From assembly GCA_002841295.1 (NCBI GenBank), contig PHEU01000010.1, positions 62,001 to 126,000 on the forward strand: a DNA stretch of 64,000 bases, in the 5' to 3' direction. A program made the translations under genes and the position numbers. Shown piece after piece: positions 1 through 64,000 of the stretch (positions are counted from its first letter, which is position 1; each line of letters begins with the position of its first letter). The DNA is from Actinobacteria bacterium HGW-Actinobacteria-6 (lineage in GTDB: Bacteria > Actinomycetota > Coriobacteriia > Anaerosomatales > Anaerosomataceae). The notes beneath the pieces are model-generated. The model saw only the letters and a list, made by a program, of their open reading frames with translations. It was not told the origin of the DNA and made no database searches.

Positions 1-221
1 TCGTCGAGCCGGTTGGTGCTGGCAACGCCGGTTCGCTTGCCGAGGACGGCGCGCACTGAGACGGTGGTGTCTTCCTCGGCCACGTTTTGGTGGATTCTGT
101 TGTTGGCGAAGCGCGTCAGCGCGGCATCGTTTGCGGCGACGACCGCTTCGGCCTCATCGGCGGGCGTGAGCGCGACGGCGCGGGCGGCCAGCTCGCGTGC
201 CTGGTCCTCGGAGATTCTCAT
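1..221 (-). CDS. tldE: TldE/PmbA-family protein, N-terminal fragment
   Basis: This is the first 73 codons of a gene that runs off the left edge. It starts at an ATG (219-221) whose bases overlap the TGA of the upstream tldD gene (ATGA, 218-221), so the two are translationally coupled. The visible peptide has the N-terminal pattern of TldD/PmbA proteins: an alanine- and glutamate-rich first helix, then a strand with TRFANNRIHQN followed by a VSVRAVLGKR strand. In the family, TldE is the partner of TldD in a heterodimeric zinc protease that trims unfolded or modified peptides. TldE itself usually lacks the metal site, but that part is outside the window, so the TldE rather than TldD assignment rests on position beside a canonical TldD. 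Confidence 0.82.
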   Translation of the reverse strand, partial: MRISEDQARELAARAVALTPADEAEAVVAANDAALTRFANNRIHQNVAEEDTTVSVRAVLGKRTGVASTNRLD

Positions 222-1660
222 CGTCCCACTCCAACCTGGATGTCGCGGAATCGTGCGGGGGAGGCGCCATGCGCCACGTGCGCGACTTGCATCGGCTCGC
301 CCTTGCCGCAGTTGGGAACACCCCAGACCTGCCAGTGCTCGGCCGAACAGACGGCGTCGCAGCCGGCCCAGAACTTGGGTGTGATGCCGGTGTAGTTGGG
401 GTTCTTGATCATCCGGCCGAGCTTGCCGCCTTTGATCTCCCAGCCGATCTCGCACGCGAACTGGAAGTTCAGTCGCCGGTCGTCGATCGACCAGGAACTG
501 TTCGTCTCGAAGTAGATGCCGTCATCGGTGTCCGCGATGAGGTCGTCAAAGCTCCAGTCGCCGGGCTCGAGCGAGAGCGTCGTCATGCGAACCAGCGGGA
601 TGCGATTCCAGCCGTCGGCACGCGCGCAACCGTTACTGGCCCGCCCAATGGCTGCGGCAGCCTCACGCGAGCTCTGGAAGCCTGTGAAGAGGCCTTCGTG
701 CACGATGTAGTCGCGCTGCGCCGGCACGCCCTCGTCGTCGTATCCAAAGCTTCCGAGTGACCCGGGAACCGTCGCGTCTGCCACGACCGAGACGTGCTTT
801 GAGCCGTAGCGTAGCGAGCCGAGGTCGCCGAGCTGCACGAACGACGTTCCGGCGAAAGCCGCTTCGTCGCCGAGCACGCGATCGAGTTCGGTCGGGTGTC
901 CCACGCTTTCGTGCACTTGCAGCGCGATCTGGCTGGCATCGAGGATGACGGTCGTGGTTGTCGCCGGGCACGGTATGGCGCTCACAAGCGCCGCTGCCTC
1001 CTCGGCCACACGCGGTGCATTGCCGATGAGGTCGAGCTTGAGGATCGCTTCCCAGCCGCCCTGGACCGACTGCCCGCCGTGCGAGTTCGGGTAGGAGCGG
1101 GGGAGCACTTCGCCGTCGCCGAGCGCGTACGCTACGATACCGGCGCTGCTCTCCACGTACGACTGCTCGATCATGCTGCCTTCCGAGGAACCGAACACCT
1201 TCTCGACCTTGATGAAGCCGAGAGACGCGCTCGTGACGGTGACGAGTTCTTGCGTGCGGAGGCCCTCATCGGCCGCCAGTAGCAGCGCGAGCTTCTCCTC
1301 CAGCGGGATCTTGAACGGGTCGATCTCGCACGGCCCGCGCCAGACGTCGTCGAAGACGCCCACGGGTGAGAGCCGCACGGGTGCTGCCGCTGTGATGGCC
1401 GAGGCGCGCGCGATCGCGACCGCCTGGCGCGCCGCGGTCCTGATGGCGTCTGGCGTGAGCGCGGAGGTGGATGCGAAGCCCCAGGCGCCGTCAGCGATGA
1501 CGCGGATGCCGATGCCGAGGGACTCGGAGCTTTCGATGCCTTCCACGCGACCGGTGCGTACCGAGATGCTCTCCTCGGAAGTGAGCACCACGCGGGCGTC
1601 GGCGTAGGTTGAACCGGCGGACGCAGCAGCATCCAGCGCGGTCGTGACGAGGTCTTTCAT
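218..1660 (-). CDS. tldD: TldD-family metalloprotease
   Basis: A 480-residue protein, the normal length for TldD. The zinc-binding HExxxH motif is present as HESVGH at residues 250-255. The conserved C-terminal NCGKGEP segment carries Cys451, which corresponds to the third zinc ligand known for E. coli TldD. TldD works with TldE as a cytosolic heterodimeric protease that cleaves peptides threaded into its chamber; known roles include maturation of microcin B17 and degradation of CcdA antitoxin. No RiPP precursor or modification enzyme is visible nearby, so a housekeeping or cryptic peptide-processing role is more likely here. The ATG start is preceded by an AAGGAT Shine-Dalgarno-like run, and the stop overlaps the start of the TldE-like gene. 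Confidence 0.95.
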   Translation of the reverse strand: MKDLVTTALDAAASAGSTYADARVVLTSEESISVRTGRVEGIESSESLGIGIRVIADGAWGFASTSALTPDAIRTAARQAVAIARASAITAAAPVRLSPVGVFDDVWRGPCEIDPFKIPLEEKLALLLAADEGLRTQELVTVTSASLGFIKVEKVFGSSEGSMIEQSYVESSAGIVAYALGDGEVLPRSYPNSHGGQSVQGGWEAILKLDLIGNAPRVAEEAAALVSAIPCPATTTTVILDASQIALQVHESVGHPTELDRVLGDEAAFAGTSFVQLGDLGSLRYGSKHVSVVADATVPGSLGSFGYDDEGVPAQRDYIVHEGLFTGFQSSREAAAAIGRASNGCARADGWNRIPLVRMTTLSLEPGDWSFDDLIADTDDGIYFETNSSWSIDDRRLNFQFACEIGWEIKGGKLGRMIKNPNYTGITPKFWAGCDAVCSAEHWQVWGVPNCGKGEPMQVAHVAHGASPARFRDIQVGVGR

Positions 1661-1706
1661 GGCGATCCTTAGGACGCGGGATTGAGAAGACGTGCGTTGA
1701 ACCAGT

Positions 1707-1749
1707 CTACCGCACCGCGGCAGCGGGGTTTGCTACCGCACCGCGGCAG
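1707..1749. repeat. 17-bp direct repeat spanning the NlpC/P60 stop codon
   Basis: The 17-mer beginning CTACCGCACC occurs at 1707-1723 and again at 1733-1749, a 26-bp period. The right copy holds the last codons and the stop (1733-1735) of the minus-strand hydrolase gene. The left copy lies just downstream of that stop. It looks like a small tandem duplication; because 26 is not a multiple of three and the first stop is intact, it does not change the protein. Confidence 0.7.
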
Positions 1750-2914
1750 TCGGGTCCGTCTTCGCGCCGAGGATCGGAGCGGTGCGCTGCGACCAGTCGT
1801 AGCGTCGTGCACCGGCGTAGTCCGAGCGATCCGCGAGCTTTGAGAGCTTCACGAAATCTCCGGTTCTGGGGGCGTGGATGAAGTACCCGGCACCCACATA
1901 GATACCCACGTGGTGGATTGGTGAGCCGAAGAATACGACGTCGCCAGGGAGGAGTGCGGAAGGCGATACAGCCGTGCCCAGGTTGAATTGAGCGCCCGAG
2001 TAGTGCGGCAGGCTCACACCGTGCTGCTTGAAGACGTAGAGCACCAGGCCTGAGCAGTCGAACGCAGTCGGAGTCTCGCCGCCCCACAGGTAAGGCACGC
2101 CGTGATACGCAAGTGCAGTCTCTACCGGCGATCCTGGAACGACCTCGATACCTGCCTTGTTGGCGCCGAAGAGGATATCTTGCATGAGCGCTGCCTCGTC
2201 GGACTGGCGACGTGCCGCTTCGCTGTCGAGCAGCTCGAGAAGGTCTGCCTCGGCAGCAGCAAGCTTGTCCTGACGCTCCTGGATACGGAGGACTACTTCG
2301 ATTTGCCGCGCCTTGAGCATGAACTCGAGTTCAGCAGCTTTCTGTTCGGCAGTCTCGAGGTCAGACGCCGTCATCTGGATCTGGTCTCGTTGAGCCCGGA
2401 GTGTCGACGCAATATCAGCATCGCTTTCGCCGAGCGCGTTCAGGAAGCGAATCCGGCCGATGAGGTCCGCGACCGACTTTGAGCCGAGAAGGGTGTCGAG
2501 GATATTGAGCTCGCCGTTGCGATAGATGTCGCGTGCTCGGTCCTTGAGGAGTGCGCTCTGTGTGAAGTAAGCGAGTTGCGCGTTGTCGAGATCCGTCTGT
2601 GTCGCTGTGAGCCGCGTCTTGGTCGCATTCAGTTCTTCGACGGAGGCGTTGTATGCCTCGGCAGCTATTGAGAGCTCGCGATCGAGCTCGTCGAGCTCGG
2701 CTTTGAACGCATCTAGACGCGCCTGGCGACGCGCAAGCTCTGCGCGGAACTCGGCGGTTTGAGCGTTGGTAACCACCGGGATATCGGCGGTCGCGGTGGA
2801 CGGCGATGAGGGTGCGGCATACACAGGCGTCGCGAGCATCATGCTCGTGACAATCGCCGCCGCGATGACTCGCGCAGCCAAAGACCTGTGTGTACGCTCG
2901 TGCACGTGCACCAT
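1733..2914 (-). CDS. Secreted NlpC/P60 peptidoglycan hydrolase with coiled-coil N-terminal arm
   Basis: A 393-residue exported endopeptidase. Residues 1-34 form a signal peptide (basic start, hydrophobic core, cleavage near VYA-APS). Residues about 45-250 are rich in Ala, Glu, Leu and Arg with heptad character, as in the RipA/CwlO-like coiled-coil arm that holds such enzymes inactive until recruited. The NlpC/P60 domain occupies about 265-380, with catalytic Cys287 in FDCSGL, His335 in HHVGIY and a third polar residue His347. Enzymes of this family cut the D-Glu to diamino-acid bond in the stem peptide during growth and division. A 16-bp palindrome lies immediately upstream of the start. The start sits only just after AAGG, so a GTG a codon or more downstream is a possible alternative. 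Confidence 0.9.
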   Translation of the reverse strand: MVHVHERTHRSLAARVIAAAIVTSMMLATPVYAAPSSPSTATADIPVVTNAQTAEFRAELARRQARLDAFKAELDELDRELSIAAEAYNASVEELNATKTRLTATQTDLDNAQLAYFTQSALLKDRARDIYRNGELNILDTLLGSKSVADLIGRIRFLNALGESDADIASTLRAQRDQIQMTASDLETAEQKAAELEFMLKARQIEVVLRIQERQDKLAAAEADLLELLDSEAARRQSDEAALMQDILFGANKAGIEVVPGSPVETALAYHGVPYLWGGETPTAFDCSGLVLYVFKQHGVSLPHYSGAQFNLGTAVSPSALLPGDVVFFGSPIHHVGIYVGAGYFIHAPRTGDFVKLSKLADRSDYAGARRYDWSQRTAPILGAKTDPTAAVR

Positions 2915-2923
2915 CCTTGCTTC

Positions 2924-2939
2924 GACCTCATGTGAGGTC
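2924..2939. promoter_or_regulatory. Perfect palindrome in the NlpC/P60 leader
   Basis: GACCTCA-TG-TGAGGTC: two 7-bp arms around a 2-bp centre, ten bases upstream of the hydrolase start codon. A -10-like TAGTAT lies further upstream on the minus strand. The short centre favours a protein operator over an RNA hairpin. No cognate regulator gene is adjacent, so its function is inferred from symmetry and position only. Confidence 0.45.
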
Positions 2940-3055
2940 AGTTTCGTTCAGCGAGCCGATACTAGCACCTTACATGCCGAGTTCCCACGCGTCTCCAGGA
3001 TTCAAACACGGTCGTCCGGCAGTTCACATGCCGCGCTCGATCGCACTCGCCGCCC

Positions 3056-5920
3056 TTACGGCCAGTATGTGGAGCCACCTTGCTTAGAGGTCGAGTGTGA
3101 GTCGCACCCGGATGTTATGCAGTTAGCCTTGTCCCACCCTGAGCTGCTCTCGCTGGCTTCAGCGTCTGCGATGTTCTTGTCGAGCACGGCCACAATCGAC
3201 AGCGAGGAGTAGTTCGCGGGGTCGCTGCGGTAGCCGAGAAGACGCGGGCGCTTCCATCCATGCGGAATCTTGACGTGGCACGCGATGCACTTGCCGCCAC
3301 CTGAACCGCCGCCGGTGTAGGAGCCCCGGAAGTGCTTGGTGTACTTATGCGCACCGTTCATGTTGACGTAGTCGTTCGCATGACATTTGTTGCAGATCGT
3401 CGTCAGATACGTGCTCTGGTCGCCTGAAGTATCGGGGTTGTCTCCGACTGCGAGCTCCCATTGGGTGGGGTATGCGGGATCGATCATGTACTTCACGGAC
3501 GAACCGTGCGGGCCCTTGGCGGCAGCCGTGCTGTTGCTGTGGCAGGAGGTGCATGTCATGCCACTGTTGTAGCCCCACATCACAGGTGTCGTATCGAAGA
3601 TGACCGAGGCGGGATCCGGAAGGTCCCAGGTTCGGGTCACCGTCGTGCCGGCATCGTTCTTGAATGTGAAGGACGTCTCCATGCCAACCGATTGTCCGAG
3701 AACATTGTGCTCGCCGAAGTTGCTGGGGTTGAACTCGGTAGACAGGTCGGTCGACGTGTATGTCCCTGAACCGCTCGTGACACTGAAAGGCTGGCCCGAG
3801 TAGCTGCTGTGACACTTGAGGCAGACATAGGCTTCGTAATCGGTCGTTTCGCCTGTCATGCGTTCCGTGGTCCAGCCGGCTGCGGGTACGGCCACACCGT
3901 TAGCGGGCCACGCTGCGGTTGGTTTGATACCTACCGCTCCGCGCAGAACTTCGCCGGCGTTTGACGACGTTTCAGTGTGAAGCCCGCTTCGAGCGGCATG
4001 TGGGTCGTGGCAGTCCGCGCACTCGGCGTGACGGTTCGAAGATCCGAGGCCTGCCGCGGTCTCTGTGTCTGCGTGGCGACCGCCGGTCGCGACAGGATGG
4101 CGGTACGCTAGGGTGAATGCGCTGCGGACGTCGAGGAAGGACAGCGAGACCTGGTGACATCCGGGCGACGCGCACATTCCGGTCCGGCGGTTGTCGTGAC
4201 AGGCGTAACATAGCTGCTCTTCGGTATAGGCGGTCGTGTTCACCCGGGTCGAGTTGAGGTGATTCGAGCCGGTAGTGCCGCCGGAGGCTGTGAGCGCGGT
4301 GAGGCGCTTGTTGTCTGACCCGTGCGGATCGTGGCAGGTATCACATCCGAACTGGTCAGTGAGCTTGCTGATGGTCGTGCTCTTGTGTCCGCTGGCTGCG
4401 AATTCTACGGATGATGCTGACTTGTTCCAGCCCGGGAAGAACGGTGACGACGTGAGCGAACGGAAGCCCGGAGCGTACGGTACCAGCACGCTAGCCGTAA
4501 TCGTCGCCTCAGGTGCCGCTCCGCCGTGGCACTCAAGGCAGAACTGCGTGGGTGTGCCCGTGTAGTTCGTCTTGGTGTTGCTCGGGAGCGCCGCACGTAC
4601 CATTTGCCACGCCGTTCCGGCAGTGCCACGTCCATTGTAGTGGACGTTGTGGCAGTTCACGCACGTGAGCGACCCGGAGCCGGTGACGTACACGTCGTAG
4701 ATGCTCGTCGCCGCCCAGTCGGTAAGGGTCGGGGAGAGCTGGTTGTCCGTGGTAGAAAGGTTCGCCACCAGTCGGATTCTCGGGTAGGCCGCCGTCGTGA
4801 ACGCGCTCAGACTGATCGGACTCGCGTTGACAGCTGAGGCCAGAGCAGTCCAGGAGCTGCCATTCCAGCCCTGTACTGTGACGCTGAGTGTGGTCCCGGC
4901 GGGCTCAGACTCATTCCAGGTGACCGTGCCCCACGAGTGTGCGGATGTATAAGGAAGGATATCGGGAGTCGTCGCGGTTCCGGATGTTCTATAGGCCTGT
5001 CCCGTAACATCAGCGGGCTGGATCAGGCCTGCGCTGATCGATGAGCCCGCGTCTTGTGGGAAGGAGTTAGAGAGCGTCTCCCATGTCCAGCTACCCGTGA
5101 TCGGATTCGAGGGAATCAGCGCACGCCGGAAGTCGCTGCCGCCGCCGCCGCGAATCGCATACATATAGTCGCCGCCGTCCCACTGGAGGCTGACACCGTC
5201 ACCGGTGCTCCATCCCGCGAAGGGATCGACGTTGAGGTCGGTCTTCACGGGAGTGCCTGCGAGCGAACTGACAACGATCGTGTCTCGGGAGTCGGTAGTG
5301 TCGCGTCCCAGCACCAAGAGGTACTCGATGCCCCCGGACTTGAAGTACGCCATGCGGTTGTAGCGAGTGCTCGTGTCGGACACCACCTGTACGCCCTGCG
5401 TGAAGTCGGCGTTGCCGGTGGTGCGCGCAGGGGAGCCGAGATAGTACAGTCGTCCGTCGCCGGCGGTGCCGTTCTGGTAGATGACGAACAATCGGTTGGC
5501 GCCTGGTGCGTACGCGATCGCGGAGCCGATTCCGAGCGTTCGCGCGGTCGAGCCGGTCCTGAATGTCATGCTGCCAGTCGCCGCTCCGCTGAAGTCCCAC
5601 CAGGCGATGCTCGAGCTGCTGCCACCCGCAGAGTAGTAGACGCACGTGTCTGCGGCCGACGTGTTGACAGTGGAGTCGCCAGCCACGCCGATGCCGGTCG
5701 GGAGAGTCTGTCCAGCGGCCCAGCTGTCGGTCGTGGGGTTGTACACATCCTGAGCTGGGCTGCCATTGCCACGGGTCACATAAGCCTTGTTATTCAGGAG
5801 GAATGCCGACGAGCCGGTTCCCGGGCTGAATGACTTCGATGCGGGGGCTGTGCTCCAGGTTGCTGTGGCGGGGTCATATCCATTGAATACCGTAGTGGAA
5901 CCCTGGCTGCCGTAGACCAT
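3056..5920 (-). CDS. Multihaem cytochrome c, C-terminal part (kelch-like propeller plus haem domain); downstream half of a frameshifted gene
   Basis: The open frame is 954 residues without its own signal peptide. Residues 1-300 resemble a kelch/beta-propeller (FNGYDPATATWST and VYNPTTDSWAAGQ). About 300-400 looks like a beta-sandwich. From 420 onward there are nine CXXCH haem sites (C420, C461, C526, C571, C634, C700, C790, C843, C878) plus one CX4CH (C583-H589). A C934-C939 pair ends in Asp rather than His. The annotated ATG overlaps the end of the upstream cytochrome frame and is probably not a real start. Dropping one base near 5921-5930 joins the two into one protein of about 1,400 residues reading TTVIMVYGSQG at the junction. 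The likely role is extracellular or wall-spanning electron transfer. Confidence 0.85.
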   Translation of the reverse strand: MVYGSQGSTTVFNGYDPATATWSTAPASKSFSPGTGSSAFLLNNKAYVTRGNGSPAQDVYNPTTDSWAAGQTLPTGIGVAGDSTVNTSAADTCVYYSAGGSSSSIAWWDFSGAATGSMTFRTGSTARTLGIGSAIAYAPGANRLFVIYQNGTAGDGRLYYLGSPARTTGNADFTQGVQVVSDTSTRYNRMAYFKSGGIEYLLVLGRDTTDSRDTIVVSSLAGTPVKTDLNVDPFAGWSTGDGVSLQWDGGDYMYAIRGGGGSDFRRALIPSNPITGSWTWETLSNSFPQDAGSSISAGLIQPADVTGQAYRTSGTATTPDILPYTSAHSWGTVTWNESEPAGTTLSVTVQGWNGSSWTALASAVNASPISLSAFTTAAYPRIRLVANLSTTDNQLSPTLTDWAATSIYDVYVTGSGSLTCVNCHNVHYNGRGTAGTAWQMVRAALPSNTKTNYTGTPTQFCLECHGGAAPEATITASVLVPYAPGFRSLTSSPFFPGWNKSASSVEFAASGHKSTTISKLTDQFGCDTCHDPHGSDNKRLTALTASGGTTGSNHLNSTRVNTTAYTEEQLCYACHDNRRTGMCASPGCHQVSLSFLDVRSAFTLAYRHPVATGGRHADTETAAGLGSSNRHAECADCHDPHAARSGLHTETSSNAGEVLRGAVGIKPTAAWPANGVAVPAAGWTTERMTGETTDYEAYVCLKCHSSYSGQPFSVTSGSGTYTSTDLSTEFNPSNFGEHNVLGQSVGMETSFTFKNDAGTTVTRTWDLPDPASVIFDTTPVMWGYNSGMTCTSCHSNSTAAAKGPHGSSVKYMIDPAYPTQWELAVGDNPDTSGDQSTYLTTICNKCHANDYVNMNGAHKYTKHFRGSYTGGGSGGGKCIACHVKIPHGWKRPRLLGYRSDPANYSSLSIVAVLDKNIADAEASESSSGWDKANCITSGCDSHSTSKQGGSTYWP

Positions 5921-7265
5921 GATCGACCGTGGTCTGTGCGTTTGAGAGGGTGTCGGTGTTGAACTCGGCCAGTGTCGTCTGCGAGAACGTGTCGTTGACC
6001 GTCGGAACCCAGCTACCGGTCGTTGTGTATGCAGGATGGTGGGACACGCGGCTGAACTCGGCCTTCACGTCTCGGCCATTCCAGGCGAACGGCTTCGCGT
6101 AGCCGGCAGCGACGTTCGTTTCTGTTGACGTAGCGCTGTGACACTTGAAGCACAGGCCCGCCTGCTTGTTCGCATTGGCATCGGTGGTGCGGCTTCGACG
6201 GTAGTCGATCAGACGCGTGGTCGCTGAGCCGTGGTTGTCGTGGCACACCTCGCACTGCACACCCGGGCTGGTCGCCGGGTAGTCATTGCTGTAGATCGTT
6301 GCGTTGCCGTGCGCGGATGCGGAGTAGCCTGCAGTGTTGTGATCGCCTCCGGTGTTGGCGTAGGCACTGGGACCACCGGCAAGTGCGATGCTCGTTGATC
6401 CCGTAATCGTCTTGCCGTCGAAGACCATGGTGGCTCCGTGGCAGCCGAGACATGCCTCGTTGTTCGTGGCGGGAGCGGCGTTGTTGCTGACGTAGGCATA
6501 CAGCGACGTCCCGTACGTGATGCGGAGCATCATGCGGAACGAGCTCGTTGCCTGGTATGTGCCGCTGGAGTCGTAAAAGTACGACGACCGGTGCGGCGAA
6601 TGGCATGCCGAGCAATTCTTGTTGTTGTCGATCATGTACTGGTTGCGGTGCTTCGATCCGGCGATCTGGCCGCTGTAGTCATAGAAGGATGCCTGCACGT
6701 TCTTGCTGCTCTTGGCGGCCTGCGCGCTGCCGGCGGTCGTGTTGCCGTGGCAGGTGTAGCAGAGTTCCTTGCTCTTGTAGGGGATCTGGTAGGCGCCGTG
6801 CGTGGAGTGGCAGCGATTACAGGTGATGACGTTCGAGTCCGTACGATAGCCGTGAACGTTCGGCGAGATGCTCAGCGACGGACCTGACATGAGTGGTGTG
6901 GCCTGGTTGTCGCGTGCCACCACCGCGTAGTACCAGACGTAGGACTGCGTCGCCTCACTGGCAGCGGCATTCAGCTGCGCAGTCAAGCCAACGTAGTTGG
7001 TGACAATCGGGCTGAGCGAGCGCGAGGCAATGGTTGCCGAGCTGATCGGAATCACGTCTCGGTAGATGTCGTAGGCAATCGCGTGAGCGGACGCGTCGGT
7101 CGATGCGTCCCAGCGAAGCGAGACCTTGCCGACGTCGCTTACCCAAGCATCACGCATGGTGGGTATGGTTGGCACCGCGGCATTCGCAACCCCGGCGACT
7201 CCGGTGATGGCGCATCCAAGCGCCACGATGGCAAGAACTCGTCTGAACCTGGAAACTGCGTTCAT
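5874..7265 (-). CDS. Multihaem cytochrome c, N-terminal part (signal peptide, FN3-like domain, six haem sites); upstream half of a frameshifted gene
   Basis: A 463-residue frame. Residues 1-30 are a signal peptide ending near ANA-AVP. Residues about 35-130 form a fibronectin-III-like domain (KVSLRWDASTD ... YYAVVARDN). Six CXXCH sites follow at C149, C169, C218, C272, C338 and C372, several followed by HG or PH turns typical of extended multihaem cytochromes. The frame ends with about 15 out-of-character residues after VDH, overlapping the next frame by 47 bases. This suggests a single-base insertion in a gene that continues at 3056-5920. Together they would carry 15 CXXCH and one CX4CH. The protein is exported by Sec and haems are attached outside the membrane. 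The gene follows a small membrane-anchored protein gene by 46 bases, probably in one transcript. Confidence 0.88.
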   Translation of the reverse strand: MNAVSRFRRVLAIVALGCAITGVAGVANAAVPTIPTMRDAWVSDVGKVSLRWDASTDASAHAIAYDIYRDVIPISSATIASRSLSPIVTNYVGLTAQLNAAASEATQSYVWYYAVVARDNQATPLMSGPSLSISPNVHGYRTDSNVITCNRCHSTHGAYQIPYKSKELCYTCHGNTTAGSAQAAKSSKNVQASFYDYSGQIAGSKHRNQYMIDNNKNCSACHSPHRSSYFYDSSGTYQATSSFRMMLRITYGTSLYAYVSNNAAPATNNEACLGCHGATMVFDGKTITGSTSIALAGGPSAYANTGGDHNTAGYSASAHGNATIYSNDYPATSPGVQCEVCHDNHGSATTRLIDYRRSRTTDANANKQAGLCFKCHSATSTETNVAAGYAKPFAWNGRDVKAEFSRVSHHPAYTTTGSWVPTVNDTFSQTTLAEFNTDTLSNAQTTVDHGLRQPGFHYGIQWI

Positions 7266-7311
7266 CGCGTCCGTCCCTGGGTCGAGTGACTGGATTGCCT
7301 GGATCCCATGG

Positions 7312-7980
7312 CTAGATCCTAACCGTCTGAACCGACACTAGTCCGGTTGTCCCGATGCCGACGCTCGTGATGTACCATGTGCCGTCGATGAACCGCATTG
7401 GAACCGCGACCGTGTGCTCGGACTCGATCCCTCCGTCGGTCCAGCTCACCACGCTATAGCCGAAGTACACAGTCACTTTCGCGGCACTGAATATCCCAAC
7501 GCTGTCCTGGTTATCTGAGGTCCCGATAGTTGGGTATGCGGCTGCAAGAGACTCTATGAATTCCGCCTGGGGATTCTCGTCGGGAGCCAGCATTGCGGAC
7601 AACGCTTCATCATCACCTGCGGCAATTGCCTGCATCGCTGCATCGAGCCGCGCCGTGAGTCCCGATGCGTTGTCGCTGACCACGGCGGCCGTCTCGGAGA
7701 GGTACCTATCCCAAGCTTCGCGATCCCCTGTGCTTAGACTGTCGGTGCCATTCTCGGCCACCTTCTCGGCGATACTTGACGGAGGTATCGGGATGTCGGT
7801 GACCTTGGGCGCAGTCTTCACGCCAAGATGCCCGTCGGTCGCTCCGGCCGCTTCCGCCACAGCTGAGGTGGGCTCGGCAGGCAAGAAGCCCCGAGTACCT
7901 TGCCGAACCAACGCGAGACCGCCGACTGTCAGCGCGACAGCTACGACAACGCCTGCCACTAATAGGTGACGCGTGCGCAC
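7312..7980 (-). CDS. Membrane-anchored protein of unknown function, upstream of the multihaem cytochrome
   Basis: I chose the GTG at 7978-7980, preceded by GAGGGCGG, giving 222 residues. A longer frame to 8100 exists, but its extra N-terminus is low in hydrophobic or conserved character and precedes the transmembrane segment. Residues about 5-26 form one transmembrane helix after a short basic start, so the bulk faces outside. The exterior begins with an Ala/Pro/Glu-rich linker and ends in a compact alpha/beta region (VTVYFGYSV, MRFIDGTWYITSVG) resembling an NTF2-like or SnoaL-like fold. I do not recognise the family. The short gap to the cytochrome gene suggests a role in its assembly or anchoring. 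Confidence 0.65.
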   Translation of the reverse strand: MRTRHLLVAGVVVAVALTVGGLALVRQGTRGFLPAEPTSAVAEAAGATDGHLGVKTAPKVTDIPIPPSSIAEKVAENGTDSLSTGDREAWDRYLSETAAVVSDNASGLTARLDAAMQAIAAGDDEALSAMLAPDENPQAEFIESLAAAYPTIGTSDNQDSVGIFSAAKVTVYFGYSVVSWTDGGIESEHTVAVPMRFIDGTWYITSVGIGTTGLVSVQTVRI

Positions 7981-8123
7981 TTGAGACCCGCCCTCTCGGT
8001 GTGCCAGGACTTCAGTTGTATTATCGGCTCTTAATTGACCGCCCGATACAAAAAAACTTGGCTGTTGTGATGTAGCACACTTGTTTCTACCCCCTGACAC
8101 CCCTCGAGTCGCGAGAAGCTCCC

Positions 8124-8152
8124 TTGCACCGTCGCTGTTGGGGTGCTATTCT
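8124..8152 (+). promoter_or_regulatory. Sigma70-type promoter for the initiator tRNA
   Basis: TTGCAC (8124-8129), a 17-bp spacer and TATTCT (8147-8152). A transcript starting near 8159 would reach the tRNA after about 20 bases, a normal leader for a single tRNA gene. Confidence 0.65.
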
Positions 8153-8179
8153 TTCTTTCCGCCGCGAGGCGGTTATTAT

Positions 8180-8256
<77 letters not shown>

Positions 8257-8310
8257 ACATACTCGCAGGTCCTGAGCTGACGGATTCTTCGCACGCGGCA
8301 TCCAGACGCG

Positions 8311-8339
8311 TTGTCTCTCTTTCGTTATTAATGCATAAT
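8311..8339 (+). promoter_or_regulatory. Probable promoter and long leader of the glycosyltransferase gene
   Basis: TTGTCT (8311-8316), a 17-bp spacer and CATAAT (8334-8339) make a good sigma70 match. Transcription from about 8346 would leave a leader of roughly 180 bases before the glycosyltransferase. The leader (8346-8524) contains short GC-rich inverted repeats such as ACACC/GGTGT, but no riboswitch class that I recognise and no convincing small gene. Otherwise nothing is seen between the tRNA and 8524. Confidence 0.5.
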
Positions 8340-8524
8340 CATCACCTTGTCGTCGGGGGAGGACAAAGAGCGGCACACCACTTCTGGGGGTGTCTGTCTC
8401 GCGCCGGTGTACATCCCGGTCGTGGCGGACCATGACTCGGAGCCCCAACACGCGGACATTGGTCGGCTAGAAGACTACCTTCTGTTGGCCTGATGTAATC
8501 GCGGGCGGGGGATGTGTCTACTGT

Positions 8525-9628
8525 TTGCAGTCGGGGGTTGAATTGGGCAAGGGTAAGGCGAGGGCACAGCGGGTGGTGGCGATCATCCCGGCTCGGAATG
8601 AACAGCACGGTATCGCCGCGACGCTGGAGAGTATCGGGAGACAAACCCGCCCGCCTGACAGGGTGATCGTGGTTGCGAACAACTGTACGGATCTCACGGC
8701 CGACGTCGCCAGAGACCATGGAGCCGAAGTTCTCGAGATGGAAGAGAACAAGCACATGAAGGCGGGGGCGCTCAACCACGCACTGGACAGGGTGGTGCCC
8801 TCATTGAGGGGTCGCGACTGTGTTCTTGTCATGGACGCCGACACCACCTTGTCGCCGAATCTGGTTGAGGAGTGCCTCCAGACGCTCGCCGACAACGTGC
8901 GAGCCGGGGCAGTAAGCAGTATCTTCACCGGGCGTGAGTCCAAGTCGCTTCTCGGCAGGCTGCAGTTGATGGAGTACTGGAGATACAAGCGCCAGATCCA
9001 TCGCAACGGCAACCGTGCTTTCGTGCTCTCGGGTACAGCTTCGATCTTCCGGGTCCGGGCGCTCGATGGCGTAAAGCGGGCCCGGGATCGCGGAATGCTG
9101 CCGTTTGGCGGCGGCGGTTACTACGATGTAGAGGGTCGAACTGAGGACAACGAGATAACGCTGGCGCTTCTTGCAATCGGCTTCGACTGCCCCGTGGCCG
9201 AGACGACCTCTGTGACCGACGTCATGGAGACGCCGGGCATGCTCTATAAGCAGCGCGAGCGCTGGTACAACGGCGCCATGGTCAATCTCATGGCATACGG
9301 ACGATCGTTGCCGTGGTACATGCGATGGGTGTACTGGGGACAACAGGCTGGCCTGGTCGGCTCCCTTTTGTTCTTCCTCGCGTATCTAGCGGTGCTCCTG
9401 TTCAGCCCTCTATACGGTGGAGTGAGCATCGACTGGAGGTGGCTCATCCCGCTGGGTATCCAGGCGATTGAGCGCACCGTGACGGTGTGGGAGCTGGGTT
9501 GGAAGGCTAGGCTGATAGCCGCTTCGCTCATTCCCGAGCAGCTGTATAGCGTCTTCTTGCTGCTCGTATTCGGAATCGGCCTGAAGAACCTCGTTACGGG
9601 GCAGAAGGGCCTTTGGCATGCAACCTGA
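8525..9628 (+). CDS. Processive-type family 2 glycosyltransferase, membrane bound
   Basis: About 367 residues. A GT-A domain at about 15-270 is followed by two or three transmembrane helices at about 270-360. It shows the PARNE start strand, the nucleotide/metal motif VLVMDADT, a TEDNE acceptor-base motif and a QRERW block matching the QxxRW motif of processive enzymes such as cellulose, hyaluronan and poly-GlcNAc synthases. This suggests synthesis and export of a beta-linked polysaccharide at the cytoplasmic membrane, with substrate unknown. The start is uncertain: a TTG at 8525, or a TTG at 8543 which has GGGGG six bases upstream; both lie before the conserved region. It is followed after 16 bases by the small LPFTG protein gene. 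No PilZ domain or other synthase subunit is visible. Confidence 0.88.
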   Translation: MQSGVELGKGKARAQRVVAIIPARNEQHGIAATLESIGRQTRPPDRVIVVANNCTDLTADVARDHGAEVLEMEENKHMKAGALNHALDRVVPSLRGRDCVLVMDADTTLSPNLVEECLQTLADNVRAGAVSSIFTGRESKSLLGRLQLMEYWRYKRQIHRNGNRAFVLSGTASIFRVRALDGVKRARDRGMLPFGGGGYYDVEGRTEDNEITLALLAIGFDCPVAETTSVTDVMETPGMLYKQRERWYNGAMVNLMAYGRSLPWYMRWVYWGQQAGLVGSLLFFLAYLAVLLFSPLYGGVSIDWRWLIPLGIQAIERTVTVWELGWKARLIAASLIPEQLYSVFLLLVFGIGLKNLVTGQKGLWHAT

Positions 9629-9644
9629 GGGGAGGTGTAAGTAG

Positions 9645-9935
9645 ATGTATGCAAGTCCAGGCAGGATCGCGACGGGAACAGCGGCGTTTCTCCCGTTCAC
9701 GATGAGAGACGCGTTCCTTCCTTTCACGGGAAGTGAGGCGTATTCCTTTGTTGTGGCGATCCTCGCAGCGGTGGTCATCGGCCTGGCTCTCAGGACCGTG
9801 GCGAATCTGGGGAGTCGGGCGGCGCTTGAACCAGTCAGGGGGACGGGAGCCGATTACGAGATCGCCTTCACCAGGAATGGCAGGCCGGTCTTTTTCGTAT
9901 CGCGATTGCTGAAGCCCTTCCGCAGGGACAAGTAG
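9645..9935 (+). CDS. Small single-pass membrane protein with an LPFTG sequence near the N-terminus
   Basis: A 96-residue protein with a strong GGGGAGGTG ribosome-binding site, 16 bases after the glycosyltransferase. LPFT occurs twice, at about 16-19 and in FLPFTGSE at about 24-31. The second is followed by a hydrophobic helix (about 34-50) and then a basic tail of about 45 residues ending RRDK. The order LPxTG-hydrophobic-basic is that of sortase substrates, but almost nothing precedes the motif and the tail is long, so it may not be a true wall-anchor signal. It could instead be a small accessory subunit of the glycosyltransferase. I do not recognise a family. Confidence 0.6.
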   Translation: MYASPGRIATGTAAFLPFTMRDAFLPFTGSEAYSFVVAILAAVVIGLALRTVANLGSRAALEPVRGTGADYEIAFTRNGRPVFFVSRLLKPFRRDK

Positions 9936-9979
9936 CCGCAAAGGGAGACTTCACTGTGGGACACACCTCACATTCATGA

Positions 9980-10010
9980 CAGGGCCGGGCTCACAGCCCG
10001 GCCCTGTTTG
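9980..10010 (+). terminator. Rho-independent terminator after the glycosyltransferase pair
   Basis: A perfect 11-bp stem (9980-9990 with 9996-10006, CAGGGCCGGGC) with a TCACA loop, followed by TTTGCGTTT. It ends the 8525-9935 transcription unit. Confidence 0.85.
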
Positions 10011-10118
10011 CGTTTCTGCAGGTCACCGGCGGCATGCGAGAGTTCACCCATATGTCACGAACGCGAAGACCGGTTTCAGTCCAGATCCCCTATCTGCCTT
10101 TTCGTCCCATTAACGGTC

Positions 10119-10145
10119 TTGCGCAGCGTGCAGTTGCGGTACACT
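10119..10145 (+). promoter_or_regulatory. Possible promoter of the tetritol operon
   Basis: TTGCGC (10119-10124) and TACACT (10140-10145) with a short 15-bp spacer, 55 bases upstream of the first gene. The short spacer makes this a weak call and suggests activator dependence if real. Confidence 0.35.
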
Positions 10146-10200
10146 CTGAGGTGAGAAGCAAGGCTTTCCCTTCCTGGAATGGCGCCTGAGGGGGTTGTTG

Positions 10201-11733
10201 ATGGTCGATGTACCGGTGCTCGCCGTTGAGGGCGTGCAGAAGTCATACGGTGGAGTGGTCGTACTGCACCCCACGACATTCTCTGTGGCCGCGGGCCACG
10301 TCACCGCTCTGGCAGGTGAGAACGGTGCAGGTAAGTCGACCGTTCTGAAGATCATCTCGGGACAGGTGCGCCCCGATCAGGGCCTTGTTTCCGTTAGTGG
10401 CGTTCCCCTCACGAGCAGCGACCCCAAGAGTGCCCGTCGCCTCGGCGTGGCAATCGTGCCGCAGGAACTCGCACCGTACCCGGACCTGACGGTCTATGAG
10501 AATATCTTCGTTGGCCGAGAGATTCACACACGCCTGGGACTCCTCGATCGAGCCGCGATGACCAAGCAGGCCCGTGAGATGCTTGAGGTCTTCGAGCTCG
10601 ATATCGATCCCCGTTGGCCGATGAGCCGTCTTTCCGTTGCGCTTACGCAAATCGTGGAGATCGCCAAGGCCACAACCTGGGGTGCCAAGGTGCTGCTACT
10701 CGATGAGCCGACCTCGGCTATTCCTGACCACGAAGTCGGTCGCCTGTATGACGTCATCCGACACCTTCGCGAGCAAGGTGTGGCGATGATCTACACCACG
10801 CATCGCATGGCCGAGATTCAGGAACTCGCAGACAGCGTTATCGTTTTGAGAGACGGGAACCTCGTCTTTGAGTCTGGCATCGAAGACGCGAGCGAGGCGA
10901 CGATCGTTCACGCCATGGTTGGCCGCGATATGGACGCGCTCTTCCCGGATCAGGCGATGTCGACGGGTCCCGTACGGCTACAAGTGAAGGATCTTCAGCT
11001 TGGGCGGACCTGTCCATGCGTGTGCATGGAGGTCAAGCAAGGCGAGATTCTGGGAATCGGCGGACTCGTCGGCGCGGGACGCACAGAGATCATGGAAGCC
11101 ATGTTTGGCGTTCGGCACTCGTACAGCGGAACCATCTTGCTGGACGGGACCCCCATTCGTCGAAATCACGCAGATTCATCGATTCGCGCTGGCTTCTCGT
11201 TTGTGCCGGAAGACCGCAAGGGTGCCGGGTTGGTTCTCGAACGATCTGTTCTGGACAACGGCAGCCTCCCTCATCTGAGGTCCTTCACAATAGCCGGGTG
11301 GATTCGGACGTTCGCGCGGCGAGCAGCCGTCGACAAGGCGACGAAGTCGGTGAACCTGAAGTCGCGCGGGCTGAATCAGCTTGTGGGGACGCTTTCGGGT
11401 GGTAACCAGCAGAAGGTCGTTGTCGCCCGCTGGCTCACACAAGACGGTCGTGTTCTGCTCCTCGATGAACCGACACGTGGCGTGGATGTTGGGGCTCGCG
11501 GAGAGATCTACACCATCATTCGGGACCTTGCGGCGTCCGGAATCTCGGTCGTCTTCATCAGCTCCGACATGACCGAGCTTATCGGCCTCAGTCACAGGGT
11601 ACTCGTTGCCCGCGCGGGCGAGATCGTTGGCGAGCTCGACAGAGATGCGCTTGACAGACCCGATGCGCAGGAGCAGATATTCCGACTTGCGAGTGGACAG
11701 ACGCTCGACGCAAATGAGGCTCAGGCGTCGTGA
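10201..11733 (+). CDS. Sugar ABC importer, duplicated ATP-binding protein (RbsA/MglA type)
   Basis: About 510 residues from the ATG at 10201, which has GAGGGGG six bases upstream; a TTG two codons earlier is the alternative. Two ABC modules are fused. The first (about 5-240) has a full Walker A GENGAGKST and Walker B LLLDEPTS. The second (about 255-500) has the degenerate Walker A GLVGAGRTE characteristic of this family, a good signature LSGGNQQK and Walker B LLLDEPTRG. It energises uptake of a monosaccharide or polyol by the permease at 11811 and the lipoprotein at 12887. The downstream catabolic genes suggest a C4 polyol or ketose as substrate. Confidence 0.93.
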   Translation: MVDVPVLAVEGVQKSYGGVVVLHPTTFSVAAGHVTALAGENGAGKSTVLKIISGQVRPDQGLVSVSGVPLTSSDPKSARRLGVAIVPQELAPYPDLTVYENIFVGREIHTRLGLLDRAAMTKQAREMLEVFELDIDPRWPMSRLSVALTQIVEIAKATTWGAKVLLLDEPTSAIPDHEVGRLYDVIRHLREQGVAMIYTTHRMAEIQELADSVIVLRDGNLVFESGIEDASEATIVHAMVGRDMDALFPDQAMSTGPVRLQVKDLQLGRTCPCVCMEVKQGEILGIGGLVGAGRTEIMEAMFGVRHSYSGTILLDGTPIRRNHADSSIRAGFSFVPEDRKGAGLVLERSVLDNGSLPHLRSFTIAGWIRTFARRAAVDKATKSVNLKSRGLNQLVGTLSGGNQQKVVVARWLTQDGRVLLLDEPTRGVDVGARGEIYTIIRDLAASGISVVFISSDMTELIGLSHRVLVARAGEIVGELDRDALDRPDAQEQIFRLASGQTLDANEAQAS

Positions 11734-11810
11734 TGTGCTCAGTTGCGTATGAGACATTCGGGTACGTTCAAAGGACGACGACGGCATAATCGATCAGTGG
11801 GGAGAGCAAG

Positions 11811-12812
11811 ATGGCGCAGGGTTCTGGCATAACGGTCAAGCCGGAGAGCGGCGGGTCACGTTTTGACCGCACGGCACTAGTCAACATGCTTCTGCGAAAC
11901 CTGATGGTGCTTGTCGTCCTCGGAGTCGCCGTGTACTTCAGCCTCGCCCGGCCGCAGTTCGCGACGCTTCCCAACATGCGGACCATCCTGATTGCCGCTG
12001 CACCGTTCGCACTCATCGCCCTCGGTCAGACACTCGTGATTCTCACCGGAGGAATCGACCTCTCGGTCGGTAGCGTCGTCGCCCTCAGCGCCATGACCGG
12101 CGCTGCACTCTCTGTCGGTCATCCGGAACGCATGTGGCTTGCCGCCGGTATCGCAGTTCTCGTCGGACTCCTAGCGGGCCTGGTTAGCGGTATCGCGGTG
12201 GCCTACATCAACGTGCCGCCCTTTGTGGCCACACTCGGAATGCTCAGCATTGCGTCAGGATTGGCGTACGCAATAGGCAAGGGCGCTCCTATCAACGGAT
12301 TGCCGAGGGAATGGGCGACGATCGCCAGTACGAGGATCTTCACGCTTCAGGCACCAGTTCTCGTGATGATAGCCGGGTTCTTGATACTCGGCGTCATCAT
12401 GAAACGCACCTCCTTTGGCATGCGCATTTATGCGGTCGGTGGCAACAGGACCGCCGCCGAGGTGGCCGGTGTCAACGCCCGCCACATCCTCACGTCGGTA
12501 TACGCGATCAGCGGCGCGCTTGCGGGCATGTCCGGTGTCATCCTGTCATCCCGCGTCATCTCGGCCGCGCCATACCTCGGAAAAGGATATGAGTTGAACG
12601 CGATCGCTGCCGTTGTTATCGGTGGCGCAAGTCTCAAGGGTGGACGCGGAACGGTCTGGGGGACGTTGCTCGGCTTGCTGCTTATTCAGACGCTGAACAA
12701 CGGACTCGACATCCTGATTGTTCCTTCTTATTGGCAGACCGTGATCAGCGGCACGCTCATTGTGTCCGCGGTCGCTGTAGACATGGTGGCGACCAAGAGG
12801 TCGGACAAGTAA
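11811..12812 (+). CDS. Sugar ABC importer, permease (RbsC type)
   Basis: A 333-residue hydrophobic protein with about nine or ten membrane helices and the family blocks LGQTLVILTGGIDLSVGS near the N-terminus and VYAISGALAGMSG / GGASLKGGRGTVWG in the C-terminal half. It forms the homodimeric channel for the RbsA-like ATPase encoded 77 bases upstream. The ATG is preceded by GGGGAG. The next gene, the binding lipoprotein, begins 74 bases downstream. Confidence 0.93.
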   Translation: MAQGSGITVKPESGGSRFDRTALVNMLLRNLMVLVVLGVAVYFSLARPQFATLPNMRTILIAAAPFALIALGQTLVILTGGIDLSVGSVVALSAMTGAALSVGHPERMWLAAGIAVLVGLLAGLVSGIAVAYINVPPFVATLGMLSIASGLAYAIGKGAPINGLPREWATIASTRIFTLQAPVLVMIAGFLILGVIMKRTSFGMRIYAVGGNRTAAEVAGVNARHILTSVYAISGALAGMSGVILSSRVISAAPYLGKGYELNAIAAVVIGGASLKGGRGTVWGTLLGLLLIQTLNNGLDILIVPSYWQTVISGTLIVSAVAVDMVATKRSDK

Positions 12813-12886
12813 TTTGGGGTATCAATAGTCGGGTACTTCCAGTGCCGGTCTGCGGCCTTGGGAGTTGACAAAGGGAGGTAAGGCAC

Positions 12887-13933
12887 ATGAAGGCACGTAA
12901 GGCACTGATAGTGTTGCTGGCCGTGAGCATGCTGCTCTCGTTCGGGTTGGCGGGTTGCGCCAAGGACGACACAGCCACGCCGACGGACGGCGCGAAGACG
13001 GAGATGATCAAGGTTGGTGTCACCGTCTACAACATGTCGTCCTTCATCACGCAGGGCAAGGAAGGCATGGAGGCGTTCGCTGCGGCGAACAACATCGAGC
13101 TGCTTTGGAACTCGGCGAACAACGACGTCGCCACCCAGGCCAGCCAGGTGGAGTCCCTCATTAACCAGGGCGTTGCCGCGATTATCATCGTCCCGGTGCA
13201 GGCAGACTCGCTCCAGCCCCAGCTTGAAGCAGCAGAAGCGGCCGGCATTCCGGTTCTTGCTGTGAACACCACGCTCTCGAACGAAGCGCTCATCACCTCT
13301 GCAGTGCTCCCCGATGACGTAGCCGCGGGCGCGCAGGAAATGCAGATGATGGCCGACAAGCTCGGCGGCAAGGGCAAGATCGTCGTCCTGCAGGGCCCGC
13401 TGGGCTCCTCGCCTGAGCTTGATCGTACCGAGGGTATCAAGTCGGTTCTCGCCAACTACCCGGACATCGAAATCCTTGCGATCGATACTGCCAACTGGGC
13501 ACGTGAAGAGGCAGTCAACAAGGTCAAGAACTGGATCTCCAGCTTCGGCGATGACATCGACGGTATCGTGGCCGAGAACGACGACATGGGTCTCGGCGCC
13601 GTGCAGGCGCTCAAAGAGGCCGGCAAGTCCGTACCGGTCGTAGGCATTGACGGCATCGAAGACGGTCTCCGCGCGGTTGAGAGCGGCGACTTCATCGGTT
13701 CCTCGCTGCAGCACGGTCGCGTCGAGCTCGCCGCTGGTCTTGCCGTGGCCCTCAAGGTCATCAACGGTGAGTCCTACGAGAAGAACTACGTCTACACGAT
13801 GCCTCCGATCACCCCGGAGAACGTCGACCAGTACGTCAAGAACGTCGTTACCGAGAAGGACGCTTTCCTTAAGACCCTTCCGGAGCTCATCGCGAAGAAC
13901 CTGGCCTCAGGCGACATCGCAAACGAGAAGTAG
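12887..13933 (+). CDS. Sugar ABC importer, substrate-binding lipoprotein (RbsB type)
   Basis: 348 residues with an excellent AGGGAGGTAA ribosome-binding site. The signal sequence ends in a lipobox LAGC (Cys23), so the protein is lipid-anchored outside the membrane. The mature part is a periplasmic-binding-protein type I fold of the ribose/galactose class: [42 protein letters not shown]. In this family the pocket fits pentoses, hexoses or short polyols. A GC-rich hairpin follows the stop (13943-13974), a common device to keep this message abundant. Operon context points to a tetritol or related ligand, which the sequence alone cannot prove. Confidence 0.93.
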
Positions 13934-13942
13934 CACGCGTAT

Positions 13943-13974
13943 CCGGTGGGGTCGGCTTCTGCCGGCCCCACCGG
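13943..13974 (+). promoter_or_regulatory. Intercistronic GC hairpin after the binding-protein gene
   Basis: A 14-bp stem (13943-13956 with 13961-13974, one G:U pair) with a TTCT loop and no strong T tract. It probably stabilises the lipoprotein message or partly attenuates the downstream kinase gene. Confidence 0.6.
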
Positions 13975-14096
13975 CTTGCTCTACTGCCAGGCCGCACGCT
14001 GCGACTCTGCCTGCCGGGGCGTCAGGAGCGCTGGACGACCCTCCCAACGTGCTGCAGACGTGGCTCAGTTGATCTCGATGGAGGGAGAGTCATCTC

Positions 14097-15827
14097 ATGA
14101 CGCACCTGTACGATGATCCTGCGACTTTTATGGAAGACATGCTCGCGGGATTCACGAACCTGTATCCCCAGTATGTGACGCTCGTTCCTGGTGGCGTTGT
14201 TCGCTCGGCCGAACCCAAGGATGGAAAGGTCGCAGTTGTCGTTGGCGGAGGCTCCGGTCACTACCCGGCGTTTTGCGGAGTGGTCGGGGAGGGCTTCGCG
14301 GATGGCGCGGTTGTCGGGAATATCTTCACCTCACCTTCTTCAGATGACGCATACAACGTCGCCAAGGCCGCATCGGCCGGAGGCGGCGTTTTGTTCATCA
14401 CCGGCAACTATGCCGGTGATGTCCTGAACTTCAATCAGGCGACCGAGCGGCTGCGTGCCGAGGGCGAGGATGTCCTCACGTTGTACGTGACCGACGACGT
14501 CGCCAGTGCACCGAAGGTCGACGAGGCGAAGCGTCGTGGCATCGCCGGAGACTTCACGGTTTTCAAGGTTGCAGGCGCTGCGGGAGATGCCGGGTACACC
14601 CTTGCCGAGGTCGAGCGGGTTGCCCGGCACGCAAATGCGCTTACCCGCACGCTCGGCGTTGCGTTCGCGGGCTGCACCCTCCCGGGTGCTCACAAGCCGC
14701 TCTTCACGGTGCCCGAAGGCAAGATGGGCCTTGGCCTGGGCATTCACGGCGAGCCGGGAATCTCCGACGAGGACCTGCCAACTGCTGCCGGCCTCGCGAA
14801 GATCCTCGTTGATGGCGCTTCGGAGGAACTACCCACGGAGTACGGCAAGAAAGTTGCCGTCATCCTGAACGGCCTCGGCGCCACCAAGTACGAAGAGCTC
14901 TTCGTCGTCTGGCGCTCGGTCGCCAAGCTGCTTGCCGAGAAGGGCTACGAGGTCGTGGACCCCGAAGTCGGCGAGCTCGTCACCAGCCTCGACATGGCGG
15001 GCTGCTCTCTAACGCTCATGGTCCTGGACGACGAGCTTGAAGGTTTCTGGCGTGCGGCTGCTGACACTCCCGCGTTCAAGAAGGGGACTGTCGGTCACGC
15101 TCCCGGCGCATCTGCGCATCGTCGCGAGATCAAGGCCAGCGCTGCACTTGAGGATGAGACAGGCCCGCTCGATGCGAGTGACGCTGCGCGCAGGTGCGCG
15201 GTTCATGCGCTCGCCGCACTGGTGAATATTCAGGCGACGATGGTTGCCTCGGAAGATGAATTGGGCCGGATCGATGCGGTGGCTGGCGACGGTGATCATG
15301 GCCGAGGCATGGTCAAGGGAATCACTGCCGCAGTCGACGCCGCGAAGGTGATCGGCGAGCGCAATGGTGGCGCCGGTTCGCTCTTGAAGGCGGCCGGGGA
15401 CTCCTGGGCATCGAAGGCCGGCGGCACCTCGGGCGTGCTCTGGGGCGCGGCTGTTGCGAAGGTCGGTGCACGACTTGGTGACACTGCCGAGACGATCACC
15501 TCTCTCGATGTTGCTGAGGCGATGCGCGCCGGTCTGGACTCCATCACCTCGATGGGCAAGGCAAAAGTCGGCGACAAGACGATGGTCGATGCGCTTGTTC
15601 CGTTCGTTGAGACACTGACGGCTGCTGTTGGCGCCGGTGACGAGCTGTCTGCTGCGTGGGACAAAGCGGCTGCTGTCGCCAAGAAGGCTGCCGAGGACAC
15701 CGCGCCACTGCGGCCCATGATTGGCCGCGCGCGGCCTCTCGCAGACAAGAGCGTTGGAACGCCGGACGCTGGCGCCACCTCCTTCGCGATGGCGATGGCT
15801 GCGGTAGGCGATGTGCTTCGCGGCTGA
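14097..15827 (+). CDS. DhaK-DhaL fusion kinase, probably acting on erythrulose (DerK/LerK-like) or dihydroxyacetone
   Basis: 576 residues, the size of ATP-dependent dihydroxyacetone kinases. The DhaK domain (about 1-335) has GGGSGH at 50-55 and the covalent-substrate histidine His217 in GIHGEPG. The DhaL domain (about 360-576) has the magnesium-nucleotide motif GDGDHG at 398-403. Fused enzymes use ATP instead of the PTS. Members of this family next to an RpiB-like isomerase and a short-chain dehydrogenase have been shown in Mycobacterium smegmatis and Listeria to phosphorylate erythrulose in threitol catabolism. That context is reproduced here, so erythrulose is favoured over dihydroxyacetone by inference. 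The start has GGAGGGAG upstream. Confidence 0.9.
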   Translation: MTHLYDDPATFMEDMLAGFTNLYPQYVTLVPGGVVRSAEPKDGKVAVVVGGGSGHYPAFCGVVGEGFADGAVVGNIFTSPSSDDAYNVAKAASAGGGVLFITGNYAGDVLNFNQATERLRAEGEDVLTLYVTDDVASAPKVDEAKRRGIAGDFTVFKVAGAAGDAGYTLAEVERVARHANALTRTLGVAFAGCTLPGAHKPLFTVPEGKMGLGLGIHGEPGISDEDLPTAAGLAKILVDGASEELPTEYGKKVAVILNGLGATKYEELFVVWRSVAKLLAEKGYEVVDPEVGELVTSLDMAGCSLTLMVLDDELEGFWRAAADTPAFKKGTVGHAPGASAHRREIKASAALEDETGPLDASDAARRCAVHALAALVNIQATMVASEDELGRIDAVAGDGDHGRGMVKGITAAVDAAKVIGERNGGAGSLLKAAGDSWASKAGGTSGVLWGAAVAKVGARLGDTAETITSLDVAEAMRAGLDSITSMGKAKVGDKTMVDALVPFVETLTAAVGAGDELSAAWDKAAAVAKKAAEDTAPLRPMIGRARPLADKSVGTPDAGATSFAMAMAAVGDVLRG

Positions 15828-15860
15828 CGCCGCCGATCAGACGAGTGAACAAGGAAGTGA

Positions 15861-16343
15861 GTGGAGAAGATGGAAGCAAGCACTGCAGGGTGGAGAGTCG
15901 TCGTTGGATGCGACGACGCCGGACTTGATCACAAAGAGCGGATCAAGGCCGACTTCCTCAAAGACGACCGGGTTGCAGAAGTGATAGACGTCGGCGTTCA
16001 TGCCGGTGAATCCGTACCGTACCCGAGTGTTGCAATCGCTCTGGCGGAGCTTATCGCCGCAGGAAAGGCCGATCGTGGCCTGCTCATCTGCGGCACCGGT
16101 CTCGGCATGGCGATCAGCGCCAACAAGGTGCAGGGGATTCGGGCAGTGACCGCGCATGACTGCTACTCGGTCGAGCGGTCCGTGCTGAGTAACAACGCGC
16201 AGGTCTTGTGTATGGGCCAGCGGGTCGTCGGGATTGAACTCGCCCGACGTCTCGCCAGTGAGTGGCTGGGATACCGGTTCGACACGACCTCTGCCTCGGC
16301 AGCCAAGGTCGCCGTCATCGACGACTATGAGACGTCCCGCTGA
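15861..16343 (+). CDS. RpiB/LacAB-family isomerase, probably erythrulose 4-phosphate isomerase (DerI-like)
   Basis: About 160 residues, the usual RpiB length; start GTG 15861 (AAGGAAG just upstream) or ATG 15870. The fold signature is clear: a VVVGCDDAG start strand, VIDVGVH, and the catalytic/phosphate loop [17 protein letters not shown], with C-terminal [15 protein letters not shown]. RpiB enzymes interconvert aldose and ketose phosphates through an enediol. Between a DhaK-type kinase and a short-chain dehydrogenase, the best fit is D-erythrulose 4-phosphate to D-erythrose 4-phosphate, which then enters the pentose phosphate pathway. Ribose 5-phosphate isomerisation is the alternative. Confidence 0.88.
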
Positions 16344-16367
16344 GCGATCAGCTGAAAGGAGACTGCT

Positions 16368-17138
16368 GTGAGTGATGGAGGAGCAACAATGGACCTGTCG
16401 TTCTCGCTGACAGACAAGATCGCGGTTGTGACCGGAGGGGCTTCCGGTATCGGCAAGGCTATTGCGGAGGCGTATCACGCGAAGGGTGCCAAGGTCGTCC
16501 TCGTCGACATGCAGCTTGAAGCCGCGCAGGCCGAGGCCGCCGCAATCGGTGACGGGACGCTGGCTTTCGCGTGCGACGTGTCAAATTACGAGATGGTCAA
16601 CGCCGTGGTGGCAGAGATCGCCGCTGCTGTTGGGCGCATCGACATCCTCGTGAACAGCGCCGGTATCGTGGCGCTTGCTCCCGCCGAGGAGCTTACTCTC
16701 GCGGCTTGGGACAAGACGATTGCTGTCAACCTGAGTGGGACCTTCTACATGGCACAGGCAGTGGGCAAGGTCATGCTCGCCGGAGGTTACGGCAGGATCA
16801 TCAACATGGCCTCGCAGGCGGGCTCCGTCGCACTCGACCAGCACGTGGCGTACTGCACGTCGAAGTTCGGCGTCATCGGTCTGACGAAGGTGCTGGCCTC
16901 TGAGTGGGCTGGCCGAGGCGTGACGTGCAACTGCATCTCGCCGACGGTCGTCCTCACCGAGCTCGGCCACAAGGCGTGGGACGGCCCCAAGGGCGAGGCG
17001 CTCAAGAAGCTCATCCCGGTGGGGCGCTTCGCTGAGCCCGAGGAAATCGCGGCTGCTGCCGTCTTCCTTGCATCTGATGGTGCCAACATGATCAACGGTG
17101 CCGACCTTCTCATCGATGGCGGTTACACGATTCGGTAG
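16368..17138 (+). CDS. Short-chain dehydrogenase, probable threitol/polyol dehydrogenase (DthD/GolD-like)
   Basis: A classical SDR of 249-256 residues. The NAD-binding glycine motif is TGGASGIG, followed by an acidic VDM after the second strand, which favours NAD over NADP. It has NSAG, and the active site reads YCTSK with an upstream Ser. Two starts are equally supported: GTG 16368 with AAAGGAGA and ATG 16389 with GGAGGA. The N-terminus MDLSFSLTDK resembles D-threitol dehydrogenases of the GolD/DthD group. In this operon it would oxidise the imported tetritol to erythrulose, the kinase substrate. It is the last gene before a terminator. Confidence 0.88.
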   Translation: MSDGGATMDLSFSLTDKIAVVTGGASGIGKAIAEAYHAKGAKVVLVDMQLEAAQAEAAAIGDGTLAFACDVSNYEMVNAVVAEIAAAVGRIDILVNSAGIVALAPAEELTLAAWDKTIAVNLSGTFYMAQAVGKVMLAGGYGRIINMASQAGSVALDQHVAYCTSKFGVIGLTKVLASEWAGRGVTCNCISPTVVLTELGHKAWDGPKGEALKKLIPVGRFAEPEEIAAAAVFLASDGANMINGADLLIDGGYTIR

Positions 17139-17158
17139 CGCGATGAGGCACGCGGACC

Positions 17159-17190
17159 ACAGACCCGGGCGCAATCGCTCCCGGGTCTGT
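17159..17190 (+). terminator. Terminator of the tetritol operon
   Basis: An 11-bp perfect stem ACAGACCCGGG / CCCGGGTCTGT (17159-17169 with 17180-17190), then GTCGTTTGT. The region 17191-17378 that follows holds a weak inverted repeat near 17313-17342 (GAGACCGG / TCGGTCTC), but no recognisable riboswitch or gene. Confidence 0.75.
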
Positions 17191-17378
17191 GTCGTTTGTC
17201 ACCCCGTCGCATGAGGTACATGGTCTAAAGGAGGCGTGAGGCTCGCGCTGAGGTGTGGGCACAGATCTTCCGGAAGTCATGCGGTCACCTGTTCCGGTGG
17301 GGAGTCAATGGTGAGACCGGCCCGTGGTAGGGGTCGGTCTCGAATTGTCTTCAGGGGCCGTGGCGAAGGGAGCTGGCA

Positions 17379-19004
17379 ATGAGGAATCGACGGATCATTC
17401 GGCTATCGGCTGTTCTGGCAGGAGCACTGATGCTTGCCACGATTGCGCCCATGGCTGTACCGGTTGCGGTGGCGGACGTGCCCGGTTTCGCTGTCCAGCA
17501 GGCGCGTCTCTATGCACCGGATGGACAGTCGGATGACCACTTTGGGGCGAATGTGGCGATTGATGGCGACACGCTCCTGGTCGGTGCACCAGCGGTCGGG
17601 GATGACGTGGGGGCCGTCTACGTCTACGTCAGAGCTGACGGTATGTGGTCCTGGCAGCAGACGCTGGCACCTTCGACGGTGGCGAGCGGCGACAGGTTTG
17701 GCTACTCGGTGGCCATCGAGGGGGATACGGCGGTCATTGGGGCCCCCGGACGCGCTGGCGCCAAGGGCGATGACGCGGGTTTGGTCTACATATTCACGCG
17801 GAGCGGCACGGTCTGGACGCTGCAGGCTACGCCGCAAACTCTTCCCGAGCAGATCGGCGGGCAGCTGGGCACCTCTGTGGCGATCAGTGGCACAACGGTG
17901 CTGGCAGGGGCTCCAGGCATCGGCACGGACAGCGCGGGTTCCGCATGGGTCTTCACCGGCAGCGGATCCGCGTGGTCGAACACCGGAGTGCTGTTCGACC
18001 CGGATGGCGCAGCAGGTGACCGTCTCGGTGTCTGCCTGGACGTGTCCGGAGACCTGGCGCTGGTGAGTGCGCCCGGCGATGACCGAGGCGCTTCCGCGGA
18101 TGCGGGGAGTGTCCTGGCGTTTGCGCGAAGCGAGGGTGTGTGGTCGTTCCAGCAGAAGTTCGGCGCGCCGTCGGTCGTTGCCGGTGAGCAGTTCGGTGGA
18201 CCGATCGACATCTCGGATTCCGGCTACACGGCGATTGTGGGATCACCAAGTCACGATGGCCCAGAGGGTGACAACACCGGCTGCGCGTACATCTACAGTC
18301 GACCGTTCACCACCTGGAACTACCACACCACACTCACTGCGCCCGCCCCAGCGGAAGAGGCGTGGTTCGGTAGCGACGTCGCGCTCGATGACGACACGCT
18401 TGCCCTCGTTGGCGCGTTTTGGGACGACGCCTGGACCGGCTCGGCATACTACTTTGGCTGGACCGGCTCCGCATGGGCGATGCAACATAAGCTGGATGTG
18501 ACCTCGATGGACCCTGGCGTTGCTCTGTTCGGCAACTCGGTGGCCATGTCGCGGGGTACAGCTGTCGTGGGCGCGACGCTGGCCAGTTCGCCTGACGCCG
18601 CGCAGAGCGGCAGTGCGTTCGTGTATTCCACGAGAGGTATCGTGAGTGGCGTTTGCCGAGATGGAACGACCGGCCTCCCGATAGAGGGCGTTGAGATCAG
18701 CGCGTACGTTCCCGATATGTACGGCGAGCCGGTTCTTGCCTCGGGAACTTCCCTTGTGTTCACGGACTCGCAGGGGAGATACAGCATGTCGCTCGACACC
18801 GGCGTGTACGCCATCGGGTGGATGGATGCAATCTACCCATCTGGATTCTACGAGGGTGCGGTGCTCTATCCGGACGCAACTCCGGTCACCGTGACTGCGG
18901 GCGCGACGACCGTCGTCGATCTTGTCCTGTACAAGACCAAGGCGAAGACCTTCTTCAGGCACTACAACAGGTACAACAGCGAGCACTGGTTGTTGCTTCG
19001 ATAG
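17379..19004 (+). CDS. Exported FG-GAP (integrin-alpha-like) beta-propeller protein with carboxypeptidase-regulatory-like domain
   Basis: 541 residues with a signal peptide (1-32, cleavage near AVA-DVP). Seven FG-GAP-type repeats follow, each with a variant of FGxxVAIxGDTxxVGAP, at about residues 50, 104, 165, 214, 266, 328 and 384; seven blades make a complete propeller. A CarboxypepD_reg-like beta sandwich occupies about 420-515 (SGVCRDGTTGLPIEGV ... GRYSMSL). The tail is a short aromatic-basic stretch (FFRHYNRYNSEHW) that ends abruptly and may be the start of a truncated cell-surface domain. There is no wall-anchor signal or transmembrane helix at the C-terminus, so it is probably released or held by another protein. 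Binding partner unknown. Confidence 0.85.
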   Translation: MRNRRIIRLSAVLAGALMLATIAPMAVPVAVADVPGFAVQQARLYAPDGQSDDHFGANVAIDGDTLLVGAPAVGDDVGAVYVYVRADGMWSWQQTLAPSTVASGDRFGYSVAIEGDTAVIGAPGRAGAKGDDAGLVYIFTRSGTVWTLQATPQTLPEQIGGQLGTSVAISGTTVLAGAPGIGTDSAGSAWVFTGSGSAWSNTGVLFDPDGAAGDRLGVCLDVSGDLALVSAPGDDRGASADAGSVLAFARSEGVWSFQQKFGAPSVVAGEQFGGPIDISDSGYTAIVGSPSHDGPEGDNTGCAYIYSRPFTTWNYHTTLTAPAPAEEAWFGSDVALDDDTLALVGAFWDDAWTGSAYYFGWTGSAWAMQHKLDVTSMDPGVALFGNSVAMSRGTAVVGATLASSPDAAQSGSAFVYSTRGIVSGVCRDGTTGLPIEGVEISAYVPDMYGEPVLASGTSLVFTDSQGRYSMSLDTGVYAIGWMDAIYPSGFYEGAVLYPDATPVTVTAGATTVVDLVLYKTKAKTFFRHYNRYNSEHWLLLR

Positions 19005-19015
19005 CGCGGAGCGTT

Positions 19016-19048
19016 GTGGCCCGGAGGCTAGTGAAGCCGCCGGGCCAC
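19016..19048. terminator. Shared hairpin terminator between convergent genes
   Basis: GTGGCCCGG (19016-19024) pairs with CCGGGCCAC (19040-19048) with a further inner AGGC/GCC pairing. It sits in the 51-bp gap between the FG-GAP gene and kbl, and could serve both strands. Confidence 0.6.
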
Positions 19049-19055
19049 GGTCGCT

Positions 19056-20258
19056 TTACGCGATCACGTCAAGCCGCCTGCCCACGCGCGCGAACGCTTC
19101 CACCGCGGTGTCCAGCTGTTCGTCAGTGTGCGCGGCCGATATCTGCACGCGGATGCGCGCGGCGCCCTTCGGCACGACGGGGTAGCTGAAACCGATCACA
19201 TAGATACCTTCGCCGAGGAGTTCCTCGGCCATTGTGTGGGCGAGCGCCTCGTCTTGCAGCATGACCGGGACGATCGGGTGGCTGCCCGGGGTGATGCTGA
19301 AGCCGAGGTCCGTGATGCGCTTGCGGAACGAGAGTGCGCTTGCCTCAAGGCGGTCACGCAGCTCAGTCGTCTCGGACAGCAGGCCGAGAACAGCAACCGT
19401 GGTCGCTGCAACCACCGGCGCCACTGTGTTGGAGAACAGGTACGGGCGGCTCTTCTGGCGCAGCCACTCCACGATCTCGGCGCGACCGGAGAGGCAGCCG
19501 CCGTTGGCGCCGCCCATCGCTTTACCGAACGTGGTCGTGATCACGTCGACACGGTCGCTCACGCCGCAGAGCTCGGGCGTGCCTCGGCCGGTGGGGCCGA
19601 CAAAGCCGGTGGCGTGCGAGTCGTCCACCATCACAAGCGCGTCGAATTCCTCGGCAAGGTCGCATATCTCGGCCAGAAGCGCGATGTCGCCATCCATCGA
19701 GAAGACGCCGTCGGTGGCGATCACGCGGTAGCGGGCGCCTTGTGCTTCCTCGAGTTTCGCGCGCAAGGCGACCATGTCGGAGTGCGCGTAGATGTAGCGC
19801 TTCGCCTTGGTGAGTCGCACGCCGTCGATGACTGAAGCGTGGTTGAGCGCGTCGGCGATGATCGCATCATCGGGGCCGAAGAATGGCTCGAAGAAGCCGC
19901 CGTTCGCGTCGAATGCCGAGGAGTACAGGATCGTGTCCTCGCAGCCGAGGAACTCGCTCAGGCGCGCCTCAAGCTCCTTGTGGATGTCGAAGGTGCCACA
20001 GATGAAGCGCACCGAAGAGGTCCCGAACCCCCAGCGCTCCAGCGCTGCGTGCGCTGCTGCGTTCACGCGAGGGTCGTTTGCCAGGCCGAGGTAGTTGTTG
20101 GCGCAGAAGTTGACGACCTCGCGCTCGACGCCCTCCGGCGTCGCAACCCGGATGACCGATCCCTGCGGCGAAACGATAACGCGCTCGCTCTTGTAGAGGC
20201 TTGCAGTGTGCAGCGCTTCGATCTCTGCGCGGAGTGCGTCCTTCATGCTTCCGAACAT
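19056..20258 (-). CDS. kbl: 2-amino-3-ketobutyrate CoA ligase (glycine C-acetyltransferase)
   Basis: 400 residues from the ATG at 20258, which has GGAGG six bases upstream; a GTG one codon earlier is possible. A PLP-dependent alpha-oxoamine synthase: NFCANNYLGLA near the N-terminus, DDSHATGF, and the PLP lysine in TTFGKAMGG. It cleaves 2-amino-3-ketobutyrate with CoA to glycine and acetyl-CoA. The start overlaps the stop of tdh (TGATG), so the two enzymes of threonine breakdown are coupled and the unstable intermediate can be passed on directly. This context fixes the substrate, unlike the related enzyme at 47955-49142. Confidence 0.95.
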   Translation of the reverse strand: MFGSMKDALRAEIEALHTASLYKSERVIVSPQGSVIRVATPEGVEREVVNFCANNYLGLANDPRVNAAAHAALERWGFGTSSVRFICGTFDIHKELEARLSEFLGCEDTILYSSAFDANGGFFEPFFGPDDAIIADALNHASVIDGVRLTKAKRYIYAHSDMVALRAKLEEAQGARYRVIATDGVFSMDGDIALLAEICDLAEEFDALVMVDDSHATGFVGPTGRGTPELCGVSDRVDVITTTFGKAMGGANGGCLSGRAEIVEWLRQKSRPYLFSNTVAPVVAATTVAVLGLLSETTELRDRLEASALSFRKRITDLGFSITPGSHPIVPVMLQDEALAHTMAEELLGEGIYVIGFSYPVVPKGAARIRVQISAAHTDEQLDTAVEAFARVGRRLDVIA

Positions 20259-21286
20259 CACAGACCTCCCATATCCAGTATCACTTTGCCGCTCTGTCCG
20301 CTGATCATCGCCTCAAAGCCTGCCTCGTACTCGGCAAACGGGAGCTCGTGGGTGATAACGGGTTCGATATCCAGCCCGCTTTGCAGCATCGTCTGCATCT
20401 TGTACCAGGTCTCCCAGATTTCGCGGCCGTAGATGCCCTTGATCGTGAGTCCGCGGAACACAACGTCGTCCCAATCGATGGCGACAGGACCAGGCGCGAT
20501 GCCGAGAAGCGCGATACGACCGCCGTTGTGCATGCTCTCAAGCATCGTCTCGAAGGCGGCGCCGTTGCCGCTCATCTCAAGGCCCACGTCGAAGCCGATC
20601 ATTCCGAGGTCATCCATGACGTCGGCGACGCTTCCGCGCGTGACGTTCACCGCTCGCGTGGCGCCCATGCGGGTCGCGAGGTCGAGTCGGTAGTCGTTGA
20701 CGTCGGTGATAACGACGTTGCGCGCGCCCACATGTTTGGCGATTGCGACTGCCATAATGCCGATCGGTCCGGCGCCGGTGATGAGCACGTCCTCACCAAC
20801 GAGGTCGAATGAGAGCGCTGCGTGCGTCGCATTACCGAACGGGTCGAAAATCGCCGCCACGCGAGACGGAATCGACTCGGCCATGTGCCAGGCATTCTTT
20901 GCGGGGATGGCGAGGTACTCGGCGAAACAGCCGTCGCGGTTCACGCCCACGCCGACGGTGTTGGTGCACAGGTGGCGCCTGCCAGCGCGGCAGCTGCGGC
21001 AGACGCCGCATACGATGTGACCCTCGCCCGAGACGCGCTGTCCAAGTTCGAAGCCTGTCACGCCGTCGCCTATCTCGGCAACATGACCGACGAACTCATG
21101 GCCGAGGATCTGCGGCGGGTTTATGGTCTTTTGCGCCCACGGATTCCACTCGTAGATGTGGACGTCGGTGCCGCATATGGCGACCTTCTCGATCTTGATG
21201 AGCAACTCGCCGGGGCTAATCACCGGGACGGGAACCTCCACAAGCGATACGCCTGGTGCGGCCTGGGTCTTGGCGATCGCCTTCAT
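20258..21286 (-). CDS. tdh: L-threonine 3-dehydrogenase
   Basis: 342 residues from the ATG at 21286, matching the 341 of E. coli Tdh; an in-frame extension to 21352 exists but is not conserved in character. A medium-chain zinc dehydrogenase: catalytic zinc site Cys in [20 protein letters not shown], a structural zinc cluster [15 protein letters not shown], and the NAD motif GAGPIGIM. It oxidises threonine to 2-amino-3-ketobutyrate for Kbl encoded immediately downstream. No strong Shine-Dalgarno is seen before the chosen start. No glycine or threonine riboswitch is visible in the short leader. Confidence 0.95.
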
Positions 21287-21356
21287 CGTGCGCTGAGTCA
21301 CGGCATTCCAATCGGTCGAAGACAGTGCCTTGCTGACAACGATACCCCACAAAGAA

Positions 21357-21388
21357 GGTCCCCGCGTCCGCGATCGGAAGCGGGGACC
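21357..21388 (-). terminator. Terminator of the small secreted protein gene
   Basis: A 9-bp perfect stem GGTCCCCGC / GCGGGGACC (21357-21365 with 21380-21388), followed on the minus strand by TTCTTT. It isolates the small gene from tdh downstream. Confidence 0.7.
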
Positions 21389-21408
21389 CGATAGGCCGTG
21401 TCGTAAGA

Positions 21409-21609
21409 CTACATACCCCAGCCCGAGAATCCCCGGTGCATTCCGGGGTTCATCTCGGCAGAGAAACCGCCCATGTCTTGGGCGTGCGTGGAATGGTGCA
21501 CACCGAAATCAAGGCCAGCTCCACCCGCGCCAGTGGCCGCAAGGGCCGGAGCTGCAACTGATAGAGCAAGCGTCAGAGCGAGTGCGAATGTAACGAGAGT
21601 CTTTCTCAT
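21409..21609 (-). CDS. Small secreted His/Met-rich protein
   Basis: 66 residues with an AAGGAGGA ribosome-binding site. Residues 1-24 are a clean signal peptide (MRKTL start, hydrophobic core, ALA-ATG cleavage). The mature peptide of about 42 residues is rich in Gly, His and Met ([27 protein letters not shown]) and has no Cys. Such composition suggests possible binding of soft metals such as copper, but there is no recognised family. It has its own terminator. Its neighbours (tdh, AarF-like protein) give no functional clue. Confidence 0.7.
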
Positions 21610-21739
21610 CTCGGGTCCTCCTTATTGTGGTGTGGTTACAATACAATCCATACCATCATAGTAGGAATTACAAACATCCGGTATCTGACGCAACCGTTCC
21701 AGTGCGTCGCGTTTGCCCTGGAAGCCAACCTGTCGGCTT

Positions 21740-23434
21740 TCATCGTCTCTCCGGATGCCGCCCACGTCCGCTCATCATCACCCAGAGCAGCGGAACCGCT
21801 GAGGTACCCATCATGAGCCTGCCGAGCCCCGGGTCGCTCCCGTAGAGGATCGAGCCGGCGATCAGCAGCGCGGCAAAGACCAGTCCGCCGGTGATCTTGC
21901 CCACGGAGCGCTGTAGCCGGCGGATGCGCAGGTCGAGCATCGGCGTCTGAACGCTGAACTCGCCACGCTCCATCAGCGTGAGCACCCGGTCGGCGCGCCC
22001 CGGGAGGCCGATTGTCGTCTGGAGGATCTTCGTGCCCTCGGCAAGCACCGTGTCCCATGTCGAGCCGCCCTCGTCGGATACCAGCTTGGTCGCGTACGGT
22101 GCGATCGAGCTCCAGAGGTTGAACTCCGGGTCGAGTCCGGTGCACATGCCCGACAGAACGGCGACCGAGCGTCCCAGCAGCAGTAGGTTCTCGGGCAGCT
22201 GAAAGGGGAGATTGAGCATGAGCTCGCGAAACTGTAGTCCGAAGCTCATCATCTCGGCATGATCGATTTCGCGGAGATCGCTCATACTCATGCCGCCGAA
22301 GCGGTCGAACACCTGCATGCTCGCCATCTCGATCAGCTTGATGTCGGCGGTGGGGAGCAGCACGTCGAGCGTCTTGAAGCTCCTGACGAGCCGCGCGCCG
22401 TCTTGCGTGCCGACCGCGATGATGGCCTCGCGCAGACCCGCGCGAAGACTCTCGGGCACACGCCCCACCATCCCGAAGTCGATGAAGGTGAGCTTCCAGT
22501 TGCTGCGGCCCTCGGCGTCGGTGCCTTCAAGCGGCGTGACGAAGAGGTTGCCGGGGTGCGGGTCGGCGTGGAAGAAGCCGTCCTCGAATATCTGCTGCAT
22601 GTATGTGTCGAGCAGCACAGCCGCCACCTGTTTGCGGTCGATACCGGCAGCGTCGATCGCCTCGTAGTCGCCAAGCTTGATCGCCGAGACGTCCTCGAGC
22701 GTCAGCACGCGGCGCGTGGTGAGCTCCCAGACCACCTTCGGCACACGGACACGCGGGTCGTCGGCGAAGGCGGCCGCGAACGTCTCGGCGTTGCTACCCT
22801 CGGCAAGGTAGTCGATCTCCTCGCGGGTCGTGGCCGCGAACTCCTCGAGCAGCGCGTTCACATCGGCGCGCGCTGCGATCGGCTTGTAGCGCTGCAGCCA
22901 CCCGCCCACCCGGCGTAGTGCGGCCAGATCGACCTCCACCACCGCTTCGATGTTGGGGCGTTGCACCTTCACGACGACCTCGGCGAAACCCATCTCGGCA
23001 GCATCGGCCTCGCGCAGGCACGCGCGGTGCGCTTGGCCGAGCGAGGCGGCGGCAAGCGGCGTCTCGTCAAAAGACGCGTAGTGCGCCGCGAGCGTCGTTC
23101 CAAGCTCGGCTTCCGCCTGCCTGCGGATAGCGTCGAAGCTCTCGGCGGGAACCTCGTCTTGCAGGCCGGCGAGTTCGTCGGTGATCTCCGGCGGCAGCAC
23201 ATCAAGCCGCGCCGAGAGGAACTGCCCCACCTTGATCATGAGGCCGCCCATCCTGATGGCGAGCGCCCGGAAGCGCACCGCCGTCTGGCGGTTGCGCTCC
23301 GAGCGATTGCGGCGTGCTACGCCGCCCAGGCCGATGCGACGGGCGATGATCTCCCAGAAGATGAAGCCGAGGGTGACCCGGCCAAAGAAGAACACGATGC
23401 GCCAGTAGCGCGCGCGGAGATTCGATGACTTCAT
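21740..23434 (-). CDS. AarF/ABC1/UbiB-family atypical kinase
   Basis: 564 residues, the usual length for UbiB proteins with a C-terminal membrane hairpin. It shows the family KxGQ motif (MIKVGQFLSAR), the Ala-rich loop AAASLGQAH replacing the kinase glycine loop, the catalytic segment DPHPGNLF and the metal motif FIDFGMVG. The C-terminus (about 510-550) has two membrane segments. Family members act as ATPases needed for ubiquinone or other isoprenoid-lipid metabolism at the membrane. No quinone biosynthesis gene is adjacent, so the exact role is unknown. The ATG has GGAGG upstream. It follows the PadR gene by about 50 bases on the same strand. Confidence 0.92.
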   Translation of the reverse strand: MKSSNLRARYWRIVFFFGRVTLGFIFWEIIARRIGLGGVARRNRSERNRQTAVRFRALAIRMGGLMIKVGQFLSARLDVLPPEITDELAGLQDEVPAESFDAIRRQAEAELGTTLAAHYASFDETPLAAASLGQAHRACLREADAAEMGFAEVVVKVQRPNIEAVVEVDLAALRRVGGWLQRYKPIAARADVNALLEEFAATTREEIDYLAEGSNAETFAAAFADDPRVRVPKVVWELTTRRVLTLEDVSAIKLGDYEAIDAAGIDRKQVAAVLLDTYMQQIFEDGFFHADPHPGNLFVTPLEGTDAEGRSNWKLTFIDFGMVGRVPESLRAGLREAIIAVGTQDGARLVRSFKTLDVLLPTADIKLIEMASMQVFDRFGGMSMSDLREIDHAEMMSFGLQFRELMLNLPFQLPENLLLLGRSVAVLSGMCTGLDPEFNLWSSIAPYATKLVSDEGGSTWDTVLAEGTKILQTTIGLPGRADRVLTLMERGEFSVQTPMLDLRIRRLQRSVGKITGGLVFAALLIAGSILYGSDPGLGRLMMGTSAVPLLWVMMSGRGRHPERR

Positions 23435-23485
23435 GAAGCCTCCGTGGTGTTGAGCAGTGCGTTCGCGGGTGACGGTTAGCGTGTC

Positions 23486-24061
23486 CTAATCCTCGGCGAG
23501 GATCGCGTAGAGCTTCTTGCGGGCATCGTTCATGATCTCGACGGCGGCGGTGCGCTGGTCCTTCGTGCCGTCCTTGCCGATCTGGAACGCTGCCTGGAGG
23601 AGCTTACCCGCCGACTCGCGATACTCACCAAAGCCGGAGTCTCCCTGCGCAGTGTCTTCCCAGGGTGCGGGCTGATCGGCGGTCTTTGCGACCTCGGCCA
23701 GGCCAGCCTCGGTGAGGCTGAAGACCTTCTTGCCGGCAGTCTCTTCGGAGATGACGAGGCCCTCGTCGGCCAGCATCTGGAGCGCGGGGTAGACAGAACC
23801 GGGGCTGGGGCTCCAGGCGCCTTCGCTGCGTGCCGAGAGTTCCTGGATCATCTGATAACCGTGCATCGGAGACTCGGCGAGCAGACGTAGAATCGCCGAG
23901 CGGACATCGCCGCGACGTGCGCGCATGCCTGCGTGGGCGGCGAAGCCGTGCATGTGACCGCCAGCGCCGAATGCGGCCTTCATGCCGCTGCGGCCGAACG
24001 GTCCGTGGTGATGGCGAGCGCCGCGACCGCAGGACTCGTCGTTGTTGTGTGGATTGTGCAT
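23486..24061 (-). CDS. PadR-family transcriptional repressor with His-rich N-terminal extension
   Basis: 191 residues from the ATG at 24061, which follows AAAGGA with good spacing; a TTG 19 codons upstream would run through the operator and is rejected. Residues 1-50 are a Gly/His/Met-rich extension (HHHGPFGRSG, GGHMHGFAAHAG). The winged helix-turn-helix (about 52-130) shows the PadR signature LRLLAESPMHGYQMIQEL and SPGSVYPALQMLADEGL. A C-terminal helical dimerisation region follows. PadR proteins commonly repress neighbouring drug exporters. It sits directly downstream of a three-gene ABC-2 exporter and has a near-perfect operator in its own leader, so autoregulation is expected. The His-rich tail could sense metal, but it may only be a linker. 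Confidence 0.92.
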   Translation of the reverse strand: MHNPHNNDESCGRGARHHHGPFGRSGMKAAFGAGGHMHGFAAHAGMRARRGDVRSAILRLLAESPMHGYQMIQELSARSEGAWSPSPGSVYPALQMLADEGLVISEETAGKKVFSLTEAGLAEVAKTADQPAPWEDTAQGDSGFGEYRESAGKLLQAAFQIGKDGTKDQRTAAVEIMNDARKKLYAILAED

Positions 24062-24082
24062 GTCAGTTCCTTTCGCTTGGTG

Positions 24083-24114
24083 GTATCGCGATATATCGCT
24101 ACCTATCGCGATAC
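24083..24114. promoter_or_regulatory. PadR operator
   Basis: GTATCGCGATA (24083-24093) and its exact reverse complement TATCGCGATAC (24104-24114), separated by 10 bp that include a further TATCGCT. Each arm holds the self-complementary TATCGCGATA. It lies 22 bases upstream of the chosen padR start, where a PadR dimer (or two) would block transcription. Confidence 0.8.
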
Positions 24115-24152
24115 GCAAGCGAAAGACGTGCCACTCGGACTGAGCCTTCCCG

Positions 24153-24950
24153 CTAGACGGTCAGGTCTCGTGCCGAGTAGAAGCGGTACGTTCCGAACAC
24201 AGCCAGGACGACGATGACCACCGAAAGTGCGACGTACACCGGATCGAGTCGCCCGTCCGCCATGAGTATTGCGGCGTCGAAGTACTTGAACGGTGAGAGG
24301 TACTTCAGGAAGTCGAGGTTCTCGTTCATGTTCACGAGATACGAGACGAGCAGCGCCAGGTACACGAAGGACGTCGCAATAGAAGGAGCGGCCTTCGGCC
24401 TCCTGACGACGCCAGCGGCCACGGTGCCTATCGTGAAGAAGATGAGCTGCAGCAAGAACAGCCCCGCCATCAGGATCAGTATGTCCGCGGTTATCGACTC
24501 ACCTTTGCCGAAGAAATCGACGAAGTAGAAGGACGATAGCAGCGTCGCGATGTTGAGGATGACGACCATCGTCAGTCCCGCCAGGAGCTTCGAGGTCAGA
24601 GCGCTGCTTCGGGATACGGGCTTTGCGTAGAGGAACTCGGACGTTCTGTCCCGCTCCTCCTTGGAGATGAGGTGCGAGCCCAACAGAGCCGCGTGTATTG
24701 CGGCCATCAGAGCGATGTAGAGGAAGAGCACGCCGTAGAAGCCGCTCGCCTTCGTCAGGTCGAAGCCTGTCATGCCGAAGATGACCATAACGCCCTTCGG
24801 CACGGTGGCAAACAGCTCTTCGATCGAAACCCCTGCGCCCTGGTACGCGTCGTACTTGGCCATACCGGAGGCGACAAGCCCCACCATACCAACGCACCAC
24901 CAGATCAAACCGGTGCGGTGAGCCTTCATTTCACGCAGATAGATGTTCAT
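24153..24950 (-). CDS. ABC-2 type exporter, permease 2
   Basis: 265 residues from the ATG at 24950 after GGTGGAG; a GTG three codons upstream is also open. Six membrane helices follow the ABC-2 pattern: a short cytoplasmic MNIYLREMKAHR start, TM1, a long loop (about 35-65), and the conserved SKEERDRTSEFLYAKPVSRS coupling segment. It pairs with the similar permease at 24960-25760 and the ATPase at 25757-26656 as a heterodimeric exporter. Substrate unknown; likely a drug, antimicrobial peptide or lipid-like molecule. Confidence 0.88.
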   Translation of the reverse strand: MNIYLREMKAHRTGLIWWCVGMVGLVASGMAKYDAYQGAGVSIEELFATVPKGVMVIFGMTGFDLTKASGFYGVLFLYIALMAAIHAALLGSHLISKEERDRTSEFLYAKPVSRSSALTSKLLAGLTMVVILNIATLLSSFYFVDFFGKGESITADILILMAGLFLLQLIFFTIGTVAAGVVRRPKAAPSIATSFVYLALLVSYLVNMNENLDFLKYLSPFKYFDAAILMADGRLDPVYVALSVVIVVLAVFGTYRFYSARDLTV

Positions 24951-24959
24951 ACACTCCAC

Positions 24960-25760
24960 CTATGCCGAGGCGCGGACGTCCTTCTTGATGTAGATGATGT
25001 AGCTCGCTGCGACAGCGACGACAACAATCGCTGCCTCGATGGCGAGAAACTTACCCTCGAGACTGACGTTCTTGATGATGTAGGTCGTGTCGAAGAACTT
25101 GAACGGCGATAGATAGCGGACCTTGTCGTTGCCGAGTACGTCACCGAGCGTTCCGATGATGTAGAGGGTGAACACGGTCGGCATCGACACGGCGATCACG
25201 GACTTGATCTTCGGGATGAGCACCGCGAACAGCGCTCCGAGCGCGAGGAAGATCAGTTGAACCAGGAACATCGTGGACGCCAAAAGGAAGAGTGTTCCAG
25301 CTGCGAACTTCTCGGTCGCCACCATGAGCGCCACGAGGTATGAGACACCGGCGAACACCACGTTCGTGATCACGATGATCGTCAGAGCTGCGGCGAGCTT
25401 CGCAGACACCACTTGAGCGCGAGTCATCGGCTTAGACAGCAAGAAGTCTGCGGTCTTGCCGGAGACCTCCTTCGAGATGATGCCCGTCCCGATGTTCATC
25501 GCCTGGATTGAGCCCGCGAGAATCGCGAAGCTCAGCAGGTAGCCGTAGAAGCCGTAGATAGTGAAGAAACTCGACAATGAGATGTTGAGCGCGGTTCGCA
25601 GGGTCTCGGGGAACTGCTCGAGGACCTGCTTCGCGGCGGTAACGTCATTTGTGAACGCGGGATACAGCGACATGAAGATGAGCAGGATTGCTGAAAGCGA
25701 CGCGCACCAGATGACCGTCGACTTCCGATAAGCATTCAGCTCCCGGAGGAAGACGTTCAC
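24960..25760 (-). CDS. ABC-2 type exporter, permease 1
   Basis: 266 residues, GTG start overlapping the TGA of the ATPase gene (GTGA, 25757-25760). Six membrane helices with the same layout as permease 2, including IISKEVSGKTADFLLSKPMTRAQ between helices 2 and 3, and a conserved YLSPFKFFDTTYI near the C-terminus that matches YLSPFKYFDAAIL in permease 2. The two are therefore diverged duplicates and presumably form a heterodimer. Confidence 0.9.
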   Translation of the reverse strand: MNVFLRELNAYRKSTVIWCASLSAILLIFMSLYPAFTNDVTAAKQVLEQFPETLRTALNISLSSFFTIYGFYGYLLSFAILAGSIQAMNIGTGIISKEVSGKTADFLLSKPMTRAQVVSAKLAAALTIIVITNVVFAGVSYLVALMVATEKFAAGTLFLLASTMFLVQLIFLALGALFAVLIPKIKSVIAVSMPTVFTLYIIGTLGDVLGNDKVRYLSPFKFFDTTYIIKNVSLEGKFLAIEAAIVVVAVAASYIIYIKKDVRASA

Positions 25761-26656
25761 TGCACGTCCTCCTTCTGGTAGTAGTGCATGAAGATTTCTT
25801 CCAGGTCGGGCTCTTCGACCAGGAAGTCGATGAGGTCCTGCCCGGCGAGCATCTTCGTGATCTCATTGATACGGCCGCGGTACAGGAAGCTCACCGAGTG
25901 GTTGACCAGCGCGAGGTCGCTCACGCCCTCGATAGCGAATGCGGATGCGTCGGGCATGTTGACCAGCTCGAGCTTGAAGCGCTTCGTGCTGTTCTCAAGC
26001 AGCGTCTTGATCTGCTCCACCTTGATGATCGAGCCGTCCTTGATGATGGCCACCCGGTCGCAGAGCTTCTGTACCTCGCTCAGGATGTGCGAGGAGAAGA
26101 GGATCGTGGCACCCTTCTCGTTCTCCTCCTTCAGCAGGTGGAAGAACTGCTGCTGGATGAGCGGGTCGAGCCCGCCAGTAGGCTCGTCGAGGATGATGAG
26201 CTTGGGCTCGTGCGCGAGACCCTGGATGATGCCGACCTTCTTCTTGTTGCCGTACGACAGGTCGTCGATCTTCTTCTTCAGGTCCAGATCGAACAGCTCA
26301 GCGAGATGCTTGATCCGCTGCTCGATGGCCTTGCGGTCCTTCTTGTAGAAGCTTGCCGAGTATCTCAGCAAATCGATGACGCGCATGTCGTCGTAGTAGA
26401 AGACTTCGGAGGGCAGATAGCCTACTTCTTCGCGAATCGCCGGGCCGGACGTGGTGACGTCCTTGCCGAAGATGGTCGCCGAGCCGCTCGTAGGATGGAT
26501 GAGGCCAAGCAGTGTCCGGATGGTCGTGGACTTCCCGGCGCCATTGGGCCCGATGAAGCCGTAGATCTCGCCTTCTGTCACGGTCATGTCGACGTCGACG
26601 ATGCCTCTGGACTTACCGTAGTACTTGGTCAGCTTCGTGGTTTCGATCACGTTCAT
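25757..26656 (-). CDS. ABC-2 type exporter, ATP-binding protein
   Basis: 299 residues from the ATG at 26656 (GGAG five bases upstream). Complete nucleotide-binding domain: Walker A GPNGAGKSTT, Q-loop region VGYLPSEVFYY, signature LSYGNKKK, Walker B LIILDEPTGGLD and the switch His in LFSSHIL. About 80 C-terminal residues form the regulatory tail usual for drug-export ATPases. First gene of an operon with two permeases and, downstream, a PadR repressor. Confidence 0.93.
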   Translation of the reverse strand: MNVIETTKLTKYYGKSRGIVDVDMTVTEGEIYGFIGPNGAGKSTTIRTLLGLIHPTSGSATIFGKDVTTSGPAIREEVGYLPSEVFYYDDMRVIDLLRYSASFYKKDRKAIEQRIKHLAELFDLDLKKKIDDLSYGNKKKVGIIQGLAHEPKLIILDEPTGGLDPLIQQQFFHLLKEENEKGATILFSSHILSEVQKLCDRVAIIKDGSIIKVEQIKTLLENSTKRFKLELVNMPDASAFAIEGVSDLALVNHSVSFLYRGRINEITKMLAGQDLIDFLVEEPDLEEIFMHYYQKEDVQ

Positions 26657-26763
26657 ATGTGCTCCATTGATCTCGCCCCACACTCACCTGTCAGTGTAAG
26701 TATGTTCCAAATGGCGGGAAAATGGGACACTCTCGGGCCGGATATAGCCCGTGCGTTTCGCTT

Positions 26764-27888
26764 CTACAGCGCGATCGCGAGGCTCTTTGGCAGCAGCTCC
26801 GGGAACGCGAGCAGCACCATCTCGACCAGCCGGTCGACGGGGCGCGTCAGCGCATCGGTTGCCGGGATCTCAAGCTCAGCTTCGTAGAGCACGATGGCGG
26901 CGGTGACTTCAGCGTCGGTCATGCCCTCGTGGTTGATCGTGAGACCGATCACTCGAGTGTCCGAGAACGTCTCGATGAGGTTGATCTCGCTCAAGGCTCT
27001 TGGCATCGGCATGGATGGGAAGTCGACTCGTGCCTTGCGACCGGGCGCGTGCTGCAAGATGACCGCGTCGGGCTGGCTGCCGCGGAGAATGAACCCTGAG
27101 GTGAGATATGCCGGGTGGCCGAGAGCGCCCTGTCCTTCGATAAGGATGACATCGGGGTGGTCGCCTTCGAAGGCATCCACAACTGCGGCCTCCATCTCGC
27201 CTGCGCAGAACTGCGATGGGATTGCATCGAGCGCAACGCCGTACCGTGCGCCCTGGATAAGGGCGGTCTGGCCGGTGCCGACGAGCACCGTTTTGATGCC
27301 GCGGTCATTGAGTGCCGCCGCAAGGATGGTGGCCGTCGTCCGCTTGCCGATGGCGCAGTCGGTTCCCAGCATCGCAATTCGCGGACACGTCACCTCTGAG
27401 ACTCGGCCGGAGAATGTGCGCAGATGCTTCTTGTCGCGAGGGCGGCGCACGTCGAGAATCGTCACGTCGTGTGCGACACTTGCCGCAGCGAACGTAGGGT
27501 CGTCATTCAGGAATTCGTGAAGGCCACTCACGATGTTCATCCCGTGTTCTATGGCGCTCAGAATCACGCGGCGTTCGGCAGTGGAGAGCAGACCGCTCGT
27601 TGGGGCGATGCCGAAGATGAAGTAGTCGGGCACGGTACCAGCAAGGCGGATGGCATCGGCCAGATCCGTGCACACCGGGATTCCGTTTGGGATGTCGACG
27701 AGGATTTCGCCGGTGTCTTGACCTGCCTGCGTGCTGTCGATGACCGAGACGATTTCGTACTTCTCGGAGTGACGCACGAGGCCGTTGGCGGTCTTGCCGT
27801 CGATGTCGCCGAAGTTGGCTTCACAGTAGACAACCGCAGTGCTTGAAACGCGAGCGGTGGGTGGCTTAATTGGTAAGAATACAGGCAT
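26764..27888 (-). CDS. DUF1611 (DgcN-like) P-loop protein
   Basis: 374 residues from the ATG at 27888, which has GAGGAG upstream. The N-terminal Rossmann-like domain (about 18-130) carries a DGKTANGLVR segment. The C-terminal domain begins with a P-loop variant GTDCAIGKRTT and has DVILIEGQGALGHPAY. This is the DUF1611 architecture. Family members next to a mandelate-racemase-like enzyme act in D-glutamate acetylation/degradation (DgcN/DgcA), but no such partner is visible here. The gene is transcribed divergently from the tocopherol-cyclase-like gene across a 208-bp gap that contains a TATACT -10-like box on the minus strand. Confidence 0.82.
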   Translation of the reverse strand: MPVFLPIKPPTARVSSTAVVYCEANFGDIDGKTANGLVRHSEKYEIVSVIDSTQAGQDTGEILVDIPNGIPVCTDLADAIRLAGTVPDYFIFGIAPTSGLLSTAERRVILSAIEHGMNIVSGLHEFLNDDPTFAAASVAHDVTILDVRRPRDKKHLRTFSGRVSEVTCPRIAMLGTDCAIGKRTTATILAAALNDRGIKTVLVGTGQTALIQGARYGVALDAIPSQFCAGEMEAAVVDAFEGDHPDVILIEGQGALGHPAYLTSGFILRGSQPDAVILQHAPGRKARVDFPSMPMPRALSEINLIETFSDTRVIGLTINHEGMTDAEVTAAIVLYEAELEIPATDALTRPVDRLVEMVLLAFPELLPKSLAIAL

Positions 27889-28096
27889 AGCACTCCTCGA
27901 GTTGGGGCTCAGAGGAGGCGACCGGATCGTGCCGGTCAAGTCCATGAGACAGCGGGTCTAGCATGACGCCGAGGCCGACGTCGCAGCTACAGTATACCCC
28001 GGATCGCCTATTCTCTGTCCTGAGGGGTGCCTGGACGGCCCATCGCGGGGGTACAACCTCACAGTACGCCTCGACCTCCGACGACAGGATCCGCGC

Positions 28097-29122
28097 ATGC
28101 AATTCGGCCTCCGCAAGATATGGAATCCTGCCGCATTTCAGGGCGGAACCGTCACCAAACGCTACTTCGAAGGCTGGTACTACAAGCACGTCGACTCGGC
28201 AGAGAGCCGCACGCTCTCGCTTATTCCGGGCATCTCGTACTCGGCCGATGGCACCGCCAGGCATGCGTTCGTGCAAGTCGTCCCCTCGGAAGGCACGGCG
28301 CACTATTTCGCTTTCCCTGCCGAGGAGTTCTCTTTCGGCACCACCGACCCGTATGCGATCCGCATCGGCGAGAGCACCTTCAGTCGCGACGGCGTGTCGC
28401 TCAACCTGGTCGACGACACGATGATCGTTCGCGGCGAGCTGAGGTTCGGCGCGTGGGCTCCATGGCCGGTCACGCCGCTTATGCCGGGGATCATGGGCCC
28501 GTTCAGGTTCGTTCCGGGCATGGAGACATATCACGGCGTATTGTCTATGGACCACGCAGTGTCGGGCACCGTCACCATAGACGGCGTGCCGGTGTGCTTC
28601 GACGGCGGCCGTGGCTACACCGAGAAGGACTGGGGGCACAGCTTCCCCAGCTCCTGGATTTGGGCGCAGTCCAACAGCTTCCACACGCCGGGCACGTCGC
28701 TCATGCTCTCGGTGGCGAAGATCCCATGGATGACCGGCGCGTTCGTCGGGAGCATCGCGGGACTGCTGCATGATGGCCGCCTGCATCGGTTCGCTACGTA
28801 CACCGGTGCCAAGGTCACATGCATCGAGACCGGCGACAACGAGGCGCACCTCGTGATCGGTGATCGCCGAGAGGAGATCGAGGTGCACCTCAAGGGCTGC
28901 GACACGCTCATCCTCAAGGCGCCGGTGCTTGGTGCGATGGAGGGTCACGATGTCGAGTCGCTCGGCGGAGACATCGACGTCACGCTGCGCGCGGTACGCG
29001 GGGGCCGGGCGACCACGCTGTTCAGCGGGACCGGACGCCAGGCGGGCATCGAGATCATGAACCACAACGATGAGCTGGGTCGCACCCCGTGTAGTAGCGC
29101 CTCCGTGGTTGCGCAACAATAG
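28097..29122 (+). CDS. Tocopherol-cyclase-like protein
   Basis: 341 residues without signal peptide or membrane helices. Family hallmarks are KRYFEGWYYKH near the N-terminus and GRGYTEKDWGHSFPSSWIWAQSN in the middle; the whole is a lipocalin-like double beta barrel. Plant and cyanobacterial members cyclise tocopherol precursors, but bacterial anaerobes carry homologues of unknown function, so the name describes fold, not reaction. It is followed 31 bases later by the ATPase gene of an ABC-2 exporter. Confidence 0.85.
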   Translation: MQFGLRKIWNPAAFQGGTVTKRYFEGWYYKHVDSAESRTLSLIPGISYSADGTARHAFVQVVPSEGTAHYFAFPAEEFSFGTTDPYAIRIGESTFSRDGVSLNLVDDTMIVRGELRFGAWAPWPVTPLMPGIMGPFRFVPGMETYHGVLSMDHAVSGTVTIDGVPVCFDGGRGYTEKDWGHSFPSSWIWAQSNSFHTPGTSLMLSVAKIPWMTGAFVGSIAGLLHDGRLHRFATYTGAKVTCIETGDNEAHLVIGDRREEIEVHLKGCDTLILKAPVLGAMEGHDVESLGGDIDVTLRAVRGGRATTLFSGTGRQAGIEIMNHNDELGRTPCSSASVVAQQ

Positions 29123-29153
29123 AGATGGAGTGCTCGGCAAACGAGGAGGAATC

Positions 29154-30092
29154 ATGGCGGAGACTGTTGTTCGCTGCGAACAACTGACAAGGCGCTATGG
29201 CAAGAGTCGTGGCGTCGAGAACCTCGACTTCGAAGTTCGGCCGGGTCAGGTGTTCGGGTTCCTCGGCCCCAACGGTGCCGGGAAGACGACCACGATTCGC
29301 TGCCTGCTCGGACTGCTGCCGGCTACGAGCGGGAAGTCGTTCCTGTTCGACCGCGAGGTCAAGCTCAACGATGCCAGCGACCGTGCGCGCATCGGCTACG
29401 TGCCGGGCGACGTGGCGCTCTATCCCGCCGAGACCGGTCAGTGGATGATCGACTACGTGAGCGGCCTGCGCGGCGCTCGGCCCAAGAGCGAAGGCGAGCT
29501 CATCGAGCGCCTCAGTTTCGACCCGACGCGTCGGGTGAAGGAGCTCTCGAAGGGTAATCGCCAGAAGCTCGCGCTTGTCGTGGCGCTCATGCACAACCCC
29601 GAGCTGCTCGTGCTTGACGAGCCCACCTCGGGCCTCGACCCCATCATCCAGCAGATCATCTTCGACATCATCGCCGAGCGCATCAAGCGTGACGGTGCGA
29701 CCGTATTCCTCTCGAGTCATATTCTCTCCGAGGTCGAGCGCGTATGCGATCGCGTGGGCGTCATCCGCGAAGGTCGACTCGTTGCCGAGGAGTCCACCGC
29801 CGACATCATCGCGAAGGCGATCCGCACTGTGCGCGTCACGTACGACGAGCCGGTTCAGGCAGGCGCGTACACGGCGATTGCGGGCATCGAGAGCGTTACA
29901 CAGATCGATGACCGAACGATCGCGGCGAAGGTCGTCTCGGACCTGGACGGCGCGGTGCGTGGGCTGCTCGATCACCCGATCCATGACCTGCAAGTCACGC
30001 ATGCGTCGCTCGAGGAGATCTTCTTCCAGTACTACACGACCAACGGCGATGGTCCTCCCGCTCCTCCGATGGACGAAGGAGGTGCAGCGTGA
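29154..30092 (+). CDS. ABC-2 type exporter, ATP-binding protein (second system)
   Basis: 312 residues from the ATG at 29154 (GAGGAGGAATC upstream). Walker A GPNGAGKTTT, an LSKGNRQK signature in place of LSGGQ, Walker B LLVLDEPTSGLD, and switch His in LSSHIL, with a C-terminal tail of about 90 residues. Its stop overlaps the GTG of the permease gene (GTGA, 30089-30092). It is most like the ATPase of the first exporter here but pairs with a single permease gene. Confidence 0.93.
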   Translation: MAETVVRCEQLTRRYGKSRGVENLDFEVRPGQVFGFLGPNGAGKTTTIRCLLGLLPATSGKSFLFDREVKLNDASDRARIGYVPGDVALYPAETGQWMIDYVSGLRGARPKSEGELIERLSFDPTRRVKELSKGNRQKLALVVALMHNPELLVLDEPTSGLDPIIQQIIFDIIAERIKRDGATVFLSSHILSEVERVCDRVGVIREGRLVAEESTADIIAKAIRTVRVTYDEPVQAGAYTAIAGIESVTQIDDRTIAAKVVSDLDGAVRGLLDHPIHDLQVTHASLEEIFFQYYTTNGDGPPAPPMDEGGAA

Positions 30093-30895
30093 GCTGGTCG
30101 ATCGTGATGGCAACGCTCAGGCAGCGGCGCACGTCGCTCATGTGGTACGTGATCGGTCTTGTCACCTACGGCTGGTTCGTCGTGTGGTATTTCCCTCAAT
30201 TCGCCAGCAACCAAGAACTTATGGCTCAGATCGAAAAGATGTTCAGCGAGGAGATGCTTGCGGCGCTCGGCGCGGCGGGGATGGACTACGGCTCACTCGG
30301 CGGATTCCTCGGCGTCGAGTATCTGAACATCTTCTGGGTGCTTATCATCGGTTTCGCGGTGATCATCGTGGCCGGCAAAGCGATCGCCGGCGACATAGAA
30401 GCGGGCACGATGGAGGTCACTCTCACGCAGCCGGTCTCCCGCTTCACTGTCGCGATTTCTCGCTATCTCGCGCTCGTCATCTACGCGGTGGTGATCAACC
30501 TCGCGACGGTCCTTCCCATCAGCTTGGCTGGCGAGCTCTACGACGTGAAGGTTCCGACTGATTCGATGCTGCTGCTCTTCGGGGTAGGTATGCTCGTGAC
30601 GCTCGCGATCGGCGGCTTCGCCTACGCGCTGTCGGCATTCTCGCATAGCAGCGGACGCGTAACGGGGATCACCGGCGGACTGCTCGGCGCGATGTGGCTC
30701 GTCGACTTCATCTCCAGTGTCAACAAGAACACGGAGTTCCTCGGCAAGCTCACGCTCTTCCACTACTGGAAGCCGGGCACGATCATCAATCAGGTGGCGG
30801 CGCCGGCATCGACGTGGTGGGTCTTCGGTATCGCTGCGGTCGTGCTACCGGTGATCGCCGTATGGCAGTTCATGCGACGTGATGTAGCAGCGTAG
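30089..30895 (+). CDS. ABC-2 type exporter, permease (second system)
   Basis: 268 residues, GTG start coupled to the ATPase. Six predicted membrane helices with the ABC-2 coupling segment IAGDIEAGTMEVTLTQPVSRF, and a long exterior loop with FPQFASNQELMAQIEKMF after helix 1. Presumably a homodimer, since no second permease follows. Substrate unknown. Confidence 0.9.
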   Translation: MSWSIVMATLRQRRTSLMWYVIGLVTYGWFVVWYFPQFASNQELMAQIEKMFSEEMLAALGAAGMDYGSLGGFLGVEYLNIFWVLIIGFAVIIVAGKAIAGDIEAGTMEVTLTQPVSRFTVAISRYLALVIYAVVINLATVLPISLAGELYDVKVPTDSMLLLFGVGMLVTLAIGGFAYALSAFSHSSGRVTGITGGLLGAMWLVDFISSVNKNTEFLGKLTLFHYWKPGTIINQVAAPASTWWVFGIAAVVLPVIAVWQFMRRDVAA

Positions 30896-30920
30896 GTGGT
30901 GCCCGACTGGAGGGTTCATC

Positions 30921-31568
30921 GTGGTTGCAGTGCTCATTGCGGCAGTGCTTGCGTCCGCAGCGTCCGCGTATGCGATTGGCTACGCGTTCGTTGCCGACAC
31001 TGACTCGTTTCTTCGCACCAAGTTCGGCGTACTGCTCCTCATAGGAGTGGGTCTCTCGTTTCTGATCCTGCCACCGCAGCTGGTGAGCGTGGGATCGTCG
31101 CTTCCGAGCATGGGAGTGACGGCCGACTCCGGCCTCATGAGTTCTCTCGCCTGGCCGTCTGGCCTCAGTCGCGGGCTCTATATGGCGAGCTGGATCGTGC
31201 TGACGATTGGCGGGCTGCTCGCAGGTCTACGTATTTGGAACGTGCGCGATCCCGAGTGGCGGCGCAGCAGCGCCGTGCTCGACGCATCGTCGGCCAGCCG
31301 TGCCGAGGGGCTGCTGCCGTTGGCCAACTCGCTCCAGGAGGCGCTTGAGGTGCTTGGGCGCGCGCAGCTCAAGCCAAAAGACGCTGAACGGCTCGCGCCG
31401 CAGTTGCAGACCGTCGGCCGCCGTTTCGGCCATCAGCTTCCCGAGAAGAACAGCGAGGCATTCAATCTGATCATGCGATATGTCCCGCCATCGGTAGCAC
31501 CGATCGTCACAGGGCACATACTGAAAGGCGCCGTCCGAATTGAGCCGACTACCCGGGAGGAATCGTGA
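30921..31568 (+). CDS. Membrane protein of unknown function
   Basis: 215 residues. Three hydrophobic segments (about 3-25, 34-55 and 88-108) are followed by a soluble, charged, helical cytoplasmic domain of about 100 residues ([25 protein letters not shown]). It lies 25 bases after the exporter permease and overlaps the start of transketolase (GTGA at 31565-31568), so it belongs to the same transcription unit. No family recognised. Confidence 0.7.
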
Positions 31569-33553
31569 ACGACACCCTCGACGAACTATCGATCAACACG
31601 CTGAGGTTTCTCTCGGCGGATATGGTCCAGCAGGCGAACTCGGGACACCCGGGTATGCCGATGGGGGCGGCGGCGATGGCGTACGCCCTGTGGACGCGCT
31701 TCTTGCACTTCGACCCCGCCGACCCATCGTGGGCCGACAGGGATCGGTTTGTGCTCTCTGGAGGGCACGGCTGCTCGCTGTTGTACTCGCTCTTACACGT
31801 GACCGGCTACGACCTGCCGATGGAGGAGCTCAAGCGCTTCCGTCAGTGGGGGAGCATGACGCCGGGACATCCTGAATTTGGGCACACGCCTGGCGTTGAA
31901 GCCACGACAGGGCCGCTCGGCCAGGGAATCGCCAACGCCGTTGGAATGGCAATTGCCGAGGAGTCGCTTGCCGCGCGCTTCAACCGGCCCGGATTCGCGG
32001 TCGTCGACCACTACACCTACGCGATGTGTGGCGACGGCGATCTGATGGAGGGCGTATCTGCCGAGGCGGCATCGCTCGCCGGGCACCTTGCGCTCGGCAA
32101 GCTTGTGCTGCTGTATGACGACAACCACATCTCGATCGAAGGCTCGACCGACCTTGCGTTCACCGAGGATCCTTGCGCGCGCTTCGCGGCGTACGGCTGG
32201 CACGTACAGTCCGTGGGAGACGGTAACGACGTTGAGGCGATCGTTGCTGCGATCGAGGCCGCCCGTGGCGAGACCGGCAAGCCATCGTTCATTGCGGTGC
32301 GCACGCACATCGGGTACGGGAGTCCGCACAAACAGGACACGGCTTCCGCGCATGGTGAGCCGCTCGGCGTCGAGGAGATGCGACTCACCAAGGAGGCACT
32401 CGGCTGGCCAGTAGAGCCCGCATTCCATGTTCCTGCCGAGGCGCTCGCGCACTTCCGCGAAGCCCTGCCGAGAGGTGCCTCGCTGCATCACGCCTGGCGC
32501 CAGCGCCTCGAGGCGTACCGTGCGGAGTTCCCGGAGGCGGCCGCTGAGTTCGAGCGTCGCATGAAAGGCGAGCTTCCCGAGGGCTGGGACGCTGATTTGC
32601 CCGCGTTCGACTCGCCGGTCGCCACGCGCGAAGCAGGCGGCACGGTGATGAATGCAATCGCCGCGAGCGTACCGGAGCTGATGGGCGGTTCGGCAGACCT
32701 TGCGCCGAGCACCAAGACGCTCATCGCCGGAGGCGGCGACTTCTCGGCCACCGACCGCAGCGGGCGCAACATGCGCTTCGGCGTGCGCGAGCATGCGATG
32801 GGTGCGGTCGTGAACGGCATGGCGTACCACGGCGGGTTCATCCCGTATGGCTCGACATTTCTGATCTTCAGCGACTACATGCGTCCGCCGATTCGCCTCG
32901 CGGCGCTGAGCGGCGTGCACGTCATCCATGTCTTCACGCACGACAGCGTGGGAGTGGGGGAGGACGGCCCGACGCATCAGCCAATCGAGCAGCTTGCCGT
33001 GCTCCGTGCGATTCCGGACGCAGTTGTCTTGCGGCCGGCGGACGCTAACGAGACCGTTGCCGCATGGCGCGCTGCCATTACCGAGCGCACACGGCCCGTC
33101 ATGCTCGCGCTCTCGCGCCAGAAGCTGCCACTGCTCGATCCCGCGCGCTACCCGCAGCTCGCTGAAGGTGTCACGCTCGGCGGGTACGTGCTTGAGGACG
33201 CGCCCGGCACGCCTGACGCGATCGTCGTCGCAACAGGTTCCGAGGTGCATCTTGCCCTCGCCGCGCGCGAAACGCTTGCCGCCGAGGGAATCGCCGTGCG
33301 CGTCGTGAGCATGCCGTCGACCGACCTCTTCGGGATGCAGTCACAGGCGTATCGCGACAGCGTGGTCCTGCCTGGCGTTCCGGTCGTCTCCGTTGAGGCC
33401 GGCATCACGCTCGGCTGGGAGACGTATCTCGGCGCAGGCGCGGCCCTCGGCATCGATCGCTTTGGCGCATCGGCGCCCGGTGACACGGTCTTAGCCGAGC
33501 TGGGCATGACCACCGAAGCCGTCACGCAGGCCGTGAAGAGCGTGCTTTCCTAG
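31565..33553 (+). CDS. tkt: Transketolase
   Basis: 662 residues, full length. Thiamine-diphosphate domain: [26 protein letters not shown], and the cofactor motif [16 protein letters not shown] through DDNHISIEG. The pyrimidine-binding domain has [11 protein letters not shown] and the C-terminal domain is complete (GWETYLGAG). It transfers two-carbon units in the pentose phosphate pathway. It would consume the erythrose 4-phosphate proposed to come from the tetritol operon. GTG start with GGGAGG upstream; its stop lies three bases from that of the convergent ATPase gene. Confidence 0.96.
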
Positions 33554-33556
33554 CTG

Positions 33557-36067
33557 CTACTGAAGCTGTGCGGCGCTGAGTGCGAGCGCGTGCTTCACGC
33601 GCGCCACGAGCACCTCTCGGCGAACCGGGATGCGGACGAAATCAATCGCTCCGCCTTCGAGCGCGCGGACTTCGTCGGCAGGATCCGTGCTGGCCGAGTA
33701 GATCATGAGCGGCACTGCGTGGCTGCGCGCGGTTTCATCGAGCAACCCGAAGCCGTCCATGAGCGGCATGCGCAGGTCTGACAGCACCAAGTCGAAAGCG
33801 CCGCGTTCCAGCATGCGCATCGCCTCAAGGCCGTTGTTCGCGGTAGAGACGGCGTAGCCGGCAGACGATAGCGTGAGCTCCAGGAGCTGGCGGTTGTCTT
33901 CACCGTCGTCGACCAGCAGCACGCTTGCACCGCTTCGCGACGGGACTTCTGAGGCGGTGTCGCGGCCCGCGAGCAACACCCGGTCATCCGTCAGGCCCAC
34001 CGAGAAGGCCGCGTCGACGTTGATCGTGCCTGCAAGGAGCGACTCCAGCGCGCGATGGCCGAGCAGGGGTGTCCCTGCTTGTGCGAGAGTCATGCGCATC
34101 TCGGCCGGGGTCACACCTGCAGAGATCGCCTCCCGGACTGCATCTGATGCACATATGATCTCGAAGATGCCGGTCTGGCCTGACGCGCCCGTCCCGGCAC
34201 ATGCGTCGCACCCGCCAGACTGCTTGAGCGATGCCCCGCTCGGCACGCCGAACGAGGCGAGCATTGTGCTCTGCTCGGCGGAGAGCGCAGCAGGCGCGGA
34301 GCACGCCGGGCAAGGAAGGGACGCAAGGCGTTCACCGATCACTGCCACGAGATTGGCGGCCAGCCATTCCCTGGAGGCGCCAAGCGCACCGAGCGCAGAG
34401 AGTGCCGCTGTGGCAGAAGGCGCTGTGATCGTTGCAACAACGAGGCCGTCTTCGGCCACGAAGCCGAGGATGGAGCGAAGCGTCTCGGGATCTCGGATCT
34501 CACCCACGAAAAGCACATCGGGGTGCTGCAAGATGATCGACGTGATGACGGCCGGGTATGTCGCGCCGGTCGTTTCCTGAACGTCTTGCTGCAGCACGAA
34601 CGGCACGTGGAATTCGACGGGACTCTCGGCGGACATCACGTTGCGACCCGCAGGCCCGACCATTGAGAGCACGCTGTACGCGGTCGTCGTCTTCCCGCCA
34701 CTATGAGGCGAAGCCACCACTACGAGGCCCTTTCGCTGCGCCAGACACATGCTCAGCTGTTCCACCTGCGCCGTCGTCATGCCGAGTGCGATCGGGGAAG
34801 TCGGGGCCACATCCGAGCGGGTCAGGTGAAGGGACACCGCTTCGCCGTGAGGCGCGGCGCTGGTGACGACTCGGATGACATAGCGAGTGCCGTCGATGGT
34901 CGCGTCGATGGAGCCACGCTGCACGCGCCGTCGCTCATTGATGTCGAGACCCGCTAGCGCCTTCACACGCGAGACGAGCATGATGGCTGACTCATGTGAG
35001 ACCGTGAAGCCGTTTCGCATTTGTCCGTTGACTCTGTAGTTGATCGCGACCGACTCAACGCCCGGCTCGTACTCCACGTCGGAAGCGCCGTCGGCAACCG
35101 CCGTGGCGATGGCATGATCGGTCACGTACGCCGGTGGTCGCATGGCGAGTTCCCGCGCCCCCGGTCGCTTTCCGGAGTCGGCGACCACTCCAACGGCTGC
35201 GGCCTCGATTTGAAGCTTGACGCCCCGCTCGGCGACTTCGTGTTCAAAGACAGCACGGATGGTCGAGGGTGATGCGACGAGCAGTGTGTACGCGTCGCTA
35301 CCGGAAGCGCGTTGAAGCGTTTCGATAAGCTCCCAGTTGAATGGATTGGCGACAACATAGGCGTCGCCAATCGCCTGGTTGTGTATCGGGACCACGAGGT
35401 TGGTCTTGCAGAACTGCGTGGGCAGCACGCCGAGGCGGATCTCACGAGGAGCGATACTCGGCAGGAAGCCGATGCCGAAGTAGCGTGCGATGATCTCAGA
35501 AATGCGTCGTTCGCCGCCGTAGGAAGCATCGGTCAGTGAGTACACGGTAGCCGGTACGACGCGATTTACGGCGACCTCGGACTGGGGGCCGAGTTCCTCG
35601 GTGAGCGTTTGTCGGAACTTGTTGAAGTCCTCAGCGGTGACTCGCTCGGTCCAGCCGGTGCGTTTGGCACCTATGGCTGCGAATCTGCGAGCGGTGTCGA
35701 TGTGGTTACGAACCGAAGTGATGAGCGCATCGCCTGTGAACGGCTTGGTCACGTAATCGACGGCGCCCGCCGCAAATGCCCGCTGCCGGTCTTGCTCGCC
35801 GGAGAGTGCCGTAAGGAAGACGATCGGGGTCTCCTGAAGATCCGAGAGCGATTGCATCTCGGCGGCGACCTCGTAGCCGTCCATGCCCGGCATCATCGCG
35901 TCGAGCAGCACGAGCGCGGGACGGTTCTTGAGGGCGAGGCGCAGCGCGTCGGGTCCGTTCTCGGCGGTGAGCACCTCGAACCCGGCCGTGCCGAGCATGA
36001 GTCTGACGATCTCAAGGATGTCGCGATCATCATCGACACTCAGGACTACGGCGTCTGCGTTCTCCAT
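33557..36067 (-). CDS. Receiver - GspE/PilB-like ATPase - receiver fusion, degenerate paralogue
   Basis: 836 residues from the ATG at 36067 (GGAGGATCC upstream); an ATG eleven codons earlier gives 847 (numbering used here). Domains: receiver (15-135, acceptor Asp67), T2SE N-domain (about 150-290), secretion ATPase (about 300-690), receiver (726-845, Asp775). Walker A is SPHSGGKTT (464-472), lacking the first Gly; Walker B GEIRD (533-537) and the CxxC pairs C597/C600 and C631/C634 are intact. The His box that reads HLTMSTLHT in the paralogue is replaced by DGLVVATIT. The second receiver has Ile in place of the conserved Lys (FVRIP). It resembles the protein at 44655-47288 along its whole length. 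Probably a regulatory or weakly active partner of the pilus-type motor. Confidence 0.85.
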   Translation of the reverse strand: MENADAVVLSVDDDRDILEIVRLMLGTAGFEVLTAENGPDALRLALKNRPALVLLDAMMPGMDGYEVAAEMQSLSDLQETPIVFLTALSGEQDRQRAFAAGAVDYVTKPFTGDALITSVRNHIDTARRFAAIGAKRTGWTERVTAEDFNKFRQTLTEELGPQSEVAVNRVVPATVYSLTDASYGGERRISEIIARYFGIGFLPSIAPREIRLGVLPTQFCKTNLVVPIHNQAIGDAYVVANPFNWELIETLQRASGSDAYTLLVASPSTIRAVFEHEVAERGVKLQIEAAAVGVVADSGKRPGARELAMRPPAYVTDHAIATAVADGASDVEYEPGVESVAINYRVNGQMRNGFTVSHESAIMLVSRVKALAGLDINERRRVQRGSIDATIDGTRYVIRVVTSAAPHGEAVSLHLTRSDVAPTSPIALGMTTAQVEQLSMCLAQRKGLVVVASPHSGGKTTTAYSVLSMVGPAGRNVMSAESPVEFHVPFVLQQDVQETTGATYPAVITSIILQHPDVLFVGEIRDPETLRSILGFVAEDGLVVATITAPSATAALSALGALGASREWLAANLVAVIGERLASLPCPACSAPAALSAEQSTMLASFGVPSGASLKQSGGCDACAGTGASGQTGIFEIICASDAVREAISAGVTPAEMRMTLAQAGTPLLGHRALESLLAGTINVDAAFSVGLTDDRVLLAGRDTASEVPSRSGASVLLVDDGEDNRQLLELTLSSAGYAVSTANNGLEAMRMLERGAFDLVLSDLRMPLMDGFGLLDETARSHAVPLMIYSASTDPADEVRALEGGAIDFVRIPVRREVLVARVKHALALSAAQLQ

Positions 36068-36127
36068 GGATCCTCCATCAGGCGAGCCTGGTTGGTGCAT
36101 GCCCGTGCAGCAGCCGCGCGTATCGCG

Positions 36128-37327
36128 CTACTCCAGCGGCAGGTCGAATATCCGCCATGTCTTGTACCGGTGCGCACCCATGAACTCCGAGGCACGCAGG
36201 ATCAGGTCGTTGTTCTCCAGCAGCATGGAGATGTCGCACGTCGTGTATCCGTGCTTCGACGTGTAATCGTGAATCTCCTTGAAGAGCAGCGCGTCCACGC
36301 CGGTTCTCCTGTGGCCGGGGACAATGCCGAAGAACATGAGGCGCACGCGCGGGAAGTGCTTCTTGGTGAGGAAGAGCCGTGCGATGCGCACGAAGTCGTT
36401 GTCGCCATACCACTTCCACCGCGGCCGGAACGCCCAGTTCGGGTCGGGGAACGTGCCGATTACGGCCACCGGCTCGCCATCGATGTACGCAAACCTGATG
36501 AGGCCCGGGTCGATGATCGGCTTCAGGCTCTCTGCAAGCGCGTCAGCTTCTTCTTGCGTGACCGGGAGGAAGCCCCAGTTCTCAGCCCACGCCTTGTTAT
36601 AGAGGTCGATCACAAGGCGAATGTCCTCGACGAAGCGGCTCATGTCTACCGGGCGCGTCACGATATTGCGTCGTTTCTGAACCAGCTCGGCGGTCTTGAG
36701 GAGGCGCTCGCTGGCGGGCAACGTAAGGTCGAGCAGGTACGCGTGGTAATCCTTCGCCTTATCGAGGCCGTAGCGCTCAAAGAACTCGCGGTAGTACGGC
36801 GGGTTGTGTGTGAGTTCGACCGCTGGCGGCGAGTCGAAGCCGTCGATGAGGCACGCCTGACGCTCGTGCGTAGCGTTACCGTACTCGCCCGGGCCGCGCA
36901 TGACGCTCATGCCCTGGGCTTTGATCCAGTCCCGGGCCGCATCCAGGAGGGCTTCGGCAGCCTCGTAGTCGTTCTCGACCTCGAAGAACCCGAAGTTGCC
37001 GATCTTCGAGTCGTAGTAGTCGTTGTAGCGGCTGTTCACGACTGCCGAGATACGACCGACCGCTCGACCATCGCGGTACGCCATGAAGTGAGTGGCCTTG
37101 GCGGTCTTGTGGTACGGATTCTCAGGCTTGAGCAGTCCAACCGTCCCAAGGATCTTGTTGCCGAGCAGATCAGCGTTGAGCTGGGGTGTCCAGAACGGGT
37201 CACCCTTGTAGAGCTGCCAGTGGAAGTGCACGAACTCCTTGATGCGCGGATCGCCGAGAGGGATCTCGATGACTTCGAGGTTGGTGCGAGTGGCTGTGGT
37301 GCGGGAAGATTCTTCGGTCTCCGGCAT
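36128..37327 (-). CDS. GNAT-like acyltransferase-fold protein (YghO-like)
   Basis: 399 residues. The protein begins VIEIPLGDPRIKEFVHFHWQLYKGDPFWTPQL, a pattern I associate with a group of long bacterial GNAT-fold proteins including E. coli YghO. The C-terminal half has a weak acetyl-CoA site (PGHRRTGVDALLFKEI). Substrate and reaction are unknown. It lies downstream of nothing else on its strand and is divergent from the lipid acyltransferase gene at 37464; both could involve acyl groups, but that is speculation. An AAGGAGG run occurs rather far (about 14 bases) upstream of the ATG. Confidence 0.72.
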   Translation of the reverse strand: MPETEESSRTTATRTNLEVIEIPLGDPRIKEFVHFHWQLYKGDPFWTPQLNADLLGNKILGTVGLLKPENPYHKTAKATHFMAYRDGRAVGRISAVVNSRYNDYYDSKIGNFGFFEVENDYEAAEALLDAARDWIKAQGMSVMRGPGEYGNATHERQACLIDGFDSPPAVELTHNPPYYREFFERYGLDKAKDYHAYLLDLTLPASERLLKTAELVQKRRNIVTRPVDMSRFVEDIRLVIDLYNKAWAENWGFLPVTQEEADALAESLKPIIDPGLIRFAYIDGEPVAVIGTFPDPNWAFRPRWKWYGDNDFVRIARLFLTKKHFPRVRLMFFGIVPGHRRTGVDALLFKEIHDYTSKHGYTTCDISMLLENNDLILRASEFMGAHRYKTWRIFDLPLE

Positions 37328-37463
37328 GGCGGGTTTGTGCGCCTCCTTGGCGATGTGAGTTCACGATGAAAACGAGCGTAGCAGAAGGCTGCGCGTGTCG
37401 CACGGATGGACTGCTACACTTGTCCGAGTGCCGTGCGGGCACCGGAGGGAAGGGCCGTTCCGC

Positions 37464-38354
37464 GTGGACTTCGAATCGATTGCAAACAGCAGACTTGGTA
37501 TCGGGCTTGCGCTTGGCGTGAGCAGAGCGACGCCACCCTCGGCCGGCCTTGCACTGGTGCGCCGGGGCGCGAAGAAGCTCGCCTCTGATCGCGACTCCGA
37601 GATGGTGCGCGCGATCCGCACGAACCAATGGGTCGCCTCGGGTATGACGCTGGATGGTGCAGCCCTCGACGACGCCGTGCGTGAGACGCTCGAGATGAGC
37701 GGCCGTTTCCTCTACGACACCTACCATCTGCCGAGACGCCCTGAGGCGCTGCTCGCCAAAGTCGCCCCCAGCGAGGCCTTCGAGCGCTTCTTGCGCGACA
37801 CACCCAAGCGAGCACACGTGTTTGTGGGAGTGCATCTCGGCAACTTCGACCTGGTGGGTCAGGCGCTCGGGCTTTCAGGGTGGAAGGTGCAGGTGCTCTC
37901 GGTGGCCGATCCAAACGGCGGCTATCAGTGGCAGAACGAGATGCGCCGGGAGTCAGGGCTCGATATGACGCCGGTCTCCATCGAGTCGCTCAAACATGCT
38001 GCCCGCCGCCTTGCCGGTGGTGGCTCGGTGCTTACGGGGCTCGACCGCCCGTTGCCGCACGTCGAGGCCCGCCCGCTGTTCTTCGGCCAGCCGGCCCAGC
38101 TGCCGGTCCTGCACGTGCGTCTCGCCATGCGTGCGAAAGCCCCCGTTGTCGTGATGTCGGCGCTCATCCGTGAAGACGGCCTCTACGAGTTGCAGGCCTC
38201 AGAGCCGATTCCGATGCAAGGCTCGCTCAAGAACCCGGAAGATGTGATCGCCAACGCGCAGACGGCGCTGGCGTTTGCCGAGGAACTCATCAGCAGGTCC
38301 CCGCGGCAATGGGCCATGCCCCACGCGGTGTGGCCCGATATCCAGGCGCCGTAA
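37464..38354 (+). CDS. Lysophospholipid/glycolipid acyltransferase (LpxL/PatA-like fold)
   Basis: 296 residues from the GTG at 37464 (GGAGGGAAGGG upstream); a longer in-frame start at 37395 adds 23 unlikely residues. The catalytic HX4D motif appears as HLGNFD, followed by glycine-rich and LDRP-type blocks as in HtrB/LpxL and actinobacterial PatA. In a monoderm actinobacterium the likely role is acylation of a mannosylated or other glyco-phosphoinositide lipid. The next gene makes a CDP-alcohol phosphatidyltransferase, which supports a phospholipid head-group pathway. No lipid A genes are present to suggest LPS. Confidence 0.82.
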   Translation: MDFESIANSRLGIGLALGVSRATPPSAGLALVRRGAKKLASDRDSEMVRAIRTNQWVASGMTLDGAALDDAVRETLEMSGRFLYDTYHLPRRPEALLAKVAPSEAFERFLRDTPKRAHVFVGVHLGNFDLVGQALGLSGWKVQVLSVADPNGGYQWQNEMRRESGLDMTPVSIESLKHAARRLAGGGSVLTGLDRPLPHVEARPLFFGQPAQLPVLHVRLAMRAKAPVVVMSALIREDGLYELQASEPIPMQGSLKNPEDVIANAQTALAFAEELISRSPRQWAMPHAVWPDIQAP

Positions 38355-38385
38355 GAGGCGCAAACCAAGCGGAGGTACTCCAGAA

Positions 38386-39054
38386 ATGACCGACATCAAG
38401 CAGCACAAGCGCGTCAACGACATGCTCCTCGGTCCGCTTGAGCGACCCGCGCTGCAGTGGCTGGCAGCGCGCATGCCCGCCTGGGTAACCCCCGACGTCC
38501 TTACGGGCATCGGCGTGATCGCTGCGATCATGATCTTCGCGGGTTACTGGCTCTCCAGCCTCAGCGTGTGGTGGTTGTGGTTCGTGAACCTTGGGTTCGT
38601 TCTCAACTGGTTCGGCGATAGCCTCGACGGTACGCTCGCGCGTTTCCGCAAGATCGAGCGGCCGAAGTTCGGCTTCTACATCGACCACACGGTCGACGCG
38701 GTTGCCGAGTTCCTGACGATCATCGGAATCGGCATGTCGCCGTTTCTGCGCCTCGACATCTCGGCCTTCGCGCTCATCGGCTACCTGTTGGTCTCCGTGC
38801 ACGTGTACGTGCGTACCTGCGTCGACGGCGTCTTTAAGATCAGCTACGGAACGATGGGCCCGACCGAGATGCGCGTCATCATCATGATCGTGAACACAGC
38901 CATCTTCTTCGCGCCTAAGTTCTTCTTGCAGGAGCTGACCGCAGGGATGAAGCCGTTCGACTACATCGGCGTATTCCTCGCGATCGGGCTGAGCGCAGCA
39001 TTCCTCATCGCATCGTCCAAAGAAGCTATCGTGCTTGCCAGGGAAGGCAAGTAG
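38386..39054 (+). CDS. CDP-alcohol phosphatidyltransferase
   Basis: 222 residues from the ATG at 38386 (GGAGG upstream). About six membrane helices. The catalytic signature reads DGTLARF ... GFYIDHTVD, i.e. DGx2ARx9Gx3Dx3D, one residue longer in the first gap than the common x8 form. Such enzymes exchange CMP of CDP-diacylglycerol for an alcohol (inositol phosphate, glycerol phosphate, serine or similar). The substrate cannot be read from the motif. It sits between an acyltransferase and a patatin-like phospholipase gene, three bases from the latter. Confidence 0.9.
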   Translation: MTDIKQHKRVNDMLLGPLERPALQWLAARMPAWVTPDVLTGIGVIAAIMIFAGYWLSSLSVWWLWFVNLGFVLNWFGDSLDGTLARFRKIERPKFGFYIDHTVDAVAEFLTIIGIGMSPFLRLDISAFALIGYLLVSVHVYVRTCVDGVFKISYGTMGPTEMRVIIMIVNTAIFFAPKFFLQELTAGMKPFDYIGVFLAIGLSAAFLIASSKEAIVLAREGK

Positions 39055-39056
39055 CC

Positions 39057-39920
39057 ATGTGGTTCTCGGCTCCAAAGACACTCGGTTACGCGCTTGGCAG
39101 TGGCGCTGCTCGCGGAATCGCGCATGTTGGCGTGCTGAAGGCGCTTCTTGCCGAAGGACTTGCGCCGGACGTGGTGACTGGCACGAGCATGGGCGCTGTG
39201 GTCGGCGCGATGTACGCTGCCGGCCTCTCGCCTGACGAGATCGAGCGCATTGCGGCTGGATTCGACATGAAGTCGATCTTCTCGCTCGTCGACATGACAA
39301 TCAGAGGCGGTGCTCTGCTTTCCGGCGAGAAGGTCGAGGAGTTCCTTGCCGCGCACCTTCCGGCAACGTTCGAAGAACTACGTATCCCGTTCGCTTGTGT
39401 ATCGACAGACCTGGCCAGAGGTGAGCGCAACGTTCACACCTCAGGAGATCTGATACACGCAGTGCGTGCAAGCCTGTCGATTCCGATGGTGTTCATGCCG
39501 ATTAGGGATGGTAAACGCATACTTGTAGACGGCTTCCTGACCGACCCGATTCCGGTTTCGCTTGCGCGGAGACTTGGCGCGAAGGTGGTTGTTGCGGTCG
39601 ACGTGAGCGGCGCGGGACGTTTGCAGGCGAGTGATGGCGGCGGTGACGACGGGGGGCTGCTCAAAGACTTGCGCTCTGCGCTAAAGGGAGAGGGTCCTCG
39701 CGCACGGGGTACGTCTGGTCTTGAGGTCGCTGCAGCGACGTTTGAGGTCTTGGAGCGACAGGTCGCCCAACCCGCATTAGCCGAGGCGGACTTCGTCGTA
39801 TCTCCAAAGGTACACGACTTCGCCGGGTACCAATTCCTCGCCGTTGATCAGCTTGTGCAGCTGGGTGAACAGGCGGGGATCGCATCCGCCGCACGCATTC
39901 GCAAACTGGCACATCGCTAG
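39057..39920 (+). CDS. Patatin-like phospholipase (RssA type)
   Basis: 287 residues. The oxyanion region is GSGAARGIAHVGVLKAL, the nucleophile elbow is GTSMG (Ser in GxSxG) and the catalytic Asp is in VDGFLTDPIP, the Ser-Asp dyad of patatins. These are cytosolic or membrane-associated acyl hydrolases. Three bases after the phosphatidyltransferase, so it is probably co-transcribed and may remodel the same lipids. A 129-bp gap with no obvious gene separates it from the histidine kinase. Confidence 0.92.
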   Translation: MWFSAPKTLGYALGSGAARGIAHVGVLKALLAEGLAPDVVTGTSMGAVVGAMYAAGLSPDEIERIAAGFDMKSIFSLVDMTIRGGALLSGEKVEEFLAAHLPATFEELRIPFACVSTDLARGERNVHTSGDLIHAVRASLSIPMVFMPIRDGKRILVDGFLTDPIPVSLARRLGAKVVVAVDVSGAGRLQASDGGGDDGGLLKDLRSALKGEGPRARGTSGLEVAAATFEVLERQVAQPALAEADFVVSPKVHDFAGYQFLAVDQLVQLGEQAGIASAARIRKLAHR

Positions 39921-40049
39921 GGGCGCTCGACTGCCTTTCGTCGCCGCATTACCCCCCTCTATCGCCAGAATTGTCTATTCGCCCTAGTATGGAGAGGCGA
40001 TGTACGGCAGTCGCGATGCGTTAGCCAATAATGGTGAGCCGGAGGATCA

Positions 40050-43000
40050 ATGGGTGCCTTCTTTGCATCGCAGGTGGACTACCTGCTCTTCTTGAGCGGT
40101 ATCGGCTTTCTGATTGTGGCGATGCACGCGAACAGCCTACGCCGAGGCGGCGACACTGTGCTGCCATGGGGGTACATGGCAATCTTTGGGTTGCTCTGGA
40201 CCTTCGTGGACTGGAGCCGCAGCATCGGTATGGTGTACCTGCCCCCGGCATATGTCACGACCGGGACGCATATTGTCGCAGCTGCCGCCTATCTGTTCCT
40301 CGTGGAGTTCTGGCGAGAGAGCGCTCATCGGCTGGGGACCTGGCAGCAGAGCCCGTGGATTCTCGGCCCGCCGGTCATCCTGGTCATCCTCGGCGTCACC
40401 AGCGGTCAGGTAGGCATCGCAATCTTCGTGGCCTACATGCTCAGCATAGTTGCATCTGGGTTTGCCGCGTACGCGCTCTTCGTTCACGCCAGCCGACTCA
40501 AACCTGAGGTTCGAAGGCCGCTTCTCATTGCCGCAGTGATCCTTGGTGTTTACGCGATTCTCGGTATGTTCGCCGAACCAAGGGCCGATATCTTCCCGAT
40601 GAGCTTATTGAATCAGTCAGCGTTCATGTCGATCGTCGGCATCCCCGTGCAAGTCGTACGCACGCTCGCTTCGCTTGCTCTGGCGGTTGCACTCGGCTCC
40701 TACTATCAACAGCGAACAGCAGCTCTTCTCGACGAGAAGACCCGGCCGGAGTTCGTTCGGGCGCGCTGGATGACGGTCGGCGTGCTGGTCGCCATGCTTC
40801 TGACAGGCTGGGTGGCCACCTCGCAGATCGGCAAGTCGCGGCTCGATTTGGAGTACAAGAACCTCATCGTGCATGCGCGCCTCTCCGCGGCCGCCTTGGA
40901 CGCTCAGAGCGTCAGTGAGCTTACCGGTAGCATGTCCGACCTTCAGTCTCCGGCGTACCTGACGGTTCAGCGTAGCCTCTCCAAGCTGCTCGACGCGGGG
41001 ACTGACGACATCTTCATGTACATCATGACGACGCGGGATGGCAAAGCGGTCACTCTTGCCGAGGGGACCCCACTGAAGTTCGACGGCGAAGAAGATGAAC
41101 CCGGGACGGTGTACGAAGAGGCAAGCCCCGAGCTACTGGCTGCAGTTGCCAAGCCGCGAGAGTTCGTGGAGGGCCCGCTTAAGGACAGCTACGGGACCTG
41201 GTATTCAGGCTTCGCGCCGGTGCTCGGGCCTGACGGGAAGGCGCTCGCGCTTCTCGGCGTCGATCGCCGTGCGCAGTCGATTGAGCAGTCGGTTGCGGGC
41301 GCCAGGATGCTTGGCATTTTGCTCAGCATCGTCGCGAGCCTTCTCGTCCTCGGCTCATACCTTGTTGCGCAGATGACGCGAACGTGGGCTGCCCGGGTCT
41401 CCAGTACAGAGCGGCAGTTCCGCACCGTGTTCGATAACGCACCCGAGGGCATCTTTGTGATGCGGATGGCGGACCACAAGATCGTTGAAGCGAATAGGTA
41501 CATGTCCTCGTGGCTGTACTACCCAATGGAGCAGATCATCGGCATGGACGTGGCGCAGCTTGTTGTCCAGGGTTTTGAAGGGATTACTTCCTGTCTCTCC
41601 GCCCTCGGCGGAGGCGCACAGATCGTGACACATGAGTGTATGTACATCCGTGGCGACGGCTCGACCGTTGTCGTCGAGATCACGGCGGTGCCCACGCTGC
41701 GTCAGGGCGACGAGTGCGTCCTCGTATTCGCCCGAGACATCACGCTGCGAAAGCAAGCCGAGGAGGCCACCGACTATCGTGCACGCTTCAATGACCTGGT
41801 CAGCGACATCTCGACGGGGTTCATCAACATGGAGCCTGATCGTGTGGATGAGGGTGTTGACCGAGCGCTACGGCTTGTAGGCACGTTCGTGAATGCCGAT
41901 CGAGCGTATGTCTTCGAGCTTCCGGAGTCAGCCGACGCCATGACGAATACCCACGAGTGGGTTCCGTTGGCCGCGCTGTCACGCAAGGAACTGTTCAAGG
42001 CGACAGACGTTGCACGGTATCCGTTCCTTGTCGGGTCAATCACCCAGCAAGAGCAGGTGCTGATCGACGATCCTGCCAATGATGATCGGATCTCCGGCAT
42101 CGAGCGCGACGCGCTTATCGACGCGGGCATAAAGTCGCTCGCTGCCGTGCCGATGACTTGGCGCGGACATGTGATAGGGTTCCTCGGCTTTGACTCGATC
42201 ACGCGCTCCTCGGCGTGGGGTCCCGAAGAAGTGAATCTTCTGCGCATGGCCGCATATTCGATCGTGAACGCGCTCGAGCGCAAGCGCACGAACATCGAAG
42301 TGCGCCGACTGACCACTGCACTCGAGCAGAGCCCCGTCGGCGTTGTCATGACCGACATGAACGGCGAAATCGAATACGCCAACCAGCGATTCGTTGAACT
42401 TACCGCGTACCCGCTTCGTGAGCTCAAAGGCCAGAATCCGAGGATGCTCAAGTCCGGCCTTACGCCGGACGCGACGTATCGCGAGCTATGGTCGACCATC
42501 TCAAGCGGCAAGGAGTGGCACGGCGAGTTCGTGAACCTCCGCAAGGACGGGACAACATACTGGGCCTCGGCATCGATCAGCCCGATTCGCAACTACAGCG
42601 GCGAAACGACGCATTATGTGTGTGCACAGGAGGACGTCACCGCTATCAAGGCCGCTGAAGAGGCACTGCAGAACGCGATGCGCGCTGCCGAGGACGCGAA
42701 CCGTGCCAAGAGCGAGTTTCTTGCATCCATGAGCCATGAGATCCGCACGCCGATGAACGCGATCATCGGTATGGCCGAGCTGCTTGAAGAGACAGAGCTC
42801 TCTCCGCAGCAGAACCGGTACGTGGACATCTTCAAGTCCGCAGGCGAATCGCTGCTTGTGCTCATCAACGACGTGCTCGACCTCTCCAAGATTGAAGCGG
42901 GCAAGCTGGAGATCGAATCGGTTCCGTTCGATCTTGCGGATGTGGTCGAGAAGACCGTGGCCGTGCTCGGCATTCGGGCGCGTGAGAAGGACATAGAACT

Positions 43001-44315
43001 GCTCGCCAGAATCACCCCTGGGACGCCGACGAAGATCCAGGGTGACCCGGACCGACTTCGGCAGGTGCTTACTAACCTTGTCGGTAACGCCATCAAGTTC
43101 ACCGACGAGGGCCAGGTATTGGTCACGGTGGAGAACGCGGGGGAGAATTCTCGCCTGGACGATGGCTTCAATCTTGCGGTTTCGGTCGAGGATACGGGCA
43201 TCGGAATCCCCGCTGATAAGCAGCAAGCTGTATTCGAGAGCTTCACTCAGGCGGACTCATCGACCACGAGACGATTTGGCGGAACAGGTCTTGGCCTGAC
43301 GATATCCCGACGTCTCGTGGAGCTCATGAGTGGACGCATCGGCGTGACAAGCATCGAGGGCGAGGGGACAACCTTCCACTTCACGATTCCCGTGAGTCGG
43401 GTCGACGAGTCCCGGGTGCCTGCCGGTCCGGTACTATCGCGGCTCGACGGACTACGTGTGCTCGTCGTTGACGACAACGCCACCAACCGGCTCATCGTGC
43501 GCGAGATGCTTGCCGGATGGGGCTCGATCGGCGCGGAGGCCGAGGACGGCCCTGGTGGTCTCGACGAGCTGACGCGAGCAGCCAAAGAGGGACGGCCGCA
43601 CGACGTGGTCGTTCTCGACAACCGCATGCCCGGCATGGATGGGATGCAGCTGCTCTCAATCCTGAGAAGCGACCCGGTTCTCAGGAACACAGGCGTCGTC
43701 ATGCTCTCCTCCGACGTCATCGGACTCGGGACGCGGCTGAGGGACCTCGGCGTCATGGATTACCTGATGAAGCCGGTCAAGCGCGCAGACCTACATCAAG
43801 CCATCGCGGCGGCCGCCGCCGTGCGCGGCGCGGCAATCTCCGCCGTTCCGGCTGCGCCACTGCTTGCCACGACACCCGAGCCGGTTGTTGTCCCTGCTTC
43901 CGAATCAGCACCCGACACGGTCTCGCTTAAAATCCTGCTTGTCGAGGACTCGGAGGACAACAGGTTCTTGTTGCTTGCGCACCTCGGAAAGACGGCACAT
44001 GTCGTGACGGTTGCCGAGAACGGTGCCGAGGCGTTCGAGGCGTACCAGGCTGCCGAGGAGCCCTTCGATCTCATCCTCATGGACATGCAGATGCCGTTGA
44101 TGGACGGGTACGAAGCCACCAGGCGCATCCGTGAACTTGAGGCGGAGCGTGGTACCCACACGCGCATAGTGGCTCTCACGGCGTTCGCGCTCAAAGAAGA
44201 GGTCAAGAAAAGTCTCGACGCGGGGTGCGATGACCACCTGACAAAGCCGATAAAGAAGCAAGTGCTACTTGAGGCACTCAACAAGTATGCGACGGAGGTA
44301 GCCGAGAATGACTGA
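40050..44315 (+). CDS. Hybrid sensor histidine kinase (7TM - extracytoplasmic sensor - PAS - GAF - PAS - HisKA - HATPase - two receivers)
   Basis: 1,421 residues, ATG with GGAGG five bases upstream. Seven membrane helices (1-215), another at about 240, an exterior Cache-like sensor (about 262-415, ending GTWYSGFAPVLGPDGKALALLGVD), a helix (about 420-440), PAS (about 460-570), GAF (about 590-740) and PAS (about 750-870). The kinase core has SHEIRTPMN with phosphoacceptor His near 896, N-box NLVGNAIKF near 1008, and DTGIG and GGTGLGL. Two receivers begin near 1136 and 1294, with acceptor Asps in LDNRMPG and MDMQMPL. The next gene encodes an Hpt protein whose start overlaps this stop by eight bases, then a receiver-ATPase fusion. 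This points to a multistep phosphorelay ending on a pilus-type motor. The input signal is unknown. Confidence 0.93.
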   Translation: MGAFFASQVDYLLFLSGIGFLIVAMHANSLRRGGDTVLPWGYMAIFGLLWTFVDWSRSIGMVYLPPAYVTTGTHIVAAAAYLFLVEFWRESAHRLGTWQQSPWILGPPVILVILGVTSGQVGIAIFVAYMLSIVASGFAAYALFVHASRLKPEVRRPLLIAAVILGVYAILGMFAEPRADIFPMSLLNQSAFMSIVGIPVQVVRTLASLALAVALGSYYQQRTAALLDEKTRPEFVRARWMTVGVLVAMLLTGWVATSQIGKSRLDLEYKNLIVHARLSAAALDAQSVSELTGSMSDLQSPAYLTVQRSLSKLLDAGTDDIFMYIMTTRDGKAVTLAEGTPLKFDGEEDEPGTVYEEASPELLAAVAKPREFVEGPLKDSYGTWYSGFAPVLGPDGKALALLGVDRRAQSIEQSVAGARMLGILLSIVASLLVLGSYLVAQMTRTWAARVSSTERQFRTVFDNAPEGIFVMRMADHKIVEANRYMSSWLYYPMEQIIGMDVAQLVVQGFEGITSCLSALGGGAQIVTHECMYIRGDGSTVVVEITAVPTLRQGDECVLVFARDITLRKQAEEATDYRARFNDLVSDISTGFINMEPDRVDEGVDRALRLVGTFVNADRAYVFELPESADAMTNTHEWVPLAALSRKELFKATDVARYPFLVGSITQQEQVLIDDPANDDRISGIERDALIDAGIKSLAAVPMTWRGHVIGFLGFDSITRSSAWGPEEVNLLRMAAYSIVNALERKRTNIEVRRLTTALEQSPVGVVMTDMNGEIEYANQRFVELTAYPLRELKGQNPRMLKSGLTPDATYRELWSTISSGKEWHGEFVNLRKDGTTYWASASISPIRNYSGETTHYVCAQEDVTAIKAAEEALQNAMRAAEDANRAKSEFLASMSHEIRTPMNAIIGMAELLEETELSPQQNRYVDIFKSAGESLLVLINDVLDLSKIEAGKLEIESVPFDLADVVEKTVAVLGIRAREKDIELLARITPGTPTKIQGDPDRLRQVLTNLVGNAIKFTDEGQVLVTVENAGENSRLDDGFNLAVSVEDTGIGIPADKQQAVFESFTQADSSTTRRFGGTGLGLTISRRLVELMSGRIGVTSIEGEGTTFHFTIPVSRVDESRVPAGPVLSRLDGLRVLVVDDNATNRLIVREMLAGWGSIGAEAEDGPGGLDELTRAAKEGRPHDVVVLDNRMPGMDGMQLLSILRSDPVLRNTGVVMLSSDVIGLGTRLRDLGVMDYLMKPVKRADLHQAIAAAAAVRGAAISAVPAAPLLATTPEPVVVPASESAPDTVSLKILLVEDSEDNRFLLLAHLGKTAHVVTVAENGAEAFEAYQAAEEPFDLILMDMQMPLMDGYEATRRIRELEAERGTHTRIVALTAFALKEEVKKSLDAGCDDHLTKPIKKQVLLEALNKYATEVAEND

Positions 44316-44643
44316 GGATGCTGGCACGGAGCAGGGCTCTGAGCGGCCGGTTGCGCGGGTTGACCGTGCGCTTGAGGCGCTGATTCCTCGTTTCATGCAG
44401 CGCCGGCGTGATGATGCAGACACCATTGAGGCGCTGGTCTCCCAGGGCGACTTCGAGGCGATTCAGTCTCTCGGTCATTCAATCAAGGGGTCTGGCGGCG
44501 GGTACGGGTTTGACCCGGTCACGGAGTATGGTTCGACCATCGAAGTAGCCGCCGAGGCGTGCGATGGCCCTGGAGTGATTGCTGCGGCGAGGCAAATGCG
44601 GGCATACATGGATGCCGTCGAGATCGAGTTCGTGGACGAGTAG
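44308..44643 (+). CDS. Hpt (histidine phosphotransfer) protein
   Basis: 111 residues of predicted four-helix bundle. The phosphorylatable His is in LGHSIKGSGGGYGF, the standard HxxKG motif. It overlaps the kinase gene by eight bases and precedes the receiver-ATPase gene by 11, placing it exactly where it could shuttle phosphate from the kinase receivers to the receivers of the ATPase fusion. No membrane segment. Confidence 0.93.
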   Translation: MTEDAGTEQGSERPVARVDRALEALIPRFMQRRRDDADTIEALVSQGDFEAIQSLGHSIKGSGGGYGFDPVTEYGSTIEVAAEACDGPGVIAAARQMRAYMDAVEIEFVDE

Positions 44644-44654
44644 GTCGCAACCAT

Positions 44655-47288
44655 ATGTCTGACTCGCAAAACACAACCGTCCTCAGCGTTGACGATGATC
44701 CGGACATCCGGGAGCTCGTGGCGTTGTTGCTCGAGGGTCACGGGTATCGGGTCTTGCAGGCCGAGAACGCGTTTGACGCGCTCGACCTCGTTCGCACAGA
44801 GCACCCCGATCTGATCCTGCTTGATGTCATGATGCCCGAGGTGGATGGGTACGGTTTCTGTGAGGCGCTGCAGGACATCGAGCTTGCCCAGTCCACACCG
44901 ATCATCTTCATGTCGGCCCTGAGCGAGGAGCACGACCGGGCGCGCGCTTTTCAATGTGGCGCGGTCGACTACATCGTGAAGCCGATCAACCGGGACGAGC
45001 TCGTCTCCAAGGTTGAAGAGCGGCTCGGAACGGCGCGTGCTTGGGCCGATATCGAGGCAGACGTCCTGAGCGGTCCTGAGTCAAATTCGGCCGATGATTT
45101 TCCGTCATTCCGCCGCGCCCTCACGCGCATCGGTGCTGATAGTGATGAGGTTCGCTCGGCCATCACGGCCATGCGACCGGATGACATCTACGCATCGGTG
45201 CATGCACTCGGTCTCACGCCGGAAGAGCTTGCGGCTGCGGTCGCGGAGCATCTGGAGCTTGAGTTCATACCGTATCTTGACGCTACGAAAGTGGTAGCGG
45301 GGACGCTACCTGTGGCGTTCTGCCGCAAGAATCTCATCGTGCCAATCGAGCGTAGCGGGTCAGTCACGTATGTGATGGCAAATCCGTTTGACTGGGAGGT
45401 CCTCGATGCTGTGTTGCGACACGCGTCGGCCGAGGACGGAGCGGGCGTTGCGGTTGCGCCGCCCGAGGCGATCCAGTCGCTCTTCAGGTATGGCGGGATG
45501 CAGACCCCGCAGGAGGAGCAGATCGGCGAGGAGGCTGCGGGCACGCTGACCGAGGGCTTCATGGAAGAAGCCGGAGGTCTCAGTGATAACACGGAGTCCC
45601 GGCCCATCGTGTTCATTGCGAACAGCCTGATTCTCTCGGCGGTACGAGAACACGCAAGCGACATTCACATCGAGCCCAAAGAAGCGTCCTGCCACATCCG
45701 TTTCCGCATAGACGGCGACATGCGGGACATGATGACTGTCAAGCGGCAGACGTCGCACATGCTGATTTCGCGCTTCAAGGCGATCGGTGGACTCGATATT
45801 GCCGAGAAGCGTCGTCCGCAAGACGGCATGGTCGAAACCACGGTTGGCGGCAAGAAGCTCAAGATGCGGCTAGCCACATCATCTGGGCCATACGGCGAGA
45901 GCATGGTCATCCGCGTCCTTGACGCGTCGGCTAGACCGAAGACGCTCGTTGAACTCGGTATGACCGAGGAGCAATCCGAGCGACTCTACGAATATGCTGA
46001 CCGGGCGCACGGCATGATTCTCGTCGTGGGTCCCACTGGTTCGGGCAAGACGACGACGCTGTACAGCGTGCTAACGAGCATCGACGCTGACCGGCGGAGC
46101 CTGATGTCGGTCGAGGACCCCGTCGAGTACGTCATCGCGCGAGCGAATCAACAGCAGGTGAACGACAAGGCCGGCGTGACGTTCGAGAGTCTTCTGAAGT
46201 CATCGGTGCGCCAGGACCCCGACGTGCTGTATCTCGGCGAGATTCGTGACCTGTTCTCGGCACGCACCGCGCTTGACTTCGCGTCGACCGGTCACCTCAC
46301 CATGTCGACGCTCCACACGTCCAACGCGACCACCGCAATCTTCCGGTTGGAGCGCCTCGGCATCGAGCGCAGCATGATGGCTGATTCGGTACTGTGTATC
46401 GTGGCACAGCGGCTCCTGAAGCGCCTGTGCCCCGTGTGCCGGGAGGTCGCGCCCATCTCGGCCGAGGAACGCGAGATGCTCGCGCCGTTCACGGATGACA
46501 TTCCTGAGGAGGTTGCCCACGCGGTCGGCTGTCCCGCTTGCCACGAGGGATTCAGGGGCCGCGTTGGTGTGCAGGAGATTCTCGATTTCGACCGTGATGT
46601 GACTGACTGGATTCGCTCTGGGGTGCCCGTCGCGGTGATCAGGAAGCGGCTGCGCGAGCGGGGCTCGTACCTGCTGCTCGACAGCGCCATCGACAAGGTG
46701 CGCTCGCTCGACTTCACGGTTCGTGACGTGTACGAGCGGGTTCTCGTTGAGGAGGAACCGGCGCCGGAGGCCAAGACGGCCACGCAGGAGACCGCGTTCC
46801 AGGAGCGGGAGCCAATGCGTGCACCGAGCTTCCCGCAGCCGTGGGGTGGGTCGGGTGGCGGCGATCTGATCGGGGTGCCCGCATCAGGTGGCGACGCGCT
46901 CATCGGAGTTGCCGAGGCGTCTCACAAGCAGCGTGTGCTTGTCGCCGACGATGATCCGCCCACTCGGGATATGCTGGCGGCTGTTCTCACTGATGCGGAC
47001 TACGAGGTCTCCCTCGCATCCGATGGGCAGAAGGCGCTCGATAGAATCGCAAGCCAGACATTCGACCTGATCATCGCGGATATCAATATGCCCGGTGTTA
47101 ACGGGCTCGTGATGTTGGAGCGAATGATGCAAGACGGCGTGACCACACCGATCATCATGCTGACCGGTATTGAGGACGGAGAAGCCGAGGCGACGTGTCT
47201 GCGTCTCGGGGCCGCCGACTACATGCGCAAGCCCGTGCGCCGAGACGTGCTGCTTCTACGCGTGCGCCGGGTGCTCGAAAAGAGATAG
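44655..47288 (+). CDS. Receiver - GspE/PilB-like ATPase - receiver fusion
   Basis: 877 residues from the ATG at 44655; a longer open frame overlaps the Hpt gene and is rejected. Receiver 1 (8-125, acceptor Asp57), T2SE N-domain (about 165-290), then a complete secretion ATPase: REHASDIHIEP Asp box (331-341), Walker A GPTGSGKTTT (459-468), Walker B LGEIRD (Glu529), His box HLTMSTLHT (547-555), zinc CxxC pairs C592/C595 and C626/C629. Receiver 2 (759-877, Asp809) keeps the conserved Lys. GspE/PilB hexamers power type II secretion or type IV pilus extension; no other pilus gene is in the window. Being last in a kinase-Hpt-ATPase unit suggests the motor is switched by phosphorelay. Confidence 0.92.
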   Translation: MSDSQNTTVLSVDDDPDIRELVALLLEGHGYRVLQAENAFDALDLVRTEHPDLILLDVMMPEVDGYGFCEALQDIELAQSTPIIFMSALSEEHDRARAFQCGAVDYIVKPINRDELVSKVEERLGTARAWADIEADVLSGPESNSADDFPSFRRALTRIGADSDEVRSAITAMRPDDIYASVHALGLTPEELAAAVAEHLELEFIPYLDATKVVAGTLPVAFCRKNLIVPIERSGSVTYVMANPFDWEVLDAVLRHASAEDGAGVAVAPPEAIQSLFRYGGMQTPQEEQIGEEAAGTLTEGFMEEAGGLSDNTESRPIVFIANSLILSAVREHASDIHIEPKEASCHIRFRIDGDMRDMMTVKRQTSHMLISRFKAIGGLDIAEKRRPQDGMVETTVGGKKLKMRLATSSGPYGESMVIRVLDASARPKTLVELGMTEEQSERLYEYADRAHGMILVVGPTGSGKTTTLYSVLTSIDADRRSLMSVEDPVEYVIARANQQQVNDKAGVTFESLLKSSVRQDPDVLYLGEIRDLFSARTALDFASTGHLTMSTLHTSNATTAIFRLERLGIERSMMADSVLCIVAQRLLKRLCPVCREVAPISAEEREMLAPFTDDIPEEVAHAVGCPACHEGFRGRVGVQEILDFDRDVTDWIRSGVPVAVIRKRLRERGSYLLLDSAIDKVRSLDFTVRDVYERVLVEEEPAPEAKTATQETAFQEREPMRAPSFPQPWGGSGGGDLIGVPASGGDALIGVAEASHKQRVLVADDDPPTRDMLAAVLTDADYEVSLASDGQKALDRIASQTFDLIIADINMPGVNGLVMLERMMQDGVTTPIIMLTGIEDGEAEATCLRLGAADYMRKPVRRDVLLLRVRRVLEKR

Positions 47289-47330
47289 ACTCGGCTGACT
47301 CGCTAAGCATCTTCAGGAGAGGAGCCTTCT

Positions 47331-47948
47331 GTGCGACCTATCTCACCCCGCGCTAAGACCGTGCTCATGTCGGGTATCGGGTTTGCCGCCGTTGTGGCTG
47401 CTGCTGCGATTCTCGTGACCCCGCCCGACGAAAAGCTTGGGACGATGGTGCGCTTCGTCATGTTCCACGGCGCATCAACATGGGTGAACATGGCGACCTT
47501 CACGCTCGCCGGCGTATTCGGCGTGGCGTATCTGCTCGGCCAGGGGGGTGCCCGGCGCTGGGGCGAGTCGCTGCGGTGGGCTTCGCTGCCGCTGTGGACC
47601 ATCAACAGCATCCTCGGCTTGCTGTCGATGCAGATGATCTGGGGTGGCATCCTATGGACTGAGCCACGCCTTGGGATGACTTTTGGCGTGCTCGGCGGCG
47701 CCATGGTGATCTTCGCGGTTCAGATGCTCTTCGACGCACCCAAGGTCACCGCTGCGCTTGATGCTCTGCTCGCTGGAACACTCTGGACGCTCGTGCTTGT
47801 CCTGCCGAACCTCTTCCATCCGGACAGCCCGATATTCCAGTCGGGCAACTGGGCGTACATCGGAGGCTTCCTGGGCATGGTGGCAGGCGTTGGCATCGCG
47901 ACGGCATGCATCGTCACGCTCGTCGCGCGCAGGACTGTCGCAGAGTAG
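47331..47948 (+). CDS. CcmC/CcsA-like membrane protein
   Basis: 205 residues, GTG start with AGGAGAGGAG upstream. Six membrane helices. The middle part (MVRFVMFHGASTWVNMATFTLAG, then SMQMIWGGILWTEPRLG) follows the layout of CcmC/CcsA cytochrome c assembly proteins, with histidine and tryptophan at helix ends, but the periplasmic WWD motif is reduced. It may take part in haem handling for c-type cytochromes such as the multihaem protein at 3056-7265, or may be an unrelated small membrane protein. It lies 43 bases after the ATPase gene and could be read through from it. Confidence 0.5.
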   Translation: MRPISPRAKTVLMSGIGFAAVVAAAAILVTPPDEKLGTMVRFVMFHGASTWVNMATFTLAGVFGVAYLLGQGGARRWGESLRWASLPLWTINSILGLLSMQMIWGGILWTEPRLGMTFGVLGGAMVIFAVQMLFDAPKVTAALDALLAGTLWTLVLVLPNLFHPDSPIFQSGNWAYIGGFLGMVAGVGIATACIVTLVARRTVAE

Positions 47949-47954
47949 TACTCG

Positions 47955-49142
47955 CTAGGAGAGCACGCCCAGCTTGTGCCCGATCTTCTCGAATGCCGAG
48001 AGGACGAAGTCCATCTGCTCTTCGGTGTGCGTAGCCATGTACGACGTGCGCAAGAGCGCACGGCCGGCGGGCACGGCCGGCGGACGCACCGGGTTCACGA
48101 AGACGCCTTCGTCGAGCAGGTTGCGCCAGAACGCGTAGACGAGCATTTCGTCGCCCAGGATAATGGGGATGACCGGCGTCTCGCTCGTGCCGGTATCGAA
48201 GCCCATCCGACGGTACTCGGACTGCATGCGTTGAACTGTCTTCCACAGGTTCTCGCGGTGCTCGGGCTCGGTCTCCATGACGTCCAGCGCGCCGAGGCAC
48301 GCGCCCACGCTTGCAGGCGCCATCGCCGCCGAGAAGATGAACGGCCGCGAGTTGTGGCGGATGTAGTCGATGACGTCGGCATCGCCGGCGATGAAGCCGC
48401 CGAGCGATGCGAAGCTCTTGCTGAACGTGCCCATCATGAGATCGACGTCGTCGGTCACACCGAAGTGCGCCGAGGTTCCCTCGCCGCGCGGGCCGAGCAC
48501 GCCGCTCGCGTGTGCGTCGTCTACCATGAGCCGGGCACCGAACTCTTTGCAGAGCGCGATCATCTCGGGCAGGGGTGCGATGTCGCCCTCCATGCTGAAG
48601 ACGCCGTCCGTGACGACCATGACGCCGCCGCCGTTGTCCGGGGTCGACTCAAGCACCTTACGCAGGCTGGCCATGTCGTTGTGCTCATAGCGGACGGTCT
48701 TCCCGTAGGAGAGCTTGCAGCCGTCGTAGATGCTCGCGTGGTCGTCCTTGTCGATGACGACGGTGTCGTGCCTGCCGATGAGTGCGGAGATCGTACCGAG
48801 GTTCGTCTGGAAGCCGGTCGAGAAGACAAGCGTGGCTTCCTTGCCGACGAACGCTGCCAGCCGTTCCTCGAGCTCTTCGTGGATGTTGAAGTTGCCGTTA
48901 AGCAGCCGCGATCCGGTGCAGCTGGGGCCGAACTTCTCGAGTGCCCACGCGGCCCTCTCGCGGACATGGGGGTGCGTTGTCAGACCCAGATAGTTGTTTG
49001 ACCCGAGCATCACTAGGTCGCGGCCGCCGATGCTGACCTTGGAATCAGACTCCGAATCGATTACCTGGAAGTACGGGTAATACCCGGCTTGCTTGGCGAG
49101 AGTCGGTTCCATATAGTCGCGGCACTTCTGGAACAGATCCAT
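47955..49142 (-). CDS. Alpha-oxoamine synthase family PLP enzyme (Kbl/BioF/serine palmitoyltransferase-like)
   Basis: 395 residues from the ATG at 49142 (AAGGGGTGG upstream). Shares the Kbl fold (LGSNNYLGLT, VDDAHASGVLG, PLP lysine in GTFSKSFASLGG) but differs clearly from the Kbl at 19056-20258 and has no dehydrogenase partner. The family condenses an acyl-CoA or acyl-ACP with glycine, serine or alanine. Candidate roles are 8-amino-7-oxononanoate synthase, serine palmitoyltransferase-like lipid synthesis, or a second glycine C-acetyltransferase. No biotin genes are nearby. It is convergent with the CcmC-like gene (6-bp gap) and divergent from the cobalamin operon. Confidence 0.9.
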   Translation of the reverse strand: MDLFQKCRDYMEPTLAKQAGYYPYFQVIDSESDSKVSIGGRDLVMLGSNNYLGLTTHPHVRERAAWALEKFGPSCTGSRLLNGNFNIHEELEERLAAFVGKEATLVFSTGFQTNLGTISALIGRHDTVVIDKDDHASIYDGCKLSYGKTVRYEHNDMASLRKVLESTPDNGGGVMVVTDGVFSMEGDIAPLPEMIALCKEFGARLMVDDAHASGVLGPRGEGTSAHFGVTDDVDLMMGTFSKSFASLGGFIAGDADVIDYIRHNSRPFIFSAAMAPASVGACLGALDVMETEPEHRENLWKTVQRMQSEYRRMGFDTGTSETPVIPIILGDEMLVYAFWRNLLDEGVFVNPVRPPAVPAGRALLRTSYMATHTEEQMDFVLSAFEKIGHKLGVLS

Positions 49143-49217
49143 GACCACCCCTTGTTGTCTTGCCGTCTGAAAAGCACTCGTACGATTCTAACCGTTTCGC
49201 GCAGAGTGCGGCGCAAC

Positions 49218-49246
49218 TGTCGCTCGCGGGCTGTAGCGGGTACAAT
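49218..49246 (+). promoter_or_regulatory. Promoter of the cobalamin-uptake operon
   Basis: A strong -10 TACAAT (49241-49246) with a weak -35 TGTCGC (49218-49223) at 17 bp. Transcription would start near 49253, just ahead of the riboswitch aptamer. Confidence 0.55.
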
Positions 49247-49267
49247 GCACGGACAACCGAATAGCGG

Positions 49268-49471
49268 TCCTGGGTGCCCGTGCGAGCGGGAGAATAGGGA
49301 AGCCGGTGAGATTCCGGTACGGACCCGCCACTGTGACGAGGGAGCGTTCCTCGAAGTCAGGAGACCTGCCCAGGATTCCGCGATGCTGCCTTCGAGGATA
49401 AGGCTCCGTCGCATGCGCATAGCGCGTGCCCGGAAGACCAGTACTCGAAGACCCGCCATCTGAGCGGGTCT
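49268..49471 (+). promoter_or_regulatory. Cobalamin riboswitch with intrinsic terminator
   Basis: The aptamer core contains the B12-box signature: GGGAAGCCGGTGAGATTCCGG followed by ACGGACCCGCCACTGTGAC and AGTCAGGAGACCTGCC. The closing P1 helix pairs TCCTGGG (49268-49274) with CCCAGGA (49369-49375). The expression platform ends in AGACCCGC / GCGGGTCT (49449-49456 with 49464-49471) followed by TTCTTGTT, a rho-independent terminator. Binding of adenosylcobalamin should favour termination and switch off the btuFCD operon that begins 64 bases later. Confidence 0.95.
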
Positions 49472-49534
49472 TTCTTGTTCTGGTTGCGCTGTTCGGACGA
49501 CGGACACGTGCGTTGCGAAAGAGAGGTACCAAGT

Positions 49535-50458
49535 ATGAGAAGCAAGTGGATCAAAGTGGCGCTGCTCTCAGCGCTGGTAATCGGAGTGCTCGCCCTCGGC
49601 GGGTGTGGCAGCAAGACCGAGGAGGTCGCCAAGCCGGCGACGGCATCATTCCCGGTGACAGTCACAGACGACGCCGGCCGCAGCGTGACGATCGCATCGA
49701 AGCCGGAGCGTATCGTGAGCCTTGCGCCAGCCAACACAGAGATACTGTTCGGACTCGGGGCGCTTGACCGGGTCGTAGGCGTGACCACGTACGACGATTA
49801 CCCGCCCGAGGTGAGCACGATCGAGCAGGTCGGCGACTTTGTGACGCCGAACCTTGAAGCAATCACCGCGGCGACCCCAGATCTCGTTCTCGTGACCACC
49901 GGCGTTCAGGCCGACATCATCGAGCAGTTGGAGAAGACCGGCGCCGTCGTCGTCGCGGTCGACCCGCAGACGCTAGACGCGCTGTACGCATCCATCGAGA
50001 TGGTCGGTAAAGCCACCGGCGAGTCCGAGAAGGCCGCGACGGTCGTTCAGGAGATGAAAGACGAGCTCGTGTCGATCCAGGACGCGATCGATGCTGCTCC
50101 CGTCCGGTGTTTCGTTGAGATCGCGCAGGAACCGCTGTACACAGCCGGCACCGGCACGCTCATCAACGACCTCATCGAGCAGGCAGGCGGAGAGAACGTG
50201 GTGGCCGAGGCTGGCTACGTCGCGTACTCGCTGGAGCAGCTGCTCACCGATAACCCCGATGTCTATTTCGCGACCAAGGGCTCGATGAGCGACCCCTCGA
50301 CTCTTAAGGACCGCGCGGGTTACTCCAAGCTTGCCGCCGTGACCGACGACCGCGTGTTCGTGCTCGACGACAATCTCGTCAGCCGGCCCGGACCACGCGT
50401 GATCCAGGGCATCCGCCAGATCGCCGAGGCGCTGCATCCTGAGGCGTTCGGTAAGTAA
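49535..50458 (+). CDS. btuF: Corrinoid-binding lipoprotein of B12 ABC importer
   Basis: 307 residues from the ATG at 49535 (GAGAGGTACC upstream). Lipobox LGGC (Cys24 or so) after a basic signal sequence. The mature protein is a class III binding protein (PF01497 type): RIVSLAPANTEILFGLG, VVGVTTYDDYPPEV, and a helical backbone linking two lobes. The cobalamin riboswitch upstream and the adenosyltransferase gene downstream identify the ligand as a corrinoid rather than a siderophore. Confidence 0.93.
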   Translation: MRSKWIKVALLSALVIGVLALGGCGSKTEEVAKPATASFPVTVTDDAGRSVTIASKPERIVSLAPANTEILFGLGALDRVVGVTTYDDYPPEVSTIEQVGDFVTPNLEAITAATPDLVLVTTGVQADIIEQLEKTGAVVVAVDPQTLDALYASIEMVGKATGESEKAATVVQEMKDELVSIQDAIDAAPVRCFVEIAQEPLYTAGTGTLINDLIEQAGGENVVAEAGYVAYSLEQLLTDNPDVYFATKGSMSDPSTLKDRAGYSKLAAVTDDRVFVLDDNLVSRPGPRVIQGIRQIAEALHPEAFGK

Positions 50459-50460
50459 AG

Positions 50461-51483
50461 ATGACTTCGGACTCGCGTCGGACATCGCGACTATTGATTG
50501 CCGCACTCGGGCTCGCACTCGGGCTTGCGGTGGTCGTCGGCGTGATGTTCGGCGCGGTCCGGGTTCCGTTCGTTGACGTGATCGGGGCACTCGGGCGTGC
50601 GCTCAGCGGTTCGACCGGAGGCATCGGCGACGCCGTCATCATCGATCTCAGACTGCCGAGGGTGCTTCTCGCGGCGCTTGTCGGGGCGTCGCTCGCCACG
50701 GCTGGCGTTTTGTACCAGGCGCTCTTTCGAAATGCGCTCGCTGATCCGTACATCCTCGGCGTTTCTTCTGGTGCCGGGCTCGGTGCGACCATCATGATAG
50801 TAGCTGGCGGCACGTCGCTGCTCGGCAGGGTGGTCGGTGTTCCGATCGGTGCTTTCGTGGGAGCGCTGCTCACGATCACGGTAGTCGTGAAAGTCGCCAG
50901 TCGGGCTGGACGCCTCGAGTCCACATCGCTCCTGCTCGCTGGTGTCGCTGTGTCGTATACGCTCTCGGCGGTCACCTCGTTTCTGATGGTCGTTTCGCAT
51001 GAATCGATGCAGGCGGTCGTCTTCTGGATGATGGGCGGACTCACCGGCGCTTCGTGGCCGTATGTCGGGCTGCTTGCGGGACTGCTCTCCGTCGGGCTCG
51101 TGGTACCGATGGTGTTCTCCCGGCACCTCGATCTCATGTTGCTTGGCGATGAGCGCGCCGGGCAGCTCGGGCTGAATGTTGAGCGCTTCAAGCTTGTCGC
51201 ACTCGCGCTTGCGTCGCTCGTGGTGGCGGGGGCCGTGTCCGTCTCGGGTCTCATCGGGTTTGTCGGCCTCATGACGCCACACATGGTCCGGCTCGTTCTC
51301 GGCCCCGATCATCGCGGCCTGCTGCCCGCGTCCGCACTTGCAGGCGCGCTTGTGCTGGTCCTTTCGGACCTGGTTGCGCGCCTCGTTCTCGCGCCGGTTG
51401 AGATTCCGGTGGGCATCGTGACAGCGCTTGCCGGCGGCCCGTTCTTCGTCTGGCTGCTCGTGCGCAAGGAGCGTGCGCGATGA
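50461..51483 (+). CDS. btuC: B12 ABC importer, permease (FecCD family)
   Basis: 340 residues, about ten membrane helices. Family blocks: FGAVRVPF near the start, RLPRVLLAALVGASLATAGVLYQALFRNALADPYILGVSSGAGLGA, and GFVGLMTPHMVRLVLGPDHR with the coupling Gly. ATG two bases after the btuF stop; its stop overlaps the btuD start (ATGA). Confidence 0.95.
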   Translation: MTSDSRRTSRLLIAALGLALGLAVVVGVMFGAVRVPFVDVIGALGRALSGSTGGIGDAVIIDLRLPRVLLAALVGASLATAGVLYQALFRNALADPYILGVSSGAGLGATIMIVAGGTSLLGRVVGVPIGAFVGALLTITVVVKVASRAGRLESTSLLLAGVAVSYTLSAVTSFLMVVSHESMQAVVFWMMGGLTGASWPYVGLLAGLLSVGLVVPMVFSRHLDLMLLGDERAGQLGLNVERFKLVALALASLVVAGAVSVSGLIGFVGLMTPHMVRLVLGPDHRGLLPASALAGALVLVLSDLVARLVLAPVEIPVGIVTALAGGPFFVWLLVRKERAR

Positions 51484-52754
51484 GTGCCGCCGAGGTGCTG
51501 CTCTCGTTTGAGGACGCAAGCGTTGGCTACGGCTCGCGCGCGATCGTCGAGCATGTCTCATTCTCCGTGAGCGCCGGCGAGTTCGTCGGACTCGTCGGTC
51601 CCAACGCAGCCGGCAAGTCCACGCTGCTGCGCACACTCACCGGCAGTGCGAACGTGCTCTCGGGCGGCGTCTCGCTCGCTGGAACTCCGCTTGCACGACT
51701 CACGCCGAAGGAGCGCGCGCTGCTCGTTGGCGTCGTGCCGCAGACGCCGAGCGCCGCCTTTGCTTTCACCGCGCGAACGTTTGTGGAGATGGGACGCAAT
51801 CCGCACCTCGGCACGCTGCAGTCGCTCTCCGCCGCAGATGATGCCGTCGTCTCCGACGTCATGCGCCTAACCGATACCGAACGACTCTCCGCCGAGACCA
51901 TCGACACGCTCTCCGGCGGCGACCTGCAGCGCCTCACCGTCGCGCAAGCGCTTGCGCAGCAGCCACGCGTGCTTCTGCTCGACGAGGCCACCGCGCACCT
52001 CGACCTCAACCACGCGCTGCAGGTGCTCGACCTCGTGCGCCGCCTCGCTGATGAGGGGCTCGCCGTTCTCGGCGTCTTCCACGACCTCGACCTTGCGGCC
52101 CGCTACAGCGATCGTATCGCGGTTGTTGCGTCCGGTCGGGTGCGGGAGCCGGTCGTCCCCGAGAAAGCCCTCGATGCGGGTGTCATATCCGACGTTTTCG
52201 ACGTGCGCGCGGTCGTTCGCACTGACCCGGTCTCGGGCTCGGTCAGCGTCACGCCGATCGTTCGTGGTGCCGACCTCGCGCGTCCCGATCGCGGCCCGGT
52301 CGGCGTCGTGTGCGGCTCGGGCAGCGGCGCGCGCATTCTGCGCCGCTTCGCGCAAAGCGGCGTGAGCGCCGCATGTGGCGCGCTCTCTGAAGGCGACGTG
52401 GATCAGGCCGTTGGCGACGCGCTCGGCGCACAGTATGTGATGCTGCCGCCGTTCGGCGATATCGATGCCACTGCCGAGGAGGATGTTCGACTGTCATATT
52501 CTTCTTCGCGCGTATGCGTTGTGTGTGAGACGCCTTTCGGTCGCGCGAACGTGGCCAACCTTCGAGCTGCTGTCCGCTCTGGAGTTCCGCTCGTGCTAGT
52601 GGGGGAGATGACGCCTGAGCGCGACTACTCGGGCGGCGTGGCAACGGCTCTCTGGGCCGAGGCGGTCGCTCTTGGAGCAGAGCGGGTATCTGATGATGAG
52701 GCCGCGCTATCGGCGGTCCTGGAGATGCTAGGTGGAGGCGACATCGATGGCTGA
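51480..52754 (+). CDS. btuD: B12 ABC importer, ATP-binding protein with extra C-terminal domain
   Basis: 424 residues, much longer than the roughly 250 of a simple BtuD. The nucleotide-binding domain (about 5-245) has Walker A GPNAAGKST, signature LSGGDLQR and Walker B LLLDEATAHLD. The C-terminal part (about 265-424) is a separate alpha/beta domain beginning GVVCGSGSGARILRRF, with VVCETPFGRANVANLRAAV; it resembles a Rossmann-like fold seen at the end of some corrinoid ABC ATPases. It might sense a nucleotide or corrinoid. The last 23 bases overlap the GTG-start option of the adenosyltransferase gene. Confidence 0.92.
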   Translation: MSAAEVLLSFEDASVGYGSRAIVEHVSFSVSAGEFVGLVGPNAAGKSTLLRTLTGSANVLSGGVSLAGTPLARLTPKERALLVGVVPQTPSAAFAFTARTFVEMGRNPHLGTLQSLSAADDAVVSDVMRLTDTERLSAETIDTLSGGDLQRLTVAQALAQQPRVLLLDEATAHLDLNHALQVLDLVRRLADEGLAVLGVFHDLDLAARYSDRIAVVASGRVREPVVPEKALDAGVISDVFDVRAVVRTDPVSGSVSVTPIVRGADLARPDRGPVGVVCGSGSGARILRRFAQSGVSAACGALSEGDVDQAVGDALGAQYVMLPPFGDIDATAEEDVRLSYSSSRVCVVCETPFGRANVANLRAAVRSGVPLVLVGEMTPERDYSGGVATALWAEAVALGAERVSDDEAALSAVLEMLGGGDIDG

Positions 52755-53280
52755 CATGAATCGCACGGGGCTGGTCCAGGTCTACACCGGCGACGGCAAG
52801 GGCAAGACGACGGCCGGCGTCGGTCTCGCGGTCCGCGCGCGCGGCGCCGGGTTCAACGTCGCTTTCGTGCAGTTCGTCAAAGGTGGGAAGCGTTCGAGTG
52901 AGCTTGCGATGCTTGAGCAGCTTGGCATCATCGTTTCGCGTCCCGCTGAGCACTCCACGGGGTTGCTCGGCGACGGGCTTACCGATGAGGATCGACAGGC
53001 TGCTGCAGAGGCATGGGATATCGCCGCCGAGGCGATCTCTTCCGGCACCTATGATGTCGTCGTGCTGGATGAGGCGTGCGTGGCGCTGGCGTACGACCTC
53101 ATCGAGGCGGATGCGCTCCTCTCGGCACTCGCGGCACGACCCTCACACGTGGAAGTCGTCCTGACCGGTCGCGGCGCGACACCCGCGCTCATTGAGGCAG
53201 CCGACCTGGTGACCGAGATGTGCCTCGTGAAGCACCCCTACGATCGTGGTATCCCCGCGCGACGCGGTATCGAGTTCTAG
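52747..53280 (+). CDS. cobO: Corrinoid adenosyltransferase (CobA/CobO/BtuR family)
   Basis: 177 residues from the ATG at 52747 (GGAGG eight bases upstream, inside btuD); a GTG five codons earlier is possible. P-loop TGDGKGKTTA near the N-terminus, FVQFVKGGKRSSE and VVLDEACVAL are typical. It transfers the adenosyl group of ATP to cob(I)alamin or its precursors, converting imported corrinoid to coenzyme form. It completes the uptake operon. Its stop (TAG) overlaps the stop of the convergent hydrolase gene in a shared CTAG. Confidence 0.93.
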   Translation: MADMNRTGLVQVYTGDGKGKTTAGVGLAVRARGAGFNVAFVQFVKGGKRSSELAMLEQLGIIVSRPAEHSTGLLGDGLTDEDRQAAAEAWDIAAEAISSGTYDVVVLDEACVALAYDLIEADALLSALAARPSHVEVVLTGRGATPALIEAADLVTEMCLVKHPYDRGIPARRGIEF

Positions 53281-54080
53281 AGCGCTTCGCCAAGCAGGCA
53301 GCACACAGCCTCGCGCTGCCGCGCGACCAGCACCTCGGCACCCAGTCCGAGCGTGGTCACAGCCGCCAACAGCGACGTTCGTGCGAGCCGAGGGAGGTTG
53401 TTGTGCTCTGAGAGGTGGAGCGCGACGATCGTGCGCAGCCGGTCCGAGCCAAGGCGCTCGAGTGATCGAGCAGCGCTCTCGTTAGACAGGTGCCCCCGAT
53501 CCGAGGAGATGCGCTGCTGCAGGAATACGGGGTAGGGGCCGCATTCGAGCATGTCGGCATCGTGGTTTGCCTCAATGCCGAGCAAATCACAGCCGGCAAT
53601 CGCCTCCAGAGCCTCGGACGTGAGTACGCCTGTGTCGGTCGCAATCGCGATTCGCCTGTCGCATTCGTCTGCGAGCGCGTAGCCCACAGGTTCGGTGACA
53701 TCATGGGAATTACGGAATGGCAGCACGCGAAACGATGCGACTCGTATCTCTTCGCCTGCGATGATCTCAATGACTTCGGGGACGTCAGCAAGGCAGTCGC
53801 GAAGCACGCGAACGGTTCCCGGCGTTGCATACACAGGCACACCGAGCGTGCGCGAGAGCACACGCACCCCTGAGATGTGGTCGCCGTGTTCGTGAGTCAC
53901 TAGGATTGCTTCGATGTGGATGCCATCAAGGCCCGCCTCGGTAATGCGACGCCTGGCCTCGCGAGCAGAGAGCCCGCAGTCGACGAGCACGCCGCGACCA
54001 CCCGAGTGCACCAGGGCTGCATTGCCGCGCGAACCGGAGCCGAGGAAGGCGACACCGGTGGTGAGCGAGATAGGTTCCAT
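53277..54080 (-). CDS. MBL-fold metallohydrolase (YycJ/WalJ-like)
   Basis: 267 residues. Begins with the strand VAFLGSGSRGNAALV and a metal motif THEHGDHISG, then DTGVL and the C-terminal histidine regions of a metallo-beta-lactamase fold. The GSGSxGN start is characteristic of YycJ/WalJ, a 5'-exonuclease associated with the WalKR wall-stress system in Firmicutes. No walKR genes are adjacent here, so only the family is certain. Confidence 0.88.
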   Translation of the reverse strand: MEPISLTTGVAFLGSGSRGNAALVHSGGRGVLVDCGLSAREARRRITEAGLDGIHIEAILVTHEHGDHISGVRVLSRTLGVPVYATPGTVRVLRDCLADVPEVIEIIAGEEIRVASFRVLPFRNSHDVTEPVGYALADECDRRIAIATDTGVLTSEALEAIAGCDLLGIEANHDADMLECGPYPVFLQQRISSDRGHLSNESAARSLERLGSDRLRTIVALHLSEHNNLPRLARTSLLAAVTTLGLGAEVLVARQREAVCCLLGEAL

Positions 54081-54162
54081 GCGAGCATTGTAACGTGTGT
54101 CACCGACACGCTACTTCGGGAATACATATCCACGACTGCAAACCTCGTCGGAAGGCAATGCG

Positions 54163-54522
54163 ATGTCTGGTGATCGTTGGTCGCTCAGAAACATCTATCT
54201 GTATCTCGTCTGTTTGATCACGCTCATCATGATGATCGTCGCGGCCGTTGGGGTCGTGCGCTCCACCGTCGAGCTCATCTATCCCGACCCCGGTTACTTC
54301 TATGATGTGCCGGTCGAGAAGGGCGGTACCCCAGGCCTGACGCAGGAGCAGATCGACCGGCAGCGGGAATCGCAGCAGCAGCAGTCGCAGCGGCAGGGAG
54401 TACTCAGCCTGGTTGGCAGTGTTGCGATGCTCGTCGTTGCAGGACCGCTCTACATCTACCACTGGCGCAAGATCGAGACTGAGCGACCGGCCGAAGCGTC
54501 CAAACCACTTCCCACTGCCTGA
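54163..54522 (+). CDS. Small two-helix membrane protein (DUF5671-like)
   Basis: 119 residues from the ATG at 54163 (GGAAGGCAATGCG upstream). A first hydrophobic segment (about 8-32, RNIYLYLVCLITLIMMIV) is followed by an exterior loop with a Gln/Arg-rich stretch (about 65-78), then a second helix (about 80-100) ending in a basic cytosolic tail. It resembles DUF5671 membrane proteins. Function unknown. Located 20 bases upstream of glutaredoxin on the same strand. Confidence 0.65.
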   Translation: MSGDRWSLRNIYLYLVCLITLIMMIVAAVGVVRSTVELIYPDPGYFYDVPVEKGGTPGLTQEQIDRQRESQQQQSQRQGVLSLVGSVAMLVVAGPLYIYHWRKIETERPAEASKPLPTA

Positions 54523-54542
54523 GTCCTTCGAGAGGAGCTCGC

Positions 54543-54788
54543 ATGTCCGTGATGTTGTATGGGCTGTCGACCTGTCCGTATTGCCGCATGACCCGCAAGT
54601 ACCTGGAGGACAACGATGTTGAGTTCGATATCCTCGAGGTGGACCTCCTTGAGGGAGATGAGCGTGCCGAGGCGATCGCTAAGGTGAAGGAACTCTCAAA
54701 CGGTACGTCGTTCCCTGTGGTCGTTGTGGACGACGAAGTCATCGTCGGGTTCAACAAGAAGCGGATCAAGGAGCTGCTGTCGCTATGA
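54543..54788 (+). CDS. Glutaredoxin/NrdH-like redoxin
   Basis: 81 residues with a thioredoxin fold: start strand MLYGLSTCPYC with redox-active Cys11 and Cys14, a cis-Pro in TSFPVVVV, and the GF motif near the C-terminus. It shuttles electrons to disulfide substrates. Its stop overlaps the start of the FTR-Rieske gene (ATGA, 54785-54788), so it is the evident redox partner of that protein. Confidence 0.93.
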   Translation: MSVMLYGLSTCPYCRMTRKYLEDNDVEFDILEVDLLEGDERAEAIAKVKELSNGTSFPVVVVDDEVIVGFNKKRIKELLSL

Positions 54789-55450
54789 GCGAGGCAGCAC
54801 CGGTTCGTCGAAGATTCAACCCGGACACGACTATCGAGGATCTCAAGGCGTATATGGCGCCGTTCGTGGATCGGCTCGGCTACAAGTTCAACACCGACGA
54901 GGAGTTCGTCGATGAGGTGCTCACCTCTGAACTGGAGCTGCTTGAGTCGACAGGCGATGTGTTCTGCCCCTGCCGCGTACGCACGGGGGATCCGAAAGAG
55001 GACGCGAAGATCGTCTGCCCCTGCATCCCGTTCTTTCGTGACCAGTTCGCCGGGCTTAACAAGTGCTGGTGCGGACTCTTCATCTTGAACGAGGTCGAAG
55101 ATGGTACGGAGTTGCTTGGCGTTATCGATGAGCCAACGGGCCCCGTTGATGTTCCGGTGTTCAAGGTTGCCGATCTGCCGGATGGCCAGATACGTCACGT
55201 CAAGGTAGGTAGGCATGATATCGCCGTGGCGCGAGTTGCAGACGAGTTCTTTGCGCTTTCGAACGTCTGTCGTCATGCCTTCGCCCCACTTGCCGAGGGG
55301 TTCATGGACGGCTATCAGGTCATGTGCCCCTGGCATGGCTGGCGGTACGACGTTCGCGATGGAACCACCGATCACCCCGGATCTGACGTCAAAACATATC
55401 CGGTTTCGGTTGTTGATGGCGAGATTCGCGTGAGAGTGACGATTCGGTGA
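54785..55450 (+). CDS. Ferredoxin-thioredoxin reductase catalytic domain fused to a Rieske domain
   Basis: 221 residues. Residues about 10-110 match the catalytic subunit of ferredoxin:thioredoxin reductase: three CxC-type pairs C61/C63, C78/C80 and C94/C96 (CPC, CPC, CWC), which in the family hold a [4Fe-4S] cluster and the active disulfide. Residues about 122-221 form a Rieske [2Fe-2S] domain with ligands C162 and H164, then C181 and H184 (CRH ... CPWH). Cytosolic; no signal or membrane segment. Adjacent glutaredoxin suggests a ferredoxin-driven system that reduces glutaredoxin. The Rieske domain could act as an internal electron-entry module. I infer this role from the domain pairing. Confidence 0.9.
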   Translation: MSEAAPVRRRFNPDTTIEDLKAYMAPFVDRLGYKFNTDEEFVDEVLTSELELLESTGDVFCPCRVRTGDPKEDAKIVCPCIPFFRDQFAGLNKCWCGLFILNEVEDGTELLGVIDEPTGPVDVPVFKVADLPDGQIRHVKVGRHDIAVARVADEFFALSNVCRHAFAPLAEGFMDGYQVMCPWHGWRYDVRDGTTDHPGSDVKTYPVSVVDGEIRVRVTIR

Positions 55451-55509
55451 AGAACCACCGTTAATCGCACTTGACACAAATCACTCCGTAACACTCTCGA
55501 AATGAATCA

Positions 55510-55547
55510 CCATAGCCGTTTGAAGTATGCACTTCGGGCGGCTATGG
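55510..55547 (+). promoter_or_regulatory. Hairpin in the livJ leader region
   Basis: CCATAGCCG (55510-55518) pairs with CGGCTATGG (55539-55547), with a second inner helix GAAGT/ACTTC and an ATGC loop. No T tract follows, so it is either a weak terminator of the FTR-Rieske unit or a regulatory element upstream of livJ. A -10-like TACATT with TTGCAT upstream lies between it and livJ. Confidence 0.5.
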
Positions 55548-55671
55548 CTATGCGTTGATACTCTGTTGCATATAGCGCCAATGTGTTACATTCCTTGAAT
55601 CTCAGGCGGAGCGCGCGTCGACATGGGGATGCCGGCACGTGCAAAGGATTATGTGTACAAAGGAGGACGGT

Positions 55672-56883
55672 ATGACCAGCAAGCGTAAGCGGTTCGTTGC
55701 CCTGGTCGCAGCTACCGCAGCCCTGGCCCTCGTGGTCACGGGTTGTGCGAGCAAGACTGAAACGGGCGGAACTGACGGCGGCGCCACAGAGGCGACCGTA
55801 GTCAAAATCGGTATCGGTGCACCGCTGACGCAGGGCGCAGTTGCGCTTGGCAAAGGTATGGAGCGCGGCGCCAACCTGGCCATCTCGCAGGCCAACGAAG
55901 ATCCTGCGGTTGTGGATCTCGGCATCAAGTTCGAGAGCGTCTCTGGCGACGACCAGGGCGACCCGAAGACCGGCGTTACCGTAGCAAACCAGTTTGCTTC
56001 TGACTCCAAGCTCGTTGGTGTCATGGGCCATCTGAACTCGGGTGTCTCTATCCCGGCTTCGAAGGTCTACAACCAGAACAGCATCGTCATGGTGTCGCCG
56101 GCGTCGACCAACCCCGCGCTTACCCAGCAGGGCTTGGACAACGTCTTCCGCGTTTGCACCATCGACTCGGTCCAGGGTCCCTCGGCCGCCGACTCGGCGT
56201 TCAAGGACCTTGGCTTCACCAGCGCGTTCGTGGTCGACGACTCGACCCCGTACGGCACCGGTCTCGCGGATGAGTTCGCGAAGCAGTTCGAGGCTGACGG
56301 CGGCAAGATGCTGGGTCGCGAGAAGACCGGCGACAAGGACAGCGACTTCAACGCGCTTGTCACCAAGATCAAGTCCCTGAGCCCGGCCGTTGTGTACTAC
56401 GGCGGCATCTACAACTCAGGCGCACTGCTCTCCAAGCAGCTCTCTGACGCCGGCGTGACCGCCCCGCTCATGGGTGGCGACGGTATGTACGACGGTGAGT
56501 ACGTCAAGCTCGCGGGTGACGCTGCTGCCGAGGGCGATTTCTGCACCTCCATCGGCTACCCGATCGACCAGCTGCCGAAGGGTGCCGACTTCAAGGCCGC
56601 CTTCGAAGCTGCGTACCCGGGTGATGCTATCGCCGCGTACGACGCGTACTCCTTCGATGCAACGAACGTTATCATCGATGCAGTCAAGAAGGTTGCTGCT
56701 GACCTCGGTGCCGACAAGGTCACCTCTCCTGAGGGCAAGACTGCCATCATCGCCGCTGTTGCAGCGACGAACATGGACGGCGTCAGTGGTGCCGTTGCTT
56801 TCGATGCCAACGGTGACACGACGAACAAGGTCATCACGCTGTATACCGTCAAGGCTGGCGCATGGACCGCGTACGTTAAGTAA
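55672..56883 (+). CDS. livJ: Branched-chain amino acid ABC importer, binding lipoprotein
   Basis: 403 residues from the ATG at 55672 (AAAGGAGGACGGT upstream). Lipobox VTGC after a basic start, so lipid-anchored. The mature part is a type I binding fold of the Leu/Ile/Val class: IGIGAPLTQGAVALGKGMERGANLAI, GHLNSGVSIPASKVY, ASTNPALT. The ligand is likely a branched-chain or other hydrophobic amino acid, although this class also binds amides and urea. A 13-bp GC hairpin follows (56920-56949). Confidence 0.93.
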   Translation: MTSKRKRFVALVAATAALALVVTGCASKTETGGTDGGATEATVVKIGIGAPLTQGAVALGKGMERGANLAISQANEDPAVVDLGIKFESVSGDDQGDPKTGVTVANQFASDSKLVGVMGHLNSGVSIPASKVYNQNSIVMVSPASTNPALTQQGLDNVFRVCTIDSVQGPSAADSAFKDLGFTSAFVVDDSTPYGTGLADEFAKQFEADGGKMLGREKTGDKDSDFNALVTKIKSLSPAVVYYGGIYNSGALLSKQLSDAGVTAPLMGGDGMYDGEYVKLAGDAAAEGDFCTSIGYPIDQLPKGADFKAAFEAAYPGDAIAAYDAYSFDATNVIIDAVKKVAADLGADKVTSPEGKTAIIAAVAATNMDGVSGAVAFDANGDTTNKVITLYTVKAGAWTAYVK

Positions 56884-56919
56884 GCGCCCCGTGTGTAGGG
56901 TCTTTCTCTAGGACCTTAA

Positions 56920-56949
56920 CCGGGCGGGCGCCGAGTGGCGCCCGCCCGG
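56920..56949 (+). promoter_or_regulatory. Intercistronic GC hairpin between livJ and livH
   Basis: A 13-bp perfect stem (56920-56932 with 56937-56949, CCGGGCGGGCGCC) and GAGT loop with no T tract. It parallels the hairpin after the sugar-binding gene at 13943-13974 and probably stabilises the abundant binding-protein message. Confidence 0.7.
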
Positions 56950-57018
56950 AGCGTGTATCAACGTGATACCAACCGCGCTGAGAAGTCGCGCGCAGTTCGG
57001 AAGACAGGTGATCGGTCA

Positions 57019-57969
57019 GTGTCCGCGGACGTCTTAGTCCAGCAACTCATCAACGGCATTACACTGGGCGGCCTTTACGCCCTGATTGCCCTTGGCTACA
57101 CGCTCGTATACGGCATCATGCTCATGATCAACTTCGCTCACAGCGAGATGTTCATGAGTGGTGGCTACGTAGGTTTGTTCGTACTCAAGGCTCTCACGAA
57201 TGAGAGTCTTGTCGGCGTAGGAACTGTTGCGTTCTTCAAGGGCAGCTCAATCGGCCTTATCATTCTCTTCGCAATGGTGTTCCTTTCCGCCGCAATCGTC
57301 GTGGGTCTGCTCGGCGTGGTCATTGAGCGCTTCGCGTATCGACCCCTGCGCCATGCGCCCAGGCTCGCCCCGCTCATCTCGGCGATCGGCGTGTCCATCT
57401 TCTTGCAGAACGCAGTTCTTCTGTGGGTCGACAGCAAGGCACTCCCGTTCCCCTCGGTCATGCCAGTCGTGACTGTGATCGACGCCGGTGGCGTCACGGT
57501 GAACTCACTTCAGATCCTCATCCTTGTGACTACTCTCCTGCTACTGGCAGTCCTCGACACATTCGTGTCCAAGACGAGGATCGGCAAGGCCATGCGGGCA
57601 ACTTCGCAGGACCGTGAGGCGGCAGGTCTCATGGGTATCGATATCAACCAGGTCATCGCGCTGGCGTTCTTCATCGGCCCCGCGCTCGGTGGCATCGCCG
57701 GTGTCTTCCATGGAATGTATTACGGTTCCGTGAAGTTCGACATGGGCTTCCTGCCCGGTATCAAGTCCTTTACCGCAGCTGTCATCGGCGGCATCGGTAA
57801 CCTTCGCGGCGCTATGCTCGGCGGGTTTGTACTCGGTATTCTCGAGTCCCTGGCTGCCGGCTTCCTGAGCGCCGGATACAAGGATGTTGTGGCCTTCGCT
57901 ATCCTCATCCTCGTCCTGATCTTCCGACCGGGCGGTTTGCTCGGCGAGTCCGTCGTGGAGAAGGTGTAG
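57019..57969 (+). CDS. livH: Branched-chain amino acid ABC importer, permease
   Basis: 316 residues from the GTG at 57019 (AGGTGA upstream); a longer open frame to 56935 runs through the hairpin and is rejected. Eight or so membrane helices with family blocks LINGITLGGLYALIALGYTLVYGI, INFAHSEMFM and TSQDREAAGLMGI. Forms a heterodimer with LivM. Confidence 0.93.
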   Translation: MSADVLVQQLINGITLGGLYALIALGYTLVYGIMLMINFAHSEMFMSGGYVGLFVLKALTNESLVGVGTVAFFKGSSIGLIILFAMVFLSAAIVVGLLGVVIERFAYRPLRHAPRLAPLISAIGVSIFLQNAVLLWVDSKALPFPSVMPVVTVIDAGGVTVNSLQILILVTTLLLLAVLDTFVSKTRIGKAMRATSQDREAAGLMGIDINQVIALAFFIGPALGGIAGVFHGMYYGSVKFDMGFLPGIKSFTAAVIGGIGNLRGAMLGGFVLGILESLAAGFLSAGYKDVVAFAILILVLIFRPGGLLGESVVEKV

Positions 57970-57972
57970 ACC

Positions 57973-59181
57973 ATGGGCGGAAGTAAAATGGATATCAAAA
58001 CAGTCGTCAGTGGACGCAAGCTCACAACGAAGCAGAAGATCATCTACGCGATCATCGCGGCACTTGTGGTGCTCGTCCCGATCTTCTTTCAGGGCATCGG
58101 CCAGCTCTTCCTGGTGCGCATCATGGGCGTTGTCGGTCTGTACGTTATGCTGGCACTCGGCCTGAACATCGTTGTCGGCTTCGCAGGGCTGCTCGACTTG
58201 GGGTATATCGCGTTCTACGCGATGGGTGCCTACGTCGGCGTGCTCGTCGGAGATGTGATGCTCAAGCTGTTTGGCGCGTCCTTTGGCCCGTACGTGTACT
58301 TCGCGGCCTTGCCTGTCGCAGCGCTCGCAGCGGCGGCCACAGGTATCGCACTTGGTACGCCGGTTCTCCGGCTTCGCGGTGACTATCTCGCAATCGTCAC
58401 GCTCGGCTTCGGTGAGATCGTGCGTATCCTGATCACCAACGACGTGTTCGGGCTCACGAACGGTGCTGCGGGCCTACCCCGGGCCGGAGAGTTCATTCCC
58501 GATCCGGCTGGCCTCGTCTGGCTTCGACAGAATGCTGTGTTCAGCATCGGCGACAACTTCAACTTCCAGTTCTCCAACAACTTGTACTGGTACTTCATTG
58601 CGGTGATGCTCTGCCTGCTCACCATCTTTGTTGTGCGCCGACTTGACGACTCCCGCCTGGGTCGGTCGTGGACCGCAATGCGCGAGGATGAGGTTGCGGC
58701 GGCTTCTGTTGGCATCAACATCACCAGTGCCAAGCTGTGGGCGTTCTCGCTTGGAGCCGTGTGGGGCGGTGTTGCGGGTCTCACGTTCGCCAACTTCCAG
58801 CAGTTCGTCAGCCCCGAGTCCTTCACGTTCATGGAGTCGGTGTTCGTGGTGTGTATCGTTGTGTTGGGTGGTATGGGCTCGATTCCCGGCGCAATCATCG
58901 GTGCAATCATCATCCAGGGTATCCCGGAGCTCATTCGCGGCCTGGCACAGTCTGGCATCCTGCCGCTCGACCCCGGGCAGGCGTCGCTCGTCAGCAACTA
59001 CCGCTACCTGGTCTTTGGTCTGGTCATGGTCATCATGATGGCGGTGCGACCACAGGGTATTTGGCCCTCAGCACGTCGCGCCATGGAACTCCATCCAGAC
59101 GATGAGAAGATCCGCGACGAGGAGAGCCAATCGCTGTGGGAGGCCGAACACAAGACCGAGACGGCCGACCATGACCTGTAG
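57973..59181 (+). CDS. livM: Branched-chain amino acid ABC importer, permease
   Basis: 402 residues, ATG three bases after the livH stop with AAGGTG upstream. About nine helices; family blocks MLALGLNIVVGFAGLLDLGYIAFYAMGAY and LRGDYLAIVTLGFGEIVRI, and a conserved MREDEVAAASVGIN. The C-terminal 35 residues are acidic and cytosolic (PDDEKIRDEESQSLWE), a little longer than usual. Confidence 0.93.
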   Translation: MGGSKMDIKTVVSGRKLTTKQKIIYAIIAALVVLVPIFFQGIGQLFLVRIMGVVGLYVMLALGLNIVVGFAGLLDLGYIAFYAMGAYVGVLVGDVMLKLFGASFGPYVYFAALPVAALAAAATGIALGTPVLRLRGDYLAIVTLGFGEIVRILITNDVFGLTNGAAGLPRAGEFIPDPAGLVWLRQNAVFSIGDNFNFQFSNNLYWYFIAVMLCLLTIFVVRRLDDSRLGRSWTAMREDEVAAASVGINITSAKLWAFSLGAVWGGVAGLTFANFQQFVSPESFTFMESVFVVCIVVLGGMGSIPGAIIGAIIIQGIPELIRGLAQSGILPLDPGQASLVSNYRYLVFGLVMVIMMAVRPQGIWPSARRAMELHPDDEKIRDEESQSLWEAEHKTETADHDL

Positions 59182-59210
59182 GGTCCCGTAGCAAGGAAGG
59201 CTTGAGAACC

Positions 59211-59993
59211 ATGGCTCTTGTAGAAGCAAAGAACATAACGATGGCGTTCGGTGGCCTCAAAGCACTGAGCGGCCTCGAAATGCATATCGACGAAGGAGAG
59301 ATCGTCGCCCTTATCGGCCCAAACGGTGCAGGCAAGACGACGTTCTTCAACTTGCTTACGGGTATCTACAAGCCCACCGAGGGTGAGCTGCTCTTCCAGG
59401 ACACCCCCGTGGCCGGGAAGAAGGCCCATCAGATCTGTGCGATGGGTATTGCTCGGACGTTCCAGAACATCAGGTTGTTCGCGAACATGACGACGCTTGA
59501 GAACGTCATGGTCGGCCGCCACATTCGGACCAACAACGGTCCGCTCGGCGCGGTTCTTCGCACCCCGAGGTTCAAGCGTGAGGAACAGCACACCATTGAT
59601 GAGGCCTTGAACCGTTTGCGTTTTGTTGGTCTGGTCGACAAAGCCAACGAACTGGCCAAGAACCTGCCCTACGGTGCCCAGCGTCGTTTGGAGATCGCAC
59701 GCGCGCTTGCAACCGAGCCCAAGCTCATCTTGCTCGACGAGCCGGCCGCAGGCATGAACCCGCAGGAGAGCGCACGGCTCACGCAGCTGGTGCGTAGAAT
59801 CCGCGAGACCGGTGTGACTGTCTTGCTTATCGAGCATGACATGAAAGTCGTCATGGATATCGCGGATCGTATCTACGTGCTCGACTTCGGTGAGCTTATT
59901 GCCGAGGGTCTGCCCGCAGAGATTCAGCGGCATCCGAAAGTCATCGAAGCGTATCTCGGCAAGGGTGCCGAGGCCATGCTGGCTCAGGCATAA
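59211..59993 (+). CDS. livG: Branched-chain amino acid ABC importer, ATP-binding protein
   Basis: 260 residues from the ATG at 59211 (AAGGAAGG upstream). Walker A GPNGAGKTT, Q-loop ARTFQNIRLF, a PYGAQRRLEIARAL signature that replaces LSGGQ as usual for LivG, and Walker B LILLDEPAAGMNP. One of two ATPases of the importer; LivF is encoded next. Confidence 0.95.
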   Translation: MALVEAKNITMAFGGLKALSGLEMHIDEGEIVALIGPNGAGKTTFFNLLTGIYKPTEGELLFQDTPVAGKKAHQICAMGIARTFQNIRLFANMTTLENVMVGRHIRTNNGPLGAVLRTPRFKREEQHTIDEALNRLRFVGLVDKANELAKNLPYGAQRRLEIARALATEPKLILLDEPAAGMNPQESARLTQLVRRIRETGVTVLLIEHDMKVVMDIADRIYVLDFGELIAEGLPAEIQRHPKVIEAYLGKGAEAMLAQA

Positions 59994-60007
59994 GGAAGGA
60001 TTTCGAA

Positions 60008-60715
60008 GTGCTTAAGGTCGAGAACCTCCACACTCACTATGGTCGCATTGAGGCGCTCAAGGGCATCAGCCTTGAGGTGAATGAGGGCGAGATCGTCACC
60101 CTTATCGGCGCGAACGGTGCCGGCAAGTCGACGACTCTCAAGACCATTTCAGGTCAGCTCACTCCCACCGAGGGCGCGGTCACCCTCAACGGGGAAGTCG
60201 TCTCAGGCATGCTTCCGCATAAGGTCACGGCAAAGGGCATCATTCAGGTACCCGAGGGCCGTCACATATTCCCACGAATGACCGTGGCCGAGAACCTTGA
60301 GATGGGCGCGTTCCTGCGCAAAGACGCGGATGGCATCAAGGAGGACACCGAGCAGGTGTTCACGCTGTTCCCGCGCCTGAAAGAGCGGCTCTCGCAGAAG
60401 GGCGGCACGCTCTCTGGTGGCGAGCAGCAGATGCTTGCCATGGCTCGGGCCATCATGGCTCGCCCGAAGTTGCTCATGCTCGATGAGCCTTCCATGGGGC
60501 TGGCCCCGGTCATTGTTGAGACGATCTTCGCGATCATCGAGAAGCTCAACAAAGAGGGCATCACGATTCTCCTCGTTGAGCAGAACGCTGCCATGGCACT
60601 TTCTGTAGCGCATCGTGGCTACGTGCTTGAGGTTGGCTCAATCGCGCTTGAGGGTCCCGGGAAGGAACTGCTCCACAACGAGCAGGTCCGAAAGACGTAC
60701 CTCGGCGAGTCGTAG
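60008..60715 (+). CDS. livF: Branched-chain amino acid ABC importer, ATP-binding protein
   Basis: 235 residues, GTG start with AAGGAAGG seven bases upstream. Walker A GANGAGKST, QVPEGRHIF, signature LSGGEQQMLAMARA and Walker B LLMLDEPSMGLAP. Last gene of livJHMGF; its stop lies eight bases from the stop of the convergent amidohydrolase gene. Confidence 0.95.
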   Translation: MLKVENLHTHYGRIEALKGISLEVNEGEIVTLIGANGAGKSTTLKTISGQLTPTEGAVTLNGEVVSGMLPHKVTAKGIIQVPEGRHIFPRMTVAENLEMGAFLRKDADGIKEDTEQVFTLFPRLKERLSQKGGTLSGGEQQMLAMARAIMARPKLLMLDEPSMGLAPVIVETIFAIIEKLNKEGITILLVEQNAAMALSVAHRGYVLEVGSIALEGPGKELLHNEQVRKTYLGES

Positions 60716-60723
60716 AAACCGAA

Positions 60724-62022
60724 CTAGCGAGTACGGAGCGCTCGGGCTGCCTTCTCGGTGACCCGGGCGCTTCTCTGTTCGATTTCTTTCGTGAGAAACG
60801 CCATGCGTCCGTCTAAGAGGCGCCAGACACCACCGGTTATGACCGAACGCACCCGCGCGGGCGAGCCTTCTCGCACGAGTGCCGAAGCCGGGTCGTTCGT
60901 GTCGCTGACTTCCACGGCGATGATGTCCGCGTACTTGCCGCTTTCAAGCGATCCATAGTCCCTGTCGATGCCGAGAACCTGCGCGCCCTCAAGCGTCATT
61001 ATCTCAAGCGTCCTGGTCGTTGATAGACCAGGGTCGATCGTGAGCAGCTCTCGCGCCTCTTCGAAAAGGTCCAGAGTCTCGTTGCTCGCAAGTGAATCTG
61101 TTCCCAGGCCGAGGCGGACGCCGGCTTGTATGAGGGCGGCGACTGGCGGCTTGCCATTCAGGAGGTACCTGTTCGAGCGGGGGCACAGCACTACGCCCCG
61201 TGCGTGCGCGGCGAGCAGTTCGGGCTCACCAGACATGAGCTGGACGCAATGTACGGCAATCGTGTCACGGAGCACGCCGAGGTGTTCGAGGTACCGCACC
61301 GTCCCCGTGCCTGGAGCGACGAAGTCAGGCGCAAGCCGCCCCGCCGACTCTCTGAGCGGTCCCTCTCCGGCCATGAGAAGCCGCGCCTCTGCGGTTGATT
61401 CAGCCGCGTGAATCGCGAACGCATAGCCGTGATCGCGTGCATAGGCATAGCCCGCCTGAATCAATCCGGGACCTGCGGTGTAAGGGGTATGCGGGCTGAT
61501 GCCACAGAGCGTTCGGCCGCCGCATGCCACACTTTCGGTCGGGAAGTCGCGCGATGAGAGTGCTTCAGGAAGCTGTTCAGCCGTCATGCCAAGAAGCTCC
61601 CAGAAGAATACCCCGCCGATTCCGGTGTCAGCCGCTGCTGCTGGAGCCTCGGGGCCATACGCAATGTCGCCGACGGCCGTGACACCCGAACGAAGACACT
61701 CAAGCGCGCCATAGGCGGCGGCATCCGCGAAGTCGTCGTGGTCAAGCGCCTGAACGGCAGGGGCCACGTTGGATATCCAGGTCGAGAACTCTCCCGGCGG
61801 CAGCAGCCCGAGCATGGACGAGAGGGACAGGTGCGTGTGTCCATTGACAAGACCAGGTGCGATGACGCACCCGGGGTGATCGTGCGTTGTCTCATTGGGG
61901 TATGCGCGCGTCAGTGCCTTGAACGTGCCGACCTCGCCGATTCGCGACCCCGTGATTCGTACGGCGCCATGCCGTATCGGGTCACCGACCACCGGTAGCA
62001 GCCATTCGCCGCTGACGATCAT
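60724..62022 (-). CDS. Amidohydrolase of the methylthioadenosine/S-adenosylhomocysteine/aminofutalosine deaminase group
   Basis: 432 residues, TIM-barrel metal hydrolase: VNGHTHLSLS metal motif, HAAES, HCVQL, and LGTDSLASNE with the late metal Asp. This subgroup deaminates adenosine-type nucleosides such as 5'-methylthioadenosine, S-adenosylhomocysteine or aminofutalosine. It lies four bases downstream of a methylthioadenosine phosphorylase-like gene, so together they could turn methylthioadenosine into methylthioinosine and then hypoxanthine plus methylthioribose 1-phosphate. An aminofutalosine deaminase role (menaquinone synthesis) is the main alternative. Confidence 0.85.
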   Translation of the reverse strand: MIVSGEWLLPVVGDPIRHGAVRITGSRIGEVGTFKALTRAYPNETTHDHPGCVIAPGLVNGHTHLSLSSMLGLLPPGEFSTWISNVAPAVQALDHDDFADAAAYGALECLRSGVTAVGDIAYGPEAPAAAADTGIGGVFFWELLGMTAEQLPEALSSRDFPTESVACGGRTLCGISPHTPYTAGPGLIQAGYAYARDHGYAFAIHAAESTAEARLLMAGEGPLRESAGRLAPDFVAPGTGTVRYLEHLGVLRDTIAVHCVQLMSGEPELLAAHARGVVLCPRSNRYLLNGKPPVAALIQAGVRLGLGTDSLASNETLDLFEEARELLTIDPGLSTTRTLEIMTLEGAQVLGIDRDYGSLESGKYADIIAVEVSDTNDPASALVREGSPARVRSVITGGVWRLLDGRMAFLTKEIEQRSARVTEKAARALRTR

Positions 62023-62026
62023 CCAC

Positions 62027-62869
62027 TCACTCCTGGGGGAGATTCAAAAGGCTCGGCTTGCGCATATCCATGCAGCCGCACCCGGCGTCAAGGTCGGCGT
62101 CTGCGATTGCATCAACAACACACCGGGCCACGTCGGCGGCCTCCTCGAAGAAGATGGCCTTGAGCTCCTTGTGCTCCCACTCCTTTACGACGCCCTCGCC
62201 GTAATTCACGACCATGTAGATGCCGGCGAAGCAGGCACCGATGTCGCGAGCGAGGAAGACTTCAGGGGAGAGCGACTGCCCTATCACGTCCGCACCCAAT
62301 CGCTTCATGTAGTCGACCTCGGCCGGTGTCTCGAATCTGGGGCCGTCGGTCACCAGGTAGGAGCCGCGCCTGAACACGCGCGCGAAGCGCTCACTTGCCG
62401 AGGAGAACAGGTGCCCGTGCAGATCTGGGCACATCGGCTGGCGCATGATCAGAAGGTGGTCGCCTCGGACGTAGATGTCCTGCTTCATCGTGAGGTCGAC
62501 GAAATCGGTTGGGACGAGAACGTCTCTCGGGTCGAGCAGGTGGTTGAGCGAACCCACGCCGCCGTCGGCGAGCACCTTGCGCACGCCGGCCTCGTGGAAG
62601 ACCCAGAATGTCTGCAGGCTGGCATCTGCCCGCTTCACGCCTCGTCGCCAGCCGTGCATCTTCACAGCGAGCGCATCGCGCGTGCCGTGGATGCCGGTCA
62701 CGCGGAAGTGTGTGAATGACGGCGAGCGACCAAAAGGTGTGTCGAAGAAGAGGTCCTCGGCCAGCACCTCGACGCGATCGTCCTCAAGCCCTGCCGGAAA
62801 CGCGAACGACAGCGTTCCGCTGCCGCCGCACACGCCGAACTCGGCGCGGGGTACTCCTGTTGTCGTCAT
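62027..62869 (-). CDS. Methylthioadenosine/methylthioinosine phosphorylase-like nucleoside phosphorylase
   Basis: 280 residues of the trimeric purine nucleoside phosphorylase superfamily (MTAP branch): FTHFRVTGIHGTRDALAV, DGPRFETPAEVDYMKRLGADVIGQS, and a metal/phosphate-type tail with CGC. The ATG has AAGGAGG upstream. The adjacent deaminase suggests the true substrate may be methylthioinosine rather than methylthioadenosine. It is 48 bases downstream of the NDH-2 gene on the same strand. Confidence 0.85.
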   Translation of the reverse strand: MTTTGVPRAEFGVCGGSGTLSFAFPAGLEDDRVEVLAEDLFFDTPFGRSPSFTHFRVTGIHGTRDALAVKMHGWRRGVKRADASLQTFWVFHEAGVRKVLADGGVGSLNHLLDPRDVLVPTDFVDLTMKQDIYVRGDHLLIMRQPMCPDLHGHLFSSASERFARVFRRGSYLVTDGPRFETPAEVDYMKRLGADVIGQSLSPEVFLARDIGACFAGIYMVVNYGEGVVKEWEHKELKAIFFEEAADVARCVVDAIADADLDAGCGCMDMRKPSLLNLPQE

Positions 62870-62917
62870 GGTTCCTCCTTGGCTACAGGGTACCCGAACT
62901 CTGTGACATGATGCGCG

Positions 62918-64000
62918 CTAGCGCTGCATGGAGAGCATTTCTCGTGTGCGCTTCCAAGTGAGCTTGATTCCGCCCACCGAGAACCAGTACATCAGATACG
63001 TCAATCGCTTCATGACGATGGCGGGGAGTCCCGCCAGGTTGACCTTGAATGCCCACCCGACACCGTAGCTCGGCCCGATGCTCACGAACTCGCCATGCAT
63101 GTGCGGGATGAACGGGGTGAGTGCCTGGCCGCGCGCCTCCCGTACGATGTTGTCTGCGGTGTGCTCCGACTCTCTGATCGCAAACTGCGCGAGCATCGGG
63201 AGCGTGCGACCATTCTTCGGGTCACGGAAGGCGGCCACATCGCCTGTCGCATAGATGTCCTCGTGTCCCACTGCCCGGCAGGTCTCGTCAACGACGAGGC
63301 GGCCGGAGGGGTCTGCTTCCATGCTCCAGGAAATCGCGTCGGGGTCGGCCTTGGCGCCACCGCAGAACACGAGCACGCTTGCGTTCACTTCGGTACCGTC
63401 CGCGAGCCGTACAAGTCCCTCTTCGACTGCCGATACCATCGAGCCCGTATAGAGCGTGATGCCGAGATGCTCCAGGCGCTTGCGGGCGCGCTTGCGCAGC
63501 GCGTCAGAGAGGTCGTAGAGGACATCGGGGCGACCTTCGATGACGCTGATTCGCAGGTCGGCCGGGTCGAGGCCCGCGTCGAGCATGCGCTTCGGCAGCA
63601 TCTGGCCGAGCGTACCAACGATCTCGATGCCAGTCGCTCCTCCGCCGATGACCACAAACGATAGCGCCTTCACGCGCGCATCGCGGTCTGCAATCATCGC
63701 CGCCGCGCGGAACTGCGCTTCAATCCGTCGCTGCAGCTCCTGTGCGTCTGCGACTGACCACATAGTGACAGCATGCTCGGCAAGCCCCGGAACCGGCGGC
63801 ACGAAGGCGATTGCGCCGGTGGCGAGCACGAGACGCCAGTATGGTACATCCTCATGTGGGCCGTTGCGCGGCCCGACGGTGAGCACGTGGTCGTTCGGTT
63901 TCACCTCGTGAACCCTGTTGTAGCAGACGGTCACGGGTAGGTCCTTGAAGAGCGTCGGCAGCCACAGCTCGCAGAACTCGGCGCGGGCAGGCCCGACCGC
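62918..64000 (-). CDS. ndh: Type II NADH dehydrogenase (NDH-2), N-terminus beyond window edge
   Basis: At least 360 codons are open to the right edge, so the gene continues beyond 64000. The visible part has the second Rossmann segment VVIGGGATGIEIVGTLGQ (NADH site), YATGDVAAF with the FAD-binding Asp, and LAQFAIRESEHTADNI. The C-terminus (about the last 60 residues) is amphipathic (GLPAIVMKRLTYLMYW), the membrane-binding tail of NDH-2. It oxidises NADH and reduces quinone without pumping protons. The FAD-binding N-terminal GxGxxG is not in the window. Confidence 0.9.
   Translation of the reverse strand, partial: AVGPARAEFCELWLPTLFKDLPVTVCYNRVHEVKPNDHVLTVGPRNGPHEDVPYWRLVLATGAIAFVPPVPGLAEHAVTMWSVADAQELQRRIEAQFRAAAMIADRDARVKALSFVVIGGGATGIEIVGTLGQMLPKRMLDAGLDPADLRISVIEGRPDVLYDLSDALRKRARKRLEHLGITLYTGSMVSAVEEGLVRLADGTEVNASVLVFCGGAKADPDAISWSMEADPSGRLVVDETCRAVGHEDIYATGDVAAFRDPKNGRTLPMLAQFAIRESEHTADNIVREARGQALTPFIPHMHGEFVSIGPSYGVGWAFKVNLAGLPAIVMKRLTYLMYWFSVGGIKLTWKRTREMLSMQR

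Follow-up and report, generated by a model that had tools for sequence, protein, structure and literature searches.

What does a Rieske [2Fe-2S] domain do when it is joined to the catalytic domain of a ferredoxin:thioredoxin reductase (FTR)? The question is raised by two overlapping genes on the forward strand of the 64,000-nucleotide stretch of DNA analysed here (the window). The first (54543-54788) encodes an 81-residue, methanoredoxin-type glutaredoxin-like protein (PF00462, E-value 6.5e-15) with a CPYC active site (54573-54584). The second (54785-55450) encodes a 221-residue protein in which an FTR catalytic domain (PF02943, residues 18-107, 54836-55105; 1.3e-18 and 67.4 bits against a Pfam cut-off of 22) precedes a Rieske domain (PF00355, residues 123-206, 55151-55402; 1.7e-19). 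The stop codon of the glutaredoxin gene and the start codon of the FTR-Rieske gene share the four nucleotides ATGA (54785-54788), an overlap that makes translational coupling of the two proteins likely. An earlier note on the sequence had described both the joining of these domains in one open reading frame (ORF) and the overlap with a CPYC glutaredoxin, and its coordinates are correct.

The FTR half has the motif CPC-x14-CPC-x13-CWC, formed by C61 and C63 (54965-54973), C78 and C80 (55016-55024), and C94, W95 and C96 (55064-55072), where plant FTR has histidine at the tryptophan position. These are the six cysteines typical of FTR and of ferredoxin:disulfide reductase (FDR), and their roles are assigned by analogy. 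The C-terminal half is a Rieske domain by both sequence and model, with the ligand pattern C162-x-H164 (CRH, 55268-55276) and C181-x-x-H184 (CPWH, 55325-55336). The AlphaFold model of the fusion (mean pLDDT 86, pTM 0.80) has values mostly above 90 in the Rieske half and of about 52 in residues 61-80, the first cluster loops, and its Rieske half matches the Rieske ferredoxin 2QPZ with Z 14.0 and rmsd 2.1 over 97 residues. Fold searches list only Rieske structures; the FTR half was barely tested by them, and the absence of FTR structures from the lists is uninformative.

The FTR-Rieske fusion is real, conserved and order-wide. It was recovered as 58 distinct sequences, essentially all from Anaerosomatales/Coriobacteriia, and a glutaredoxin-type ORF lies directly upstream at 57 of these loci, the sole exception (L007) being a short contig with the gene at its end. 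Of the 58 distinct homologous pairs, 46 have a spacing of -4 nt between stop and start, and the two genes occur together in 45 of 46 named loci. The source genome has one FTR gene; together with 60 relatives from the order it makes up a set of 61 genomes, 50 of which have an FTR match, and five of 47 good-quality relatives have none. The first 30 loci taken from the order all show an FTR motif followed by a Rieske motif, and an alignment of 29 sequences (alignment A1) has no variation at any of the six FTR cysteines or four Rieske ligands. Pairwise comparisons with relatives, limited to unsaturated dS, placed dN/dS at ∼0.08-0.16 in the FTR half and at 0.06-0.15 in the Rieske half; both halves are under purifying selection. 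An assembly or missed-stop artefact was ruled out by the intact frame in many independent assemblies, and a plasmid-borne origin by the lack of any plasmid record that matches 80% of the query at a single location.

Distribution was assessed with two short motif patterns against the genomes of 84,980 species, the sole coverage of other phyla and one that could overlook a fusion that arose independently and has another motif. The scan returned 46 relatives that align with the query over most of its length and bear labels such as Coriobacteriia and Actinobacteria/Actinomycetes, together with two archaeal FTRs whose match is limited to the FTR part. Two of the 46 are labelled Slackia and Aeromicrobium, which are probably misnamed bins. 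Two labels read Anaerosomatales, and the order of the fusion is named accordingly because one of these two sequences (L053) has FTR and Rieske motif strings identical to those of L012, whose genome belongs to the window's own family. Across 246 genomes of the phylum, full-length matches were confined to four genomes, all of the window's own family, and no FTR match was obtained in any genome listed for the remaining orders of the class. A divergent FTR-Rieske protein (L076:4983-5645, labelled Coriobacteriia) is 37% identical, has both domains above Pfam cut-offs and is preceded by a CSYC redoxin.

To which known enzyme does the fusion correspond? NCBIfam has no model of the combination, and its separate FtrB and Rieske models all fall below their cut-offs; a literature search found no description of an FTR-Rieske fusion. 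With the PDB sequence search and Pfam equally silent, these results agree with the earlier note's view that no such enzyme has been characterized. The fusion is apparently undescribed so far, and belongs to the FTR/FDR kind with an exchanged module. In the PDB search the FTR half matched 4TPU best (6.5e-10), then 7PWE (1.5e-8), and plant and cyanobacterial FTRs (7BZK, 1DJ7) weakly (0.0054-0.077). The redoxin matched 3IC4 (2.7e-20), 3NZN (6.5e-19), 5CAX (5.7e-18) and 7PWE (3.4e-11), and the Rieske half, searched with a family profile, matched 1VCK (4.8e-18). Like the fusion, Methanosarcina acetivorans FDR (4TPU) has a CPC-CPC-CxC FTR domain followed by a small C-terminal iron module. However, its module is a rubredoxin (one Fe, four Cys; CKVCGY...CPIC in the alignment), whereas that of the fusion is a Rieske domain (2Fe-2S, two Cys and two His), and its last FTR motif is CYC, not CWC. 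FDR reportedly reduces methanoredoxin, and its rubredoxin has been proposed to mediate electron transfer from ferredoxin to the [4Fe-4S] cluster. Clear homology links the co-encoded redoxin to 5CAX, which we take to be the methanoredoxin of M. acetivorans (Yenugudhati et al. 2016, cited in PMC7278568), and to the archaeal glutaredoxins 3NZN and 3IC4, although the redoxin's CxxC site is CPYC where 3NZN and 5CAX have CVWC.

The protein 7PWE ('Ferredoxin-thioredoxin reductase subunit B') matches the redoxin over its own residues 6-82 and the FTR domain over its residues 79-171 and, judged by these matches, is a natural one-chain Grx-FTR fusion with its domains in the order of the two genes here (glutaredoxin first, FTR-Rieske second), although it unites in one chain what is here encoded in two and lacks a Rieske domain. 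The catalytic subunits of plant and cyanobacterial FTR (7BZK, 1DJ7) share PF02943 and the six-cysteine plan, but they have a CHC motif, a shorter loop and a separate variable subunit, and they reduce thioredoxins. The Rieske ferredoxins of dioxygenases (CarAc, 1VCK; NDO, 2QPZ) resemble the C-terminal half in fold and ligands, but are stand-alone oxygenase carriers and have phenylalanine at the position aligned with Y188 of the fusion.

A survey of 396 genomes of the phylum, 59 of which have an FTR domain, indicates what usually occupies the place of the Rieske domain. Outside the order, the FTR domain is followed by a rubredoxin motif in 25 of 30 distinct sequences, and each of these 25 has a glutaredoxin-type ORF upstream; as read from these sequences, the operon elsewhere in Actinomycetota is mostly glutaredoxin plus FTR-rubredoxin. 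Because of these operons and the matches to 4TPU, 5CAX and 7PWE, we identify the fusion at the sequence level as an FDR with a Rieske domain in rubredoxin's place. The exchange is accompanied by a change within the last FTR motif, where the residue between the two cysteines is tryptophan in all 58 Rieske-type and tyrosine in all 25 rubredoxin-type sequences; forms with no recognized module have His, Phe, Lys, Trp or Tyr there. In a tree of the FTR domain (92 columns, several long branches), the Rieske forms group with the module-less CWC sequence L129 with support of 99/85. Two changes of the Rieske label are needed on this tree, with L129, a long branch, falling inside the Rieske forms through either loss or placement error. 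The L129 locus (genome G372) pairs a CPWC glutaredoxin with a CWC-motif FTR that has neither a Rieske nor a rubredoxin module, and may be an intermediate or a secondary loss. Either Rieske replaced rubredoxin or both joined a module-less ancestor. Some genomes of the order also have a second FTR paralogue with a CHC motif (L102:3920-4543; also L100, L101, L103, L105 and L107), usually with a tail of ∼107-123 residues that contains no Pfam domain (tested in L102) and with no adjacent glutaredoxin; in L102 a DsrE-like gene precedes it and an HGD-D gene lies near it on the opposite strand.

The catalytic site can be read against spinach FTR, in which C55 and C57 are the counterparts of C61, the presumed cluster ligand, and C63, the presumed active-site cysteine. 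One Rieske form from the order (L073, the same locus as L104 of genome G029) has TGA in place of C63, the latter cysteine of CPC motif 1, giving CPU (L073:5169), and five rubredoxin forms (L128, L147, L150, L153 and L154) have TGA at the last FTR cysteine, giving CYU. An in-frame TGA at an active-site cysteine is likely to encode selenocysteine. A stem that can be folded downstream of the L073 TGA has a free energy of -20.6 kcal/mol versus about -10.5 for two cysteine versions, a comparison that carries no significance statistic, and the genome with this Rieske form also yields a tRNA-Sec match scoring 72.1 bits, well above the cut-off. By analogy with spinach FTR, the TGA positions would be the two active-site cysteines and not cluster ligands, and selenocysteine there supports thiol/selenol exchange chemistry. 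Many other FTR matches in the phylum scan likewise contain a single TGA.

We propose that the gene pair is probably an FDR system in which ferredoxin-fed reduction of the redoxin takes place at the FTR site and the Rieske domain acts as a one-electron relay (reduced ferredoxin to Rieske to FTR [4Fe-4S]/C63-C96 disulfide to CPYC redoxin to targets). We infer that, once the clusters are assembled, the Rieske domain would accept electrons from a carrier outside the protein (probably a ferredoxin of low potential) and would pass them singly within the protein to the FTR cluster from the place where other FDRs have rubredoxin. The active-site [4Fe-4S] cluster, predicted from FTR to lie beside a redox disulfide (C63-C96), would reduce the disulfide of the redoxin, its presumed substrate, in two one-electron steps, and the redoxin would in turn pass thiols on to cellular targets. 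The step from FTR to redoxin is highly probable in view of the operon, the 7PWE fusion and homology. The relay role and direction proposed for the Rieske domain, by analogy with the place of rubredoxin, have the balance of likelihood slightly in their favour. That a Rieske domain could feed electrons to the FTR or tune its potential had been suggested in the earlier note, and is plausible.

The main difficulty for such a relay is potential. High-potential Rieske proteins have tyrosine at the position equivalent to Y188, and this residue would, if anything, raise the potential of the domain. Dioxygenase-type Rieske ferredoxins have potentials near -150 mV (PMC1847435). With such relatives and with Y188, electron transfer from the Rieske cluster to the thiol-reducing site would be uphill unless the potential is tuned, although a modest uphill step could possibly be pulled by oxidation of the redoxin. 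The stronger proposal, that the Rieske cluster is the obligatory entry for electrons to the FTR [4Fe-4S] cluster, with unusual tuning of its potential and with tryptophan in place of the catalytic His/Tyr, is made tentatively, as its likelihood falls a little short of even.

The expectation that the Rieske potential lies above that of the thiol site also suits a different arrangement, in which ferredoxin reduces the FTR [4Fe-4S] cluster directly, as in plant FTR, and the Rieske domain serves as redox sensor, gate or docking module, setting activity through its oxidation state or binding a partner. FTR domains with no added module do exist (L077, L078, L140, L151 and L158), and L129 combines a Grx with a CWC-type FTR that is likewise module-less. 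However, rubredoxin and Rieske domains are unrelated folds that stand in the same place in matching operons, which argues for a shared task of electron transfer and against one that depends on a specific shape, and we regard the sensor, gate or docking arrangement as unlikely.

Less likely still is an outward flow of electrons, in which the FTR or the redoxin reduces the Rieske domain, and this in turn a further acceptor, for instance an enzyme that detoxifies peroxide or oxygen. An expected potential of about -150 mV would lie downhill from the low-potential FTR site, but the pair has no conserved acceptor gene in its neighbourhood; the downstream genes vary between lineages, and the operon core consists of Grx and FTR-Rieske only. 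In the window the pair is followed by branched-chain amino-acid type ABC transporter genes (55675-59993), and their link to it looks incidental, since other lineages differ there. A small predicted membrane protein resembling DUF5671 is encoded ∼20 nt upstream of the glutaredoxin gene (54163-54522); its homologues are often near the gene pair but occur in only 21 of 46 named loci, and it was ruled out as part of the operon core. A role of the pair in delivering or repairing iron-sulfur clusters, and not in disulfide reduction, is very improbable: glutaredoxins can carry [2Fe-2S] clusters, but this one has a CPYC dithiol site where cluster carriers have CGFS, the two active-site cysteines of the FTR domain are retained or replaced by Sec, pointing to thiol chemistry, and no Isc/Suf gene was identified among the conserved neighbour clusters recognized in a general comparison of the loci.

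The favoured FDR reading fits what is known of the hosts. The cultured representatives of this little-studied order live anaerobically and have a metabolism linked to ferredoxin, with pyruvate:ferredoxin oxidoreductase and a complex I that lacks the NADH module (PMC9686372). The designation of the redoxin as a glutaredoxin in the earlier note holds for its PF00462 homology but probably not for its cofactor, as searches of 21 genomes with the glutathione-synthesis ligase families PF04107 and PF04262 turned up no gamma-glutamylcysteine ligase; glutathione dependence is therefore unlikely, although uptake from outside is possible. Methanoredoxin is able to use coenzyme M (PMC7278568). A point against the FDR reading is that thioredoxin reductase-like genes are present in all genomes examined, above the cut-off in 19 of 21, and the FTR-Rieske/redoxin pair is therefore not the only thiol reductant.

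Where other FDRs have rubredoxin, the equivalent position in this operon is taken by an unrelated [2Fe-2S] module, and the residue at the catalytic His/Tyr position differs in step with it. Comparison of the Rieske and rubredoxin forms would reveal what is required of the module, be it potential, one-electron relay or docking. If the proposed role is correct, two unrelated iron modules have been exchanged naturally in one enzyme, and the Rieske cluster, usually associated with quinol oxidation or oxygenases, would have a place in thiol-redox control, serving protein-thiol reduction in anaerobes.
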